Positions 1 to 64,000 of a stretch of 64,000 bases of DNA are shown in pieces; positions within the stretch are counted from its first letter, which is position 1, and each line of letters opens with the position of its first letter. This DNA is from Diphasiastrum complanatum (Eukaryota > Streptophyta > Lycopodiopsida > Lycopodiales > Lycopodiaceae). The notes below the pieces were generated by a model. It saw nothing but the letters and a program-made list of their open reading frames with translations, searched no databases and was not told the DNA's origin. The position numbers and the translations under genes were made by a program. The stretch spans positions 47,564,451-47,628,450 of the forward strand of contig CM055104.1 of NCBI GenBank assembly GCA_029204225.1, given 5' to 3'.

Positions 1-236
1 ATTTGTTGAAGCTCGTCCGGCATCTCATCCTCTTCAAGCATTTTCTCTATCTCCGTGAAAATTTCATCTTCAGAGACAAGAACAATTACTGGTTGATCTT
101 GGACCTCGGTATCAGCTACGTCATCAAGAATATCTTCTCTCCGTCTTGCCATGTCCCCGTTAAATTCAGTAGCAAATATATCAACTGATGAATGCTCGGC
201 TTCAATCACAAATTTTCTATACATGGACCTGGCCAT
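1..236 (-). CDS. Acidic ORF running off the left edge (partial, unrecognised)
   Basis: Reading leftward from the ATG at 236-234, 78 codons stay open to the window edge with no stop, so this is an N-terminal part or an exon. A second in-frame Met lies at 224. The predicted protein is strongly acidic (segments such as DDVADTEVQDQ and EIEKMLEEDEMPDE) with no zinc finger, signal peptide or membrane segment. A possible splice acceptor (TTTGCAG) lies just upstream on the minus strand, near 247, so the real exon may begin there. I do not recognise the family. It could be an acidic exon of a host gene or part of a transposon protein; the palindrome array begins only 60 bp upstream. Confidence 0.35.
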   Translation of the reverse strand, partial: MARSMYRKFVIEAEHSSVDIFATEFNGDMARRREDILDDVADTEVQDQPVIVLVSEDEIFTEIEKMLEEDEMPDELQQ

Positions 237-299
237 AACCATTCTGCAAATATCACATAATAGACCAAAATTGGAAGTGTGTCTAAATATTCACGGATC

Positions 300-740
300 T
301 GTTTCTTAGTTTTGAGAGCAAATTTTTGGGCCTTGGAGCACGAATACCTTGCATGCCGGCATGCAAGGTATTCTTGCTCTAGGAACGGCTGCAGGGCCAA
401 AAAATTTGCCCTGACAACGAGCTCCAAGGGCAAATTTTTTTTGCCCTTGGAGCATAAAGCCTTGCACACCGGCATGCAAAGCTTTCATGCTCCAATGGCA
501 AAAACATTTTGCCCCAGGATCGTGCTGTAGGGCAAATTTTCTAGGACCTGCAGCACGAAAAAAATTTGCCGGGCGTGCAAGCTCTGGGCAGCACCTGGAG
601 AAAAAATCTTTTGCCGCAAGATCGCCGCTGCAGGGCCAAAAATATTTTCCTTGTGGGCATGCAAGCAATGCTAGCACCTGGGGCAAAAAAAATTTTGGCC
701 TCAGGATCGCGTTGTAGGGCAAAATAATTTGCCAGATGAA
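300..740. repeat. Array of about ten A/T-cored palindromes with GC-rich linkers
   Basis: Units of the form GGGCAAA-A/T-TTTGCCC recur about every 30-60 bp, for example near 397, 430, 497, 532, 567, 597, 634, 680 and 716. Between them are GC-rich linkers resembling GATCGCGCTGCAGGG or GAGCTCCAAGGG. The ORFs read through this region on both strands are low-complexity products of the repeat and are not called as genes. The array contains the long palindrome at 336-379. Confidence 0.7.
336..379. repeat. 44-nt near-perfect palindrome
   Basis: Bases 342-373 form a perfect 32-nt inverted repeat centred on CATGC-CGGC-ATG. It extends to 336-379 with a single mismatched pair (41/74 in the local count). 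There is no loop, so it could extrude as a cruciform or give an RNA hairpin of about 20 bp. Confidence 0.85.
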
Positions 741-2600
741 CTTGTTGCCATAGCTAAAAAACATAAGCTCAACAGAAAGAAGCTGATAGAGCGAAGATAA
801 TGACTCACCTTCAAGCTAAAACATAGTATCCATGATATGCTTGGACAATATGGAGGAGCTTGATTTGTTTCCATCTGCAATCAACTACTCACTTCCAGCT
901 CTTCTATCCCAAACTTGTATCGAAACTTGCTACAATGAACATCCCCTATTTGCAATCGGCTTTGTCATTTTCAAAAACCATTTCCTTTCCATGAACCCTT
1001 TGAACTCTCTCAAAAAGTATTTGCTCTCAGAATTTCTGTTCTCTGAGATAATCTTCAGAAACGCTCTGCTCTGAGTGCTATGAGCAACTCTAGAATATCA
1101 AAACTCTGGAATGAAAGGGTGAAACATGTTTGGAGAGACCCGTGAAACGCTTTTCGAGAGACCCGTTTTTTTGAAGTTGAAGCTGTTCAAATTTGAAACC
1201 GTTGAAAGGTCTAAATTTGCACTTCTTTCAGAGGCTGTCATATGAAACGCAAATTGCAACGGTTTGCCCTTCAATCCACCTCATTGGAAGTGACCTTGAA
1301 AACACATTAGATTTAGAGTGCAAATACAACCTTTTCTACCCTAAACCCTGAAACTGTAAAAAAAAAGATTATGTGGGCTTTCTATTGACATGGGCCAAAC
1401 ACCTACCCAACAGGCTTGGAATATGACATGTACCCTGAACTTTTAGCATGATGGGCCTTTTTTGTTTCTTTTTTACCTTTCAACCGAAGCATATATTTCA
1501 AGAGTACTTTTCAAAAAAAATATATACATGTATTTTCAAACCCTACAACTACCAATACATATATTTTTATTTATATTTTACAATACGATTTCCAAGACTT
1601 GAAGCGGGGTTTGCCATTTCTTTGACACGCTTTTTTAATTTTTTGCCTTACTTTTAAAGGCAAACTAGCCCTTGGCGTGTATTGCAGCTTCGAAATACTG
1701 AATATAGATGGAAAATGCCAAAACATTTTTTGAAGGCACTCAAATTAATACAGATTCTTATTTACCGTTCTTTAATAATATCTCATTTTATTCTAACTTT
1801 CCATCAATAAATGATTGTGGGGCCTATGATCTAAATAAGAAGTACATGGCATTTACTCTTGGACGAAAATGGCCTGTTTTTTTTTAAAATTAAACTAAAT
1901 GACCATGGTTCAGAGAAGGATGTTATGAGAAGCCACATAATTTTTCTTGGTTTGTGAACCAAGAATCTAGTGGCCAACATCCACTACATTATAGATTTTG
2001 GGCAAGCATTGCAGCCCTCAAGTAGTACTCATACGTTTTGGGCAATCATATATAGCAATATTATGAGCTGCATTTTTTCTTCCAGCAAATTATTTATAAA
2101 TTTAATATTTTTCACACAATAAGGTACACCCATAGTGATGGGATCCAGTGAAATATCATATGGAAAGTTTTTTTGTAAATTAGACAACCAGTTTGACAGT
2201 CAATTGCCCCCATGCCTATGAAATACAGACTGTACAAAATCTATGTCATTGTACATAAAGCTGTGATTAAATCTACGCTATTATGAACAGCACATGTATG
2301 ATTCTTGAAATCTTGGATATATTTAGTGACCTCTGAATGGCATGCCCATGACTTTTTGTGTACAGAGTGAGCCCATAATCCATAGAGATTGATATAATAT
2401 TATTGCCAAGAGCAATGGATTGATATTGAGGTTGCCAATAGTGCTTATTGTGGGCATTGTGAGGGCTTTCTCATTGCCATATTCTGTGGAGCTTTTTCTT
2501 CTGTGATTTTGCTTATGCATTTTGCTTAGTTTTTCTTCATAGAAACACAAATTATCGTCTAGTAGAGTATTATGACAATCGATTGTGTTTTGAGACTCTG
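741..2600. other. Non-coding stretch, nothing recognised
   Basis: AT-rich sequence with short unsupported ORFs only (832-1074, 1448-1657 on plus, 2323-2550 on minus). I see no LTR termini, PBS, tRNA or conserved protein motif. It may be decayed repeat DNA. Confidence 0.5.
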
Positions 2601-2742
2601 AACTTTTCTATGAGGCAGATGAGGGTGATATAACAAAAGTTAAGGAGGAAGTAATCTCATCTTATTTCTCTCTTGGCACATCTAATTTTAGTGCTTTTCA
2701 TTCAATCACTCAGACGTCGACAAGCATTCCTATGCTGGTTCC

Positions 2743-4612
2743 ATGTGCAACAGATTGGTAGAGCATGGACTGAACACCAACATTTGCATACAAGCTAGTT
2801 TGGCCTTTAGCCCCTCAAGCAATTTTGATCTGGAACCTGTGGATGTAGTGGATTTGGTACATAACACAATTGACAATCCAAACTTGGCTACCAGTCCTAC
2901 CGATGTCATTAAAAGGTCATTTGATGTTTGTATTCATGAGACAAGTGCATTACATGTACTTGATTTGATTGGACAATTACCGATAGGCAGCAAATTAATA
3001 AAGCTTGTTGATGGAATCAACAATATGATGTTTGTGAAGGAGCTTCCTGTCAAGTATGATGGTGATACTATTTTTGAGCTACCAAATGTTTCTAAGAAAA
3101 GTAGTTCAATGACTGGTATGGAACATAGCAAAGATGGTCACCCATGGATGTGCTACATGACAACATCCATTTCTAATTTTGTAGGAGATGTTTGAATGTC
3201 GCATTGTGGAGGTTATTTTATATTCAACAATGAAATGTGTGGCAGTTTATAGGATTTCGGTCATGCTGATACCACACAACGGAGAGGAAGGTTGTCTATG
3301 CATTGACCAATGGAAACTCTTGAGAAGATTCATGGAGGATTTTGTTGCTACCATTGTAGTCTTAGACCGACATGTGTTGGAACTTGTAATGCAAAAATAT
3401 ATTATGTTATACCAAGTGATGTTAGATACACAAGACTGGCCATTCATCTAGGGACACATTGTCATGATGTGGCTGAAGGAGAATCTATTCAGGCAAGCAA
3501 TATTGTAAGAAAGCTTGTTAAAGATCAAGTGGAAAAATTGCCCAGTGTTGGCCAAAAGAAAATCGAGAGAGAGGTGGCTAAAGAATTGATCGTGAACAAC
3601 TTGCTACCAGGCAATGAATCTGAGATAGAGATGTTAAGCACGGAGAAATCTGCAACCATACTTGAACAATTACAGCCTTTAACCAATCAAAGAAGGTTAA
3701 TATGTTTTTTTCTAAAGATTTGGGTGTGTTGTGTTTTTTTTTACAAAAATTTCATGCACATGCTTTATTGCCGATTATGTCGTGCTCTTGAACAACTATT
3801 TATGTTTGAATTTGTAGGTTGAGAAAATGGATAGATGAATTTAGAACAAACTACCAGTCGCAGTCGACTCAATATTAAAACTTAAAGAGAAATGCCAATA
3901 TGATTACTTTCAAGGATCCTTGTTCCTTGGACAAGTTTTTGATACAGAGAATGAGAGATGCTTTATTTTCAAAATGTCCACTACTGGACCAGCTTCACGT
4001 GTTGAAATTTGTGAAATGGATGCAAAAGGGTGGCGAGTTGGAACTATTTAGGGTGTGCTTTGATCATGTCAAAAGAGTATGTGGTTGGACTACAATGGCT
4101 GCCCATGTTTAGACCCCGTGTATTTTTTCAAGATTCATCACCCTATGTAATCATAGAATTTATTTGGTCCTTGATTCCGCTCTGACAAAACATTCTTGTC
4201 TCTACAGTATACAAAATTTGTAGACAATTGCAGTTTGTGAGATGAAGGTTGAGGACACAAGAGCATAGGTGAAGTTTTGGGAGATGCTCAATGGTGTGAT
4301 GCAAAAACATAGGTTGGATATGGTGCAATTCCTAGGATTTATGGCAGATGAGGTTGGAGCATATCGGACAACTGTTAGGAGAATATATGGCATTAGAGAT
4401 AGTGTGAGCATGGAGGGACGTGAGATACCATGTCTTTTCCATTTCAATAATGGTTTGAAAAAACAGACAGACCAGTGCATCATACAAGAAATGTGAAGTA
4501 AACACATGTCATTATGTGAGGATTGGAGACTGGCAACATACATGATTGAAGCCAATGCAAAATATAATATAGTACAGGTCGTTTGGAGATCAGGTGCTGC
4601 ATACACCAATCA
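2743..4612 (+). pseudogene. Decayed MULE-type transposase-like gene with a zinc-finger N-terminus
   Basis: Conceptual translation across several frames gives a conserved order. First comes a leader ending in KDGHPWMCYMTTSISN (2743-3180), then a CGGYF...C zinc-binding segment (about 3200-3250), a CCYHC...C cluster (3346-3390), and a HLGTHCHDV motif near 3448. A candidate 122-nt intron (3696-3817, GT...TTTGTAG) falls within an AAG/G codon junction and restores the frame into LRKWIDEF. Transposase-core-like text follows, including CGWTTMAAHVYDP-like residues (4080), MADEVGAYRTTVRRIYG (4335) and KHMSLCEDWRLAT (4500). Several stops and at least three frameshifts break it. I recall this arrangement from MULE-related proteins of seed-free plants; the exact family is an inference. 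Confidence 0.55.
3696..3817 (+). other. Candidate intron in the MULE-like pseudogene
   Basis: Bounded by GT (after AGAAG) and TTTGTAG. Removing it joins Gln-Arg-Arg to Leu-Arg-Lys-Trp-Ile-Asp-Glu-Phe in one frame. The interior is T-rich, as expected of a plant intron. Its presence argues that the copy moved as DNA and was not retroposed. Confidence 0.5.
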
Positions 4613-4619
4613 AAGTTTG

Positions 4620-5359
4620 AAACAAGTTCATTTCTATCCTATATCTTGGTTGAGTCACCAATATACAAAAATCATCCACTAGTATGAATAACGATACCAA
4701 TCTGATCTCTTGCATACAATTCACCATAGGATTTAACCAAAAATGAAATCATTTTTTTACTTTTGATTAGTTCCTATCAATTACAAATTTTTCAATAAAA
4801 TTAGATTGTCTTCTCTTTTTATTGACTGGTTTGGCATTACTCCATTAATATTGACAAAAAATATCCAAACTCATAATATGAAATTACATGAATGAAAATT
4901 CTACCAATAGGATTTCAGTAACTCTTAAATTGTATCCAAACAAGATTTCGCTGTTTGAATAAAGAGTTCTGTCACCACTCATTCTATCTGGCCATTTCAT
5001 ATGTTTGACAATGTTAATTCAATTTTTGACGAATATCTTGCACAAACGTTCACTTGACCCATTTCTAATGATCAGTATCCATTAGAATTATATCAAACAA
5101 GTAACCAATTTCAAATTTTAACCAAAATTTGAAATTCAACAAAAAAGAATTCAATTTCAACTTTCAATTTGGGAGTACTGTAACTCCAAAAGTTTACATA
5201 ACATACAGTAAAAACTATCGACAAATTCATTGCAGTTCTTTCTGTCAATTTTAAATTATCTTTAACTGAGAAATAATTTAGCCTTAGTGAAAACACTGTG
5301 ACTATCACTAACTAAAATTCTCAATTTAGTCAATTCACTAATCTAAACTGATTTCATAG
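4620..5359. other. AT-rich non-coding stretch
   Basis: Very AT-rich with many AAAATTTGA-type runs. No coding similarity, LTR boundary or RNA gene seen. Confidence 0.5.
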
Positions 5360-7010
5360 ATAACGAAAAAATGACCAAAATTTGATTTTTTTAGAAAAAA
5401 TCAAATTTTCATTCATTTTACGTAATTCACACAAAACTGCCAAAATTTCAAGCGACCATAATTTTGACTAAAGTGCACCAAATTAGGCGTTGTTAAGCAC
5501 ATTACAGAGGGAGACCAAATGACCAAGATGCTTATCACATCAGCCTGCCACCTAGGCTTCACATGTGTGAGAGCAGAGTAGTCCAAATTCTGTAGTAGGG
5601 CGTATTTCTACAAGGCCAAATCTGACAAAATCTTGCAAACACCTCCCCAAGATCAAAAGTGATGCTACCAACATTAAACGGTCTATTAGACTTCCGAGAA
5701 GCATTCATACTAGTCCTATGAATCAGTATAGGCTGAGAACGAAGATTTCTTGGTTTGTAAAAGTCAAAATAGCGATGGAGATGAAGCATAAGCCACCGGC
5801 CATCAATTTACAAGTTTGATAGCTTGCTGGGAAGGTTAAAAAGAATGCTAATCATGCTATAAAAATTTCCAGCATGATCTCGTTATGGATTGGGAGCAAT
5901 CCATCCCCCCAAAACCACAAAAATAAGCTATTTTTGGGTCTTTTTTTACTTTCTACAAGCCGAATTCATGGAATTCTTGGCTCTATCTTCATGGAGAGCT
6001 TAAAAATACTTTGGTTCAACTCTTTACAAGCTCTACATGGTGCTTTACAGCCATCTACTATCCAACTTTCTGAAAAATCAAGCAAAACTGGTAATTTTCG
6101 GCTATTTTCCGGTTTTCTCTTCACTATAAAGTGGAAATTCATGACATGCAACTGTTTCACTAGCACATGCAAACCAATTTACAGAATTATAGGCATCTAA
6201 TTGATCTGATCTTGCTGGATTTGTGTTCTTACTATCAATTCTGAGTCAAAAAACATGAAAAAACAAGCAATTTTGACCAAAACATAGCCTAGAATCGTAA
6301 ATCATGAAAAGATCCAGCATGCATCATTAATTTCATCATTAATGATCCCTAAAATGAGAGTAAACTTGCTGGAAAATTCAGATCTACATAAGATTTGAGC
6401 TACACAAGAAAAAGCTCCAAAAAATACTAAAAATCTCGAGAGTAATGGATCTTAGCAACATGCAAATGGAAACTGGGATAGTACACCCACTTGCAACCTT
6501 GCTATCCACCTAGAAGAGAATTCCAATTGATCCACACCAAAATTTTGACAAAAAGTAGCACTTTTCCAAGTTCTCCCATCTTTGTAAGCCTTGCTCTGAT
6601 ACCACTATAAGAGAAGCTCCTCAAGAGCCTACTTACAAGACAAACATAATGGAAAACACACTATGGAGAAACCACCCAACCAAGTAGAAGCAACCAATCA
6701 AACTCTAGAAGCTTCATCTCCCAAGCCAAGGAATAGAAATCATGAAACCAGAGTGAGAGCCTATCAATGAATCAACGTAGTAGGGCGAGTTTGGCCTCCT
6801 TATATAGAGCCTAGAGCCACCTGTGCACTTAGTCATGCAAGGTCCCAACTACCCTATACATAGATTCATCTAGAACAGAGTCTATATGCATGGATCCTCT
6901 GTTCATAGAATTGCTATTGATAACTCTACACATGCACATACGGTCCCAAACCTTGTACTAACTCCATTTAGTGTGTTCTGGGCCTCACAAGGATATTAGT
7001 TGCTTTCAGG
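5360..7010 (-). mobile_element. Copia-type LTR plus leader fragment
   Basis: The minus strand shows a PBS TGGTATCAGAGC at 6604-6593, complementary to the 3' end of initiator tRNA-Met and typical of plant copia elements. To its right (upstream on minus) lies LTR-like sequence with a TATA box CTATATAAGG at about 6807-6798. To its left is a long AT-rich leader without ORFs. The LTR 3' end next to the PBS reads CTTATAG rather than the usual ...CA, so it is eroded or atypical. No gag-pol follows, so the element is truncated. The outer boundaries are approximate; the right side is close to the GA tract. Confidence 0.5.
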
Positions 7011-7113
7011 TCACGTCCAGTATGACCTGGCATAACGAACAGCTTGTTTCACTAGAGTACCATGTATCCAAGACTAGGTCCAGTATATTGAATCCTATGT
7101 ACTGTGCATGGAC

Positions 7114-7275
<162 letters not shown>

Positions 7276-7660
7276 TGTGAGGGATTGTTTGCTACCATTG
7301 GTCATGTGTAATTTTCTATGTTTTATGGTAACATGTGATTTTTTTTTATCATGACGTGTAATTTTCTCCTTTCAATAAACTTGTAAACAATTGTAGGATG
7401 GCCTTCTAAACACCAATATCTTCAAGTACTCTATGGTTTCCACTTTCAACATTGAAGGGGTTAACATCTTGGAAGTTGCCAAGACAAACACTCCGTTTAG
7501 GTTCAAACTTTGATTTTAGGGGTTAATATCTTGGAAGTTGCCAACACACACTCCACAAAAGGCAAGTAACTGTGAACCTTGCAAGCCCCTAGTATCTTAA
7601 TACCAATGATATAATTGACAGCCCATCACCATTAGATTTTGTTCAATTTTACTATGTTTT

Positions 7661-8207
7661 CATGAATAACAAATCGTGGTTGTCCAATAGAGCTTGTCAG
7701 TGATCGAGGTTCTCACTTTCTTAATGAAGTAATCAACAGTAAACTGACTCAGTATTTCATTATACACCAAAAGAGCACCTTGTACTACCTAGATGCAATG
7801 GATTAGCTGAATCTATGAATAAAACGATTTGTGAAAAAAAAAAATTCTTAACCAAGATAGTAGAAACCAGTCGATCAGACTAGGAAACGAAGTTATTCTC
7901 TGCTATATGGCCTATCGCACCACGTCAAAGCAAGCCACGGATTGGAAAACCTCATTTGAGCTGGTATATGGCAAGAAGTTGTTATGCCAGTTGAATTTTT
8001 AATTCCTTCCCTACGCGTCACTTTAGCTTATGCCACTGACTTGTGTGATGATAATGCTTATCAACACCAAGTTCAGAATCGACTAAGTTACATTGACAAA
8101 ACTGTGTGAAACACGAAATATATCCTACCATGCACAATTAGTTCACAAATAACGACAGAAGGCTTGGCATTATCGTCATATCCGGACTAAGGATATTCAA
8201 GACCGAG
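7661..8207 (+). pseudogene. Ty3/gypsy integrase C-terminal remnant
   Basis: Frames around 7681 read ELVSDRGSHFLNEVI (integrase core, second catalytic Asp region). Near 7800 a CNGLAESMNKTI-like segment follows, then AYRTTSKQAT...FELVYGKK (7912-7990), which is the usual gypsy sequence after the catalytic Glu. Further on, weak similarity to the C-terminal domain continues with stops. At least two stops and a frameshift break it. Copia-1 begins right after it at 8213. Confidence 0.65.
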
Positions 8208-8212
8208 TTAAT

Positions 8213-9014
8213 TGTGAAAAATGTAGAAATTATGCTTGGTCAAGGCCAAATTCATGTATATAGGATGATTACGCATGTGTGGAGCCTTTTCCCACGTGTG
8301 AAATTAGTGTACTTGTCATGTACCATAATCATATAGGTTGTACATATGATTTAAATCAAGTTCTAGTGGCTAAAACGGCCAAAAACTAGTTTTCTAGTCA
8401 TATGACACATGGCATCAATCTATTGATTGCATGAGCAACATCCTTAGGTTAGGTGTCACATCCCATATGTAGAGGACTGCTCACATGTGTGGAATAAGTT
8501 GAAATAGACGAATTTTGACTTCTAGAAGGTTTCCAAGTAGATCTCCATACAGTAGGAAAATGGACCAAAAGTGCACAAAATACAAAGTTTGATCCAAGTG
8601 TCAATTTTGCATGATGATTCACCATATGACAAAGCATCCTCACACGTGTGAGATCTGATGCATGATTAGTACCACAAACTCCAAGAAGTGTATATATAGA
8701 GGCATATTTGGCCATGATCAATATGAAACATCAATCTTGATTTTGGAAGCAATTTTGTGTCAATCTCTCCATTTGTCTTCATTTGTTTTGAATGATTTGA
8801 GGTTCTATCATACTGTACTTTGTTTTCAGGTTGGAATCCGTACTCCGACAGGTTTTCACACGTGTGAAACCAACAAGTACATTTATCTTCATTAATGATT
8901 GTTCTTGCTAGATTTTCATGCCTAGAATTGATCTAGATTGATCTAAATCTTGTGTAGATTGATAGATCAATAATTTGAGGACCCATTCTTGGTCCTATTT
9001 TGCAGATTTCCACA
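8213..9014 (+). repeat. Copia-1 5' LTR
   Basis: 802 bp, starts TGTGAAAAATG and ends TTCCACA directly before the PBS. TATA box TATATATAGA at 8691-8700. It carries perfect CACGTG palindromes at 8639-8652 (U3) and 8854-8869 (downstream of the TATA). The 3' part (from about 8463) aligns along 11954-12525. Confidence 0.75.
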
Positions 9015-9028
9015 TGGTATCAGAGCCA
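9015..9028 (+). other. Copia-1 primer-binding site
   Basis: TGGTATCAGAGCC abuts the LTR end and is complementary to the 3' end of plant initiator tRNA-Met, the standard primer of plant copia elements. Confidence 0.85.
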
Positions 9029-9621
9029 GACTCAAGAGGATTTATTGATATTGATGGAATTGATCCAAAACTAAGCCCAAATTAGCAAGTTTTTGGAAAC
9101 TAGCTAATTTTTGTGTAGCGAGTTGGATATGATAGGTATACTCAAAAATTTTGGACCAGAACTTGTTGCGGGCTGTAGGAATACTTTTCACACGTGTGAG
9201 TCCGTACAGGTCTGGTTTTGGTTAAGAAAATTTAAAATTTTGTATAATTTGACTTACACACCCAAATTGAGAGATTTTTAATGCAAAATCAAGCTTTTTC
9301 TATAGAGATTCTATTCCTATGATTTGTTCTTGGATTAGATTAGCCAAAAAAAATATTAAAATTGAAGCTTGAATTTAGTTTCTTTGATTTTTTGAGTGCA
9401 TGTTGAAGTTGAGAGAGATATTGCCAAAAATCATAGATTAAGAAGTGATTTTGCAAGATTGAGACTAGAATCTAAATTTTCATCATTCTAGATTGGTTCA
9501 TGAGTGATAGGATTGGGTCTATAAGCTCTCAAATTCCTAGAAGACTTTAGGTTCAGATCTCTTAGAGAAACCATAAGAGTTTCTAGTGCTTTTTCACATT
9601 CAAAAATGGCATCAATGATTT

Positions 9622-12001
9622 TTGCTTGAAGTTAGTGAAAGGCTCACATCCACTAATTATGCTAATTGGATAGTTCGAATGGAGTCTTTACTTGTACTTC
9701 ATGATGTTTATGACATACTACTTGAGGTGGAAGTAGAACCTCAAGGAAGAGTTGAATTGGTAAATTACAAAAAGAGATGTAGAGTTGCATTACATTGCAT
9801 AAAAATGAATGTAAGTAATGAACTTTTGAAGGAAATCTCATGTTGTACCACATCCAAAGAGGTCTGGGATTCATTAAAAGCAATTTATGGATCAAAGAAT
9901 ACCTCAAGTATACTCATGCTTAGGAAACAAATTCTTCAAAGCATGAAAGGAAGTAGTGAAAGTGCCCAAAATTATGTCTTTAGGATCAAGTCTTTGAATA
10001 AGGAGTTGTCTTCTATAGATGATAAAATAAAGATGATGAGTTAGTTCAAATCATTTTGAATGGATTAGGAGATGATTATTCTAATCTTGTTCAAACCTTT
10101 GTTATTCAATATTCACTTCTTAGTATTGAAAAACTTCAAAGTGTGCTTGTAAGTGAGGAGAGTAGAATGCTTCATATCAAAAGTAGGATGAGTTCCTTAT
10201 CTTTGAATGATGGTGATGAACTTTTTCTTGAAAGGCAAGAAAAAAAAGTTTTTATCCAAAAAGACTCAAGACATGGAGATGGAGAGCAAGGATGGAGCAT
10301 CAAGTTCCAAAGGCAAGAGCAAGAAGGACAAGAATAAGCTAAAGTGTTTCTTTTGTGGAAAAAGAGGACATTTTGCATCCGAGTGCTACAAGAAGAAGAA
10401 TGCCCAAGAGAAGGACAATCAAGGCAATCTTGTGCTTGAGGAGGAGGAGGAAGAGTGCAAACATTTAATCAAGACACTTGGTGGATTGATAGTGAGGCAA
10501 GCTCCCACATGACTCACCAAAAAGACTACTTTTCTAATCCACTTTCTGATTTATCTTCACTGCAAGTGATCAAGAATGTGAGATTGTAGGTGTTGGATCC
10601 ATTCCTTTATGTCTAGGATCATCTAAAAAAGTAGATCTAGACAATGTTCTTTCAAGAACTTGTTGAGTGTAGGACAACTTATGGATAGTGGATTAGATGT
10701 ACATTTCAAGCATGGAGCATGTTCTATCTTGAAAGGTGAAAAATGTGTTGCTAGTGGTTTAAAGTAAGGGAGCTTATTCAAATTGGATGCTAATGTGATG
10801 GTTGGAAGTGTGAACATGGCAAGGGAGGAGCTCACTCAAGTGGAATTATGGCACAAAAGGTTAGGCCATCCTAACTACAAAGCTATGGAGACCATGGTGA
10901 CAAAGGAGCTAGCAAGTGAACTTCCTAAAATCATATCCAAGTGTGGCAAGCTTTGTGAAGCTTGTGGACTCTCCAAATCTCATAAGCTACCTTTCAAGAG
11001 ATCTTTGACAAGATCTAACTCTCCTCTTGACCTTATACACTTGGATGTTCATTCATTTTCACATGAATCTAATGGTGGAGCTCTTATGTATGTCACTTTT
11101 ATTGGTGATAGATCAAGACACTCTTGGGTTTATCTCTTGTCTAAGAAAAGTGAAATTTTTGAGTCCCTTGTAAAGTTCAAACTCTTGTGGAAAAACAACT
11201 TAATACTAGCTTGAAAGTATTAAGAGGTGATAATGGAGAGGAGTACATCTTCAATAGGATGAAAGAGTTTTGTGAAACTAATGGCATTAGAAGAGAGTTT
11301 ACTTGCACATATACTCCACAACAAAATGGAGTAGCTGAGAGAAAGAATAGGACACTATGTGAGTGTGCCAAAGCTTTGAGATTAGATGCATCCCTTCCTA
11401 TTTCATTTTGGGGAGAAGCTATTTTATGTGCAAACTTTATATGCAATAGAATGACTAATAGTGCCATTAAAGGACTTACACCTTATGAAGTATTGTATGG
11501 CAAAAAGCCAAATCTTAGTGATTTGAAAGTTTTTGGATGTACTTGTTATGTACATATTCCTTTAGAAACAAGGAAAAAGGAAGATGCCACTTCATTCAAA
11601 GGCATCTTTGTTGGTTATAGTGAAAAGAGTAAAGCCTATAGGATATTTGATCATATTACCAAGAAAGTTGTTGTAAGTAGAGATGTACTTTTTGATGAAT
11701 CTCTCCAAGCCAAGGAAAGGTGACTTCCAACAAGACTCAACTTGTCAAAGATCATGCTATGGCCGAGGAGGAGCTTCATGAAGATGAAGACCAAGTGGAA
11801 CTTAATCAAAGTCCAAGGGTGCCAAGAAGATCAACAAGGACAAGGATTGAGCCATCAAGGCTCACTTGTAGTGACAAAGGGGAGCAAAGGAAACATTCTC
11901 AACTACTCAACTCTTATACTTTCTTGACTACTATCCTTGAAGAACCAACTAGTTTCCCATGTGTAGAGGACTGCTCACACGTGTGTAAAAAGCTGAAGTA
12001 G
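9622..12001 (+). pseudogene. Copia-1 gag-pol remnant (Gag, zinc knuckle, protease, integrase)
   Basis: Domains in order. Gag (9622-10200, SERLTSTNYANWIVRMESL) has a frameshift near 10040. A CCHC knuckle CFFCGKRGHFASEC lies at 10347-10388. A decayed protease segment around 10480-10510 has WIDSEASSHMT where DSGA is expected, so the Gly is replaced by Glu. The GAG-pre-integrase motif LWHKRLGHPNYKAM is at about 10845. The integrase core (11030-11723) contains LRGDNGEEY and TPQQNGVAERKNRT. The part just before RT ends at LTTILEEPTSF, after which the frame runs into LTR sequence. Reverse transcriptase and RNase H are missing. Multiple frameshifts make it non-functional. Confidence 0.85.
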
Positions 12002-12525
12002 GCAAATTTTGACTTCTAGAATGTTTCCAAGTAGACCTCCATATAGTAGGAAAATGGACCAAAAGTGCTCAAAATAGAAAGTTTGATCCAAGTGTCAATT
12101 TTGCATGATGATTCACCATATGACAAAGCATCCTCACACATGTGAGATCTGATGCATGATCAGTACCTCGGTATATATAGAGGCATATTTGGCCATGATC
12201 AATATGAAACATCAATCTTGATTTTGGAAGCAATTTTGTGTCAATCTCTCCATTTGTCTTCATTTGTTTTGAATGATTTGAGGTTCTATCATCGTGTACT
12301 TTGTTTTCAGGTTGGAGTCCGTACTATGACAGGTTTTCACACGTGTGAAACCAGCAAGTACATTTATCTTCATTAATGATTGTTCTTGTTGGATTTTCAT
12401 GCCTAAAATTGATCTAGATTGATCTAAATCTTGTGTAGATTGATAGATCAATTGTATCTAACATCCAATCCCTCTTGTGGATCATTTAAGAATCCATTCT
12501 TGGTCCTATTTTGTAGATTTTCAAA
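11954..12525 (+). repeat. Copia-1 truncated 3' LTR
   Basis: Aligns to 5' LTR positions from about 8463 to its end. It retains the TATA (about 12172-12180) and the 16-nt CACGTG palindrome at 12335-12350. The terminal ACA is mutated to AAA. Confidence 0.75.
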
Positions 12526-12649
12526 CTAATGACCAACCAGAAGTTACAAGATAAGACTTGGAAGACACCGTAGAAGAACCCAAACCTGCGCATGATGTGC
12601 CACAATATTTCAAGGATTACAAGATTAATGAAGTGGTAGTGGTTACGAC

Positions 12650-13538
12650 AAGATCCGCATAATACTTGCAATGTCTGAACCTGGAACTGTACGTGAAGTG
12701 TACATCTTTATGGGACATTGCAATTATTATCGGAGGTTTGTCCTGGCCCATTAAATCTATTAGATGACTGTCCAACTAGAATGGACAACCGAAGTCATTG
12801 AGGCTTTCCACAAACTCAAGAACGCCTCCTTCTATTCCTTCATGGGCGATGCTCACCACTATGTGAAGGCCTCATTCTATTCCTTCATGGGCCCACGATG
12901 TTCAGAGACATTCACTATCAGGTCAAAAGGGTGTGACGTGTGCCAATGGAACCAAACCCAAGGGAAGAATAGAATGTCGTTACAATCTATTTTGGCTGAA
13001 ATGTCATTTGAGAAATGGGGCATTGACTATGTCGGCCCTATTCGTCCAGCAACCCGCGGCTTGCAAGCTCGATATATAATTGTAGCCACTGACTACTTGA
13101 CCAAATGGGTGGAAGCCAAGGTGGTAGAAAGACTGATGTCAACCCCATTGCCAAGTTATTGTATGAGAATGTCTTAGTACGTTTTGGGTGCCCATTAGAA
13201 CTCATGAGTGATTGCGAAATGCATTTTCTAAATGAGACTATCACTCACCTGTTATCCTCTTATTAGGTTGTCCATAGGAAGAGTACTCCCCATTCCCCAT
13301 GTTGTAACGGACAGGCAGAGTCATCAAACAAGATCATCTGTAGGATTATCACGAAGATGGTTGAAGCTTCACGATCTTATTAGGAACACAAGTTTCATGT
13401 AGCTCTATGGGCTTTCAGAACCACATTCAAGGTGAGAACTGGACAAACCCCATTTCAAATGTTGTACGGACAGGAGGCCGTAATGTCTACTAAGTTTGTT
13501 GTTCCAAGTCTGAGAGTCGTCATCGTCGAACGACTTAG
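12650..13538 (+). pseudogene. Gypsy-A RNase H to integrase remnant, cut by Copia-2
   Basis: Reads FMGHCNYYRRFV (12708, the motif after RT), LEWTTEVIEAFHKLKN (12776), then an integrase zinc-region CDVCQ (12938), FEKWGIDYVGPI (13010) and IVATDYLTKWVEA (13078). Near the 3' end come TGQTPFQMLYGQEA and VPSLRV (13440-13510). The frame stops at 13538, where the Copia-2 LTR starts after target site CTTAG. The missing C-terminus is found inverted at 23968-23740. Order is compressed relative to an intact gypsy pol, so internal deletions also occurred. Confidence 0.75.
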
Positions 13539-14746
13539 TGTTGGAAGAAAGAGGGTGTGTGAGTGTGAGAAACAAAAAAAATTAGTTTGTAAAGAAAACG
13601 AACATGAAAAGAAGCGAACTCGAAACTCAAATAAGAAACGAACTCGAGCGGAAGGTGTTCGTGCGCAGCGGAATGAGCTATATTACTCTTTTCCTAAGCA
13701 TGACTACGCCTATCAGAAACGAACAGAACGTTAGTGATAGATATCACGGTTGATCTGATTACGTAGTCAAACATTAAGTAATAAAACATCAGAAGAATAA
13801 TTTGTCATGAACAGCTAGACAAATTATTAGTCGCGAATGCTTCGCGAAGAACTAGACTGAGCTCGGCTGATAATCAGTCACGAATTAGTCGTGAAAGACT
13901 AGACTAAATATTAGTCGTCAATAGCTAGACTAATAATAATTTGCTAAGAACATATTACCAGATTGAGCAATAAGAGAGTCACATAGAATGAAGAAAAGCA
14001 TAGCAATATCGACACAAATATGAACGTAGAACAACAAAGTTGTTATCAGATAAGTATCGCAAAATATACATGTCAATAATGTTGTGGAGCACAAGACAAT
14101 AGCGGACGAAACCGCGTGCTCTACAAAACTAATTCAATCTGTAAAAATGGATGAACCTATTACTGACAATACAAAAGAATCAATGCGCAAGGCATCTACT
14201 TCGTCTATCTCTAATAAGCTTATAATGCTGTCATTTTACACACACGCTGAATATGCAAGTGGTATTCAATATATGTACATGATTTTACAGGTGTGCATAT
14301 GAAGAAAGTACAAAGTGGATGTGCTGCCTGTAGAAGATCGTGGGTGGCTGCTGTCATTGTCAAATCTATTAGCACAGTTGCATGGGATGAGCATGAAAAG
14401 GCCACGATGTCAGCCTTTGCTGAAATGAACGGGTGAAGATGCAAAAAATGTGACAAACTGACGAAATGCCTTAAGATTTGATCTACAGGGTATCTTCACT
14501 TTTCCTAGGGCACCTTCGACATTTTGTAAGGCAGTGTCGCCTTTTTCGCCTATCACAAATCATGTGTAAAAACATAGTGTCACATTTTTTGCCTGTGGAA
14601 ATTTACTTGTTTTAGACAGTCGAGTGTTTCGCTTGTCTTATTTTACATATAAATATGCAAACTGTGTGACAACATGAGTAAAAATGCAGCATGAATGGAG
14701 GCAGATTAAAATAGGATTTAGGAGAGTAGAGGAGATAAATCCAACA
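13539..14746 (-). repeat. Copia-2 3' LTR
   Basis: 1208 bp. In element orientation it starts TGTTGGATTTATC (at 14746) and ends ...CCAACA-type (13539). It is the inverted counterpart of 23969-25179. The PPT AAGGGGAGG lies directly upstream on minus (14747-14757). Flanked on the outer side by CTTAG (13534-13538). Confidence 0.85.
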
Positions 14747-17539
14747 CCTCCCCTTGATCTTCAGACTGAGCAATGTACAAAATTTGTTGTGTGCATTAAC
14801 ACTCAATGCTTTCGTGAATATATCTACAACCATCTCCTGTGTTCTGAAATACGTTAAGCTCACCTCCTTGTTGAGAACCTTGCCCTTGATGTAGTGATAT
14901 CTAATTTCAATGTGCTTACTCCTAGAGTGAAATCTAGGGTTGGTTGATAAGGCAATAGCACTATGATTATCACAGAATAAATTGTAGGGCTGTATTGATA
15001 CAGATTAATATCTGACAATAAATTTCTCAACCAAAACGCTTTCTTAATAGATTGAGAAGTAGCAATGTATTCTGTTTCTATAGAAGAAAGTGCGATAGAG
15101 GTTTGCCTACGAATGTTCCATGAGATAGGACCGTCATTGAAGAATAATGTAAATCCAGATGTGGACTTACGATTGTCTACATCTCCTCCCTAGCTTGCAT
15201 CAGATTATCCACTGAGCTGATGAAGATTGTCGTTGCTGACATCTCCATAGTAGATGCACTGGTCCATGGTAGCTCAAATATACCTCATGACTTTTATAGG
15301 AGCCTTCCAATGGGTAATGCCAAGATTAGCCATATATTGGCTGAGTGAGCTTACTGCAAAAGAGATATTTGGTCTTGTATAGACCATTGCGTACATGAGA
15401 AATCCAAGTATCGATCGATAAGGATACTCTCTCATCTGCTCCTCTTCTTGCTTGGTCTGGAGACATTGGTCCTTTTACAAATGCAGGCCTGGATCCACTG
15501 GTGAGTGAGCTAATTTACAATTCATTAAATTGTATCTGTTAAGAACATTGTGAAGATACTTTTGTTGAGTTATGTAAATCAGTCATCTCGCTCTGTCTCT
15601 AAGGATCTGAATGCCCAGACAGAAGTGAGCTTCGTCCAAATCAGTCATATCAAACTCTAAAAATAACATCTGCTTAGAATCCTTGACCAAATTGGTATTG
15701 TTGTTGAAGAATAGTGTATCACCCATGTATAAGGTGATGATAATGAAAGATTGTTGCACTGACTTGGAATAGACGTTACAATCAGCAGTGCTTGGTTTGA
15801 ATCCTTGTTCGATGAGAAATGTGTTCTTTGGAAGTACTCCTTAAACTCGATAGAAATGTATTCTCCACCATTGTCTGATCTTAGGACCTTGATCGTCCTT
15901 CCAGTCTCCTTCTCTGCATGCTCCTTGAAGATTCTGAAGCAGTTGAAGGCTTCTAATTTCTTCTTTATAAAGTACACCATAGTCCCTCTGGAAAATTCAT
16001 CAATAAAAGTTATAAAATACTTTACATCCTTCAGCGAAGGATTTTTTATCGAACCACAAATGTCTCAATGTAGAATGTCTAACAATCCTCTAGCAATATG
16101 CTGATGGCTTAATTTAAATGGTTTCCTAGTCTGTTACCAAATAGATAGTCTTGACAGATAGGTAACTCGACTTTATCACAAGGATAGTTGAGATCAAGAA
16201 CAATAGATTGTCTAGACATTTGTTGTACAGTAGCATCATTCAAGTGACCAAGTCTATAATGCCAAAGTAAACTTTTAATTGCATGAATAGAAGTATTGAG
16301 CGTCTGACTAGAGGTAAAAAAACAATGACTTAATTTATACAAGTATCCATGCCTCTTTCCGAGTGCTAGGATCTTGCCTGTCCTATCAACTGCTTTGCAC
16401 TGATCACATTCGAATTCTACTCTATGTCCTTGATCTGTGATTATAATTATAGAGAGCAAATTCATAGATAAATTTGGTACATACAGGACTTTAGAAAGTA
16501 GCTTGGACTGATCATTTGCAAAGCTTAATATTATAGTACTTTCACCTTTAATAGCTTGTATGCTATTGTCGCCAAGGTGGACATATTTCTTGGTACTATA
16601 AGGTGTATAGGACTCGAAACAGCCAATAAGACTGGTCATGTGCTGAGTGGCTCCAGAATCCAGGAACCAAGAACTATCGTCGGATGCTCCTTGATGGCTG
16701 GTCATGAAGACATCATGATCCGCTTCTTGAATAGACCGTGGAGCTTCTACAGCTGCATTTGCCACTTGATTAGACTGCCCCTTGCTATTGTTCTTTGCTT
16801 GCAGTATCCGACAGTCTTGAATTTCGTGGAAGTATCTACTGAACAGCTTCTTCTTCGTCTGCGGATTCGACTGTTCTTTGTGTTGTGCTGGTTTCTGGTC
16901 TAGCTCTGATTGTTTCGGGTCTTTCTTTTTCTTCTGCTTAGTCATGCTCTTGTTGGTGTATAAAGCGTGAGAATCAGTTGAGAAACTTGAGGCTTTGTTC
17001 CTCCGTGTGTCTTTTTGCAACAACATAGTAATGACTCTCGAAAGAGTCAGTTCTGGATGTGTCGTGATGATCATCACCCAGCTGTCATATGAGCTTGGCA
17101 AGCTTGTAAGCAATTGCATCACTATGTCTTGATCGTCTATGACAGATCCGACAGCGGCCATTTGCCTTAGTAGGTTCTTGAATTGATTGATGTGATTCTA
17201 TAGGGAATCACCATTCGCCATCTTGAGAGAGTAAAATTTCTTCCTAAGATGTAGCTTGGAAGCTATATTCCGCACTTCGTATAGTGTGCTCAAGATGTCC
17301 CAGACTTCTTGCGATGTCTGGGCCTCAGATACATGGCTGATCAGTGCGAAAGCCTTTTTGTCCTTCAACTTCCATCTGGCGATCGTTGTATCGTCTGCTT
17401 TGGATTTTTCTTCTGCACCTATAACAACGTCATACAATTCCTTAGCCATAAGTATAGTTTTCATCTTAAATTTCCACAGATGGTAATTAGCTCCATCAAG
17501 CTTGTCCATGATGGGACTAGCTTTTCCTTGGGAATCCAT
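14747..17539 (-). pseudogene. Copia-2 gag-pol remnant
   Basis: Minus-strand order from 17539. Gag (MDSQGKASPIMDKLDGANYH start) reads to 17198, and after one stop continues to 16109. The zinc knuckle near 16830 is degenerate (YFHEIQDC). Protease FLDSGATQHM keeps the D-S-G triad (about 16670-16640). LWHYRLGHLN (about 16270) is the GAG-pre-integrase motif. An integrase piece LRSDNGGEYI is at about 15880. A deletion then leads into RT/RNase H text at 15650-14790: LGIQI, YRSILGFLMYA-like, RKSTSGFTLF and VDIFTKALSVNAHN. Frameshifts and stops are scattered. It belongs to a different copia lineage from Copia-1, -3 and -4. Confidence 0.8.
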
Positions 17540-17639
17540 GTGGAAGATTTGTCTAAGTGATAGGAAAAACTATCAGTGACTTAAGTATGAAAATCTGGTA
17601 CTGAATTACAAAACAAGACGACAATTACTCTATCGGCTA

Positions 17640-17840
17640 GTAGAGTCTTGTATTGTGGAAGCTTATCATACTGAAGCCCTCTATCACATCTCAACCGGAG
17701 CCCCCGTCTCGAATCTCGACCGAAGACCATGTCTCAGATCTCGACCGACGCCCTCCATCAAATCTCAACGGACGTCCCTTAACCTTGTTTAAAATCTCAA
17801 CCGAGGCAGTTTTTCACTTATACAGTAGGATGCAGTCTGG
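17640..17840 (+). repeat. Short run of ATCTCGACCGACG-type minisatellite units
   Basis: Five to six degenerate units (ATCTCAACCGGAGCC, ATCTCGACCGAAGACC, ATCTCGACCGACGCCC and so on) spaced 25-30 bp. They resemble the larger array at 45285-46160, which sits upstream of a gypsy gag. Confidence 0.6.
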
Positions 17841-19060
17841 ATCTTCAAGGGTCTAATTGATTTGATCGGCCGGAAGTGAATTTTAGGCCTTTTACGGTGG
17901 TTCTTCCATAACTTTTTACTCCTTGCACTAATTGACCTGAGATTTTGATAGTAGCTAGATCTGATGCAGATCTTTCCACTGACCTTGTCTACGAGGATTA
18001 TCTTGTGCGAGGGTTCTTTAGCTGTCTTTGTAGCTAAAAAACTTGATATCTTTCAGATCTCTGAGAAGTAACTCTCGCAAGGTTCATAGTAGCTAGATCT
18101 GGATCAGATCTCACTATAGAATTCTCTGCAAGAGTTAGCTCTCGCAAGAAGTAAAAATTTCACTGTCTGCGAGGGTTCAAAACCACTTTTTTGGCTTGAT
18201 TTTCACCAGATTTTCACACTAACTCTTGCAGGCTTCATCATTGATGTAAATTGACATTCTGAATCGATTGAGAGGGTCTACGAGAGTTCTTACTAGAAGG
18301 ATTTGCTGGATCTTCACTTTTTAGTGATTTTTTTGGCACTTAAATCCAATTTTCTGCTCACTCGAATCAAACTAACTCTCGCAAGCTCTTCTGTGTCTTG
18401 GTCTCACTGAGATGGAACTTCAGAATCCTCTGCAAGAGTTCATGACCACTGGAACTGAAAATTTTGTTGTCTGCGAGGGTTCATTGGTACTTTCCCGTCT
18501 TTTTTTTAATGGGAACTCTTGCACAGGCACTTAGATCTCAAACTAACTCTCGTAAGCTTCTCTGTGTCCTAGTCTCACTGAGATGGAACTTCAAAGGGCT
18601 TTGCGAGAGTTCTTATGAAGATTTGAAATTTTTTGGATTTTTTCAAGGGTTTTTTGAATTTTTTATGATTTTTCTCTGATTTTTACAATTTGCTTGGAAC
18701 TAACTCTCACAGGCTTCTATGCAGGTCTGGGACAGTACCCTGGAGCTGCTGCAAGTCATGCAAGGATTAATTCACACTGGTTCTAGAGATATAAAAATCT
18801 GATGAGGTCTTAGGCTCTTTTTCCCTCCAAAAATACAGATTGGTGTGTTTTTTGGGTTTTTTGGCTAGTTGGTTTGGGTTTCATGCCCTTAGAGACTGTT
18901 CAGGGCCTTCTCTACCCTCTCACACCTCCTCCGCTAGCTGTGAACAGTCCAAACACAAAAAAATACAGGAAACTAACTCTAAACTCCCAAAAATCTACCT
19001 AAACTACTCTAAAAAGCAAGAAAATAGCTAAAATACAGCTAAACTAGTTAGTGGAAATCT
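17841..19060 (-). mobile_element. Leader of a Tat/Athila-like gypsy element
   Basis: Lies downstream (on minus) of the PBS at 19079-19061 and holds no ORF. Between 18000 and 18730 it carries repeated short motifs in both orientations, AACTCTCGCAAG and TGCGAGGGTTC/TTGCGAGAGTTC. Duplicated stretches (TCTCACTGAGATGGAACTTCA occurs near 18400 and 18570) show local duplication. Gag is not seen on minus below it; the deduced inversion would place Gypsy-B gag (25.4 kb) next to it. Confidence 0.5.
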
Positions 19061-19079
19061 ATCCTCGGCAACGACACCA
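19061..19079 (-). other. tRNA-Asp-type primer-binding site
   Basis: Minus strand TGGTGTCGTTGCCGAGGAT. It differs at three positions from the Athila/Tat-type PBS TGGCGCCGTTGCCGGGGAT, which complements the 3' end of plant tRNA-Asp (tRNA sequence recalled from knowledge). One base separates it from the LTR end CCCACA. Confidence 0.65.
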
Positions 19080-19080
19080 C

Positions 19081-19800
19081 TGTGGGTCAAAGATCTCTCG
19101 TAGTATAGCTCTCCCGCCTGTCAACAAGGGTTAGATCACTGGATAGGTACCTAACTATGCATAGATGCTACTTCTAGTTAATTTCCTACTTTCTCCCTTA
19201 ACTCTACTCACCAGTAACACTACTCTCCTTTAACTCTACTCCTCTACACTAACATTCATCATGATTGGATGAAGGGAAGGGATAGAAAAGAAGAGGTTGA
19301 GAAGAGAAGAGAGAAAGAGAGAGAGATAGAGAGTGAGGGTGGAGGTTAGCTCAAATGCTCCTTATGCTTGCTAATGGAAAAGCATTCACTATGGCAAACA
19401 ATAAACATGGAAATAGAAAGCAATGGAAAACACAATCAAGAGCATTAGCAAGTAGTGAATAGCAAATGAGGATGCTTCTCTTCCAAAAATGGTAGAGTTT
19501 CCTCCTTCTCATCAAGAATGAAAATAGTGTACAAATGGTGCCTTTTTATAAAATGGGGAAGGCCCTTGCCCCTCAATCCTATTGGCTACTATTCACAATG
19601 ATCCTATCCATTCATCTTGGACCCAACTTGATCCAAGGGTCCACAAAAAGTACATTAGAAATCACAAGATTTATGTGAGTCCCAATTTGGACCCAACTCT
19701 AAAAAGTGATCTCTAAGTTTAAAAATGACATTGGGCCTCTAGTTTTATTTAATTCCAAGACCCAAGTCATGTTTATTTTATTTACAACTTTATTTGCGTT
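19081..19800 (-). mobile_element. Tat/Athila-like LTR (outer boundary undefined)
   Basis: Its 3' end on minus (CCCACA at 19086-19081) adjoins the PBS. TATA-like TTTTATAAAAAGG lies at about 19556-19544 on minus. The U5 holds two segments antisense to tRNA-Asp (19100-19108 and 19112-19123). A CT/GA-rich patch is at 19280-19335. The upstream LTR end cannot be fixed; it meets truncated Copia-3 near 19800. Confidence 0.5.
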
Positions 19801-19803
19801 GCT

Positions 19804-22800
19804 GAGTGTTTCATCTTATGTAATGAGAATAAAGGATTTTCATCAAGAGTTAGCTAGTATTGGTGATGTTCTTAAGAGCACTGAACTTGTTCAAGTAGTT
19901 CTTAATGGACTTAGAGATGAGTATGACAATATTGTGCAGACTTATGCTGTCAGGGAGGAGCTTCCATCCTTGGAGACTCTTCAAGGTGTTCTCATTGCTG
20001 AAGAAAGCAAGCGAGAGAACAAGATGCTGAGGATCAACATACTTTCATCGAAGGATGGTGGAGATGACAAAACACTCTTCACCAAGGACAAGTCAAGAGG
20101 CAAGGGCAAAGGTTAACAACACTTCAAGAAGGACAAAGCCAAAGAAAGTAGTGAGGTTCAACCCTCACAAGTTGCAACATCTAGTGGCAAGAAGAAACTA
20201 TCAAAGATCAAATGTTTCTTTTGTGGCAAGAAGGGCCACTATGTATCAAACTGTTTCAAGAAGAAGAACCAATCCAAGCAAGCTAACCTTACTAATGAGG
20301 AAGAGTGTGAGGGGTATTGAAAGTGAAAGGGAGGATTCTTTAATGATATCCAGTTTTTCATCTTTTCCTTTCAAGAACGAAGAAATTTGGTGGATAGATA
20401 GTGGGGCTAGTTCCCATATGTCTAGTTCTAGAAACTCTTTCACAAGTCTCATGCCATATTTAGGTGTAAAAAGATCAATCTATACTGCTAACGATGTAGA
20501 GTGTAGAATTGAAGGAATAGGTAGTATTCCACTGCATGCATCATCATCAAAATCTTTTTGTTTGCATGATGTACTTTATGTACCTAGACTAACCAAGAAT
20601 CTCATTGGTGTAGAACAATTGTTTGATAGTGGATTGGATGTCAAATTTCATGTTGACAAATTTATAATCTCAAGAAAAAATGAAATGGTTACTAGAGGAT
20701 CTAGGATTGGAAAGTTGTACAAACTAGATTCTAGGGAGAGTGCTAACATTTCAGATATTGCTTATGAGACCAAGGTTCATCAGGAGGATCTTGGCATAAG
20801 AGATTGGGACATCCCAATTTCAAAGCCATTCAATCTATGGTCAAGGAAGAAAAAGTAGCTGAACTACCAAAGACACTGTCAAAGGAGCTTCAACCTTGTG
20901 AAGCTTGTGTTTTGGCAAAATCACATTGAAGACCTTTTCCAAGATCAAGCATCAAAACACAACATCATTTGAACTTGTGCACTCTGATGTTCATTTCTCT
21001 TCAACCAAAAGCAAAGGAGGAGCAAATTGCTTTGTTTCTTTTGTAGATGATTATACGAAATATTCTTGGATCTATATGCTATCTTCTAAAGCCATGGTTT
21101 ATGATAGTGGAGGTGAATATACATCTAACAAGTTTAAAGACTTTTGTGAGAAAGAGGGAATACAAAGTGAATTTTCATGTTCTTATACTCCTCAACAAAA
21201 TGGAGTTGCTGAAAGAAAAACTAGAACTTTGTGTGAATGTGCAAAAGCCATTAGGCTACAAACATCTCTACCTAAATTTTTTTGGGGAGAAGTAGTTGCA
21301 TGTGCAAATTATCTTTGTAATAGACTTCCTAATCTTGCAATAGAAGGAAGAACACCATTTGAGATGTTGTATAAGAAAAAGCCTAAGGTAGATCATCTTA
21401 GGATCTTTGGCTGTTTATGCTATGTGCATGTACCTTTGGAGACTAGGAAGAAGGATGATCCTAGTGCTATGAAAAGAATTTTTGTTGGATATGCATCTTC
21501 TAAGAAAGCATATAAAGTTTATCTTCCCTCTATTGACAAGAATGTTGTAAGTAGAGATGTGATCTTTCATGAAGATCAAAAATTGAACTTGAATAAAGCA
21601 AAGATCGAGGAGTCTCATGCAGGATCTATAACCATCAATCTTGATGTTTTTCAAGAAGTGGTGAAACTGAGGTTTGAGGAGGAGCAACTTCAAGCACCTA
21701 CACCAAGAAGATTCACAAGAGAAAGATCTGAGCCAAGAAGGCTCACTTATGATGAGGGAGGAAGGCAAGTGGAAGGTGAAATTTCCTGTCATGCATTCTT
21801 CATATCAGATGAAGAGCCTAAAGATGTCCAAGAAGCACTTCAATCTGAGAAATGGGTTGAAGCAATTACCCTTGAGTTTGAAGCCTTGATGTCAAACAAC
21901 ACATGGGAGCTTGTGGAGCCACCAAACAACATGCATGTCATTGGATATAAGTGGGTATTCAGAATCAAGTACAACAATGATGGATCCATCAACAAATTCA
22001 AAGCAAGACTTTGTGCCAAAGGATACTCTCAAATCAAAGGTCTTGACTATGAAGACACTTTTGCACCAGTTGCAAAAATGGTAACTATAAGAATTCTCAT
22101 TTCTCTTGTATGTTATCACAATTGGAGGATGTTTCAGCTTGATGTTTCTAATGCCTTTCTCAATGGTTACCTTGAGGAGGAGATTTACATGGAACAACCA
22201 CCTGGATTTGTGAAGGAAGGTGAAGAATCAAAAGTTTGTCTTTTATTCAAAAATCTCTATGGACTAAAACAAGCACCAAGGTCTTGGTATGCAAGGCTCA
22301 ACTCCTTTCTCATATCACTCGAATTTCATCTTAGTGAATATGACCCTTCACTGTACATTAAGTTTGTAAATGACTTTGTAGTTATTCTTCTCATCTATGT
22401 AGATGATATCATTCTTAGTGAAAATAATGAGGAGCTAGTTGAGGAAACAAAAAATGCACTTGGTAGTAAATTTAAGATGCAAGATCTAGGAGTTTTTCAC
22501 TACATTTTAGGCCTAGAAATTGACTTTTGGAAAGATCATGCTTTCATAAGTCAAAGTAGATATGCACTTCCATGCTCACGAAATTCCAAATGGAAAACTG
22601 TAAAGGCATAGATACATCAATGGAGCACATTGTAAAAGTTCCTATAAAAGATGATGAAAGATCCTTCGAGGACATCACTCTTTATAGGAGTCTTATTGGC
22701 TCACTTATATGGTTAACTGTGACAAGGCCTGATCTAAGCTTTAGAGTGCATAAGCTAAGTCAACACACGAGGATCCAAAGATATATCATTGGAAGTTGGC

Positions 22801-23311
22801 TAAAAGAATCTTGAGATATGTATCTTCTACCTTAGACTTTGAATTGATCTACAAAAGAGAAGATCTAACTTTGGTTGCTTTTTCAGACTCAGATTTTGCA
22901 GGAGACAGGTTGGATAGGAAATCCACAAGTGCTTACACAATTTTTCTTGGAGGGAATCTAGTTTCTTGGCTATCAAAGAAGCAAGCAACTATATCCTTAT
23001 CATCCTATGAAGCTGAGTACAAATCTCTTACAACCACAACAAAGGAAGTTTTGTGGACCAAAAGGCTACTCTTGGAGCTAAAGTGTTATGGAGATGAAGA
23101 CCTTCCAATTATCAAGAATGATAACATCTCAGCTCAGACTCTTGCAAACAATCATGTGTTCCATGCAAGGAGCAAACACATCGAGGTAGCACATCATTTT
23201 GTAAGAGAAAAAATTATTGGGAGAGAGATCTCATTGGAGGATATTGGATTTTCAAATTGTGTTGCAGATCTTCTCACCAAGCTATTGCTCAAAAATATAT
23301 TTGACATGTAG
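19804..23311 (+). pseudogene. Copia-3 gag-pol remnant (5' truncated)
   Basis: Starts inside Gag (YVMRIKDFHQELASIGD); the 5' LTR and Gag N-terminus are missing. CCHC knuckle CFFCGKKGHYVSNC at 20213-20255. Protease IWWIDSGASSHMS at about 20390. Integrase with LVHSDVHFSS (20974) and TPQQNGVAERKTRT (21190). An in-frame deletion joins AMVYD to SGGEYTS, removing the stretch before the second catalytic Asp. RT has LLIYVDDIIL at 22391-22420. RNase H contains FSDSDFAGDRLDRKST (22890) and HARSKHIEVAHHFV (23165). Frameshifts lie near 20100, 22570 and 22800. The sequence is close to Copia-4. Confidence 0.88.
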
Positions 23312-23748
23312 TACATGCAATATCCATGCATGCAGTTTTACATGTGGATCCTTGATAGTTGAGTTAACTAAGTAAAGTGGACTTTCCATGCAACTCCACT
23401 GTGGGAATTCAAGCCTCTTTGATGTAGGAAAACTTTGGCTTGTTTTGCCACATTGTAAATATTGAGATTTTGGTGATTTGGCTCATTATCTCTCTACCCG
23501 AGTTTTTGGTGATGATTTTCTCTCTCTACCCAAGAGAAGGTTGTTTTCTCCATAGTGCACACTTAGAATATTTTTGATATCTATTTCTCATAGTAAGGAG
23601 TTGGTTTTTTCAGTCTGTTGTATGCCATTGTGCTCTTGCCTTGGATTTTTCAAGTAATCTGCTCATTGATCATTCTTGTGCAATCACAACACCTCATAAA
23701 GATCATGTAAGGGGTGTGGTGAAGTTCACACGTGCTAAAAACTTCACA
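23312..23748 (+). mobile_element. Copia-3 3' non-coding end / LTR
   Basis: Follows the RNase H stop. Contains GTTCACACGTGCTAAAA near 23724, a relative of the CACGTG palindrome in the other copia LTRs, and ends TTCACA (23748). The next bases on the other strand are gypsy integrase coding sequence. The LTR start could be TGTAGGAAAAC at 23423, but no convincing PPT precedes it and no 5' partner exists in the window. Confidence 0.45.
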
Positions 23749-23968
23749 ACGGTTCCTCTCCTTGAAACTTAAGCTTGCCTTTGTCAGTCTTGACGTTGTA
23801 TAACAATCCAATTCTCCCTTGACGAGATCTTTGGTTTTGATATTGCGATCATGTCAGGCCTTCCGTTGCTGTTTTTCTACAGCTAGGACGTGAAGCGCTA
23901 GGAAACGAGTTTCACAAAGTTGAAGAAGGTTTTCCAATCTTTTCTTGGTTGATTTCTATGTACTAAGT
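23740..23968 (-). pseudogene. Gypsy-A integrase C-terminus, inverted continuation
   Basis: Read on minus from 23968, the sequence CTTAG continues the codon phase broken at 13538. It gives RLENLLQLCETRFLALHVL, then AVEKQQRKA-stop-HDRNIKTKD (the stop replaces the expected Trp), then after a one-base shift LLYNVKTDKGKLKFQGEEP. This is the standard C-terminal part of gypsy integrase. It is separated from its N-terminal part by 10.4 kb and lies in opposite orientation, which identifies an inversion. Confidence 0.75.
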
Positions 23969-25179
23969 GTTGGATTTATCTCCTCTACTCTCCTAAATCC
24001 TATTTAGATCTGCCTCCATTCATGCTACATTTTTACTCATGTTGTCGCACAGTCTGCATATTTACATGTAAAATAAAACAGGCAAAAAACTCGACTGCCT
24101 GCATAATTACAAGTAAATTTCCACAGGCGAAAAAGGCGACATTGTGTTTCTACATGTGATTTGTTATAGGCGAAAAAGATGACATTGCCTTACAAAATGC
24201 TAAAGGTGCGCTAGGAAAAGCGAAGATACCCTGTAAATCAAATCGTAAGGCATTTTGTCAGAGTGTCGCATTTTTTGCATCTTTACCAACGTTCATTTCA
24301 GCAAAGGTTGACATCGTAGCCTTTTCACGCCCATCCATGTAATTGTGCTAACAGATTTGACAACGACAACAGCCACCCACAATTTCCTACAGACAACACA
24401 TCCACTTTGTACTTTCTTCATTTGCACACCTGTAAAATCATGTATGTATTTTGAATATCACTTGCGTATTCAGTGTGTGTGTAAAATGATAGCATCCAAA
24501 GCTTATCAGAGATAGACAAAGTGTTGCCTTACGCATTGATTCTTTTGTATTGTCAGTAATAGGTTCATCCCTTTTTACAGATTGAATTAGCTTTGTACAA
24601 CACGCGGTTTTGTCCACTATTGTCTTGTGCTCCACAACATTATTGACATCTATATTTTGCTATACTTAATCTAATAACAGCTCTGTTGTTCTACGTTCAG
24701 ATTTGTGTCGATATTGCTATGCTTTTCTTCATTCTGTCTGACTCTCTTGTTGCTCAATCTGGTAATCTATTCTTAGTGAATTATTATTATTCTAGTTGTT
24801 GACGACTAATATCTAGTCTGGTCTTTCGCGACTAATTCGTGACTAATTATTAGTCGAGCTCAGTCTAGCTCTTCAGGAATCATTTGCGACTAATAATTTG
24901 TCTAGCTGTTCATGACAAATTATTCTTCTGATGTTTTGTTGATTAATGTTTGGCTATGTAATCAGATCGACCGTGATATCTATCACTAACGTTCTGTTCA
25001 TTTCTGATAGGTGTAGTCATGCTTAGGAAAAGAGTAATATAGCTCATTCCGCTGCGCACGAACATCTTTCGTTCGAGTTCGTTTCTTGTTCGAGTTTCAA
25101 GTTCGTTTTTTTTCGTGTTCGTTTTCTTTACGAGCTAATTTATTTGTTTCTCACACTCACACACCCTCTTTCTCCAACA
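23969..25179 (+). repeat. Copia-2 second (5') LTR, now inverted
   Basis: 1211 bp, TGTTGGATTTATC...CTCCAACA, followed at once by PBS TGGTATCAGAGC. It matches the reverse complement of 13539-14746 along its whole length. The base quintet before it, CTAAG (23964-23968), is the reverse complement of CTTAG that flanks the other LTR. Confidence 0.85.
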
Positions 25180-25330
25180 TGGTATCAGAGCAATAACCCA
25201 AAAGGTTGCAAGTCGGTTGCTGAAAAAGATACGTTATAAACTGATAGGGGAACTATGAGTTGGCATGACCATGCCGTTGTATTATAGTTGGCATACGCCA
25301 TATGTACTAGGTACAGGCTTTGATATCCCG
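25180..25330 (+). other. Copia-2 PBS and leader, ending at a rearrangement junction
   Basis: TGGTATCAGAGC (initiator tRNA-Met PBS) directly after the LTR, then about 100-150 bp of leader without ORF. After about 25330 the sequence turns into Gypsy-B gag, so copia gag is not here; it is at 17539 on the other strand. Confidence 0.7.
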
Positions 25331-27126
25331 TCAGGACAAGGATCTGAAACTCAATGGCCTTGAAGAAAGAGTCTGTCAACTAGTACTAGGTCTGCATAGT
25401 TGGATGTCGAGCTTATTTGCCTCGGGGTCTTCAGAACTATGCAACAAGAGCCAGAACCGGAACCAGCACCAATGGATCCAATGGGCCAACCCGTACCTAT
25501 CGCTCCCTTGCAAGCAGTCCGGAGAGCACCACGGATGGAAATACCAAAATATGACGGATCATCAGATCCCATCCAATTCCTTCAGATCTACGAGCAAGCT
25601 TGTGAAATCTACGGTGAATGGACACCTGCGGAGAAGCTGATGTTATTTCCTATGTCCCTATTGGCAGTGGCTCAGGATTGGTTTTTCAACCTATCAGAGG
25701 AAGAGAAATCCACCTGGGAAGCGGTTAAAACGGCTCTCATTACGCGCTTTAAACCAAGAAAATTCTTGGAAGACCCGTTTCTCCTACTGAGCAAAGTCAA
25801 GATGAGAAAATGAGAAAGGGTCCAGGACTATATTGAACGGGTCAAACATCTACGATCCGAATGCAGTGCAGCCCTGACTCCCGATCATGCGGTGATCATG
25901 TGGTTCCTAGCCGGATTACCACGAAGCATCAAAAGAGAACTGAAACGATGGGAGCAGTACGCTACTCTGCAAGAAGCTATGGAAGATGCCATCAGGGAAG
26001 AAAATGAGGGATCTGATGACAAATATCCTTCCACCCACACTCCTACTCCCTCGATCGCATCATCATCATCAAACGCATCCGCTCTATCCTCAGAATTGTT
26101 GTTGGAGCAAATGACAAAATTACACAAATAGCAGATGGAACAACTTATGGCGCAGTTTGACTAGAAACTGAGGCCTTACAGGGAACTGTAGCAGTAACTT
26201 CACATCAACCGGAACCAAACCAGCTACAGTATCCTCGACGAGAAAATGTATGGTGTTCAATATGCACGCAAAACCATACAGTAAACGATTGTCCAGTCCT
26301 AAAGCAAAATCTGAGACTGACACATAGATTCTGCCATTTGTGCAATGCAACATCGCACGATACGGCATTTTGCCCGTTTAACCATAGGATTGCAGAATGT
26401 CCCTACAAGGGACAATATACAACCTCCTGCCGAGATTGCGGTTATGGACACTGTTTCAAGAATTGTCCATTTAAACCTGGAACCAGTGCACCTCTTGACC
26501 TCATTGCCATATAGCAACCAGCAGTTCCAACAGGGATGTCATCAAAAGGTCGACAAGACCACGCTCCTGTGTTAGTTGTTACGCGAGCACAGAACAGGAA
26601 GGAAGTGGCTCCCTCACCACCACCATCGATCACTGACGACCAACCCTCAACTTCAGCGCCATATCCAAATGTGAGGAAAGAGAGAAGACAGTATCAGAAA
26701 ATAAGACACTGGGTACAAAAAACACAAGAGGAGAAAAAAGAGCAAGAATGAGACAATCCCACAGAACCTCCAGTCAACGTCGAACGGGAATCGCAAGCGG
26801 ACTCACCACTGCGCACTGATCATAATGATCGGTTGCACCAACATGAACCACCTTTTCACATGGTGGAGCTTGAGGAACCACGCATTGAAAGGCTCACACT
26901 TTTGTTGTCGAGCCACATTAGTTTACCACTCGGAGAACAACTGCGGATTGCACCACAAGCAAAAAGCCTTGTAGTTGAATGGGCCAAAGCAGATGAGGAG
27001 CCAGTAGCGCCTGAGCCCATATATTGTGTAGGCTATGATGAAACAAGTAACGTCCTCCACATCGGAGCAGCACGGGAAAGTGAGAAACACAACATCGCTT
27101 TGCCAATCAAACACAAGAGATATGAG
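25331..27126 (+). pseudogene. Gypsy-B gag with three zinc knuckles, interrupted by a nested LTR element
   Basis: Gag opens with a Glu/Pro-rich segment, then PRMEIPKYDGSSDPIQFLQ, AQDWFFNLSEEEKSTW and ALITRFKPR (25540-25760), the retrotransposon gag capsid signature. A single TGA at 25811 interrupts an otherwise continuous frame to 26131. Three CCHC-type knuckles follow in another frame: CSICTQNHTVNDC (about 26253), CHLCNATSHDTAFC (about 26333) and CRDCGYGHCFKNC (about 26431). A charged linker continues to KHKRYEDD at 27126. There the nested element is inserted (TSD GACGA); the frame resumes at 32196 with protease. Confidence 0.8.
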
Positions 27127-27131
27127 GACGA

Positions 27132-28351
27132 TGTAGCGCAGGCATCCCAAAGGGAGCCGGGAACCACGACTTAGCTTCCCAGCCTTCAACTCTTGCCATC
27201 CAAACCCACTTGACATACAAGCAGCCAACTCGCCAACAACGATCAGACTTAACCAACTTGAAGTTTCGAAAACCAACATTGAGATCCAACCTGGCGCCAT
27301 GCCAGATCGGGGGTCCCGATGTGGGTGACTTCCCTCCAAGCAAGCCGCCCGACATACATCAAACTTAACCAACTCGAAGCTTCGTTACAAACGAGTAACA
27401 TCCATTCCAAGCAAGTGGTCTGACTTACATCAGACTTAACCAACTGAAAGCTTCGTCACGAGCGCTGGAAGCCAACCTGGCGCCACGCCAGACTGGACAG
27501 CCATAAACAGGTAACATCCACCCAAGCAAGCCATCCAACTCAGCCGACAGGTTAGAGCCCGTTTCCCAAGAGCTTAACCCATTCACGTTCATGCAAGGAA
27601 CACTCAGAACCACAAGCCGCGATAGATATGAAAACAACCAGTTCCTAGACCAAATGGTCCTGACAGCATACTGCTGGCGCCACGGACCGAATGGTCCCGA
27701 CGGCATACCGCTGGCATCCCGGGATACGACCCTCAGCTATGTGCCAAGTTAAAAATTTTGAAAGCGGCCTTACAACTGGCGCTTTTACCGAACACTAAAA
27801 CCCAGAAGGTAATTAGAGTCAGTTTGAGAAAAATCCCACTTTATTGATAAATCTGAGAAGGTTACATTTCAAGTGTGTGACCGACCCTAGTCTCCGGAGT
27901 GCTAGCATGCCAAGGCGAGAGCCATGACAACATTCCAGCAAGGGAGGCTGAGACTTGGTTGGAGCTCGCCCTGAGTCGCAACCCGCACTCCCCTATAGTA
28001 TTGGTGTGATTCGGCACCCCCCCCCTCATACCAAGCACTCTACCCAAGCTGGTAAAGCACGTTTTTCTCTCTCTAGGATTTTCTCTTTCTAGAAAGTCAT
28101 TTTCTCTCTCTAGATTTTATTGATCCCCAGGCTTCTTTTAATCATGCCTAGATCGTGTGAGGTGATTGCACATCGATCTGAGCTCTCTGGACTCCGCTAG
28201 AACCGATCAAAGATTTTCAGCCATAGGAACTTGGCGCCGGCTGGATTCTGGTCACAGTGGCACCGGGAGCAGCAGGGGCGCTGCTGGCGCCGGGGACATA
28301 GCTGGCGCCTATGGCGCCGGAAGTAAAGCTTGTAAAGATAGCTTTACAACA
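27132..28351 (-). repeat. LARD-like element 3' LTR
   Basis: 1220 bp. Contains several GGCGCC blocks near 28260-28320 and a short C run at about 28017. Minus-strand ORFs inside it also appear in the other LTR and are not genes. Confidence 0.85.
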
Positions 28352-30941
28352 TCCACCCCACCTTTATAAAATCTGATGTCCTCATCAGATGTCAGATTAA
28401 AGTAAAGGTGTCTCCCAATTAAAATAACTATACATTTAAGCTACTTGGCACAGTACTCAATTTACTGGCCACTTTTTATTAACATTGAAGCTGGCACACC
28501 ACAAGTCGGAGGCTCAGCTCTTTGTAATGAAAAATTACATAAGTCGAAAATATATCTTTGTCTGGGAAAAGCGTAGATTTGATATCGCTTTCGTAAAACC
28601 CGAGAACCTTATTAACTGGTGACAGAGGCCTTTCTTTGAAATGTTCGCCCCTGTCGCTTCTGACTTTCGACTTTGGAACTCCTTTGAGCTCCTGATTTGT
28701 CCTTGATGCACTTTGTGTTGAGCTCCCTGAGCTCCAGATTTGTTCAGTTCCGCACAGGTATCAAGGCTCCCTGAGCCAAAGGATTTATCGTTTGATTGCC
28801 CACTTTATGGTCCACTCTGTGCCTTGTTGCTTCTGCACCTTGATTTCTCTCCTTGTCCCAGCCTGATCTTGATACTTTTCCATCTTGGCTCTTTAAGGTA
28901 GGCAAAGATTGAGTACTCTGCAATGCACCTCTCACTTAGCTTGAAGTAGCTCTTTGAATCAGCCCAAATGTAACCATTGACCTCGTGGAAAGCCAAAGGG
29001 TCGCACCAGTTTGATCCGCATCCGAACTATCTCTTCGCGTTTGTTTGAAGCACCATGTCCATCGCGCAAAACTTGACTTTCACAATTCCATCACTGGTTA
29101 GTTGCCTCACAGTCAAAACAATAAGTGCACATCGAGCTTGGCTTCAAGTAGCTCTCTTTGAATCAGAAACATGCACCCAGAGTTTGCACTAATCCGATCT
29201 CAACGCGAACTGTCCCTTAGCGTCCGTTCGAAATACCAAGTCTCTCATGCAAGACTCAACTTTCACAGTTCCTTCATTGATCAGCTGCCTTACACGTAAT
29301 ACAAGCCAGCGTACTCATATGTTTCCTCATCATTGCTGGTCCAGAGAAAGCCTATAACAAACTTTTCTTTCCACAACAAAAACTTGTCAACTTATTAGGT
29401 CCAAAGTTCGCCAGTCTCCTCGTGTGAGTATGGCTAGGTCACCTTGAATTTGCCCCCATTTTGATCAACTTTCATTCAAAATTTGCCTCAAGAGAGAGGT
29501 GTGTGTGATAGTTCCCCTCCACTTAATAAATCAGATGATCGGACTTAGAGTAGAGTTCTTCGGACAAAAAGCCTTTCCAACACTTTGCTTCCCATCTGCT
29601 AGGATTATGGCTCGATCCAACTTGTTGCCAATCTCTGAAGAGGATCCTAGTCTTTTTCCCCTTTGAGGAAAAACCCAACTGATACTGGATATCACCCGTG
29701 CTCAGTGAGTTTTAGTTCCGAAGGTGGCCGTCCCAAAATGAAGACCAACAGCTATAGAAGATCTCCCCTGAAATTGCCCTTTCCAACTTTTGACTTCCTG
29801 CTTGCGTCTGGTGGGCGTTGTCGCAAATGAAACTAACCCAAGAAACAAGCTAGCCATCCATCCTTTGCAAACATTGAGTCATTTCTTTGTCGTTCATGTG
29901 TGAGTACTTGAACTGCAAATCCACCGCACAGATTTTGGATATCGCCCATGCTCAGTGAGTTTTAGTTCCGAAGGTGGCCGTCCCAAAATGAAGACCAACT
30001 ACTCCATAGAAGATCTCCCCTGAAATGGCCCTTTCCAGCTTTTGACTTCCTGCTTGCGTCTGGTGGGCGTTGTCGCAAATGAAACTAACCCAAGAAACAG
30101 GCTAGCCATCCATCCTTTGCAAACATTGAGTCGTTTCGTTGTCGTTCACGTGTGAGTACTTGAACTGCAAATCTGCCCCACAGATTCTGTAGTCCTCTTT
30201 GTTTGATGGTATCAACCTTCAAAAGAAAAGGTTTCTTCTCGAGCCATCAACTCCTTGTATCACAAGCAATCATGCAAACCAAGCAAAGCACGAGTATTAA
30301 GACTCACCACAAATACGTACAAGTAAGACACTCAGGCAGGTTTACTAACAAGTAACAAAGACAAGGTCCCCCTTTGAGATGGTCCTGCCAACGGACCTTT
30401 GCCTGGCCGCGTCCATACAAATCGATCACGGAATCAGCCCACATAGGACACCCCTCCAACTATCCATGCTTTCACCATTAAGCAGCACATTGCCTCAGTC
30501 ACGCCCCACCACTTTTTGGTCGATAGCCCTTATAGCTAAACGATCGGCAGCTATCCCGCACCGGCAGCTAACCACCCGTGCTTTACACCCGAATTCGAGC
30601 AGCATCTCTGTATCAATGGTTAACCCGTACAGTTTGAATATGTCGCCCCGCACCCCACAAGGTACAGACCGTACTTTCACCTCCCTAGGCAGCACTTTGT
30701 CTCATCCGTCCTACGTGTAGACAGCGCCAGGCCCGAACCGCGAGAACTGACCGTGCTTGCACCTCAAGGGCAACACCTTGACTCATCAAGTCCCCCGTTC
30801 TGCCGACCACCCCGACCGTGGACGCACCCGTGCTTACACTGTGGGCAGCACCTTGCACAACAGTTGTCTTGATGAACCCCAAACCGTGGCCATTTCCGTG
30901 AGATCCGCATAGCTGACCGGCCAGTCGACTCTGATACCACA
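28352..30941 (-). mobile_element. LARD-like element internal region, non-coding
   Basis: No frame shows gag, protease, integrase or RT motifs. It contains a 250-bp tandem duplication (29686-29935 and 29936-30186). The 113-codon plus-strand ORF at 30379-30720 has no recognisable motif and lies antisense to the element. Confidence 0.75.
29686..30186. repeat. 250-bp tandem duplication
   Basis: Two adjacent copies start TGGATATC(A/G)CCC(G/A)TGCTCAG and end at CACAGATT(T/C), with only scattered differences. Confidence 0.9.
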
Positions 30942-32195
30942 TGTAGCGCAGGCATCCCAAAGGGAGCCGGGAACCACGACTTAGCTTCCCAGCCTTCAAC
31001 TTTTGCCATCCAAACCCACTTGACATACAAGCAGCCAACTCGCCAACAACGATCAGACTTAACCAACTTGAGGTTCCGAAAACCAACATTGAGATCCAAC
31101 CTGGCGCCATGCCAGATCGGGGATCCCAATGTGGGTGACTTCCCTCCAAGCAAGCCGCCCGACATACATCAAACTTAACCAACTCGAAGCTTCGTTACAA
31201 ATGAGTAACATCCATTCCAAGCAAGTGGTCTGACTTACATCAGACTTAACCAACTGAAAGCTTCGTCACGAGCGCTGGAAGCCAACCTGGCGCCACGCCA
31301 TACTGGACAGCCATAAACAGGTAACATCCACCCAAGCAAGCCATCCAACTCAGCCGACAGGTTAGAGCCCGTTTCCCAAGAGCTTAACCCATTCACGTTC
31401 ATGCAAGGAACACTCAGAACCACAAGCCGCGATAGATATGGAAACAACCAGTTCCTAGACCAAATGGTCCCGACAGCATACTGCTGGCGCCACGGACCGA
31501 ATGGTCCCGACGGCATATCGCTGGCGTCCCGGAATACGACCCTCAGCTATGTGCCAAGTTAAAAATTTTGAAAGCGGCCTTACAACTGGCGCTTTTACCG
31601 AACACTGAAACCCAGAAGGTAATCAGAGTCAGTTTGAGAAAAATCCCACTTTATTGATAAATCTGAGAAGGTTACATTTCAAGTGTGTGACCGACCCTAG
31701 TCTCCGGGGTGCTAGCATGCCAAGGCGAGAGCCATGACAACATTCCAGCAAGGGAGGCTGAGACTTGGTTGGAGCTCGCCCTGAGTCGCAACCCGCACTC
31801 CCCTATAGTATTGGTGTGATTCGGCACCCCCCCCCCCCCCCCTCATACCAAGCACTCTACCCAAGCTGGTAAAGCACGTTTTTCTCTCTCTAGGATTTTC
31901 TCTTTCTAGAAAGTCATTTTCTCTCTCTAGATTTTATTGATCCCCAGGCTTCCTTTAATCATGCCTAGATCGTGTGAGGTGATTGCACATCGATTTGAGC
32001 TCTATGGACTCCGCTAGAACCAATCAAAGATTTTCAGCCATAGGAACTTGGCGCTGGCTGGATTCTGGTCACAGTGGAGCCGGGAGAGACGCCGGCGCCA
32101 TTGGCGACGGGAGCAGCAGGGGCGCTGTTGGCACCGGGGACATAGCTGGCATCGATGGCGCCGGAAGTAAAGCTTGTAAAGATAGCTTTACAACA
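30942..32195 (-). repeat. LARD-like element 5' LTR
   Basis: 1254 bp, next to the PBS on its left side. Compared with the other LTR it has a longer C run near 31827-31841 and an extra GGCGCC-containing block near 32080. Confidence 0.85.
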
Positions 32196-33894
32196 GACGA
32201 GGTGGCAGTGGTAGATGGAGGATTGGGTGTCAATCTGATCTCCACTACTTTAAGTGAAAAATGAGGTTTACAAGGATTGAAGCCAGCCATATTCGCCATC
32301 AAGCTAGCAGATCAATCCTGTGTGAAACCAAAAGGTGTAGTTGCCGATATTCCCGTAAAGATAGTAGACATGCAGTTTGTGATTACTTTTGTGGTCATGG
32401 ATATACCTGAATCTCCATCTACATACCGTGTTTTACTGGGAAGACCATGGGTGAGGACTGCGCAAGTAGTACACAGCTAGGGTACAAGGAAACTTACCTT
32501 CGAGAACAAATAATAGGATGTAAAGGTAGATCCAACCACATGGGCGGTGAAACCTATTGCACTCAAAGCTGATGACGGATCATCCACGACAGATCATACG
32601 ATTGATCGCCCAAGGCCAGCCAAGGGAGGTCACTATCATTCAGAGATAGATGTCGTAAGATGGACAGATGCATTAGCAACTATTGATTGCCAGACATGTC
32701 AATATGAATCAGATCTAGAACCTAGTACATCTTCACCCAAATGTTACACTATGGACACACCAATGACATTTGGGGTGAATATGATAAACGTAGCATGGCT
32801 GTCAGCGAAGCCTATTGAGAACCCAGTGGACGATGATCTAGTCCCTTGGCAACATGCCCTAACTTATAATAAGGAGATTGAGCTGACTGATGAATAGGTC
32901 CTACACCACATGGACCCAGATCGTTACGGAACCAAGAGGTTACCAGTTCAACCACCACAAAGGTCTGCTATGACGAAAGTCTCAAGGATTGATCCACCCA
33001 AGGCATCTGCGAATAAGAAGAATCAGTTGAAGCAACGCCATAACCAGGTGATCTGATGGAGTGACCTACCCAAAGAGGCGATAGCTATAGTGGACGTTGA
33101 TATTCACAACTATAAGGCGAGTCACAAAAGTCCCGATGAAAGGCAACAAGGAGGAACCCACCAAAATGACAAAAAGAGCAAAAAGAAGGTGTTGGATTCC
33201 TTAAAGTCAATCAAGTTGGATTCAAATACAACGTCATCTTTTACACAAGTGACAAAATAAAAAAATGACCAGTCAGGCCAAGATCAATATGCTGAAAGAG
33301 GAATCTCGACGAGCTCCAGTACACGAGATGCCTGATACTTTCAAGAATTATACATTGGACGACGTGGTAATCATGATGCCGCAAGCCCAACGAGAACCTA
33401 ATCAAAGTCAGGCACCAGCGGAACAAGTCTTCGAGGGACCTGCGCGAACACAGCCGATGAATCTTGCGGAACCAGGAGAAGAAGAAAGGATAGTGCATGT
33501 GGGAGAGCAGTTAACACCCACGTAGTTCAAGAGACTATGATCCTTGTTGGTGGAATATAAAGACTGTTTTACCTGGAGCTATAGTGATCTAAAGGGCATT
33601 CCGCCAACAGTAGTCCAACATACCATACCCTTGGTGGATGGAGCAGTCCCCAAGGTGAACCGTTACTACCGCTGCAACCCGAATTATACAAGACTGATCA
33701 AGCAGGAGTTGCAAAAGTTGATGGACGCAGATTTCATTTACGAAATCAAGCACACAGAATGGGTATTGTTGATAGTTATAATACCCAAGAAGAATGGCAA
33801 AATGCGGATCTGTGTGAATCTGAAGGCGCTTAATGCAGTCACCAAAAAGGACCATTTCGCTTTACCATTTACGGAAAGTGTCCTCAACAGGGTA
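32196..33894 (+). pseudogene. Gypsy-B protease and 5' part of reverse transcriptase
   Basis: Resumes the frame broken at 27126. VAVVDGGLGVNLISTTLSEK has DGG in place of the DTG/DSG protease triad. FAIKLADQSCVKPKGVV and YRVLLGRPWVRTAQVVHS follow; the latter is the conserved protease end. A linker leads to RT: LVEYKDCFTWSYSDLKGI (33550), VNRYYRCNPNYTRLIKQEL, FIYEIKHTEW, PKKNGKMRICVNLKALNAVT (33786) and DHFALPFTESVLNRVAG (33850). The RT breaks off at 33894, before the catalytic YxDD. Stops at 32263, 32480, 32896, 33258 and 33523 show decay. Confidence 0.8.
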
Positions 33895-34383
33895 GCTGGC
33901 GGCCTCTCACCACCTCGCGCCAATTCTCCTCCTCGTGTCTCTTCTCCACCTCTCACCTCCTCTTCTCCACCCAAATCTGATCTTCCATCAACTTCCACAG
34001 TTCCTCCTAACCCAGTGGATAACCTCTCTGATCTTGTGGTAGTACACAAATACTAGTACAATAAAGTCTTTACGGTACCCGACTCCGAACAGCCGGCATA
34101 CAGGGACTCAACTTTATTTTTATTGTTTTTCACTATTATCTCATCTTTTTTCTCTTTTTTATTTATTCCCATGTGCATATACCTCCTCCTTTTTTCTCTC
34201 TTGCAGCTCAACCTTATTGTAAAAAAATAAAAAAATTCTCACTTTTCGCCACATTTTCTTCCCCTTCCTGTCGGTACGCCTCTTTTCCCTCTTTCTTTAG
34301 TAACAATTTCACATCCACACATGCGAACGCCAACGACATACGCAGGTGCCAAGGGATTGTCACCAAAATTGCAGTGGGGGCAT
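33895..34383 (+). mobile_element. Proline-rich tail and 3' non-coding end fused to the broken RT
   Basis: In frame with RT, the sequence switches to a Pro/Ser-rich tail (SPPRANSPPRVSSPPL...) ending at a stop at 34056. T-rich 3' sequence follows and ends with a PPT-like GCAGTGGGGGCA at 34371-34382. The tail has no RT similarity, so most of pol is deleted or this is the 3' part of another element. Confidence 0.55.
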
Positions 34384-35530
<1,147 letters not shown>

Positions 35531-35539
35531 GTACTACAC

Positions 35540-37143
35540 GACTACTCACCCAGTTGGAGATCCAAACCTTGACTTTGCCCTCTAGATCCGATCGATTAGG
35601 GATGCACGAAAAGAGTCCAACAAAAAGTTGCAGAGTGAAAGGGCCAAGAGACCGGAAGAACAGAACCAGTTTTCATATCAGCTCCAATCTCTCCAAGAGG
35701 TGCAAGACCAATTCGAACGCCGATAAGATCTCCTAACTCAATAAAATAAGAGACTAACTAACGTGATGACAACAGTCAAGCAACCGATTAGGCTGGAAGA
35801 TATAAATGTACCAGTTTCATCTTTAGGAGGCAATAAAAATGGAGAAGCATATCTCCTTAATCCAAAAACACGAAGCCCTAAAGAGGAACCATCAAATCTC
35901 AGAAGACGAAAACAACAAGAAGCTATCAACACTCAAAGAAAGCATTGACAAGATCCAAGAGGAACTCCTCCAGTCTAAACAACAGATGACACTCTTTTGG
36001 AATATGTCCTGTAGACTCGACACAAGCGTATAAGTGAAAAAAAAAAATGACTACAATGATGATGTTGGAGCTCCTGAGCAAAGCCAACTCATCAACCAAC
36101 GAGGTGCTGGTTTTGGCATGCCATATCAAGGTTTCACCACTGGCTCTCTCTCCACAAACCTACTGTGGACTTCTCCACATATACTCAGTTGCCCCACTTG
36201 CCTTCTTATTTTTCAAAATCATTTTCATCTTACCAACCTTCATTTTTTCCATTTGCTTATTCCACCACATCCACATCTACTTCCAACACCATACCCACCA
36301 CATCATCTCTTAAATCTGATGACCATTTTCCAAAACAGTTCATTTCATCAACATCTCAGTATAACCTCATAACTCACCCACTACCCTCTACTCATAAACA
36401 GTTTCTGCCTCCATCACCATCTGACTTTAATTTTCCTGATCAAGATCCACTTGATGAGACTGTCCAGTCTTCTATGAGACTTTTCACATCCCCTCCAAAG
36501 GGAAAGAGCGACATCTTTGTTGGATCAAGGTCAGAGGGTTCAACACCAAGGATTCCTAATACAAAGAGTGCCACAGCCTTGGACGACTATTTGGCAAGGC
36601 CCTCAAGGATGTTGTCCGAGAAATCCATAGAAAAGATTAGAAGACGATATGATGATCGAAAAGAATCTGATGAATTCTAGAAGACCTACAAGAAAGGAGA
36701 ACGAGGAGGGACAAAAAAAATAATTATGGAAGAATATCCAAAGCTCAGTACCACGGTACAAGGAGTCTTGGCAGAACAACAATGTCGGGATGACAAAAAG
36801 CTCAACTTAAGATTCCGGGGTCTTCCTACTGAGGGCACAACACTGGACCAGGTTACCTCTTTGTTTACTTCACGCATGGGGCTCTCAGTTCCAGGTATCT
36901 AGTATGCTTGGCGCCTCCAGCATGATCCGAAGGTATTATTTGTCAAATTCAAAACTATGGACGAACCGGCAGACAGTTCTTCATGCGCGGCGTACTCTCC
37001 GAGGCTCTCAAATTTACATAGATGATGACCTTACTCACTGCCAATGGTTACAACGTAAAACTATTATTCAGGAGGCAAGGACAAGACAACAACAGGTGGT
37101 CTTTACAAATGGCAACCCTCGCTTTTTCTCCAAGCGTCAATAG
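35540..37143 (+). pseudogene. L1-ORF1-like relic (coiled coil, RRM-like and C-terminal domain)
   Basis: Text in several frames shows a charged coiled-coil stretch (ESNKKLQSERAKRPEEQ; EKHISLIQKHEALKRNHQIS). A Ser/Pro/Thr-rich region follows (36165-36460), then DDKKLNLRFRGLPTEGTTL (36790), DPKVLFVKFKTMDE (36924), and ARRTLRGSQIYIDDDLTHCQ (36985-37045). The last two resemble the RNA-binding and C-terminal portions of LINE ORF1 proteins. Frameshifts near 36680, 36900 and 36960 break it. No endonuclease or RT follows. A second relic with the same C-terminal signature is on minus at 60701-60898. The assignment is by motif only. Confidence 0.4.
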
Positions 37144-37348
37144 AAAGTTGGGGTACTCGGGCATGGGAGCAGCCCGATAGTGGTGATGCTAAATAATGAT
37201 GAGCAACTTCAGGAGCACCTAAGGGCACCAAGCTGAAAAAGGGTCGACCCCTATTATGTACCAATCAAGAGAAGAGACACTTGGAAGAAAACGAAACTAG
37301 CCAAGCGACAAGTCAATTGGCCTATTATTCCAAGAATTGACTCAAGCT

Positions 37349-37770
37349 CAACTTTGATAAAATATCGAGATGCGCTACTAAAGTTTGGATACGCCCATAG
37401 AAGAAGTGCAGATATTGTAGTCCAAGAAAGTGCAAATTATTGTTTATCCATAGTCTTTCTCGTGACTTTGGAGTGCTACTAGGATAAGGGGCTACCGCCC
37501 ATAATGTTGGACATCAATCAAACTTTGCAATCAGAAGATGCGCATCTAATGATGGCAAGGCTTTATTTTCAAGCTGCATTTACTTCCAGTCAGTACGTAT
37601 AGATGATCGAGAAGTGGTATGAGAATAAGTTCATACTTGGGATAAGGTCGTACCTGAGACCTATTCCGTTGGGCGCAAAGACAAGATTCATCACATTTGA
37701 AGCCATCTGAAGGAAGGTCGGCTATGAGAAATTTTTTTATAGAAGAAAAGTTGAAAAGAACAAATAAGAG
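37349..37770 (+). pseudogene. Unidentified decayed reading frame
   Basis: One frame gives about 140 protein-like codons (KYRDALLKFGYAHRRSADIV, MLDINQTLQSEDAHLMMARL, YENKFILGIRSYLRPIPLG) broken by only three stops: TAG at 37481, TAG at 37601 and TGA at 37708. All three are one G-to-A step from TGG (Trp), as expected from cytosine deamination on the other strand. I do not recognise the family. It lies between the ORF1-like relic and Copia-4 and may belong to the same element as either neighbour. Confidence 0.35.
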
Positions 37771-37950
37771 ACTCTCGGTTACGCAGGGCTATCATGATAA
37801 GCTGCTGCACCTTTGAAGTTTTGCCAAGACAAGCAATAACGAACTCAATAAGTTCTTGGTTTAAGAAACGACCATGTAGGAGCTAGTCATATTTCCTAGG
37901 CTTTGTAAATAAATGTAGACCCCCCCCCTTAAATTAGTTAGAGTGAGCCA

Positions 37951-38605
37951 TGTGAAAATTGTCAACATTTCCTAGCTAGTTTGAGGCCTAAATTGGCTAA
38001 AATTGTAAATAGTTTTGGTTCTGGAGTTTCACACGTGTGAACCAGGCCACAATGTTTTTATTTACTGTATTTTTTCAGTATGATGAAGTGTCAAACTTCA
38101 TACCCTTCAAAATGAGACCATTTTGATGTATTTTGGTCATATAAGCCATTTTTAGCTATTTTTCCTATATAGGGAATATCTAGGGTCAAGTACCTTCTAG
38201 AGAGAGGAGAGAGAGTCATCTTCCTCATCCATAAATAGTAGGGAAGTCGTGGAGAACAGGTTGGAGAAACCTTTTGTATGCTTCATTGAGATCAATAGAT
38301 CATTGTCATTGTTTCTTCCTCCATTGAGAGCATTGTTGTGTGTATTGTCTTCAAGCTATTGTGTATGATCTTAGGTGCTTTCCAAAAGTGGTAGGCTGAT
38401 GTATTATGGACTGTATAATGCTATTTTGGGCCGCACTTGATGTTTATGGAAGTTTCCATTTGTGATAAATGCTTTTTGATCAAGTTCTTTGCATTCTAGG
38501 TAGCATAGAATGTGTTGCCAATTCCTAGCTTATGTAGTTTGGAGTGCAAGCATTCAAGCCAATGATCTTGGAGTTTAGATCCACTTAGGATCTGTATTTT
38601 TCACA
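37951..38605 (+). repeat. Copia-4 5' LTR
   Basis: TGTGAAAATTG...TTTTTCACA. Palindrome TTCACACGTGTGAA at 38028-38041. TATA box CTATATAGG at 38165-38173, followed about 35 bp downstream by a GA-rich AGAGAGAGGAGAGAGAG. The latter part would be the R/U5 region. Confidence 0.95.
38028..38041. promoter_or_regulatory. G-box palindrome in Copia-4 LTR U3
   Basis: TTCACACGTGTGAA, a perfect 14-nt inverted repeat around CACGTG, the core bound by plant bZIP and bHLH factors. It is 125 bp upstream of the LTR TATA box and identical in the 3' LTR (43804-43817). Confidence 0.6.
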
Positions 38606-38620
38606 TGGTATCAGAGCTGG
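38606..38620 (+). other. Copia-4 primer-binding site
   Basis: TGGTATCAGAGCTGG abuts the LTR; its first 12 bases complement initiator tRNA-Met. Confidence 0.9.
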
Positions 38621-39777
38621 TTGGCTTCTATTTACAGTAAGTATTCCATTTTTGGTCATATTTGGATGTTTGATCAAGTTCTAGCATGATTTTGCATTGC
38701 TTTGTTGATCAAATCTTACTAACCTTTGTTTTGTGAGTTGAACTTGTGGATCAAAAGCATATTTCAGGTCTATTGAAGATCAGAGGCTGAAAAGAAACTA
38801 TTTTGGATCAGATCATAACACCTAATCATTTGTGATTGTGAGGCTTGTGCATATTCAATACTAACAATGTTCTTTTCAATCCTATTGTTGACAATCTCCA
38901 TTCTTGGATGAACACTCTCCTTAAGTGGATGAAACTTCTCCTTAAGTGGATGACAAATGCTCTTTTGAGTGAGTTGTAATTCTCCTAAAGGCTGAGCAAA
39001 TCTCCCATTTGGATGAAAGATCCCCTTTTTTGGGTGAACATATTGTAAGCTCCATTGTGAAGAGCATATTGTAAAGATTGTCATCAATTTTGGCATAAAT
39101 TTTGGTGTACTTTGTTGAGCATGTAAGTAACTCTCCTTATGTAATTTGATTGGAGCATTTGCTGGAAGGTGTTAACCATTATGCAAGTGTGTTTTCAGGT
39201 TCTTAACAGGTTGAGGAACATTCTCATGTGAAGTGATCTTAGATCTACATCTAAACACCAAGATTTGACAAGATAGTGAAGCTAGTCTTGTGATTCACTA
39301 AGTGTGCTCATTCATTCACCTCTAAATCTTGTATTTATCACTTGCTGGAGTTTATAAACTTTTAGAAGTGTGGTTTACATGTGGTTTTACAGGTTGAATC
39401 AATATCTTAGTGTGTTGATCATATGTTGATCAAGTTTGTTCATTACTAGGTAATCTTGGCATCCTAGTTTTGGGTATTTTCTAAGAATGCAAGTAACTCT
39501 TCACACCATAACTTGATTTGTTCACTTGCTGGAAAGTTTGAGAGCTTAAGCAAGAGTGTGTTCAGGTTGGTTTGATTTTGTAATCCATTCTTAGTGTGTG
39601 CAAAGTGTTGCATGTGTTTCAATCTTCCTTTCTATGCTTGGAAACCATCTAGGTTCAAGATAGAAGTGTTTTAGGGTCCTAAATCTTCATAGATCTCTTT
39701 ATCTATCATTTGTTGAGAGAAAAGTGAGTGCTAAGTGCTTTAGGACAGAACCTAAAAGTTGAAGAAACATTAGAATC
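38621..39777 (+). mobile_element. Copia-4 untranslated leader
   Basis: 1.15-kb leader without a conserved ORF. It contains loosely repeated segments of the type ACTTGCTGGA...TTTGAGAGCTTAAGCAAGTGTG...CAGGTT (39120-39200, 39340-39400, 39510-39570), indicating ancient internal duplication. Confidence 0.7.
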
Positions 39778-42700
39778 ATGGCTTCCAATGGTGGGATCAT
39801 GCTAGAGTCTAGTGAAAGGTTGAGTTCATCAAACTACTCTACTTGGAAAGTGAGGATGGAGTCCTTACTTGAGTTGAATGAACTCATGGACATAGTTGCA
39901 GAAATTGAAGAGAGACCTCTCACACTTCAAGAGCAACAAAGGTTTGATAAGAAGGCCAAAAGGGCTCTTCATATCATTAAAATGAATGTTACAAATGAAC
40001 TTCTCAAGGAAGTTGGAAAGTGTCAAAGTGCAAGTGAGGCATGGAATGCCTTAAAGAAGCTCTTTGAATCAAAGTCCACATCTAGGGTATTGACCCTAAG
40101 GAGACAAATATTTTCTAGTAGGCAAAGAGAGGGTGAAAGTGCTCATGCATTTATCTTGAGAGTTAAGTCCCTAAGTGATGATTTAGCATGCATTGATGAG
40201 AACATAAAAGATGGTGAAATAGTCCAAGTTATGTTGAATGGTTTGCTAAATGAACATGCTAACCTTGTGCAAAGTTTTGCCATTCAAAGAGTCTTGCCAA
40301 GTGTGGTTGACTTGCAAGAAATCTTATTGGCTGAAGAACATAGGTTGCAATCAAAGCTTGATGGTGCATCCTTGCAAGGTGGAGGTGAAGAGGCTTTCTT
40401 CACAAAAGGCAAATTCAAGGGCAAAGGTAAAGGCAAAGGGAAATGGTCCAAAGGTGGTAACTTTGATCATGATGATCACTCTTCCTCTTCCTCTTCTACT
40501 AAGAACAATAAGTCAAAGTTCAAGTGCTTTTATTGTGGGATAAAAGGTCATTTTGCAAATGAATGTTATAAGAAGGAAAGAGAGCAAGGAGAGAGGCAAG
40601 GAAATCTTACAATAGATGAGGAAGAACATAACACATGTGAATCACTTGTTATGACTTCAAGTTTGTTAGCCAACATAGATGATAATGATCCTTGGTGGAT
40701 TGATAGTGGAGCCTCATCTCACATGACAAGACATAAGGAATACTTTACATCCTTATTGTCTTATGAGGGAGAAGGTAACATCATCTACACTGCAAATGAT
40801 GGTCAATGTGACATCAAAGGCATAGGCACTATTCCTATTTCCCTTTCAACAAATAGGAAAGCAAATCTTGAAAATGTTTTGTACATTCCTTCAATCACTA
40901 AGAATTTGCTTAGTGTAAGTCAAATGATTGACAAAGGACTTGATGTGGAGTTCATTGGAGATGCATGTTTGATAAGTAAATGTGGATCCTTGATTGCTCA
41001 AGGTAGGAGGCATGGTAAACTTTTCAAGCTTGATGCATGTGTGATCTCTAATCATGAAGGATGTATGGCTAGGGAGCAATTGACAAACCAAGAAGTTTGG
41101 CACAAGAGGTTGGGCCATCCCAACTTCAAATCTTTGGAGGTAATGGCAAAGAAAGAGCTTGTTCTTGGTCTCCCTAAAAGTCTTGTTGCAAACAATAGTG
41201 TTTGTGAACATTGTGCCTTGTCCAAATCTCATAGACTTGCTTATTCTAGATCTACTTCTAGATCTAAAGAAGCTTTTCAACTTGTGCATTCTGATATTCA
41301 TTCTTCTAGTACAACTAGCAATGGTGGGGCAAAGATGTATGCAACTTTCATTGATGACTTTAGTAGGTATACTTGGATCTATCTTCTTAAAAGTAAGGAT
41401 GAAGTGTTTGCTGCATTTGTCAAGTTCAAGAATGAAATGGAAAACCAATTCAATACAAAGATCAAATGCTTAAGATCTGATAATGGAGGGGAATACACCT
41501 CAAATAGGTTCAAAGACTTTTGTATAGCACATGGGATTAAGAGGGAGATGTCTAGTCCTAGGACTCCACAACAGAATGGAGTGGCCGAGAGGAAGAATAG
41601 AACCCTTTGTGAATGTGCCAAGGCAATGAGACTACATGCTAATCTTGCTAAGTCTTTTTGGGGGGAAGCTTTAGCATGTGCTAACTATCTATGTAATAGA
41701 TGGACAAGTGCTTCCTTGGATGGTAAAACTCCTCATGAGGTTCTTTATGGTAGAAGGCCGAGTGTCAAGCATTGTAGGATCTTTGGATGTACATGTTTTG
41801 TCAATATCACACTTGATGATAGAACTAAAGAAGATCCTTCATCAAAGAAGGGTGTGTTTGTTGGCTATAGTGAAGTAAGCAAGGCTTACAAAGTGTACAT
41901 TCCTTCTACAAAGAAAGTTGTCATAAGTAGGGATGTCATCTTTCATGAAGAGAATGTTTCCAATGTTGTTGATGTTGATGTTGATGTGCCTACTAATCAT
42001 CATGATGTGCAAGATGTCTTGGATGAAGATGGAGATGCCACTCCAAAGCAAACTTCAAGGAAGACTCAAAGGCAAAGGGCTAAGCCATCAAGGCTAACCT
42101 ATGATGAAAAAGGAAAGCAAGTGGTGGACAACTCTAACTTTGCTTTTCTTACCTCTTTTGATGAACCAACTTGTGTAGGTGAAGCAATTCAAAAGAAGGA
42201 ATGGATCCAAGCCATGGATCATGAGCATCAAGCACTCATCAAAAGCAACACATGGAAGTTGGTAAAGCTTCCAAAGGACAAGAAGGCAATTGGTTGTAAG
42301 TGGATCTTCAAGATCAAGACAAATCAAGAAGGATCAATCAACAAGTACAAGGCAAGGTTGGTGGCAAAGGGGTATGCTCAAGAATATGGTATTGACTATG
42401 ATGAGACCTTTGCACCCGTGGCAAAGATGGTAACTATTCGAATCCTAATCTCTCTTGCAACTCTTTATGATTGGGATATGTGGCAAATGGATGTTACTAA
42501 TGCCTTCTTGAATGGTGATCTTGAAGAAGATATTTACATGGAGCAACCCGAGGGCTATGTTTCACATGATGAGCCTAATCATGTGTGCTATCTCCAAAAG
42601 AGTTTGTATGGGCTAAAGCAAGCACCAAGGAGTTGGTATGCTAAGCTCAATTCCTTCTTACTTTCTCAAAACTTTGTTATGAGTGAGTATGATCATTCTC

Positions 42701-43731
42701 TCTACTTTAGATTGAATGAAAATGATATCACTTTACTTTTGATCTATGTTGATGACATTATCTTAAGTGGTGGTAACAATCTAGATATAGATGAAATCAA
42801 GATGGCACTCAAAAGAGAGTTTGAAATTCAAGATCTTGGTAAACTTCATTATATCTTAGGAATAGAGATTATTAGAACTTCTAAATCTACATTCATATGT
42901 CAAGAAAAGTATGTTAACTCTATTCTAAAAAGGTTTCATATGGAAGATTGTAAAGTTGTTTCTACTCCTATGGAATCAAATGTAAAGCTAACTACAAGAA
43001 GTAATGAAAGATCCTTCAAGGACATTACTCTCTATAGAAAGCTAATAGGATCTCTTATATGGTTAACCATCACAAGACCTGATCTAAGCTTTGTGGTTGG
43101 TAAACTAAGTCAATTTATGCAAGATCCTAGTGAGGCTCATTGGAAGCTAGGAAAGAGAGTACTTAGATACATCTCGGGATCTAGAGATTTTGGCATCTTG
43201 TATGGAGGTACTACACCTAACCTTTGTGGATTTTCAGATTAAGATTTTGCAGGTGATCAAATGGATAGGAAGTCAACAAGTGCCTTTGAAATCTATCTTG
43301 GAGATGGAGTGGTCTCATGGCTATCAAAGAAGCAACCAACTATCTCTCTATCTTCCACCGAAGCCGAGTACAAGGCATTAACAACATGCACCAAGGAGAT
43401 TCTTTGGATCAAGAGGATGTTATTGGATCTTCACTTGCTGGAACCAGAGAAGACTCCAATCATACTTTGTGATAACCTTTCAGCCCAAAGCTTGGCAAGC
43501 AATCCTGTTTTTCATGCAAGGAGCAAGCACATTGAGATTGCTCACCATTTTGTGAGAGATCAAGTCATTGCCAAAGAGGTGGAGCTTCAACATGTCTCTT
43601 CAAAGGAGTGTGTGGCTGATATCTTCACCAAACCATTGGGAAAGGACCTATATTTAATGCATAGATCTAATCTTGGAATGTGCTCAAAGACTATGTTGAA
43701 ACTAGCATCCAATGTTGAAGAGGGAGTGTGA
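39778..43731 (+). CDS. Copia-4 Gag-Pol polyprotein with one internal stop
   Basis: The frame opens at ATG 39778 (MASNGGIMLESSERLSSSNY) after a stop-rich leader. It runs 1154 codons to a TAA at 43240-43242, then continues in the same frame to 43731 (1317 codons without the stop). Gag occupies about 1-245; zinc knuckle CFYCGIKGHFANEC 250-263; protease WWIDSGASSHM with catalytic D309; GAG-pre-integrase VWHKRLGHPN from 440. The integrase core has D506, D568 and E604 (DD35E). RT has YVDD at 990-993. RNase H is interrupted at FSD-stop-DFAGD, probably a TCA-to-TAA change since Copia-3 has Ser there. The rest (DRKSTSAFEIYL, HARSKHIEIAHHFV) is intact. All enzymes except RNase H appear complete, so the copy is probably just defective. 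Confidence 0.93.
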
Positions 43732-44381
43732 AAATTGTCAACATTTCCTAGCTAGTTTGAGGCCTAAATTGGCTAAAATTGTAAATAGTTTTGGTTCTGG
43801 AGTTTCACACGTGTGAACCAGGCCACAATGTTTTTATTTACTGTATTTTTTCAGTATGATGAAGTGTCAAACTTCATACCCTTCAAAATGAGACCATTTT
43901 GATGTATTTTGGTCATATAAGCCATTTTTAGCTATTTTTCCTATATAGGGAATATCTAGGGTCAAGTACCTTCTAGAGAGAGGAGAGAGAGTCATCTTCC
44001 TCATCCATAAATAGTAGGGAAGTCGTGGAGAACAGGTTGGAGAAACCTTTTGTATGCTTCATTGAGATCAATAGATCATTGTCATTGTTTCTTCCTCCAT
44101 TGAGAGCATTGTTGTGTGTATTGTCTTCAAGCTATTGTGTATGATCTTAGGTGCTTTCCAAAAGTGGTAGGCTGATGTATTATGGACTGTATAATGCTAT
44201 TTTTGGCCGCACTTGATGTTTATGGAAGTTTCCATTTGTGATAAATGCTTTTTGATCAAGTTCTTTGCATTCTAGGTAGCATAGAATGTGTTGCCAATTC
44301 CTAGCTTATGTAGTTTGGAGTGCAAGCATTCAAGCCAATGATCTTGGAGTTTAGATCCACTTAGGATCTGTATTTTTCACA
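43727..44381 (+). repeat. Copia-4 3' LTR
   Basis: Same length as the 5' LTR and identical except for one base (TTTTTGGCC versus TTTTGGGCC near 44203). TATA at 43942-43949. Followed by AGCCA. Confidence 0.95.
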
Positions 44382-44386
44382 AGCCA

Positions 44387-45284
44387 CCTTTTGATGGTGA
44401 CCTTTAGTGAAAGGGCAAATTCCACATGTAATTTCTAATTTGGTGGAATTTCCACTTGGGCTCCACATGGGCAGCCTTCTTGCTTATTTAAGGGCCCCTC
44501 TCTCTTGCGAGGGAGCTTTGAATGTATTGTCAAGTTCTCTTGAGCAAATAAAGAGGATCCTCCACGAGTTCTTGATGATTTCTAAGCTCCTTGTTCATGG
44601 CAATGTTTTTGAGTGAAATTTCTATGAGCATGCTTGAATTTCTTGCATTGTGGATTAACTAGTTTCTTGTTTTCTAGTTTCTTGCTTAGTTGTGGATTAG
44701 AATTCACTTCTTGTTTATGGAATAAGGTAGAAATCAGCATTCAAATAAACTAAATAGGCTGGAACAGTGGTGTAGATCTTGCATACTCTCTTACTTTCCA
44801 GTTCTTGATTGTTCTTGGACATTCTAAGCATCAAGAAATGAGTGTTTTTTTATTCTTGGACTGTCAAATGCTGTTAGAAATCTAGTTTCTTGTTTCTTGT
44901 TCAGTAGTTAATCTTGTTCTTGATTGATTTCTGATTCAATAGATAGTGGTAGGTCTGCTCCCTGTTCCAAAACGTTGTTCCTCTTGAGCTAAAGATGGTT
45001 ACATGGTCGGTTTTTGCATGTAGCTGAGCATCGGAACTGTGTCTCCCACTGACAGGCTAGGAAATACATGTTGAAATCTGAGTAATGCTTCTGCTTTGTA
45101 ACTATTTTAATAAGAAGAAGAACCATAAAGAACTGTAACTAAAGAAGAGGTAAAGAAATTACAAGAACCGTGTTCACAAATTTTACAGCTACACAAATGT
45201 TAAACCAAGCCATATCTCTTTCATTTGTGTTGTGAATCAATCGCCCTGATATCTCCTACACATTCATTACAAACCTCCCCACTT
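44387..45284 (+). mobile_element. Probable LTR/leader of the gypsy element hosting Copia-4
   Basis: A TATA-like CTTATTTAAGGG at 44484 is followed by TCTCTCTTGCGAGGG, reminiscent of an LTR promoter. Sequence before Copia-4 (TGTAGACCCCCCCCTTAAATTAG at about 37911) could be its start. Repeated TTTCTTGTT/CTAGTTTCTTG motifs occupy 44640-44920. A definite LTR end and PBS were not found. No ORF. Confidence 0.35.
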
Positions 45285-46160
45285 TGGTCCTGACCGATGT
45301 GCCACTCATTTCTCAACCGGGGTCTCATGATCCTTACCAAGCCGAGCTCCACAACTCAAGTCTGGAACGGATCGCTACCTACTGCCTCTCGACCGAGCCA
45401 CTACTCCAATATCCTGACATGTCATGAGTTTCACCTCAACCGATGTTCATCGTTCAAATCTCGACCGGAGCCATACGTCTAGATTTTGACCGAAGACCTC
45501 TTTGCCGAAAGAAATCTTCAAATCTCCACCGGACTCTTCAGTCTTGATCTCAGCTGAAGCGTTCCTTCGCATCTTGACCGAAGTCTTCAGTTAGATCTTG
45601 ACCAGACCCTTCAGTCTTGATCTCAACCGGAGCACTTCTTTCAAATCTCAACCAGAGCACTTGCTCGCATCTCAATCGAAGTGTTTAGATCTCAACTGGC
45701 ACGTTTTCATCAGATCTCAACCGGTGCACTTCTCTCGAACAACCGAAGGCCATAGTCAGATCTCAACCGATGCCTTCTATTGAAATCTCAACTGACGCCT
45801 TCTATTGACATCTCAACCAACGATCTACTTCAATCTCAATTGAGCCGGAGACATTCATCAAATCTTGACCGACGCTCTCGCGACAGATCTTGACCGACAA
45901 CCTCGTGTCAGATCTCGATCGACAACCTCCATCCCACTCTCGACCGATGCTCTCGAGACAGATCTCGACCGACAACCTCGCGTCAGATCTCGACCGCCAA
46001 CCTCCGTCCCAATCTCAATCGACGACCTCGCGTCAGAACTCGATCGATGACCTCACGTCAGATCTTGACCGACGACCTCACGTCAGATCTTGATCGACGC
46101 CCTCGCGTCAGTTCTCGACCGATGGATACTCTCAGATCTCAACCGATCCTTAGACCATCC
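45285..46160 (+). repeat. 25-bp minisatellite, about 25-30 degenerate units
   Basis: The core unit is CAGATCT-CGACCGACGACCTCGCGT with TCTCGACCGACGACCTCG as its most conserved part. Units between 45885 and 46130 keep a strict 25-bp period; older units to the left are spaced 25-35 bp and more diverged. Because 25 is not a multiple of three, the repeat is open in more than one frame and gives DLDRQP-rich pseudo-ORFs. It directly precedes a gypsy gag, as a leader would. Confidence 0.85.
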
Positions 46161-46379
46161 AGTCCATATACAAATTTTGCATCGTGGGAACCGCATCCAA
46201 CCGTAGATAACACATTCACCAATTTACACAATCCTACGATACTCTACAAGTTGTTATGAATCGCCCTTACGATCCGAATTCTACGTAGGACTATCCACCA
46301 GAGATGGTCTCCCCATCCACTGAACAAGCTCGATTTAGCAGAAATTCCCGGATGAAATCCCAAATCCAAGAGCCATCCA

Positions 46380-47094
46380 CCAACCCATTTGACATATGAA
46401 CGACCACATTTTCATGCTGCCAAATCTTCACATGCACGAGCTCACTTAAACAAAGCTTTTGCAAATAATATTCCACGTACTGAAAAATGTACCCCAAATC
46501 TAGATTTACCTAAGTACGATGGTACACTGATCCTCAAATATTTCTTCAAGTCTTTGAGAACGCATGTGACGTCTATGGCGAGACATCACCGGAAGCCATG
46601 GTACAGCTCTTTTTGATGACCATGATCGATTGTGCACGAGAGTGGTTTTTTAACCTTGATTGTGAAGATAAACGTGACTGGTCACTCTTGAAGGAGGCCT
46701 TTATCAAACGCTTCAAGCCATTTCGCTTGATAGAAAGTCCTTTTGTCAAGCTAAGTAGCATCAAAATGAAAAAAGACGAGAAAGTACGTGACTATATTGA
46801 ACGATTTAAAAGATTAAAAAGTCAAATACAAGAACTGAGTCTATGCTCATAATTTGGTTCCTCATTGGACTCCCACGATGGATAAGACATGAACTTCGTT
46901 CCAATGATGAATATACATTATTGAAACAAGCCATGTCTGACGCCATTCGAGAGGAAGACGAGGGCTCTGATGTTGATGAACCACGTGAACGGAGAGCACA
47001 TCGTGCTGTCCAAGAAGCTCGACCAAACGACGAAACTCGAGAGCAGTTGTGGAAAACACAGATGGAGTTGCTTAACCAGCAACACCAACAATAG
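46380..47094 (+). pseudogene. Gypsy-C gag remnant
   Basis: Read across three frames: LPKYDGT (46505), a capsid segment MVQLFLMTMIDCAREWFFNL (46598), DWSLLKEAFIKRFKPF (46676), KDEKVRDYIERFKRLKSQIQ (46770), then IIWFLIGLPRWIRHELRS and SDAIREEDEGSD (46850-46970). The motifs match Gypsy-B gag, so the two belong to one family. Two frameshifts (near 46590 and 46845) disable it. Zinc knuckles and pol are not found downstream on plus; instead minus-strand gypsy pol appears from 47.76 kb. Confidence 0.75.
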
Positions 47095-47755
47095 ATGGAG
47101 AAACTCACGAAAGAGTTTCAAAACACTCTTAAGTCTATCCAGAGTTCGATGTCGGGTCAGTTACCCACTGGCCAAATCCACCATAGACGAGAGAACACAT
47201 GGTGCCCTCACTGTCGAGGTGCACACATTGGCAATGAGTGCATGGAGCCATAAACTGAAAATATCGGAATTGATTGAAATAGTGGATTAGTCTCGAAGTG
47301 CTACACAGTTACCTGATACTAATCCCAAACCAAACCTTAAGAGAAGAATCAACAACAATCACATTCATATATCAGTACCCAAACTAAATGCATGAAGATG
47401 GAGCATGGAAGAGAACGCAGGTTGAAGGATCTTCATTAAACATTTCAACAACATGACAATACACAACACATGCTATGAATCTCGTGGAGGAGGCTCCTAT
47501 TTGTGCACACAAAGAGTGAACCCACCCCATTCTAAAACATTTCGAGTTCCACCTCTTGACTAGTGGGTGAACCCCATTCTATAATCTTTTGGGTTCCACC
47601 TCTTACACATTATTAGGAGGCCTCTTTATTAAAAAAACATAACTCAAGTTGAGAAAGTCTAAATTACTAGCTCCCACATGGCTTTCCATCTTTCGGGAAC
47701 TACCATGGGGCTCACAGTAGATGCACTTAGTGTATCACTAGTAATTCTCGTGCTC
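47095..47755. other. Non-coding junction between opposite-facing gypsy fragments
   Basis: No coding signal. It contains a diverged tandem duplication of about 60 bp (TGAACCCACCCCATTCTAAAA... and GTGAACCCCATTCTATAATC..., 47515-47610), each ending GTTCCACCTCTT. Confidence 0.5.
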
Positions 47756-47757
47756 TC

Positions 47758-50000
47758 AAACTCGGCTCTCAATGTCATCTCCACTAGAAACCCTTTTTAG
47801 GAGAAGAGACACTACATCGATACCTCGGGGCTTGGCATCAGCTAACAGTTTAGTAATTGTGAAAACAGTCAAATACTTTCTCCAAACGATCCAAGTGGTT
47901 TGTATCAACACTATGAACTCCGACATCATCCAAGTAGATTTCAAGGAAGTTCTGCAGGTAGTCTTTGAAAGCGAATTGCATCACTCTCTGAAATGAACTA
48001 GGTGCATTACAAAGTCCAAACGACATAACTTTATAAGCATATGTTTTTCACTCCGTTGCAAAAATTGTTTTATGACGATTCGCAGGTGCAATCTTGACTT
48101 GCTTGTATCCACTAAATCCATCCAAAAAATTGTAGGCTTCTACTCCAACGAGGCGTTCCATTATGCTTTCAGTAAAGGGTAACATAAAGTGTTCCTTTCA
48201 CATCACTTTGTCAAAGGCTTTGAGATTCACACAAATTCTCATCTTTTTACTCTTCTTAGGAACGACGACAATTGGTGATACCCATTCGGTATGCTCAATC
48301 TCATAAATGAAATTGGCTTCAAGTAAACTTTGTAGCTCTTTCTTAATAGGATCAATAACGTTTGGATTAGAGCAATAGAATTTGGTGACCTTCGGAACTG
48401 TGTCAGGCATCAAGGGATTTGTATGCTCAATAATCGATGTAGGAATCCCTTTAAGATCTTTGTATGTCCAAGCAAAAATAGTCTTGATACTTAACCAATA
48501 ATTTTTTTAACGCTTGTTCGGGAGTAAGTTGCGCTCCAACTTGTACATTTTTCTCTGATTCTCCTGGTTCAGCAAGATTCATTGGTTGTGAGTCCTGGCT
48601 GGTCCATCGTAAACCTCCTTTGCTTCTGGTACTTGCTCTTCTAGTTCACGATGAGCTTTTGGTAACATAATCACAACATCATCCAAAGTATAGTATTTGA
48701 AATGCTTGGGCCTATCATGCTGGACGTATTCCAATTGTTCTTTTTCATAAGGACTGATCTTGGATCTTCGTTTAGCTTTCTTGGCAGGAATCGATCATGG
48801 AGGTGATGACTTTCTAGAAGATGTGCCCTTCTCAAAAGGTGACGACTTTTTCTATGGTGATTTCTTGCGAAAACTCTTACTTGAAGAATCATCCTTGATC
48901 TTCTCTTTTTCCTTTATCCAATAAAGTGGTACAATTTCAGGATCAACTTTTCGAGATGATTTTTTATCATTTTAGGACGGTATTATAATGCTGCTTAGCT
49001 TGCCTCTTTGTCATTGGTCCTACAGCTTTCTCTTCTTTTGATACAATTGCCTTTGGCTGTTTTATTGTCGGTTCTTCCAAAATATCTCGGATTCCAAATC
49101 TCATAGGATCCATGTGATTGAGAATCTACTCATCTGTAAGCTCAGCATCTTCATTGTAAGTCAAGATGTGACTAACATGAATTAGTTCATCTTCAATCGA
49201 ATCTAGAACTGGTGAAGTTGACATCCAAGCTACGTTCATCATGTTCAATGGAAAAGTGATCTGCGTATCCAAAGTTTGATTTGATAAAGGAATCTCGCTC
49301 AATTCAGATTGATTATCATGTTGACACATACAGTCTACTGTACAATCCACTGTTGCAAGAGCTTGGTTCCAATTGACAGTATCAGTTTGAGAGTCGTAAT
49401 GAACTCCCAGAGTCTTCACTTGTCGATCAAATGTATGATCCGTTGTTGATGAATCATCATCCCCTTTTTGAACTACTGGCTTGATAGTCCAAGTGATTGG
49501 ATCAACTTTGACTGCATGCTCACGATTCTCAAAAGTAATTTTAACGGTGCCCCAGTCATGAATTACTTGCGCAACTCGTAACCATGGACGGTCCAATAAG
49601 ACATGATATACATTTGGTGCGTCAGGTAAGTCTATTACTACGAAAGTAATGACGAACTGCACTCCAACAATTTTGACAAGTAGGTCTTCTACCATCCCTT
49701 TAGGATGGACCATTGTTTGATCGGCTAGCTTTATGACAAAAGTTGCAAGTTTGATCTTTGTAAGTCCACACTTTGCACATAGCTTTGTTGAAATCAGGTT
49801 AGCTCTTGAACCTCCATCTATCACAGTTGTTTCTATATCAAACTGTCTATGTTGTATCGATAGGGTGATGTTCCGTTGCTCACTTTCCCATGCTGCTCCT
49901 ACATTGAGTACGTCACTTGATTCTTCAAATGCGGCACAAAAGAGTGGCTCATAATGGACTGTTGTTTTTTGCTAATACTTCTTTTGCTTTCGGCACTCTG
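47758..50000 (-). pseudogene. Gypsy-D protease, linker and reverse transcriptase remnant
   Basis: Minus strand from about 49970. IDGGSRANLISTKL (protease, DGG variant) starts the ORF at 49824; LATFVIKLADQTMVHPKGM and YHVLLDRPWLRVAQVIHDWG follow, then a linker to 49126. RT resumes below 48480: TKFYCSNPNVIDPIKKEL, FIYEIEHTEWVSPIVVVPKK, KMRICVNLKAFDKVM (48200). After a stop come LPFTESI, YNFLDGFSGYKQVKIAP, MSFGLCNAPSSFQRVM and IYLDDV (about 47900), which is the polymerase catalytic motif. The protein is close to Gypsy-B but extends further into RT. Stops and a frame change between 48480 and 49126 disable it. It faces Gypsy-C gag head-to-head, implying a rearrangement or separate insertions. Confidence 0.78.
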
Positions 50001-50040
50001 TGGTTCTCTCCGCATGCAAAGCATCCAAGTGGTGCTATAT

Positions 50041-50052
50041 GTGTGTGTGTGT

Positions 50053-50138
<86 letters not shown>
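50041..50138. repeat. (GT)n-(TA)n compound microsatellite
   Basis: About 18 bp of GT-type repeats followed by about 78 bp of TA repeats. All YIYIYI-type ORFs here are translation artefacts. Confidence 0.95.
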
Positions 50139-50147
<9 letters not shown>

Positions 50148-50272
50148 CATATATGTATATATCTAAGGAAGCGGATGGTGGACACGGACGCATCCGAGGG
50201 TGGACGCAGCCACTTTTTTTTTCTTAAATTTTTTTTTTCTTGTTAATTATGTTTAAAAATTAAAAAAAAAAT

Positions 50273-50311
50273 GGACGCGTTTGACCCCGCGTCCGGGGGT
50301 CAAACGCGTCC
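50273..50311. repeat. Perfect 16-bp-stem hairpin
   Basis: Arms GGACGCGTTTGACCCC (50273-50288) and its exact complement (50296-50311) with a 7-nt loop. GC-rich, inside an island (50170-50360) with several related CGGACGC segments, flanked on both sides by TA microsatellites. Confidence 0.9.
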
Positions 50312-50357
50312 GGACGCGGATGCAGAATGTCCGCGTTCGACTCGGACCCTCATGTCT

Positions 50358-50359
<2 letters not shown>

Positions 50360-50394
<35 letters not shown>
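50360..50394. repeat. (TA)17 microsatellite
   Basis: 35 bp of pure TA on the right side of the GC-rich hairpin island. Confidence 0.95.
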
Positions 50395-50395
<1 letters not shown>

Positions 50396-50397
<2 letters not shown>

Positions 50398-52306
50398 AGT
50401 ATCATTTCTATACATTTTTTTATGTATTTCCATGCTTTGCTATCTATATTTTGTCCTTCTATATTCACTATGATAACATCATCATCAGCACCAGACAAAT
50501 CAGGGGGTGGCTGAAGCCTTGCCCGTGCCAGTATGCTCAGGATAATTTTATGTCTGAATCTATACACTTGGGCTGCTGTGTAATGACAAAGCGCAAACTG
50601 CAAGATAGAATATTCATATATTAGTTTTTGTTAATTTTTTTTTATAGAATAACAAATTAATCACCATTGCATCATTAAGAACAAACAAAATAGTGGTCTC
50701 TACAAAATAAAAATAGACAGTCCATTAGATGCATTGTTGAGAAATAATTTCAAATTGGAATGCCAATGATAAATCTATTAATAACAAGAAGCAAATAAAT
50801 TATCTTACTTGGTATGATATGGCACAAGCAGATATTTGACCACTGGTGTGTATCCACTAAACAGACACTGAACTAGGGTGTCGTTATCTCAAAAATCAAC
50901 ATAGGTAGTTCATTTGACTTAAAATTTCAATCATATTTCATCATTGAATGAGCAAATATACCTAAAAAGCTGCCAACCACCAGATATCATTTTCTGATTG
51001 GACATTGAAGTTAAAATCTCCTTGATCGATTAATCGATTGTCCAAGTGCCCCGTTCATGAGAGTTATACTAACCCTCTCCATCTTTTGCCCTTTAACTAT
51101 TTTTGACTCATCTAACTTAAGCACTATGACTATTTTACCAGTAACCTTTTCCATTGTGATTTCATAAAAAACAATCATATATCTCAGTAATCGATTTGCA
51201 ACCACAAAAAGGTTATTTAATGCATTGTAGGAAATTGATCTTCCTTCAGTCTGACATGTCTTTTCAATATGAAATGGAGTGCTTATAATCATATGCATTC
51301 CTATGTTTGAGCTTGGAAGAGGAACCTTAAAATGATATGACCTTGGAGGAGGAACCTTCTTAATACAAACTTTTTTAAATGCTTCTCTGATAAATTTAAA
51401 AAATTGTACCATATACTTCCCTGCTTATCCCAGCAAAATCACAAGCACCTTAAATTATAGTTTTATCTAAGAATTTTTGTGTGTCCATCATCAAGCCCTT
51501 TGCAATTTAGACTTTATATGTGGACTTTTAATATTCATCAACATAGATTCAGTTGATTTACCTGTTAATATACAACCCAATGTCTTTTCGATTGAATTAT
51601 TATCTCTGATATTTTGATTTGCAACTAATGCAAACCTGCATAGAAAGAAAACAGACCTGCATAAGCACATTCAATCAATCATCTGAGAGAAATTACAAAT
51701 TACTTACTTGAATGCACAAATCCTTCTGTTTTGGTAATCTCATCTAGAGAGATTTTGAATATTCTTGCAAGATTGTCGCTTTTGTTAATTGTTTTTAGCT
51801 TTCCTTGTTAATATTTCCACATCTTTCAGTAACTGTAAATTCTCAGAATGAATATAATGCAATATTACTTGCATTTGTTCAGATTCAATTCTAATATCTG
51901 AAATAACATTTTTCACTGACTCATATTTTGTTCGAAGATCTGCATTTTCTTGCTGCAACTTTTGTACAACACACACTCTCTCATGATAGTAGGAAGACAT
52001 AAATTTGATTTGACTCTCCAAAAACTGAATCCTCTGCATTGAAAATGTATTTTCATAAATTTTCAATCTATCACAATATTCCAATAAACCATTATGTCCG
52101 TTGCAGACCCATATAACTAGCTCAGTTATTGAGGAGAAGACATGATGTTTTAGGGTATTAGGATCTTCAGGATACAAAGACCCATCTGTCCATAGATCCA
52201 AATTATTTTTTCCTTCAATCCTATAACATAGATGGTCCTCAATAGATATTGATGATCTTTTGACTCTTCTTTTTTTTAAAGGTGCCAAGTCAATAGGAAT
52301 GTCCAA
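50396..52306 (-). CDS. Candidate multi-exon gene, product unrecognised
   Basis: Three protein-like stretches follow in order on minus. 52306-51785: 173 codons beginning MDIPIDLAPLKKRRVKRSS, ending in a Gln/Glu/Leu-rich coiled-coil-like segment (LQQENADLRTKYESVKN). 51412-51011: 133 codons, with PPPRSYHFKVPLP and KIVIVLKLDESKIVKGQ. 50597-50396: preceded by a good acceptor (TTCTATCTTGCAG), reading FALCHYTAAQVYRFRHK and PPPDLSGADDDVIIVN before running into the TA repeat. Intervening DNA is AT-rich, as in introns. Exon borders are not established and no domain is recognised. It could be a lineage-specific host gene or a captured fragment; the last exon seems broken by the microsatellite. Confidence 0.3.
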
Positions 52307-52309
52307 ATG

Positions 52310-54160
52310 AGATGATACAAAGTAGTTATTAGAAAAAGTACAAAACTAGTGGCAAGATTCAAAGTATTCAAAATATAAATACTACAAAATATTTGAATGC
52401 AAATATATTCTTACCTGATGCAAGATAGCCAACTTCTGATGAAAGCTTCTATAATGGTGATCCCTTCCATATTCCAATATGGATATGGTGCTAATATTTT
52501 AATTTCCACCAAAAGATGGCGCTCATATTTTGATTTCATATTTCAAGAGGGAATACGCTTTCAAAATTATATATATAAATTTTTTGTTACTACAAAATGC
52601 AAGATAACCAATTTCTGATGAGAGCTTTTATAATGTTGATCCCTCCTTATTCAAATATGGTGATGGCGCTCATAATTTGATTTCCACCACAAGATGGCGC
52701 TCATGTTTTGATTTTAAGAGAGAATATACAGTCAAAATCATATTTGTTAAACTGTGGTTAAACAAAATGCAATTATAACAACACTTGGTTTGCTTAACTA
52801 TAACTGTAGACGAGTTGTTTAAAACATTGGGAGTGGTGTGGGCTATGGGATGGTGTGGGCAAATAAATAAACCATATTGTTTTATTTATTAGACTTTTTT
52901 TTCTCATCTTGTGTGGCATTTCTTATGGGGTCTTTTTCTAGTTTGAAACTCCTCTTATACTAAGTTGAATTGTAGTATACATTATTGTTTGATCTTGAAC
53001 ATGGTAAAAGAGTCTCGTTGAGGTGTAGAATGTTGTTACCATAGCCAAATTTGAAGAACCATATAGATTCACTAAGCGACTATGAATTTAGTCAACTTAT
53101 CGACTATTTACAAAGACCACTTTACCCCTATCAAATTTCTCAATGTTCTAATTCATGTACTTTTATGGTTGGTGAAAGAAACTCCAATTTGTGTAGTTGT
53201 ATAGTTTCTAAAGAAAACCCCAACCTCCCCCTCCTCCTCCCCCCTTTTTCTCCTCGATTATTTGCTCAATCTAGAGTTTGTCCACAATATGAGAATGCTA
53301 CTGGAGTAACTTGAACGAAGGACCTCAACATGGAGCTTGTCCTACAAGTTGCTTCAGTAGTACATGATCATGGGAAGAGCTTGCTCTAGAACAAATTTGA
53401 TTTCATTGCTTACCTCATGCAAAATTTGAGAAGTGCACATTATGAGAGATTTGTTGCCTCAAGTGACATCCAAATACAAGCCTAGAGAGTCACTCTTATT
53501 TGCGAGCATGCACTAGGCAAAAAATATATGAAGAGTGCACTCTTTGTTTCCTCAAGGCAAGGTGGCAACGAAGATTTACAAATATTTTAGGCATGTATGA
53601 AGCATGCACTATTTTGGCCTTTTTCCTAGCCTTGGTAATAATTTACACATTAAAGGCATGGCGAGAAGCTTCCATGTCTCATGGGCAAAATTGTGAGTGC
53701 ATTTATAAGATTGAAAAATCTTTAGTCTAGTGAAGTAAGCATTGACTTCGTCACAAACTTCTTGATGAATGCGAGCACACAACCTTGCCTTGCAGAGGCA
53801 AGGCAAAAAGATTCCAACATATTTACGTTGGGTATGGTGAAGAGAATAGTTTGGGCATGATGCCATTTTTGGCCCTTGCACTCACCAATCGCTCCACGGG
53901 TAGGGAGGGGTCTTGAACATCATAATGGCAATAGCTTGGCTCCAGTTTGGCATGCAACCACCCTTGAGTAGGTCCTCAAAAGCACAATGCCTCTTCATCT
54001 CGGCTTTTATGGCTTGGCCTTTACCTCTTATGAAGGAATCTAGCAAAGAGACTATGCTACAAGTGATTAAAAGGAAAAAGGGAGCCAATAACCGAGTCAT
54101 GTGAGTGGGTATATATTCTAGAATGAAAATATCCATGCATCCATGTGGCCATTTGTCTTT
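52310..54160. other. Intergenic stretch
   Basis: Short duplicated blocks around 52420-52720 (CCAACTTCTGATGAAAGCTTCTATAATGGTGATCCC and a diverged second copy near 52605) show a local duplication of about 190 bp. 53.0-54.1 kb has only short unsupported ORFs, including 53500-53730 and 53051-53314. Confidence 0.45.
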
Positions 54161-54162
54161 GT

Positions 54163-54186
54163 GTATGTGTGTGTGTGTGTGTGTGC

Positions 54187-54227
<41 letters not shown>

Positions 54228-54240
54228 CGAGCGAGCGAGC
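54163..54240. repeat. (GT)n-(GA)n-(GAGC)n tract in presumed 5' UTR
   Basis: TGTGTG about 24 bp, GA about 34 bp, then GCGAGC repeats, ending 15 bp before the ATG of the gene at 54256. GA-rich 5' leaders are common in plant genes. Confidence 0.85.
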
Positions 54241-54255
54241 GGGAGAGGGAGGAGA

Positions 54256-55080
54256 ATGGAGCGGCTTCGCCTTGTGTCAGGGGCAACAGCATTCTTGTAT
54301 TTGTGGGTTGTTTCTGCTGCGACGTATGCACCCGGGGACTTCGTTCCTCTCGCAAGAAGGGGACAATATCACAGTGTATGTTCTCTTATCACGCTCTTAC
54401 TTTGTCTCTCATCTCTGTTGTCCTGTTCAAGCTTTCGTATTTTCCATGGATCTTTAGACTGACTATTAAATTCACAGTCCGTGGTCAGTCTAACAGTTGT
54501 TATTGAGCTAGACCAGCAGGCTAAGAAGCATGCTTATGTTCCGTTTCGATGATCTAAAGTTGAAAATGAATTCGGCCAGATGAAGATTTCATTGCATGAT
54601 ACTTTTCAGTAGCTGTGAATTTGGAATATAATTTGGCATAATTCGAATGTGTCGAAAGATCATGGCCTTTGATCATCTATCTGTTCCTGTTTCCTCTGAA
54701 CACAGGCGCGAACCACATGGCATGACCAATTAGGTCGTCATTGCCCACGATTTGGCATCGACAGGGAGGTAGGCATTGCACTTTCTTATATGCATAGCTA
54801 ATTGGCCATTTTAAGGCTGTATTGGCAATGCTTGGACATAGGAGATACTGCAAAAGGATGCAGTGGGTTTAGCACGTGGAAAAACTTGGTTTATGAAAGG
54901 GTTTCTTTCAAAGCATATTTCATGTGTTTCATTTCACAAAATGAATTTTGAGTACTGGAATGTCCGCTGCGGAGTTTACTTTAAGTTTTTAGTCACAATT
55001 TCTCAGTTCAACCATGTGCAACAGGTTGTCCTGCCCGTTCCAAAGCCACAAGAATACACTGGAGCTGATTCTTACAAAAT
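54256..55080 (+). CDS. Conserved plant small secretory-type protein, exons 1-3 (partial)
   Basis: Exon 1 (54256-54375, 40 codons, donor GTATGT) encodes MERLRLVSGATAFLYLWVV, a hydrophobic signal-peptide-like start, then TYAPGDFVPLARRGQYHS. Exon 2 (54706-54768, acceptor CACAG, donor GTAGGC) encodes ARTTWHDQLGRHCPRFGIDRE. Exon 3 (55025-55080, acceptor CAACAG, donor GTAAGG) encodes VVLPVPKPQEYTGADSYKM. Phases fit exactly. The motifs GDFVPLARR, WHD.LGRHCPRFG and VP.P recall a land-plant protein family of unknown function that I cannot name. Downstream exons were not found; the following 2 kb is non-coding and invaded by an LTR element, so the gene may be truncated or have a long intron. Exon 3 would otherwise end at a TAA immediately after its Met. 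Confidence 0.7.
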
Positions 55081-55084
55081 GTAA

Positions 55085-56298
55085 GGAAATTTTGATTTCT
55101 TTAAATTCTAGTTAAGCTCCATTGTTTCTAACTGTTGATAAGACTTCTGAGGATTGCTTCTCAATCACATTCTCAATCGCTTAACTAATTTTGCTGCTCG
55201 CAATTTTCCTTTCAACTATTGAGGACACCTCAACGGTTATTGCCTTGCCTTGCCATGCTTTTCTTACGCATATGAAGCTCTTTTTATTGATTTGTTGGAC
55301 ATGAGCTCTTTTTATTCATGTAAAAGTCTGTTCTTATGCATTTCTACTATAGATTGGCCAAGGGCCCACAACTATTATTATTTGGTACTAGAGTGAGAGT
55401 CCTACTGGAAGGGCACAGACCCACCCTCTAAGAGGGCGTACTATTTTCCCCTATCACCTATTTGTGGGTCTGAGTGTATAGAAACTTCCATTCTAGGTTT
55501 CTATGGGGTGTAAATAGGGTCTATAGAATTCATTTTTCAGCTTATTGACTTGGTATTGCTGAAGCTCTATGTGAGAGAACAAGTTGTTATAGCTTATAGG
55601 GCTTTAGCCATTGATCATATATGATGTACTTGAGTTTCTTTAGGGCTTTAGCCATTGATCATATATGATGTACTTGAGTTTCTTTGGAGGGGAATGCTAT
55701 TGTCTCTTTATTTATGGTCTTCTATGCTTCATCAATAGCAAAATTGGCATAATGTGTTCATAACTTCAACAACTTTTCAACACATGATTTCTTTTTATTT
55801 ATGTACATCCATGTAATTCATCAAATTGTGAATGAGCCCAAGTGTAACATGTACTTCACCTTTTCTTGCGAGAATTGACACAATCCTAGAAGGCTCTCAA
55901 ATCACCACTGGAGTAATGACCAAATCATCAACAAAATTTAGATTTAACCTCATAGAATGTAATCATATATATATAATTGATCATAGAACAATGTAGTAGT
56001 GATAGATTGAAGATGTGCACAAGTACGCTTTTGTACTTAAGTTGGATTCATGTCTAAGCTAAGTTTTTAAAAAAACTAGTCTCTCAACTGTCAATCATTG
56101 TTAATGAAGTTCACAAACCTTTTTCTAGTCTTGTGAAACGTGAAATCTGACCCGACTCTAAACATTTTCTTTAGATCGCTCAACTACTTCATTTTTCTTA
56201 CAATCTGGTTGAATATGTAGTATAAGTGTCCACATGACATTTAAGAAGTTTTGAGAGTCCATGGGTCCAAGTACCCATATGATAACTCATTAAATGAC
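55085..56298. other. Intron or intergenic stretch, no further exon seen
   Basis: T-rich non-coding DNA. Holds one perfect 44-bp tandem duplication and nothing else recognisable. Confidence 0.5.
55597..55684. repeat. Perfect 44-bp tandem duplication
   Basis: Two identical adjacent copies starting TAGGGCTTTAGCCATTGATC, each containing the palindrome ATCATATATGAT. Confidence 0.95.
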
Positions 56299-56333
56299 TA
56301 TCCTGTTAGAAATCCATAAATCATAATCTGGAT

Positions 56334-56405
56334 CGACAGACTAGGATTCGAACCTAGGACCTCCCCCATATTGGATGGGATGCTCTACCACTGAGCTATC
56401 CGCCC
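56334..56405 (-). tRNA. tRNA-like sequence in TRIM 3' LTR (not a host tRNA gene)
   Basis: 72 nt. A box TAGCTCAGTGG, B box GGTTCGAATCC. D stem GCTC/GAGC, anticodon stem TCCCA/TGGGG, T stem CTAGG/CCTAG all pair. The acceptor GGGCGGA/TCTGTCG pairs except for the terminal G-G. The 7-nt anticodon loop (TCCAATA) lacks the usual T33, so no amino acid is assigned. Confidence 0.75.
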
Positions 56406-56585
56406 TATTTGATAGTTCTCTCTAGAGTGTGGATTGATATTCCAACACCCCCCCTCAAGCCACACGTGGTTGGGGTCCACATGTCCTACAACTTGGGCCA
56501 CCTAACCATGGCTTTGACACCATGAACTGTTAGGTCTAACTTGGCTCTGATACCATGTTAGAAATCCATAAATCATAATATGGAT

Positions 56586-56657
56586 GGACAGACTAGGATT
56601 CGAACCCAGGACCTCCCTCATTCCGGATGGGATGCTCTACCACTGAGCTATCCGCCC
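56586..56657 (-). tRNA. tRNA-like sequence in TRIM 5' LTR (not a host tRNA gene)
   Basis: 72 nt, homologous to the one at 56334-56405. The acceptor stem GGGCGGA/TCTGTCC pairs fully, counting G-T pairs. The B box is intact, one anticodon-stem pair is lost (C-A), and the loop is TCCGGAA. Being the 5' LTR copy, it lies where it could drive Pol III transcription into the element. Confidence 0.75.
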
Positions 56658-56704
56658 TATTTGATAGTTCTCTTTAGAGTGTGGATTGATATCCCAACAT
56701 ATCC

Positions 56705-57200
56705 CAGAGATTGACTACATCTCCATGAGTTCCATTCGTACTAACTACACTGTTGGTTTAAGGAAAATGTTGAAGCCACAAAATGAATATGATGGTGCTA
56801 CTAAAATGAAGACACCAAAGATGCAAAAATGAAGATGTTGATGTTGGCAAAAAGAGAATGTTGATACAAGAGTTTTGAAGTTGATGCTACCAAGACATCC
56901 ATGAAAGTTCAAAGTTGAAACTTGAGAGGAGGGAGTGTGTTAGGACTTAGTAAATAGTAAGTAGGTTGGGGAGTGATTTTTGACAGATAATAATTATAGG
57001 TAATAACCTATAGGTATTAGGTATTTAGTGATAAGAATTAGGTATTAGGTAGTAGAATTTGGACTAGCCTACGATGCTGAAGGGTTAGGGATCCCTGCAT
57101 GGGATCATGTGACAATTGAAGCAAACTATGGCACATCGGGCACAAAGCAGTAGACTTGCAAATAAATTTTAAATCGAAAATGGTAATAGTCAGTTTCAAG
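56705..57200 (+). mobile_element. Probable LTR-element 3' end fragment
   Basis: A purine-rich GAGAGGAGGGAG (56924-56936) is directly followed by TGTTAGGACTTAG (from 56938), the usual PPT/LTR start arrangement. GGTATTAGGTA-type repeats occur at 57000-57050. There is no partner LTR and no coding part, so this is a weak call. Confidence 0.35.
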
Positions 57201-57659
57201 TTTCAAGTTTCAACTTTCTATCACCTATAAGCTGTAGTTGTGAACACTAAACATTCATTAGACTACATAGTAAAATTTCAGTAAATTACAAAAACCCTAA
57301 AATCGGTTCGAGCGGTTCTATAATTGGAATCTGGCCTATCCGATTCGAACAAGGCTCGTACTGCCGATTCAAATTGGGTATCTAAACATTACTTTTCAAT
57401 ACCATAACTTTTGATTTGCCCAAATTGGCTAATAGTTTCACAAAATATCTTGAGAATATCAAGATGTCATTGGAGACTTTAGTGTTATCCAAAAGGACCT
57501 CCTCATCCACATGAATGTGAAGTTCGATAACACAATGAAGGAACGTAGCAGCATTCCCACCGTCCTCATTAAGAATATTTTTAAGCTTATCAATGAGAGA
57601 CAGAAGGCAGGGTCACATGCAGCATTTTTTGGCTCAACTTCCAAGATGTCATCTAGATC

Positions 57660-58120
57660 TAAATGTGCACATCCAAGAACTCTTCCTGCTTACAAAGGTG
57701 GTGGGAGAAGGCGGAGAAAGATGACCTGCTTCCAACCACATGGGAGGCATTCCAGCAGATGGTTATGCAAAACTGAGTACCTTTGGATGAGAAGAATAAG
57801 GCCATACAATTATGGATTTTTGAAATAGGTAACTTGAGCAGCCGGGATTATGCAAACAAGTACCGAGAGGCTTTATCACACATTCCTTAGGAAGCTCTTA
57901 TGTTCATGCAAGTATTTCACTTTGTGGAGGGACTTCAGGATAGTAGATGTCCTTTTGTCAGAAAGGAGTAGTCGCATGATTTACAAGGAGCCGTGCAAAT
58001 TGCTTTGTATAGTGAAGACAACAAGAAAGGTTCAGATCTTGTTGTTGTAGTGGCTACTGGTAGCCAGCATCATTGGGGACCCAAGGGCACATAGAACAAG
58101 AAGAAGAAATTTGAAGGCAA
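57660..58120 (+). pseudogene. Chromovirus (Gypsy-E) gag remnant
   Basis: One frame reads LLPTTWEAFQQMVMQN, VPLDEKNKAIQLWIFEIGNL, RDYANKYREALSHIP and FHFVEGLQDSRCPFV, the order typical of Retrotrans_gag domains, with stops at about 57773, 57886 and 57968. A basic segment follows. Protease, RT and RNase H are absent. The next recognised part is the integrase C-terminus at 58740, so most of pol is deleted. Confidence 0.6.
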
Positions 58121-58302
58121 AGGGTTGTATGGGCAACCTAATGCCCAAAAGGGTCAGTGTCCTTTAAAGAGGGAGATTGTAATAGATCCTAACACCACAG
58201 TAGGGCAAACACTAACTGATCCACCCAACCTTGCCTACTCCCTGATATAGAGTAAGCCCCTCCTAGCCCAGTGTGAGGACTGGTAGCATGCAACTGCCAA
58301 GT

Positions 58303-58331
58303 GTCGGCCACGTGGCACTGACGTGGCCGAC
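58303..58331. repeat. Perfect 11-bp-stem hairpin
   Basis: GTCGGCCACGT, 7-nt loop, then the exact complement. It lies in a GC-rich island (58250-58500) with a second stem CCCTGTC/GACAGGG near 58358. Similar ACTGCCAAGTGGCA text occurs in the LTRs at 59.5 and 63.8 kb, so the island may be LTR-derived. Confidence 0.8.
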
Positions 58332-58734
58332 TGCACGTCGGGACCCAACTGGGGGCCCTGTCCTGTTGACAGGGTCCCTAGACTGTGTTAGGCCCGCCAT
58401 GGCTATGGACCGTGCTGGGGCACACTACTCACACTGTCTTGCCCTGTTGGTCGTGTACGCTGGACACGACCCTGACTGTGGTATCTGACCTATTTGTGTT
58501 CTCTAGGGTTCGGCACTGGTCACGAGCTCGTAACAGAGACCTTCTGTTTTGAATGTTTGGGGTAGCACAGGTGTAAAGAATGTGCACGAAACCACATGCA
58601 AATCACATATAACCTTTAGGGGAAATGACTTACTGTTCAAGATAAGGCTCAACAGGAAGAGCCTCACTGTAAAAATGTGGAATAGGAGGAAAGATGGTAT
58701 TTCTCAGGATTCCAAAGGACTTGAAAACCCTTAA

Positions 58735-59126
58735 GACAAGGAAGTGTTATGAGTTGTCACCTAGATACTGTTGATCTTGAAAAATTGTTAAGAAAATTAA
58801 TAATGTTGCTTATCAATTGGGTTTGCCTGTTGATTGTAAGGTTCATCTTATTTTTCATGTTTTAAGCTTAAAGAAGGTTTGACATGATGGTGATAACTTC
58901 TTGGCTGATGGCCTTGTATTGTTTTAGGAGCATGGGGAGATGATGCATGGACCAATGAGAGTACTGGACTGGAGGTAGAGACGATTGTGGAATCGTTTGC
59001 TCCATGAGTACTTGGTTGCATGGCTTGGACAACCTCTTAGTGATGCTGCTTGGGAGACTCACATGGGTTGCATGCACAATATCCAGACTTTGCCATCGAG
59101 GAGGATGTTATTTGAGGAGGGAAGGG
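58735..59126 (+). pseudogene. Chromovirus (Gypsy-E) integrase C-terminus and chromodomain
   Basis: IGNVAYQLGLPVD...VHLIFHVLSLKKV is the conserved end of gypsy integrase before the chromodomain. MRVLDWR, YLVAWLGQPLSDAAWETH (59010-59060) is a chromodomain with the aromatic pattern Y...W...W. LFEEGRDAT ends the reading frame inside the PPT (GAGGAGGGAAGGGA, 59113-59126). Stops at 58879, 58926 and 58978 inactivate it. The chromodomain marks the element as a chromovirus, a class that targets heterochromatin. Confidence 0.75.
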
Positions 59127-59705
59127 ATGCCACATGTACTTTAAATCCCTTTATTATAGAGTGTAAATTGTAATTATCAACTGTAAATGGCTAAGTCATC
59201 GTCTTGTGGAGACTATTAAAAATTGCAATGTAAGTATTAGTTTTAGTGACTAATTTTGAGATGGCTAAAGGGATATTGGGTCTCATGAGAGTCTATTGGA
59301 ACGGCCTTTGGAAAGATAGGAGGGTTGATCGATCAATAGGACGTGTTATATGCTCACTAGGACACTTGGTCCAGTGAGACACTTGTTGGATTGTCAATGG
59401 ACTGGTCAATAATACATTTGTCATATGCTCATTGGGACACGGTCTAGTGTATGAGCGACACATGTCAGACAATATACCTACTAGTTTGCCTATGTGTCAG
59501 GGTACTGCCAAGTGGCAAATGTTGTATGTGCATGGAGTTTGTCATTTGTCAACGTTAGTATGTGTGAGGGTTCAAGAGAGTTCTAATAATTGACAATCAC
59601 GAGATCTTTCTCTATCATTCATTTTTCGCACTTGTGAATGATAATAAACTGTGTTTATAGTAGTATCGAAATAGTTTTGTTATTGCATTAACCATTGTTT
59701 TCTAC
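59127..59705 (+). repeat. Gypsy-E 3' LTR
   Basis: Begins TGCCACATGTAC directly after the PPT. Shares blocks such as ATGGCTAAGTCA, TCATATGCTCA(C/T)TGGGAC and GTCAGGGTACTGCCAAGTGGCAA with the LTR fragments at 63176-63960. The end is probably near ...TTTTCTACA at about 59705. Confidence 0.6.
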
Positions 59706-59729
59706 AATGATCCTATGAGCGAAAGAGCT

Positions 59730-60120
59730 TTGGGAAGTTGTCGAAGGTATTGAGGTTAAGCTTATTGTAGATTCGGAGGGCCATTACCAAATGGAAGCAG
59801 AAGGATGGGAAGGCCTTCGCCCTTATCACTCTCAATATCAGAGATAATCATATTAGTCATATTCGAAGTGCTCGAATTTCATTAGAAGCTTGGAATATTC
59901 TAAGCACTCTCTATGACGTTAGAGACATGATTGCCAAACTTCATTTGAGGAAAAAGTTTTTCTCACTCAAAATGGCCAATTGAGATTCGATCACGAATCA
60001 TTTTGAACAACTTCACAAATTTTCCTGAGCAAATGTCTACAAGTGCTGCAGAGATCAACCGTGAAGATGTCATCATGACTCTCATGTCGAGCCTTCCTAC
60101 GAAAATTGGGTAATCATTAT
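59730..60120 (+). pseudogene. Copia gag fragment
   Basis: WKQKDGKAFALITLNI, ARISLEAWNILSTLYDVR and IAKLHLRKKFFSLKMAN resemble Copia-2 gag (17539-17198), so this is another member of that lineage. Later text ITNHFEQLHKF and LTLARV appears in other frames. No LTR or pol accompanies it. Confidence 0.65.
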
Positions 60121-60373
60121 TTTTGCTTAGCAAGGTCTTACATTAGCACGAGTTTCATTTGTGTACTTCTCACATGTGTGAGGACATCTCAAACAATGTG
60201 AATGATCTCCTAAGATGTGTGTGATTGCACATGTGAGCCTTGCCAGGCATTCCCTTTCTTATGCAGCTATGGTTGGGAGGAGACTTGCAGCTTCACTTAT
60301 ATGTCGAGTAATAGGCCTATGTAAATTCCTTTGATGTTGATGTGAGTCTCTAAGGGGAATGTGGGAATCCTCC

Positions 60374-61470
60374 TCAGAATCTAGTCATGTGGTCTTGAGA
60401 AAAAGGATTTGATATGCATTTGGCAAGTGGTAGAATCCCTCCATGTATCATCTCTCCGGCGAAATATCTCCGTAATATCATGGCCCTGACCAAATCTTTG
60501 ACCCTATCTAATGTATGAGTGTTTGTCCTCAAGAAGATGGGATATAGAGATACCATAAGAATTAAGAGGCACATAGTTTGAGAGAACGAAGAGGCACATA
60601 GTTTGAGAGAACTGGACATCTCTTCATTTTTCTAACTCTAATGCTCTCTCACAATTCAAACTCTCATTAATAGTAGTAGGTTGCCATCACGATAGATATG
60701 TCACATTCCATTTGTGATAGCTTCTTGTTTTGCTTTTTTTTGTTCTTGCACCTGGATGAAGGTAAGGTCTTCGTCCAGGTAAACTTTGGTATCCCGTAGG
60801 TTCGATCTCTGCCCTAACACTTCCAGACAATGAGAAGTTGAGGTGAAGCGTATGACAAGAGTATCGGGATCCTTCTTAGGCCGCCAAGCTGTTTCCAACC
60901 TTTGTTGCGATGTTGAAGATTTTCTTCCAAAAACTTCTTACCTCGTCAATAGCATCTTGGGAATTGGGAAAACCTTCAACTCGAACATTAAGAGCTTTTT
61001 GCTCTTGCAGATGACTCTCCGTGAATGTGGCTGAAATAAATGAAGATGGAGTAGGAGGTGGAAGAATAGCATTGGTAGAACCTTTAAGTACATTTGCCCA
61101 TTATTGGACAGGACAACATATGATGTTGTTCCATTTGATTCTCGAGATGTTGGATTTTGGCTGAGGTAGTTATTTGGGAAGACGTTTCGCCCCTGATGAC
61201 TACAACTTATTTCCTTAGTTTTTCAAGGGACGTATCCATCTTTTGGAGGTGCATTTGTACATCTAGGATCGTAGATTCGTGAGAATCAAGTCTTTCTCGG
61301 TGGTTGTTAAGGTACCGAAATTGACATTCTTGATCCGCACGAATAATGGAGATCATGAAGGATGGAGGCAGAGATGCTTCTGGATTATTTGGAGTCAAAG
61401 GAAGAGCTACAATAAGTTCACTATTAGGAAGTATAGGGTTTGATGGGGAGATAGGATCTGCAACAGGCAT
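60374..61470 (-). pseudogene. Second L1-ORF1-like relic
   Basis: On minus from 61470: a segment with heptad-like SHESTILDVQMHLQKMDTSL (61207-61470), then at 60898-60701 WRPKKDPDTLVIRFTS and RSNLRDTKVYLDEDLTFIQV. The latter matches the RGSQIYIDDDLTHCQ motif of the relic at 36985. The weaker 60619-60374 ORF has no clear homology. Frameshifts lie between parts. Identification as a LINE ORF1-type protein rests on these motifs only. Confidence 0.35.
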
Positions 61471-61499
61471 AGAAGGAGAAGGGGAAGGTGGAGTTGGTT

Positions 61500-63170
61500 G
61501 TGAAGAAGCTTAAGCAATACTGGAAATGGAAGATGACTGAGGAGTAAGTTAAGTTCCACCTTTGAGAGTCCCATTGACATAGGATTTAGCCTTCACCTCA
61601 TCTTCATGTAATCAGTGTGAGAAGTTCCAAGATTTACAACCTATCCATCAAAGAACCCCATTTCTTGCACATCTTCATCAATATGGTGCTGACCTAGATT
61701 CCACAACAAGAGGAGGGTATGAGATGTATAGATTAGATAGATCTACTAATTTTCAGGTTCTAGATCCTCAAGTAGAAAAAATTAACCCTCTTTAGAGAAT
61801 ATCAATAGGTTTTAGCCCTTGATGCATCAAAAGGGTTGATTGCATACTATGACTGGAGCCAATGTAAGTTATGAGTATCGCATCAAGTAGCAATTACTCT
61901 TAATGGACTATCCACTCTAGTCTCCTGGGCTGAATTGATGAATGTAAAATTTCCTTAGGAAGTGGTGATCTTTTTTGATTTTCTTTACTCTTTAGTGCTA
62001 GCCTTCATCATGACCAAGTTTCCCCTTCACCTTTGGGGAAGTGATAGAAAACTGAATAAGATGGTCTAACACTTTGTGGGTGAACTCCATAAGGTTGAAG
62101 TTTACAAGTCTCCTTTGTTATGTTGTATATTATTGTTAACATCACATTGATATGGTATTTTGTTGTATTAGTTGACATGTTCTTATTGGAGATCTTTCTC
62201 CAAGTTACGGCTAGCTAGTTTGTGCTACTTCTTTCCATGGTGCACTAGCTATGCTGATTAGTTAGGTTTTGAGCAAGCTAAATTGATGAAATGTAAATTT
62301 TGCTTCTTTTTCTATGAGGAATCAGGAACTTCCTTGTGCTCTTTAGGGCTTGCCTTCATCATGAATGAATATGCCCGTCACCTACATGGAAGTTTTGATT
62401 TTAGGTTGGAAAAGATTTATTAAACTTCTTTTAGCATGCTAGGATTCATGTGATTGAGAATTAAGGGAATCAAATTGGCACAAATTCAACTGAAAACGTT
62501 TTGTGATTTGATCTTTGCAATATAAATGCTTATCTTTGTTTGGAAATTCAAGTAGTCATGCTATTTTGGTGAGGGTTTGCAAGCCATTTTATTGTATATA
62601 ATAAAGTCTTAAAATATTCTTTTAGTATTCAAAAAAGGCAAAAGAACCTCCCATCATTGTGTGCCAAGAGATATTGCTTGCTATAGAAGGAGCTCAATTG
62701 TGTGGCTTGATTGGAGCACGACTTTTTGTAGCTTCGTTTAGCTAACATTTTTGACATCTTCTTCATGTTTTAACATTTGGTTGTAGCATTATTGCAGATC
62801 ATTCCAAGTTGGAAAAGAAAAATTTTCAACTCCTTGGTTGTTGGTTGTAGGCCGTCAAAATTCTGAAGTGCCTATCATAGATTTTACTTTGGTAAGTTTG
62901 ATATTCTTTCTGTTAACAATTTGAGAAGTGATGATATTTTGTTGTTGCACTTTTTAGAATTATAAATATTGTAATCCAACCTTTTTTTGCATAAAGACAT
63001 GGTCCTAAATATCTTATCAAGCATACTCACAATTTCACCTGATTAAGAAAAATAGTAACCAGGGCAAAGACTAGATGAATTGCCTTGAGTAGTCTAAATC
63101 AATAAAATTGGTTTCTCACACATGAAAAAGGATGTGGAAAAAAAAAAATAGGTCCACCGAATTGCAATCT
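61500..63170. other. Non-coding stretch
   Basis: Contains a diverged direct duplication (about 61929-62043 and 62277-62393, both around TGATGAA-TGTAAA...GCC-TTCATCATGA). An exon-like interval near 62851-62891 has acceptor GGTTGTAG and donor GTAAGT but too little sequence to call. No gene recognised. Confidence 0.4.
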
Positions 63171-63175
63171 GAAAT

Positions 63176-63533
63176 TGTTACAGCTTTACTCCCTATCCTA
63201 GTTCATTTTCTGTTTATGCACATATGTATTTTTTGTGAATACAAAAATGGCCAAGTCACCAGCCTGTGATGACCTTTGTAGAAGAAATGTAAATAAAAGT
63301 GCTATTAGAGCTTTTGATCCTTTGAGTCACATGTTGAGCTTTGGTGTAGGGTACTGGGTCATTAATTGGGAGTGGCTGGACCGTCCTCCTAATAAGTAAG
63401 TTGACGAGTCAACGGGACATGTGTCATATGCTCACTGGGACTCTTGGTCCAATGTATGAATGACACATGTTAGCCTACTCACTTGCCTATGTGTCAAGGT
63501 ACTACCAAGTGGCAAGTGTAGACTGTGCATGGA
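63176..63533 (+). repeat. Chromovirus-type LTR fragment, copy A
   Basis: Begins TGTTACAGCTTTACTCC. Homologous to copy B and more distantly to the LTR at 59127. Truncated where copy B begins. Confidence 0.65.
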
Positions 63534-63960
63534 TGTGACAGCTTTCACTCCGTCCCCAGTTGTTTACTATTTTATGTACAGATGTACTTTTTGTAAATAT
63601 AGAAACGGCTAAGTCACCGGCCTGTGGTGGCCTTTGTAACAAAAATGTAAATAAAACTGTAGTTGAGCTTTTGAGCCTTTGAGTGGTGTAGGGTACTGGG
63701 TCATTAATTAGATGTGGCTGGATTAACCTCCTAAAAAGTAGGAGAGTTGACTAGTCAACATGACACGTGTCACATGCTCATTGGGACACTTGGTCTAGTG
63801 TATGAGTGACACATATTAATGCCTACTCACTTTGCCTATGTGTCAGGGTACTGCCATGTGGCAAGTGTCGACTGTGCATGTGGCCCTGTGTCAACATTAG
63901 GATGGGTCAGGGTTAAGGGGTGCTTGAGGATTGTGCATAAGCTCAAAGAGTTTCCGAAGC
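63534..63960 (+). repeat. Chromovirus-type LTR fragment, copy B
   Basis: Begins TGTGACAGCTTTCACTCC, directly after copy A, in the same orientation. Shared blocks include GGCTAAGTCACCGGCCTGTG, GTAGGGTACTGGGTCATTAA and CATGCTCATTGGGAC. It probably continues to or beyond the right edge. Confidence 0.65.
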
Positions 63961-64000
63961 TAATTACCGCTTGCAAGAAATTGTACAACGTTGGTGGAGG

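Follow-up and report, generated by a model that had tools for sequence, protein, structure and literature searches.

Diphasiastrum complanatum, a clubmoss, carries a large family of Helenus-type TRIMs in which the LTRs contain a tRNA-like unit. One such element, a complete miniature LTR element of 396 bp, lies on the minus strand at positions 56304-56699 of the window, by which we mean the whole 64-kb stretch of DNA that was analysed. It represents a new family, placed in Helenus by the features tested. The LTR-PBS-PPT-LTR anatomy, the 5-bp TSDs, the sense-oriented tRNA-like unit in the LTRs, the tandem arrays of LTRs and interiors, and the presence of at least one related family are established. 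We think it likely that the element is a non-autonomous TRIM of the Helenus/TRIMp3 kind, transcribed by Pol III from the tRNA-like unit of its LTR and mobilised by the enzymes of an autonomous element. The tRNA-LTR design is already known, and what is new here is mainly a large plant family.

The original prediction had given coordinates for the element, the TSD TATCC, two 144-bp LTRs, a 108-bp interior, a PBS and a PPT, and all of these held when the sequence was re-examined (Table 1). The PBS, TGGTATCAGAGCCA, fits plant initiator tRNA-Met. The alignment of the two LTRs is gap-free, and four of the nine differences between them fall at LTR positions 76-82, within the anticodon arm. At window positions 56924-56960 there is also a PPT-like run followed by TGTTAGGACTTAG, so that a further LTR retrotransposon may harbour the TRIM in its 3' part.

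Table 1. Features of the miniature LTR element in the 64-kb window (positions are those of the window).
Feature	Position	Strand	Remarks
TSD TATCC, left	56299-56303		identical to right TSD 56700-56704
TSD TATCC, right	56700-56704		matches left TSD
5' LTR	56556-56699	-	144 bp
3' LTR	56304-56447	-	144 bp; sense TGTTGG...TAACA; 135/144 identical to 5' LTR
Interior	56448-56555	-	108 bp
PBS TGGTATCAGAGCCA	56542-56555	-	immediately past 5' LTR
PPT GAGGGGGGG	56448-56456	-	adjoins 3' LTR
tRNA-like unit, 5' LTR	56585-56657	-	ARAGORN Ser (gga); Rfam RF00005, 50.8 bits
tRNA-like unit, 3' LTR	56333-56405	-	ARAGORN Ile (aat); Rfam RF00005, 46.1 bits, gathering 29
Box A-like motif TAGCTCAGTGG, 5' LTR	56640-56650	-	box motifs as described in PMC10886601
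Box B-like motif GGTTCGAATCC, 5' LTR	56596-56606	-	box motifs as described in PMC10886601
Box A-like motif TAGCTCAGTGG, 3' LTR	56388-56398	-	box motifs as described in PMC10886601
Box B-like motif GGTTCGAATCC, 3' LTR	56344-56354	-	box motifs as described in PMC10886601

A cloverleaf of 72 nt had also been proposed in each LTR. The unit is present in both, on the minus strand, with a length of 73 nt: ARAGORN found two tRNAs across the 64-kb window, one per LTR of the element, and an Rfam scan of the same window at gathering scores returned two matches to the tRNA model, again one per LTR. The isotype calls of ARAGORN disagree between the two LTRs. Minimum-energy folds of the units resemble a cloverleaf whose anticodon arm is irregular, and their folding energy is no lower than that of shuffles (z -0.73 and -0.35). 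We infer that the unit is no working tRNA and acts as an internal promoter copied along with the LTR. In a genome of this kind, numerous tRNA gene predictions would be annotation artefacts.

The window's own assembly (1.745 Gb, 5176 contigs) was searched with the whole element, and the best 40 of 1568 candidates were scored, a sample that leans to copies resembling the query and in which older copies must be under-sampled. These best 40 gave 53 matches, 48 near full length, at 90-100% identity, with the window copy and overlapping array units counted. The 48 correspond to 40 places, every one of which was retrieved. Four loci (L003, L010, L011 and L017) have the same flanks as another locus and were dropped, leaving 36 distinct loci, made up of 33 single elements and three arrays. 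The pairs with shared flanks (L002/L003, L004/L011, L007/L017 and L009/L010) are found on other contigs or at other places, and probably represent segmental duplications or haplotypes left uncollapsed in the assembly. Further copies with different TSDs, which the original prediction called for, were thus at hand: a perfect 5-bp TSD is present at 28/36 distinct loci, in 28 different sequences (the other eight have no perfect TSD), and the copies at the 36 loci retain the organisation of LTRs and interior. In most other retrieved copies the interior is 116 bp, 8 more than in the window copy. The window element is an older, mutated copy of its family; its LTR-pair divergence of 0.0625 is the highest among the 33 single copies, for which the median is 0.0208.

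Across the genome, the exact pattern of box B, a spacer of 20-50 bases, the LTR end AACA and the PBS has 513 matches (261 + 252), which are junctions and not elements, as one array yields several; the reversed control of this pattern has none (0 + 0). The 48 near-full-length matches from the best 40 of 1568 candidates, together with 513 junctions against 0, rule out chance. In 200 kb of host sequence taken at arbitrary places, no match to the LTR or interior of this family (family 1) was seen at E 0.001. Searches outside the host returned no relatives, with 0 matches in viral contigs, 0 in genome contigs and none in phages. Among plasmids, one record was matched by the whole element and 15 by the tRNA part alone; all these records are from bacteria or archaea, and the matches, confined in each case to the tRNA part, have no bearing on origin.

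The 36 distinct loci hold 78 family-1 LTRs, and ARAGORN calls a tRNA in 76 of them, a proportion that is no measure of LTRs without the tRNA part, since the queries behind both copies and junctions include the tRNA. ARAGORN misses only the first LTR of array L015 and that of array L018. A pattern for a tRNA-less LTR had no match in a set of 75 loci, and the tRNA-bearing pattern matched at 38/75 loci and in 67/78 LTRs at the distinct loci, all of these loci having been picked by a tRNA-containing query. Of the 76 calls, 60 are Thr and the other 16 are Ile, Pro, Ser or Leu, which shows that the copies have not kept to one anticodon. Over the 66 LTRs of the 33 single copies, the tRNA part is more variable than the rest of the LTR, with a mean minor fraction of 0.0152 (0.0138 in box A and 0.011 in box B) against 0.0076 in U3 and 0.0047 in U5, and hence no constraint is visible after insertion.

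Family 1 has a relative in the same genome. At locus L015 (G000:C3:4648700-4651200), a family-1 array with the TSD GTGGT is nested inside a second TRIM, of which this one copy was read (family 2). It has an LTR of 150 bp, an interior of 73 bp, its own TSD ATTCT, the PBS TGGTATCAGAGCC and the PPT-like sequence GAGGGGGAG. The LTRs of the two families align with a score of 93, where the best of 300 shuffles reached 13. Identity between them is 32/42 in U3, 61/73 in the tRNA part and 15/29 in U5, with box A the same at 11/11 positions and box B at 9/11. By eye, 99 of the 100 junctions listed among the 513 have a family-1 spacer and one, at C1:1174938, a family-2 spacer. Between the tRNA unit and the PBS, the family-2 copy of L015 has TTTT, and the family-2-like junction at C1:1174938 only TTT. 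Inspection of L015 positions 1-1950 by eye shows a yet older, degraded tRNA-bearing LTR with family 2 at its end, and one more degraded LTR nearby on the other strand. With a family-1 array in family 2, and family 2 itself ending an older degraded LTR, the tRNA-LTR TRIMs of this genome are diverse and nested. We suggest, tentatively, that the host might hold a long-lived lineage of several related, Pol III-driven families of tRNA-LTR TRIMs (two whose LTR-PBS-PPT structure is clear, along with the older degraded LTRs), in which the tRNA promoter was kept while interiors and LTR ends changed, Pol III supplied the RNA and a Pol II-driven Copia element the enzymes, and spread occurred partly as tandem arrays mimicking a multi-copy tRNA gene cluster.

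In the mechanism that we consider likely for family 1, Pol III would start close to where the tRNA-like unit of the 5' LTR has its 5' end (LTR position 43, window position 56657) and would read the interior and the 3' LTR, with no TTTT inside, into the flank. Initiator tRNA-Met would prime the element RNA, and an autonomous element, most likely Copia, would provide the enzymes for reverse transcription and integration. The tRNA-like unit stands in sense orientation with boxes A and B intact. An internal TTTT is absent at 35/36 distinct loci, an absence that carries no significance because, for the three elements that were shuffled, 54-60% of dinucleotide and 22-26% of mononucleotide shuffles lack TTTT as well. 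In the window copy the first TTTT comes 229 bases into the 3' flank, giving a predicted Pol III transcript of ~586 nt.

The choice of Copia as helper is in line with the 5-bp TSD and is a guess, since in the window no similarity longer than ~32 bases was found between the element and Copia sequence, or anything else outside the element. Copia-type polyprotein fragments are present in the window, as are PBS-like 12-mers at 9015, 25180, 38606 and 6604. The Copia polyprotein of the window has 7911 protein matches, the best 120 of which show 31-44% identity and are mostly from plants where named. Of two other ORFs in the window, one had a single match, to a protein without a name, and the other had none. 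Positions 37951-44026 hold a Copia-type element with identical 300-nt stretches at both ends and a 1159-aa stop-to-stop frame containing gag, integrase and RT domains, and it looks recently inserted. Elsewhere in the window, inverted arms at 13575-14747 and 23967-25145, ~9-11 kb apart and 87-94% complementary, enclose Copia-type fragments on both strands, and an array of diverged 25-bp units occupies 45858-46149, with a single related stretch at 17684.

The same Helenus anatomy could go with transcription by Pol II, the tRNA-like unit being a passive relic left when a SINE inserted into an ancestral LTR. Two observations favour such a relic and count against Pol III: the TTTT in the family-2 copy that was read would halt Pol III short of the PBS, and the tRNA part is not more conserved than its surroundings within family 1. 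Between the families, though, box A is unchanged and the tRNA part agrees at 61/73 positions when U5 agrees at only 15/29, and the unit is found in nearly all LTRs of a sample biased by its tRNA-containing query. The motif TATA[AT]A is missing at 35/36 loci and AATAAA at 36/36. This is mild evidence against an ordinary Pol II LTR, although in plants neither motif is required for a promoter or a poly(A) signal. On this evidence we regard Pol II transcription with a relic unit as unlikely. Far less probable still, and refuted by the copy data, is a one-off insertion of a SINE into the LTR of one TRIM copy; tRNA-derived SINEs exist, and nothing further speaks for it, whereas both window LTRs carry the unit at the same place, it recurs in 76 of 78 LTRs over 36 loci, and the genome has 513 junctions of box B with the PBS. 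Equally negligible is the chance that these are real tRNA genes in a cluster, with an accidental resemblance to LTRs. The Rfam scores do exceed the gathering cut-off, but the LTR termini, PBS, PPT and different 5-bp TSDs refute it, and the isotype differs between the two LTRs of one element and among copies.

Tandem arrays raise a further question of which form is active. The three arrays among the 36 distinct loci consist of 3 LTRs with 2 interiors (L015), 4 LTRs with 3 interiors, two of these matched only partly (L009), and 5 LTRs with 4 interiors (L018), and one 5-bp TSD flanks each array. In addition, among the 100 of 513 junctions listed, three lie at a spacing of 260 bases at C2:78731253-78731835. 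Tandem-arrayed TRIMs are described as frequent in plants (Gao et al. 2016, PMC4717578), and tandem arrays are known for Cassandra (PMC7215508). The array might be the active form, in which read-through of LTRs yields multimeric RNA or cDNA, a route proposed for Cassandra, with singles derived from arrays. The lone TSD around each array and the evenly spaced junctions agree with this, but unequal crossing over after insertion would look identical and 33/36 loci are single, and we judge it highly improbable that arrays are the source of the single copies.

The original prediction held that no established TRIM family has a tRNA in its LTR, a claim that gives way to the published description of Helenus, TRIMs with tRNA-derived sequence in their LTRs from fungi, animals and one plant, Selaginella moellendorffii (Kojima 2024, PMC10886601). 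Its structural reading stands, in that copies, TSDs and the ARAGORN and Rfam results identify a genuine TRIM, present in many copies and with a tRNA-like unit in each LTR, a design parallel to Cassandra; transcription by Pol III is the putative part of that reading. With a clubmoss as host, the two plants with Helenus would both be lycophytes, and as far as literature searches show, this adds another plant genome to those with tRNA-bearing TRIMs. Going by titles and the beginnings of abstracts, searches of open-licence papers listed no report on tRNA-bearing plant TRIMs besides Kojima 2024. TRIMs have been reported in Selaginella (Gao et al. 2016, PMC4717578), in a paper whose main text has no occurrence of the term 'tRNA'. 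A 2024 Cassandra paper presents Cassandra as a deviation from all other known TRIMs, and has no occurrence of 'Helenus' (PMC10853983).

The window element has two LTRs, a total length of 396 bp (below about 1000 bp), LTRs whose tRNA-derived sequence contains boxes A and B, a PBS after the 5' LTR and a PPT before the 3' LTR, and a 5-bp TSD. Helenus is described as mostly < 1000 bp, with boxes A and B in the tRNA-like sequence of the LTR, a PBS and PPT, a TSD that in fungi and plants measures 5 bp, disagreement over the isotype, and several families per genome with up to thousands of copies (Kojima 2024, PMC10886601). As to isotype, what is seen here is that the anticodon calls of ARAGORN vary between copies. 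The Selaginella moellendorffii Helenus has an LTR of 120 bp and an interior of 85 bp, and the present family an LTR of 144 bp and an interior of 108-116 bp in a 1.745-Gb genome. A functional Pol III promoter is left unproven for Helenus itself in the same source, whose author thinks that Helenus arose many times (PMC10886601). With box B-PBS junctions that number in the hundreds and little LTR divergence in the copies that were read, the clubmoss family lends itself to testing whether LTR retroelements of the Helenus type really are driven by Pol III.

Other TRIMs resemble the element in part. Compared by description, the TRIMs that Gao et al. 2016 report from plants (PMC4717578) are alike in size, structure and tandem-arrayed forms. 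The name TRIMp3 has been proposed for TRIMs with a Pol III promoter, grouping Helenus, Cassandra and Ajax (Kojima 2024, PMC10886601). Ajax likewise has a promoter derived from a small RNA in the LTR of a TRIM, but its source is a 5S rRNA fragment and it is described from nemerteans only (PMC10886601). Cassandra shares with our element a Pol III-type gene inside the LTRs of a TRIM, the PBS TGGTATCAGAGC and tandem arrays (PMC7215508). Identity with Cassandra is rejected, since Cassandra carries 5S rRNA sequence in its LTRs, whereas the Rfam matches in the window at gathering scores are to tRNA, with none to 5S rRNA.
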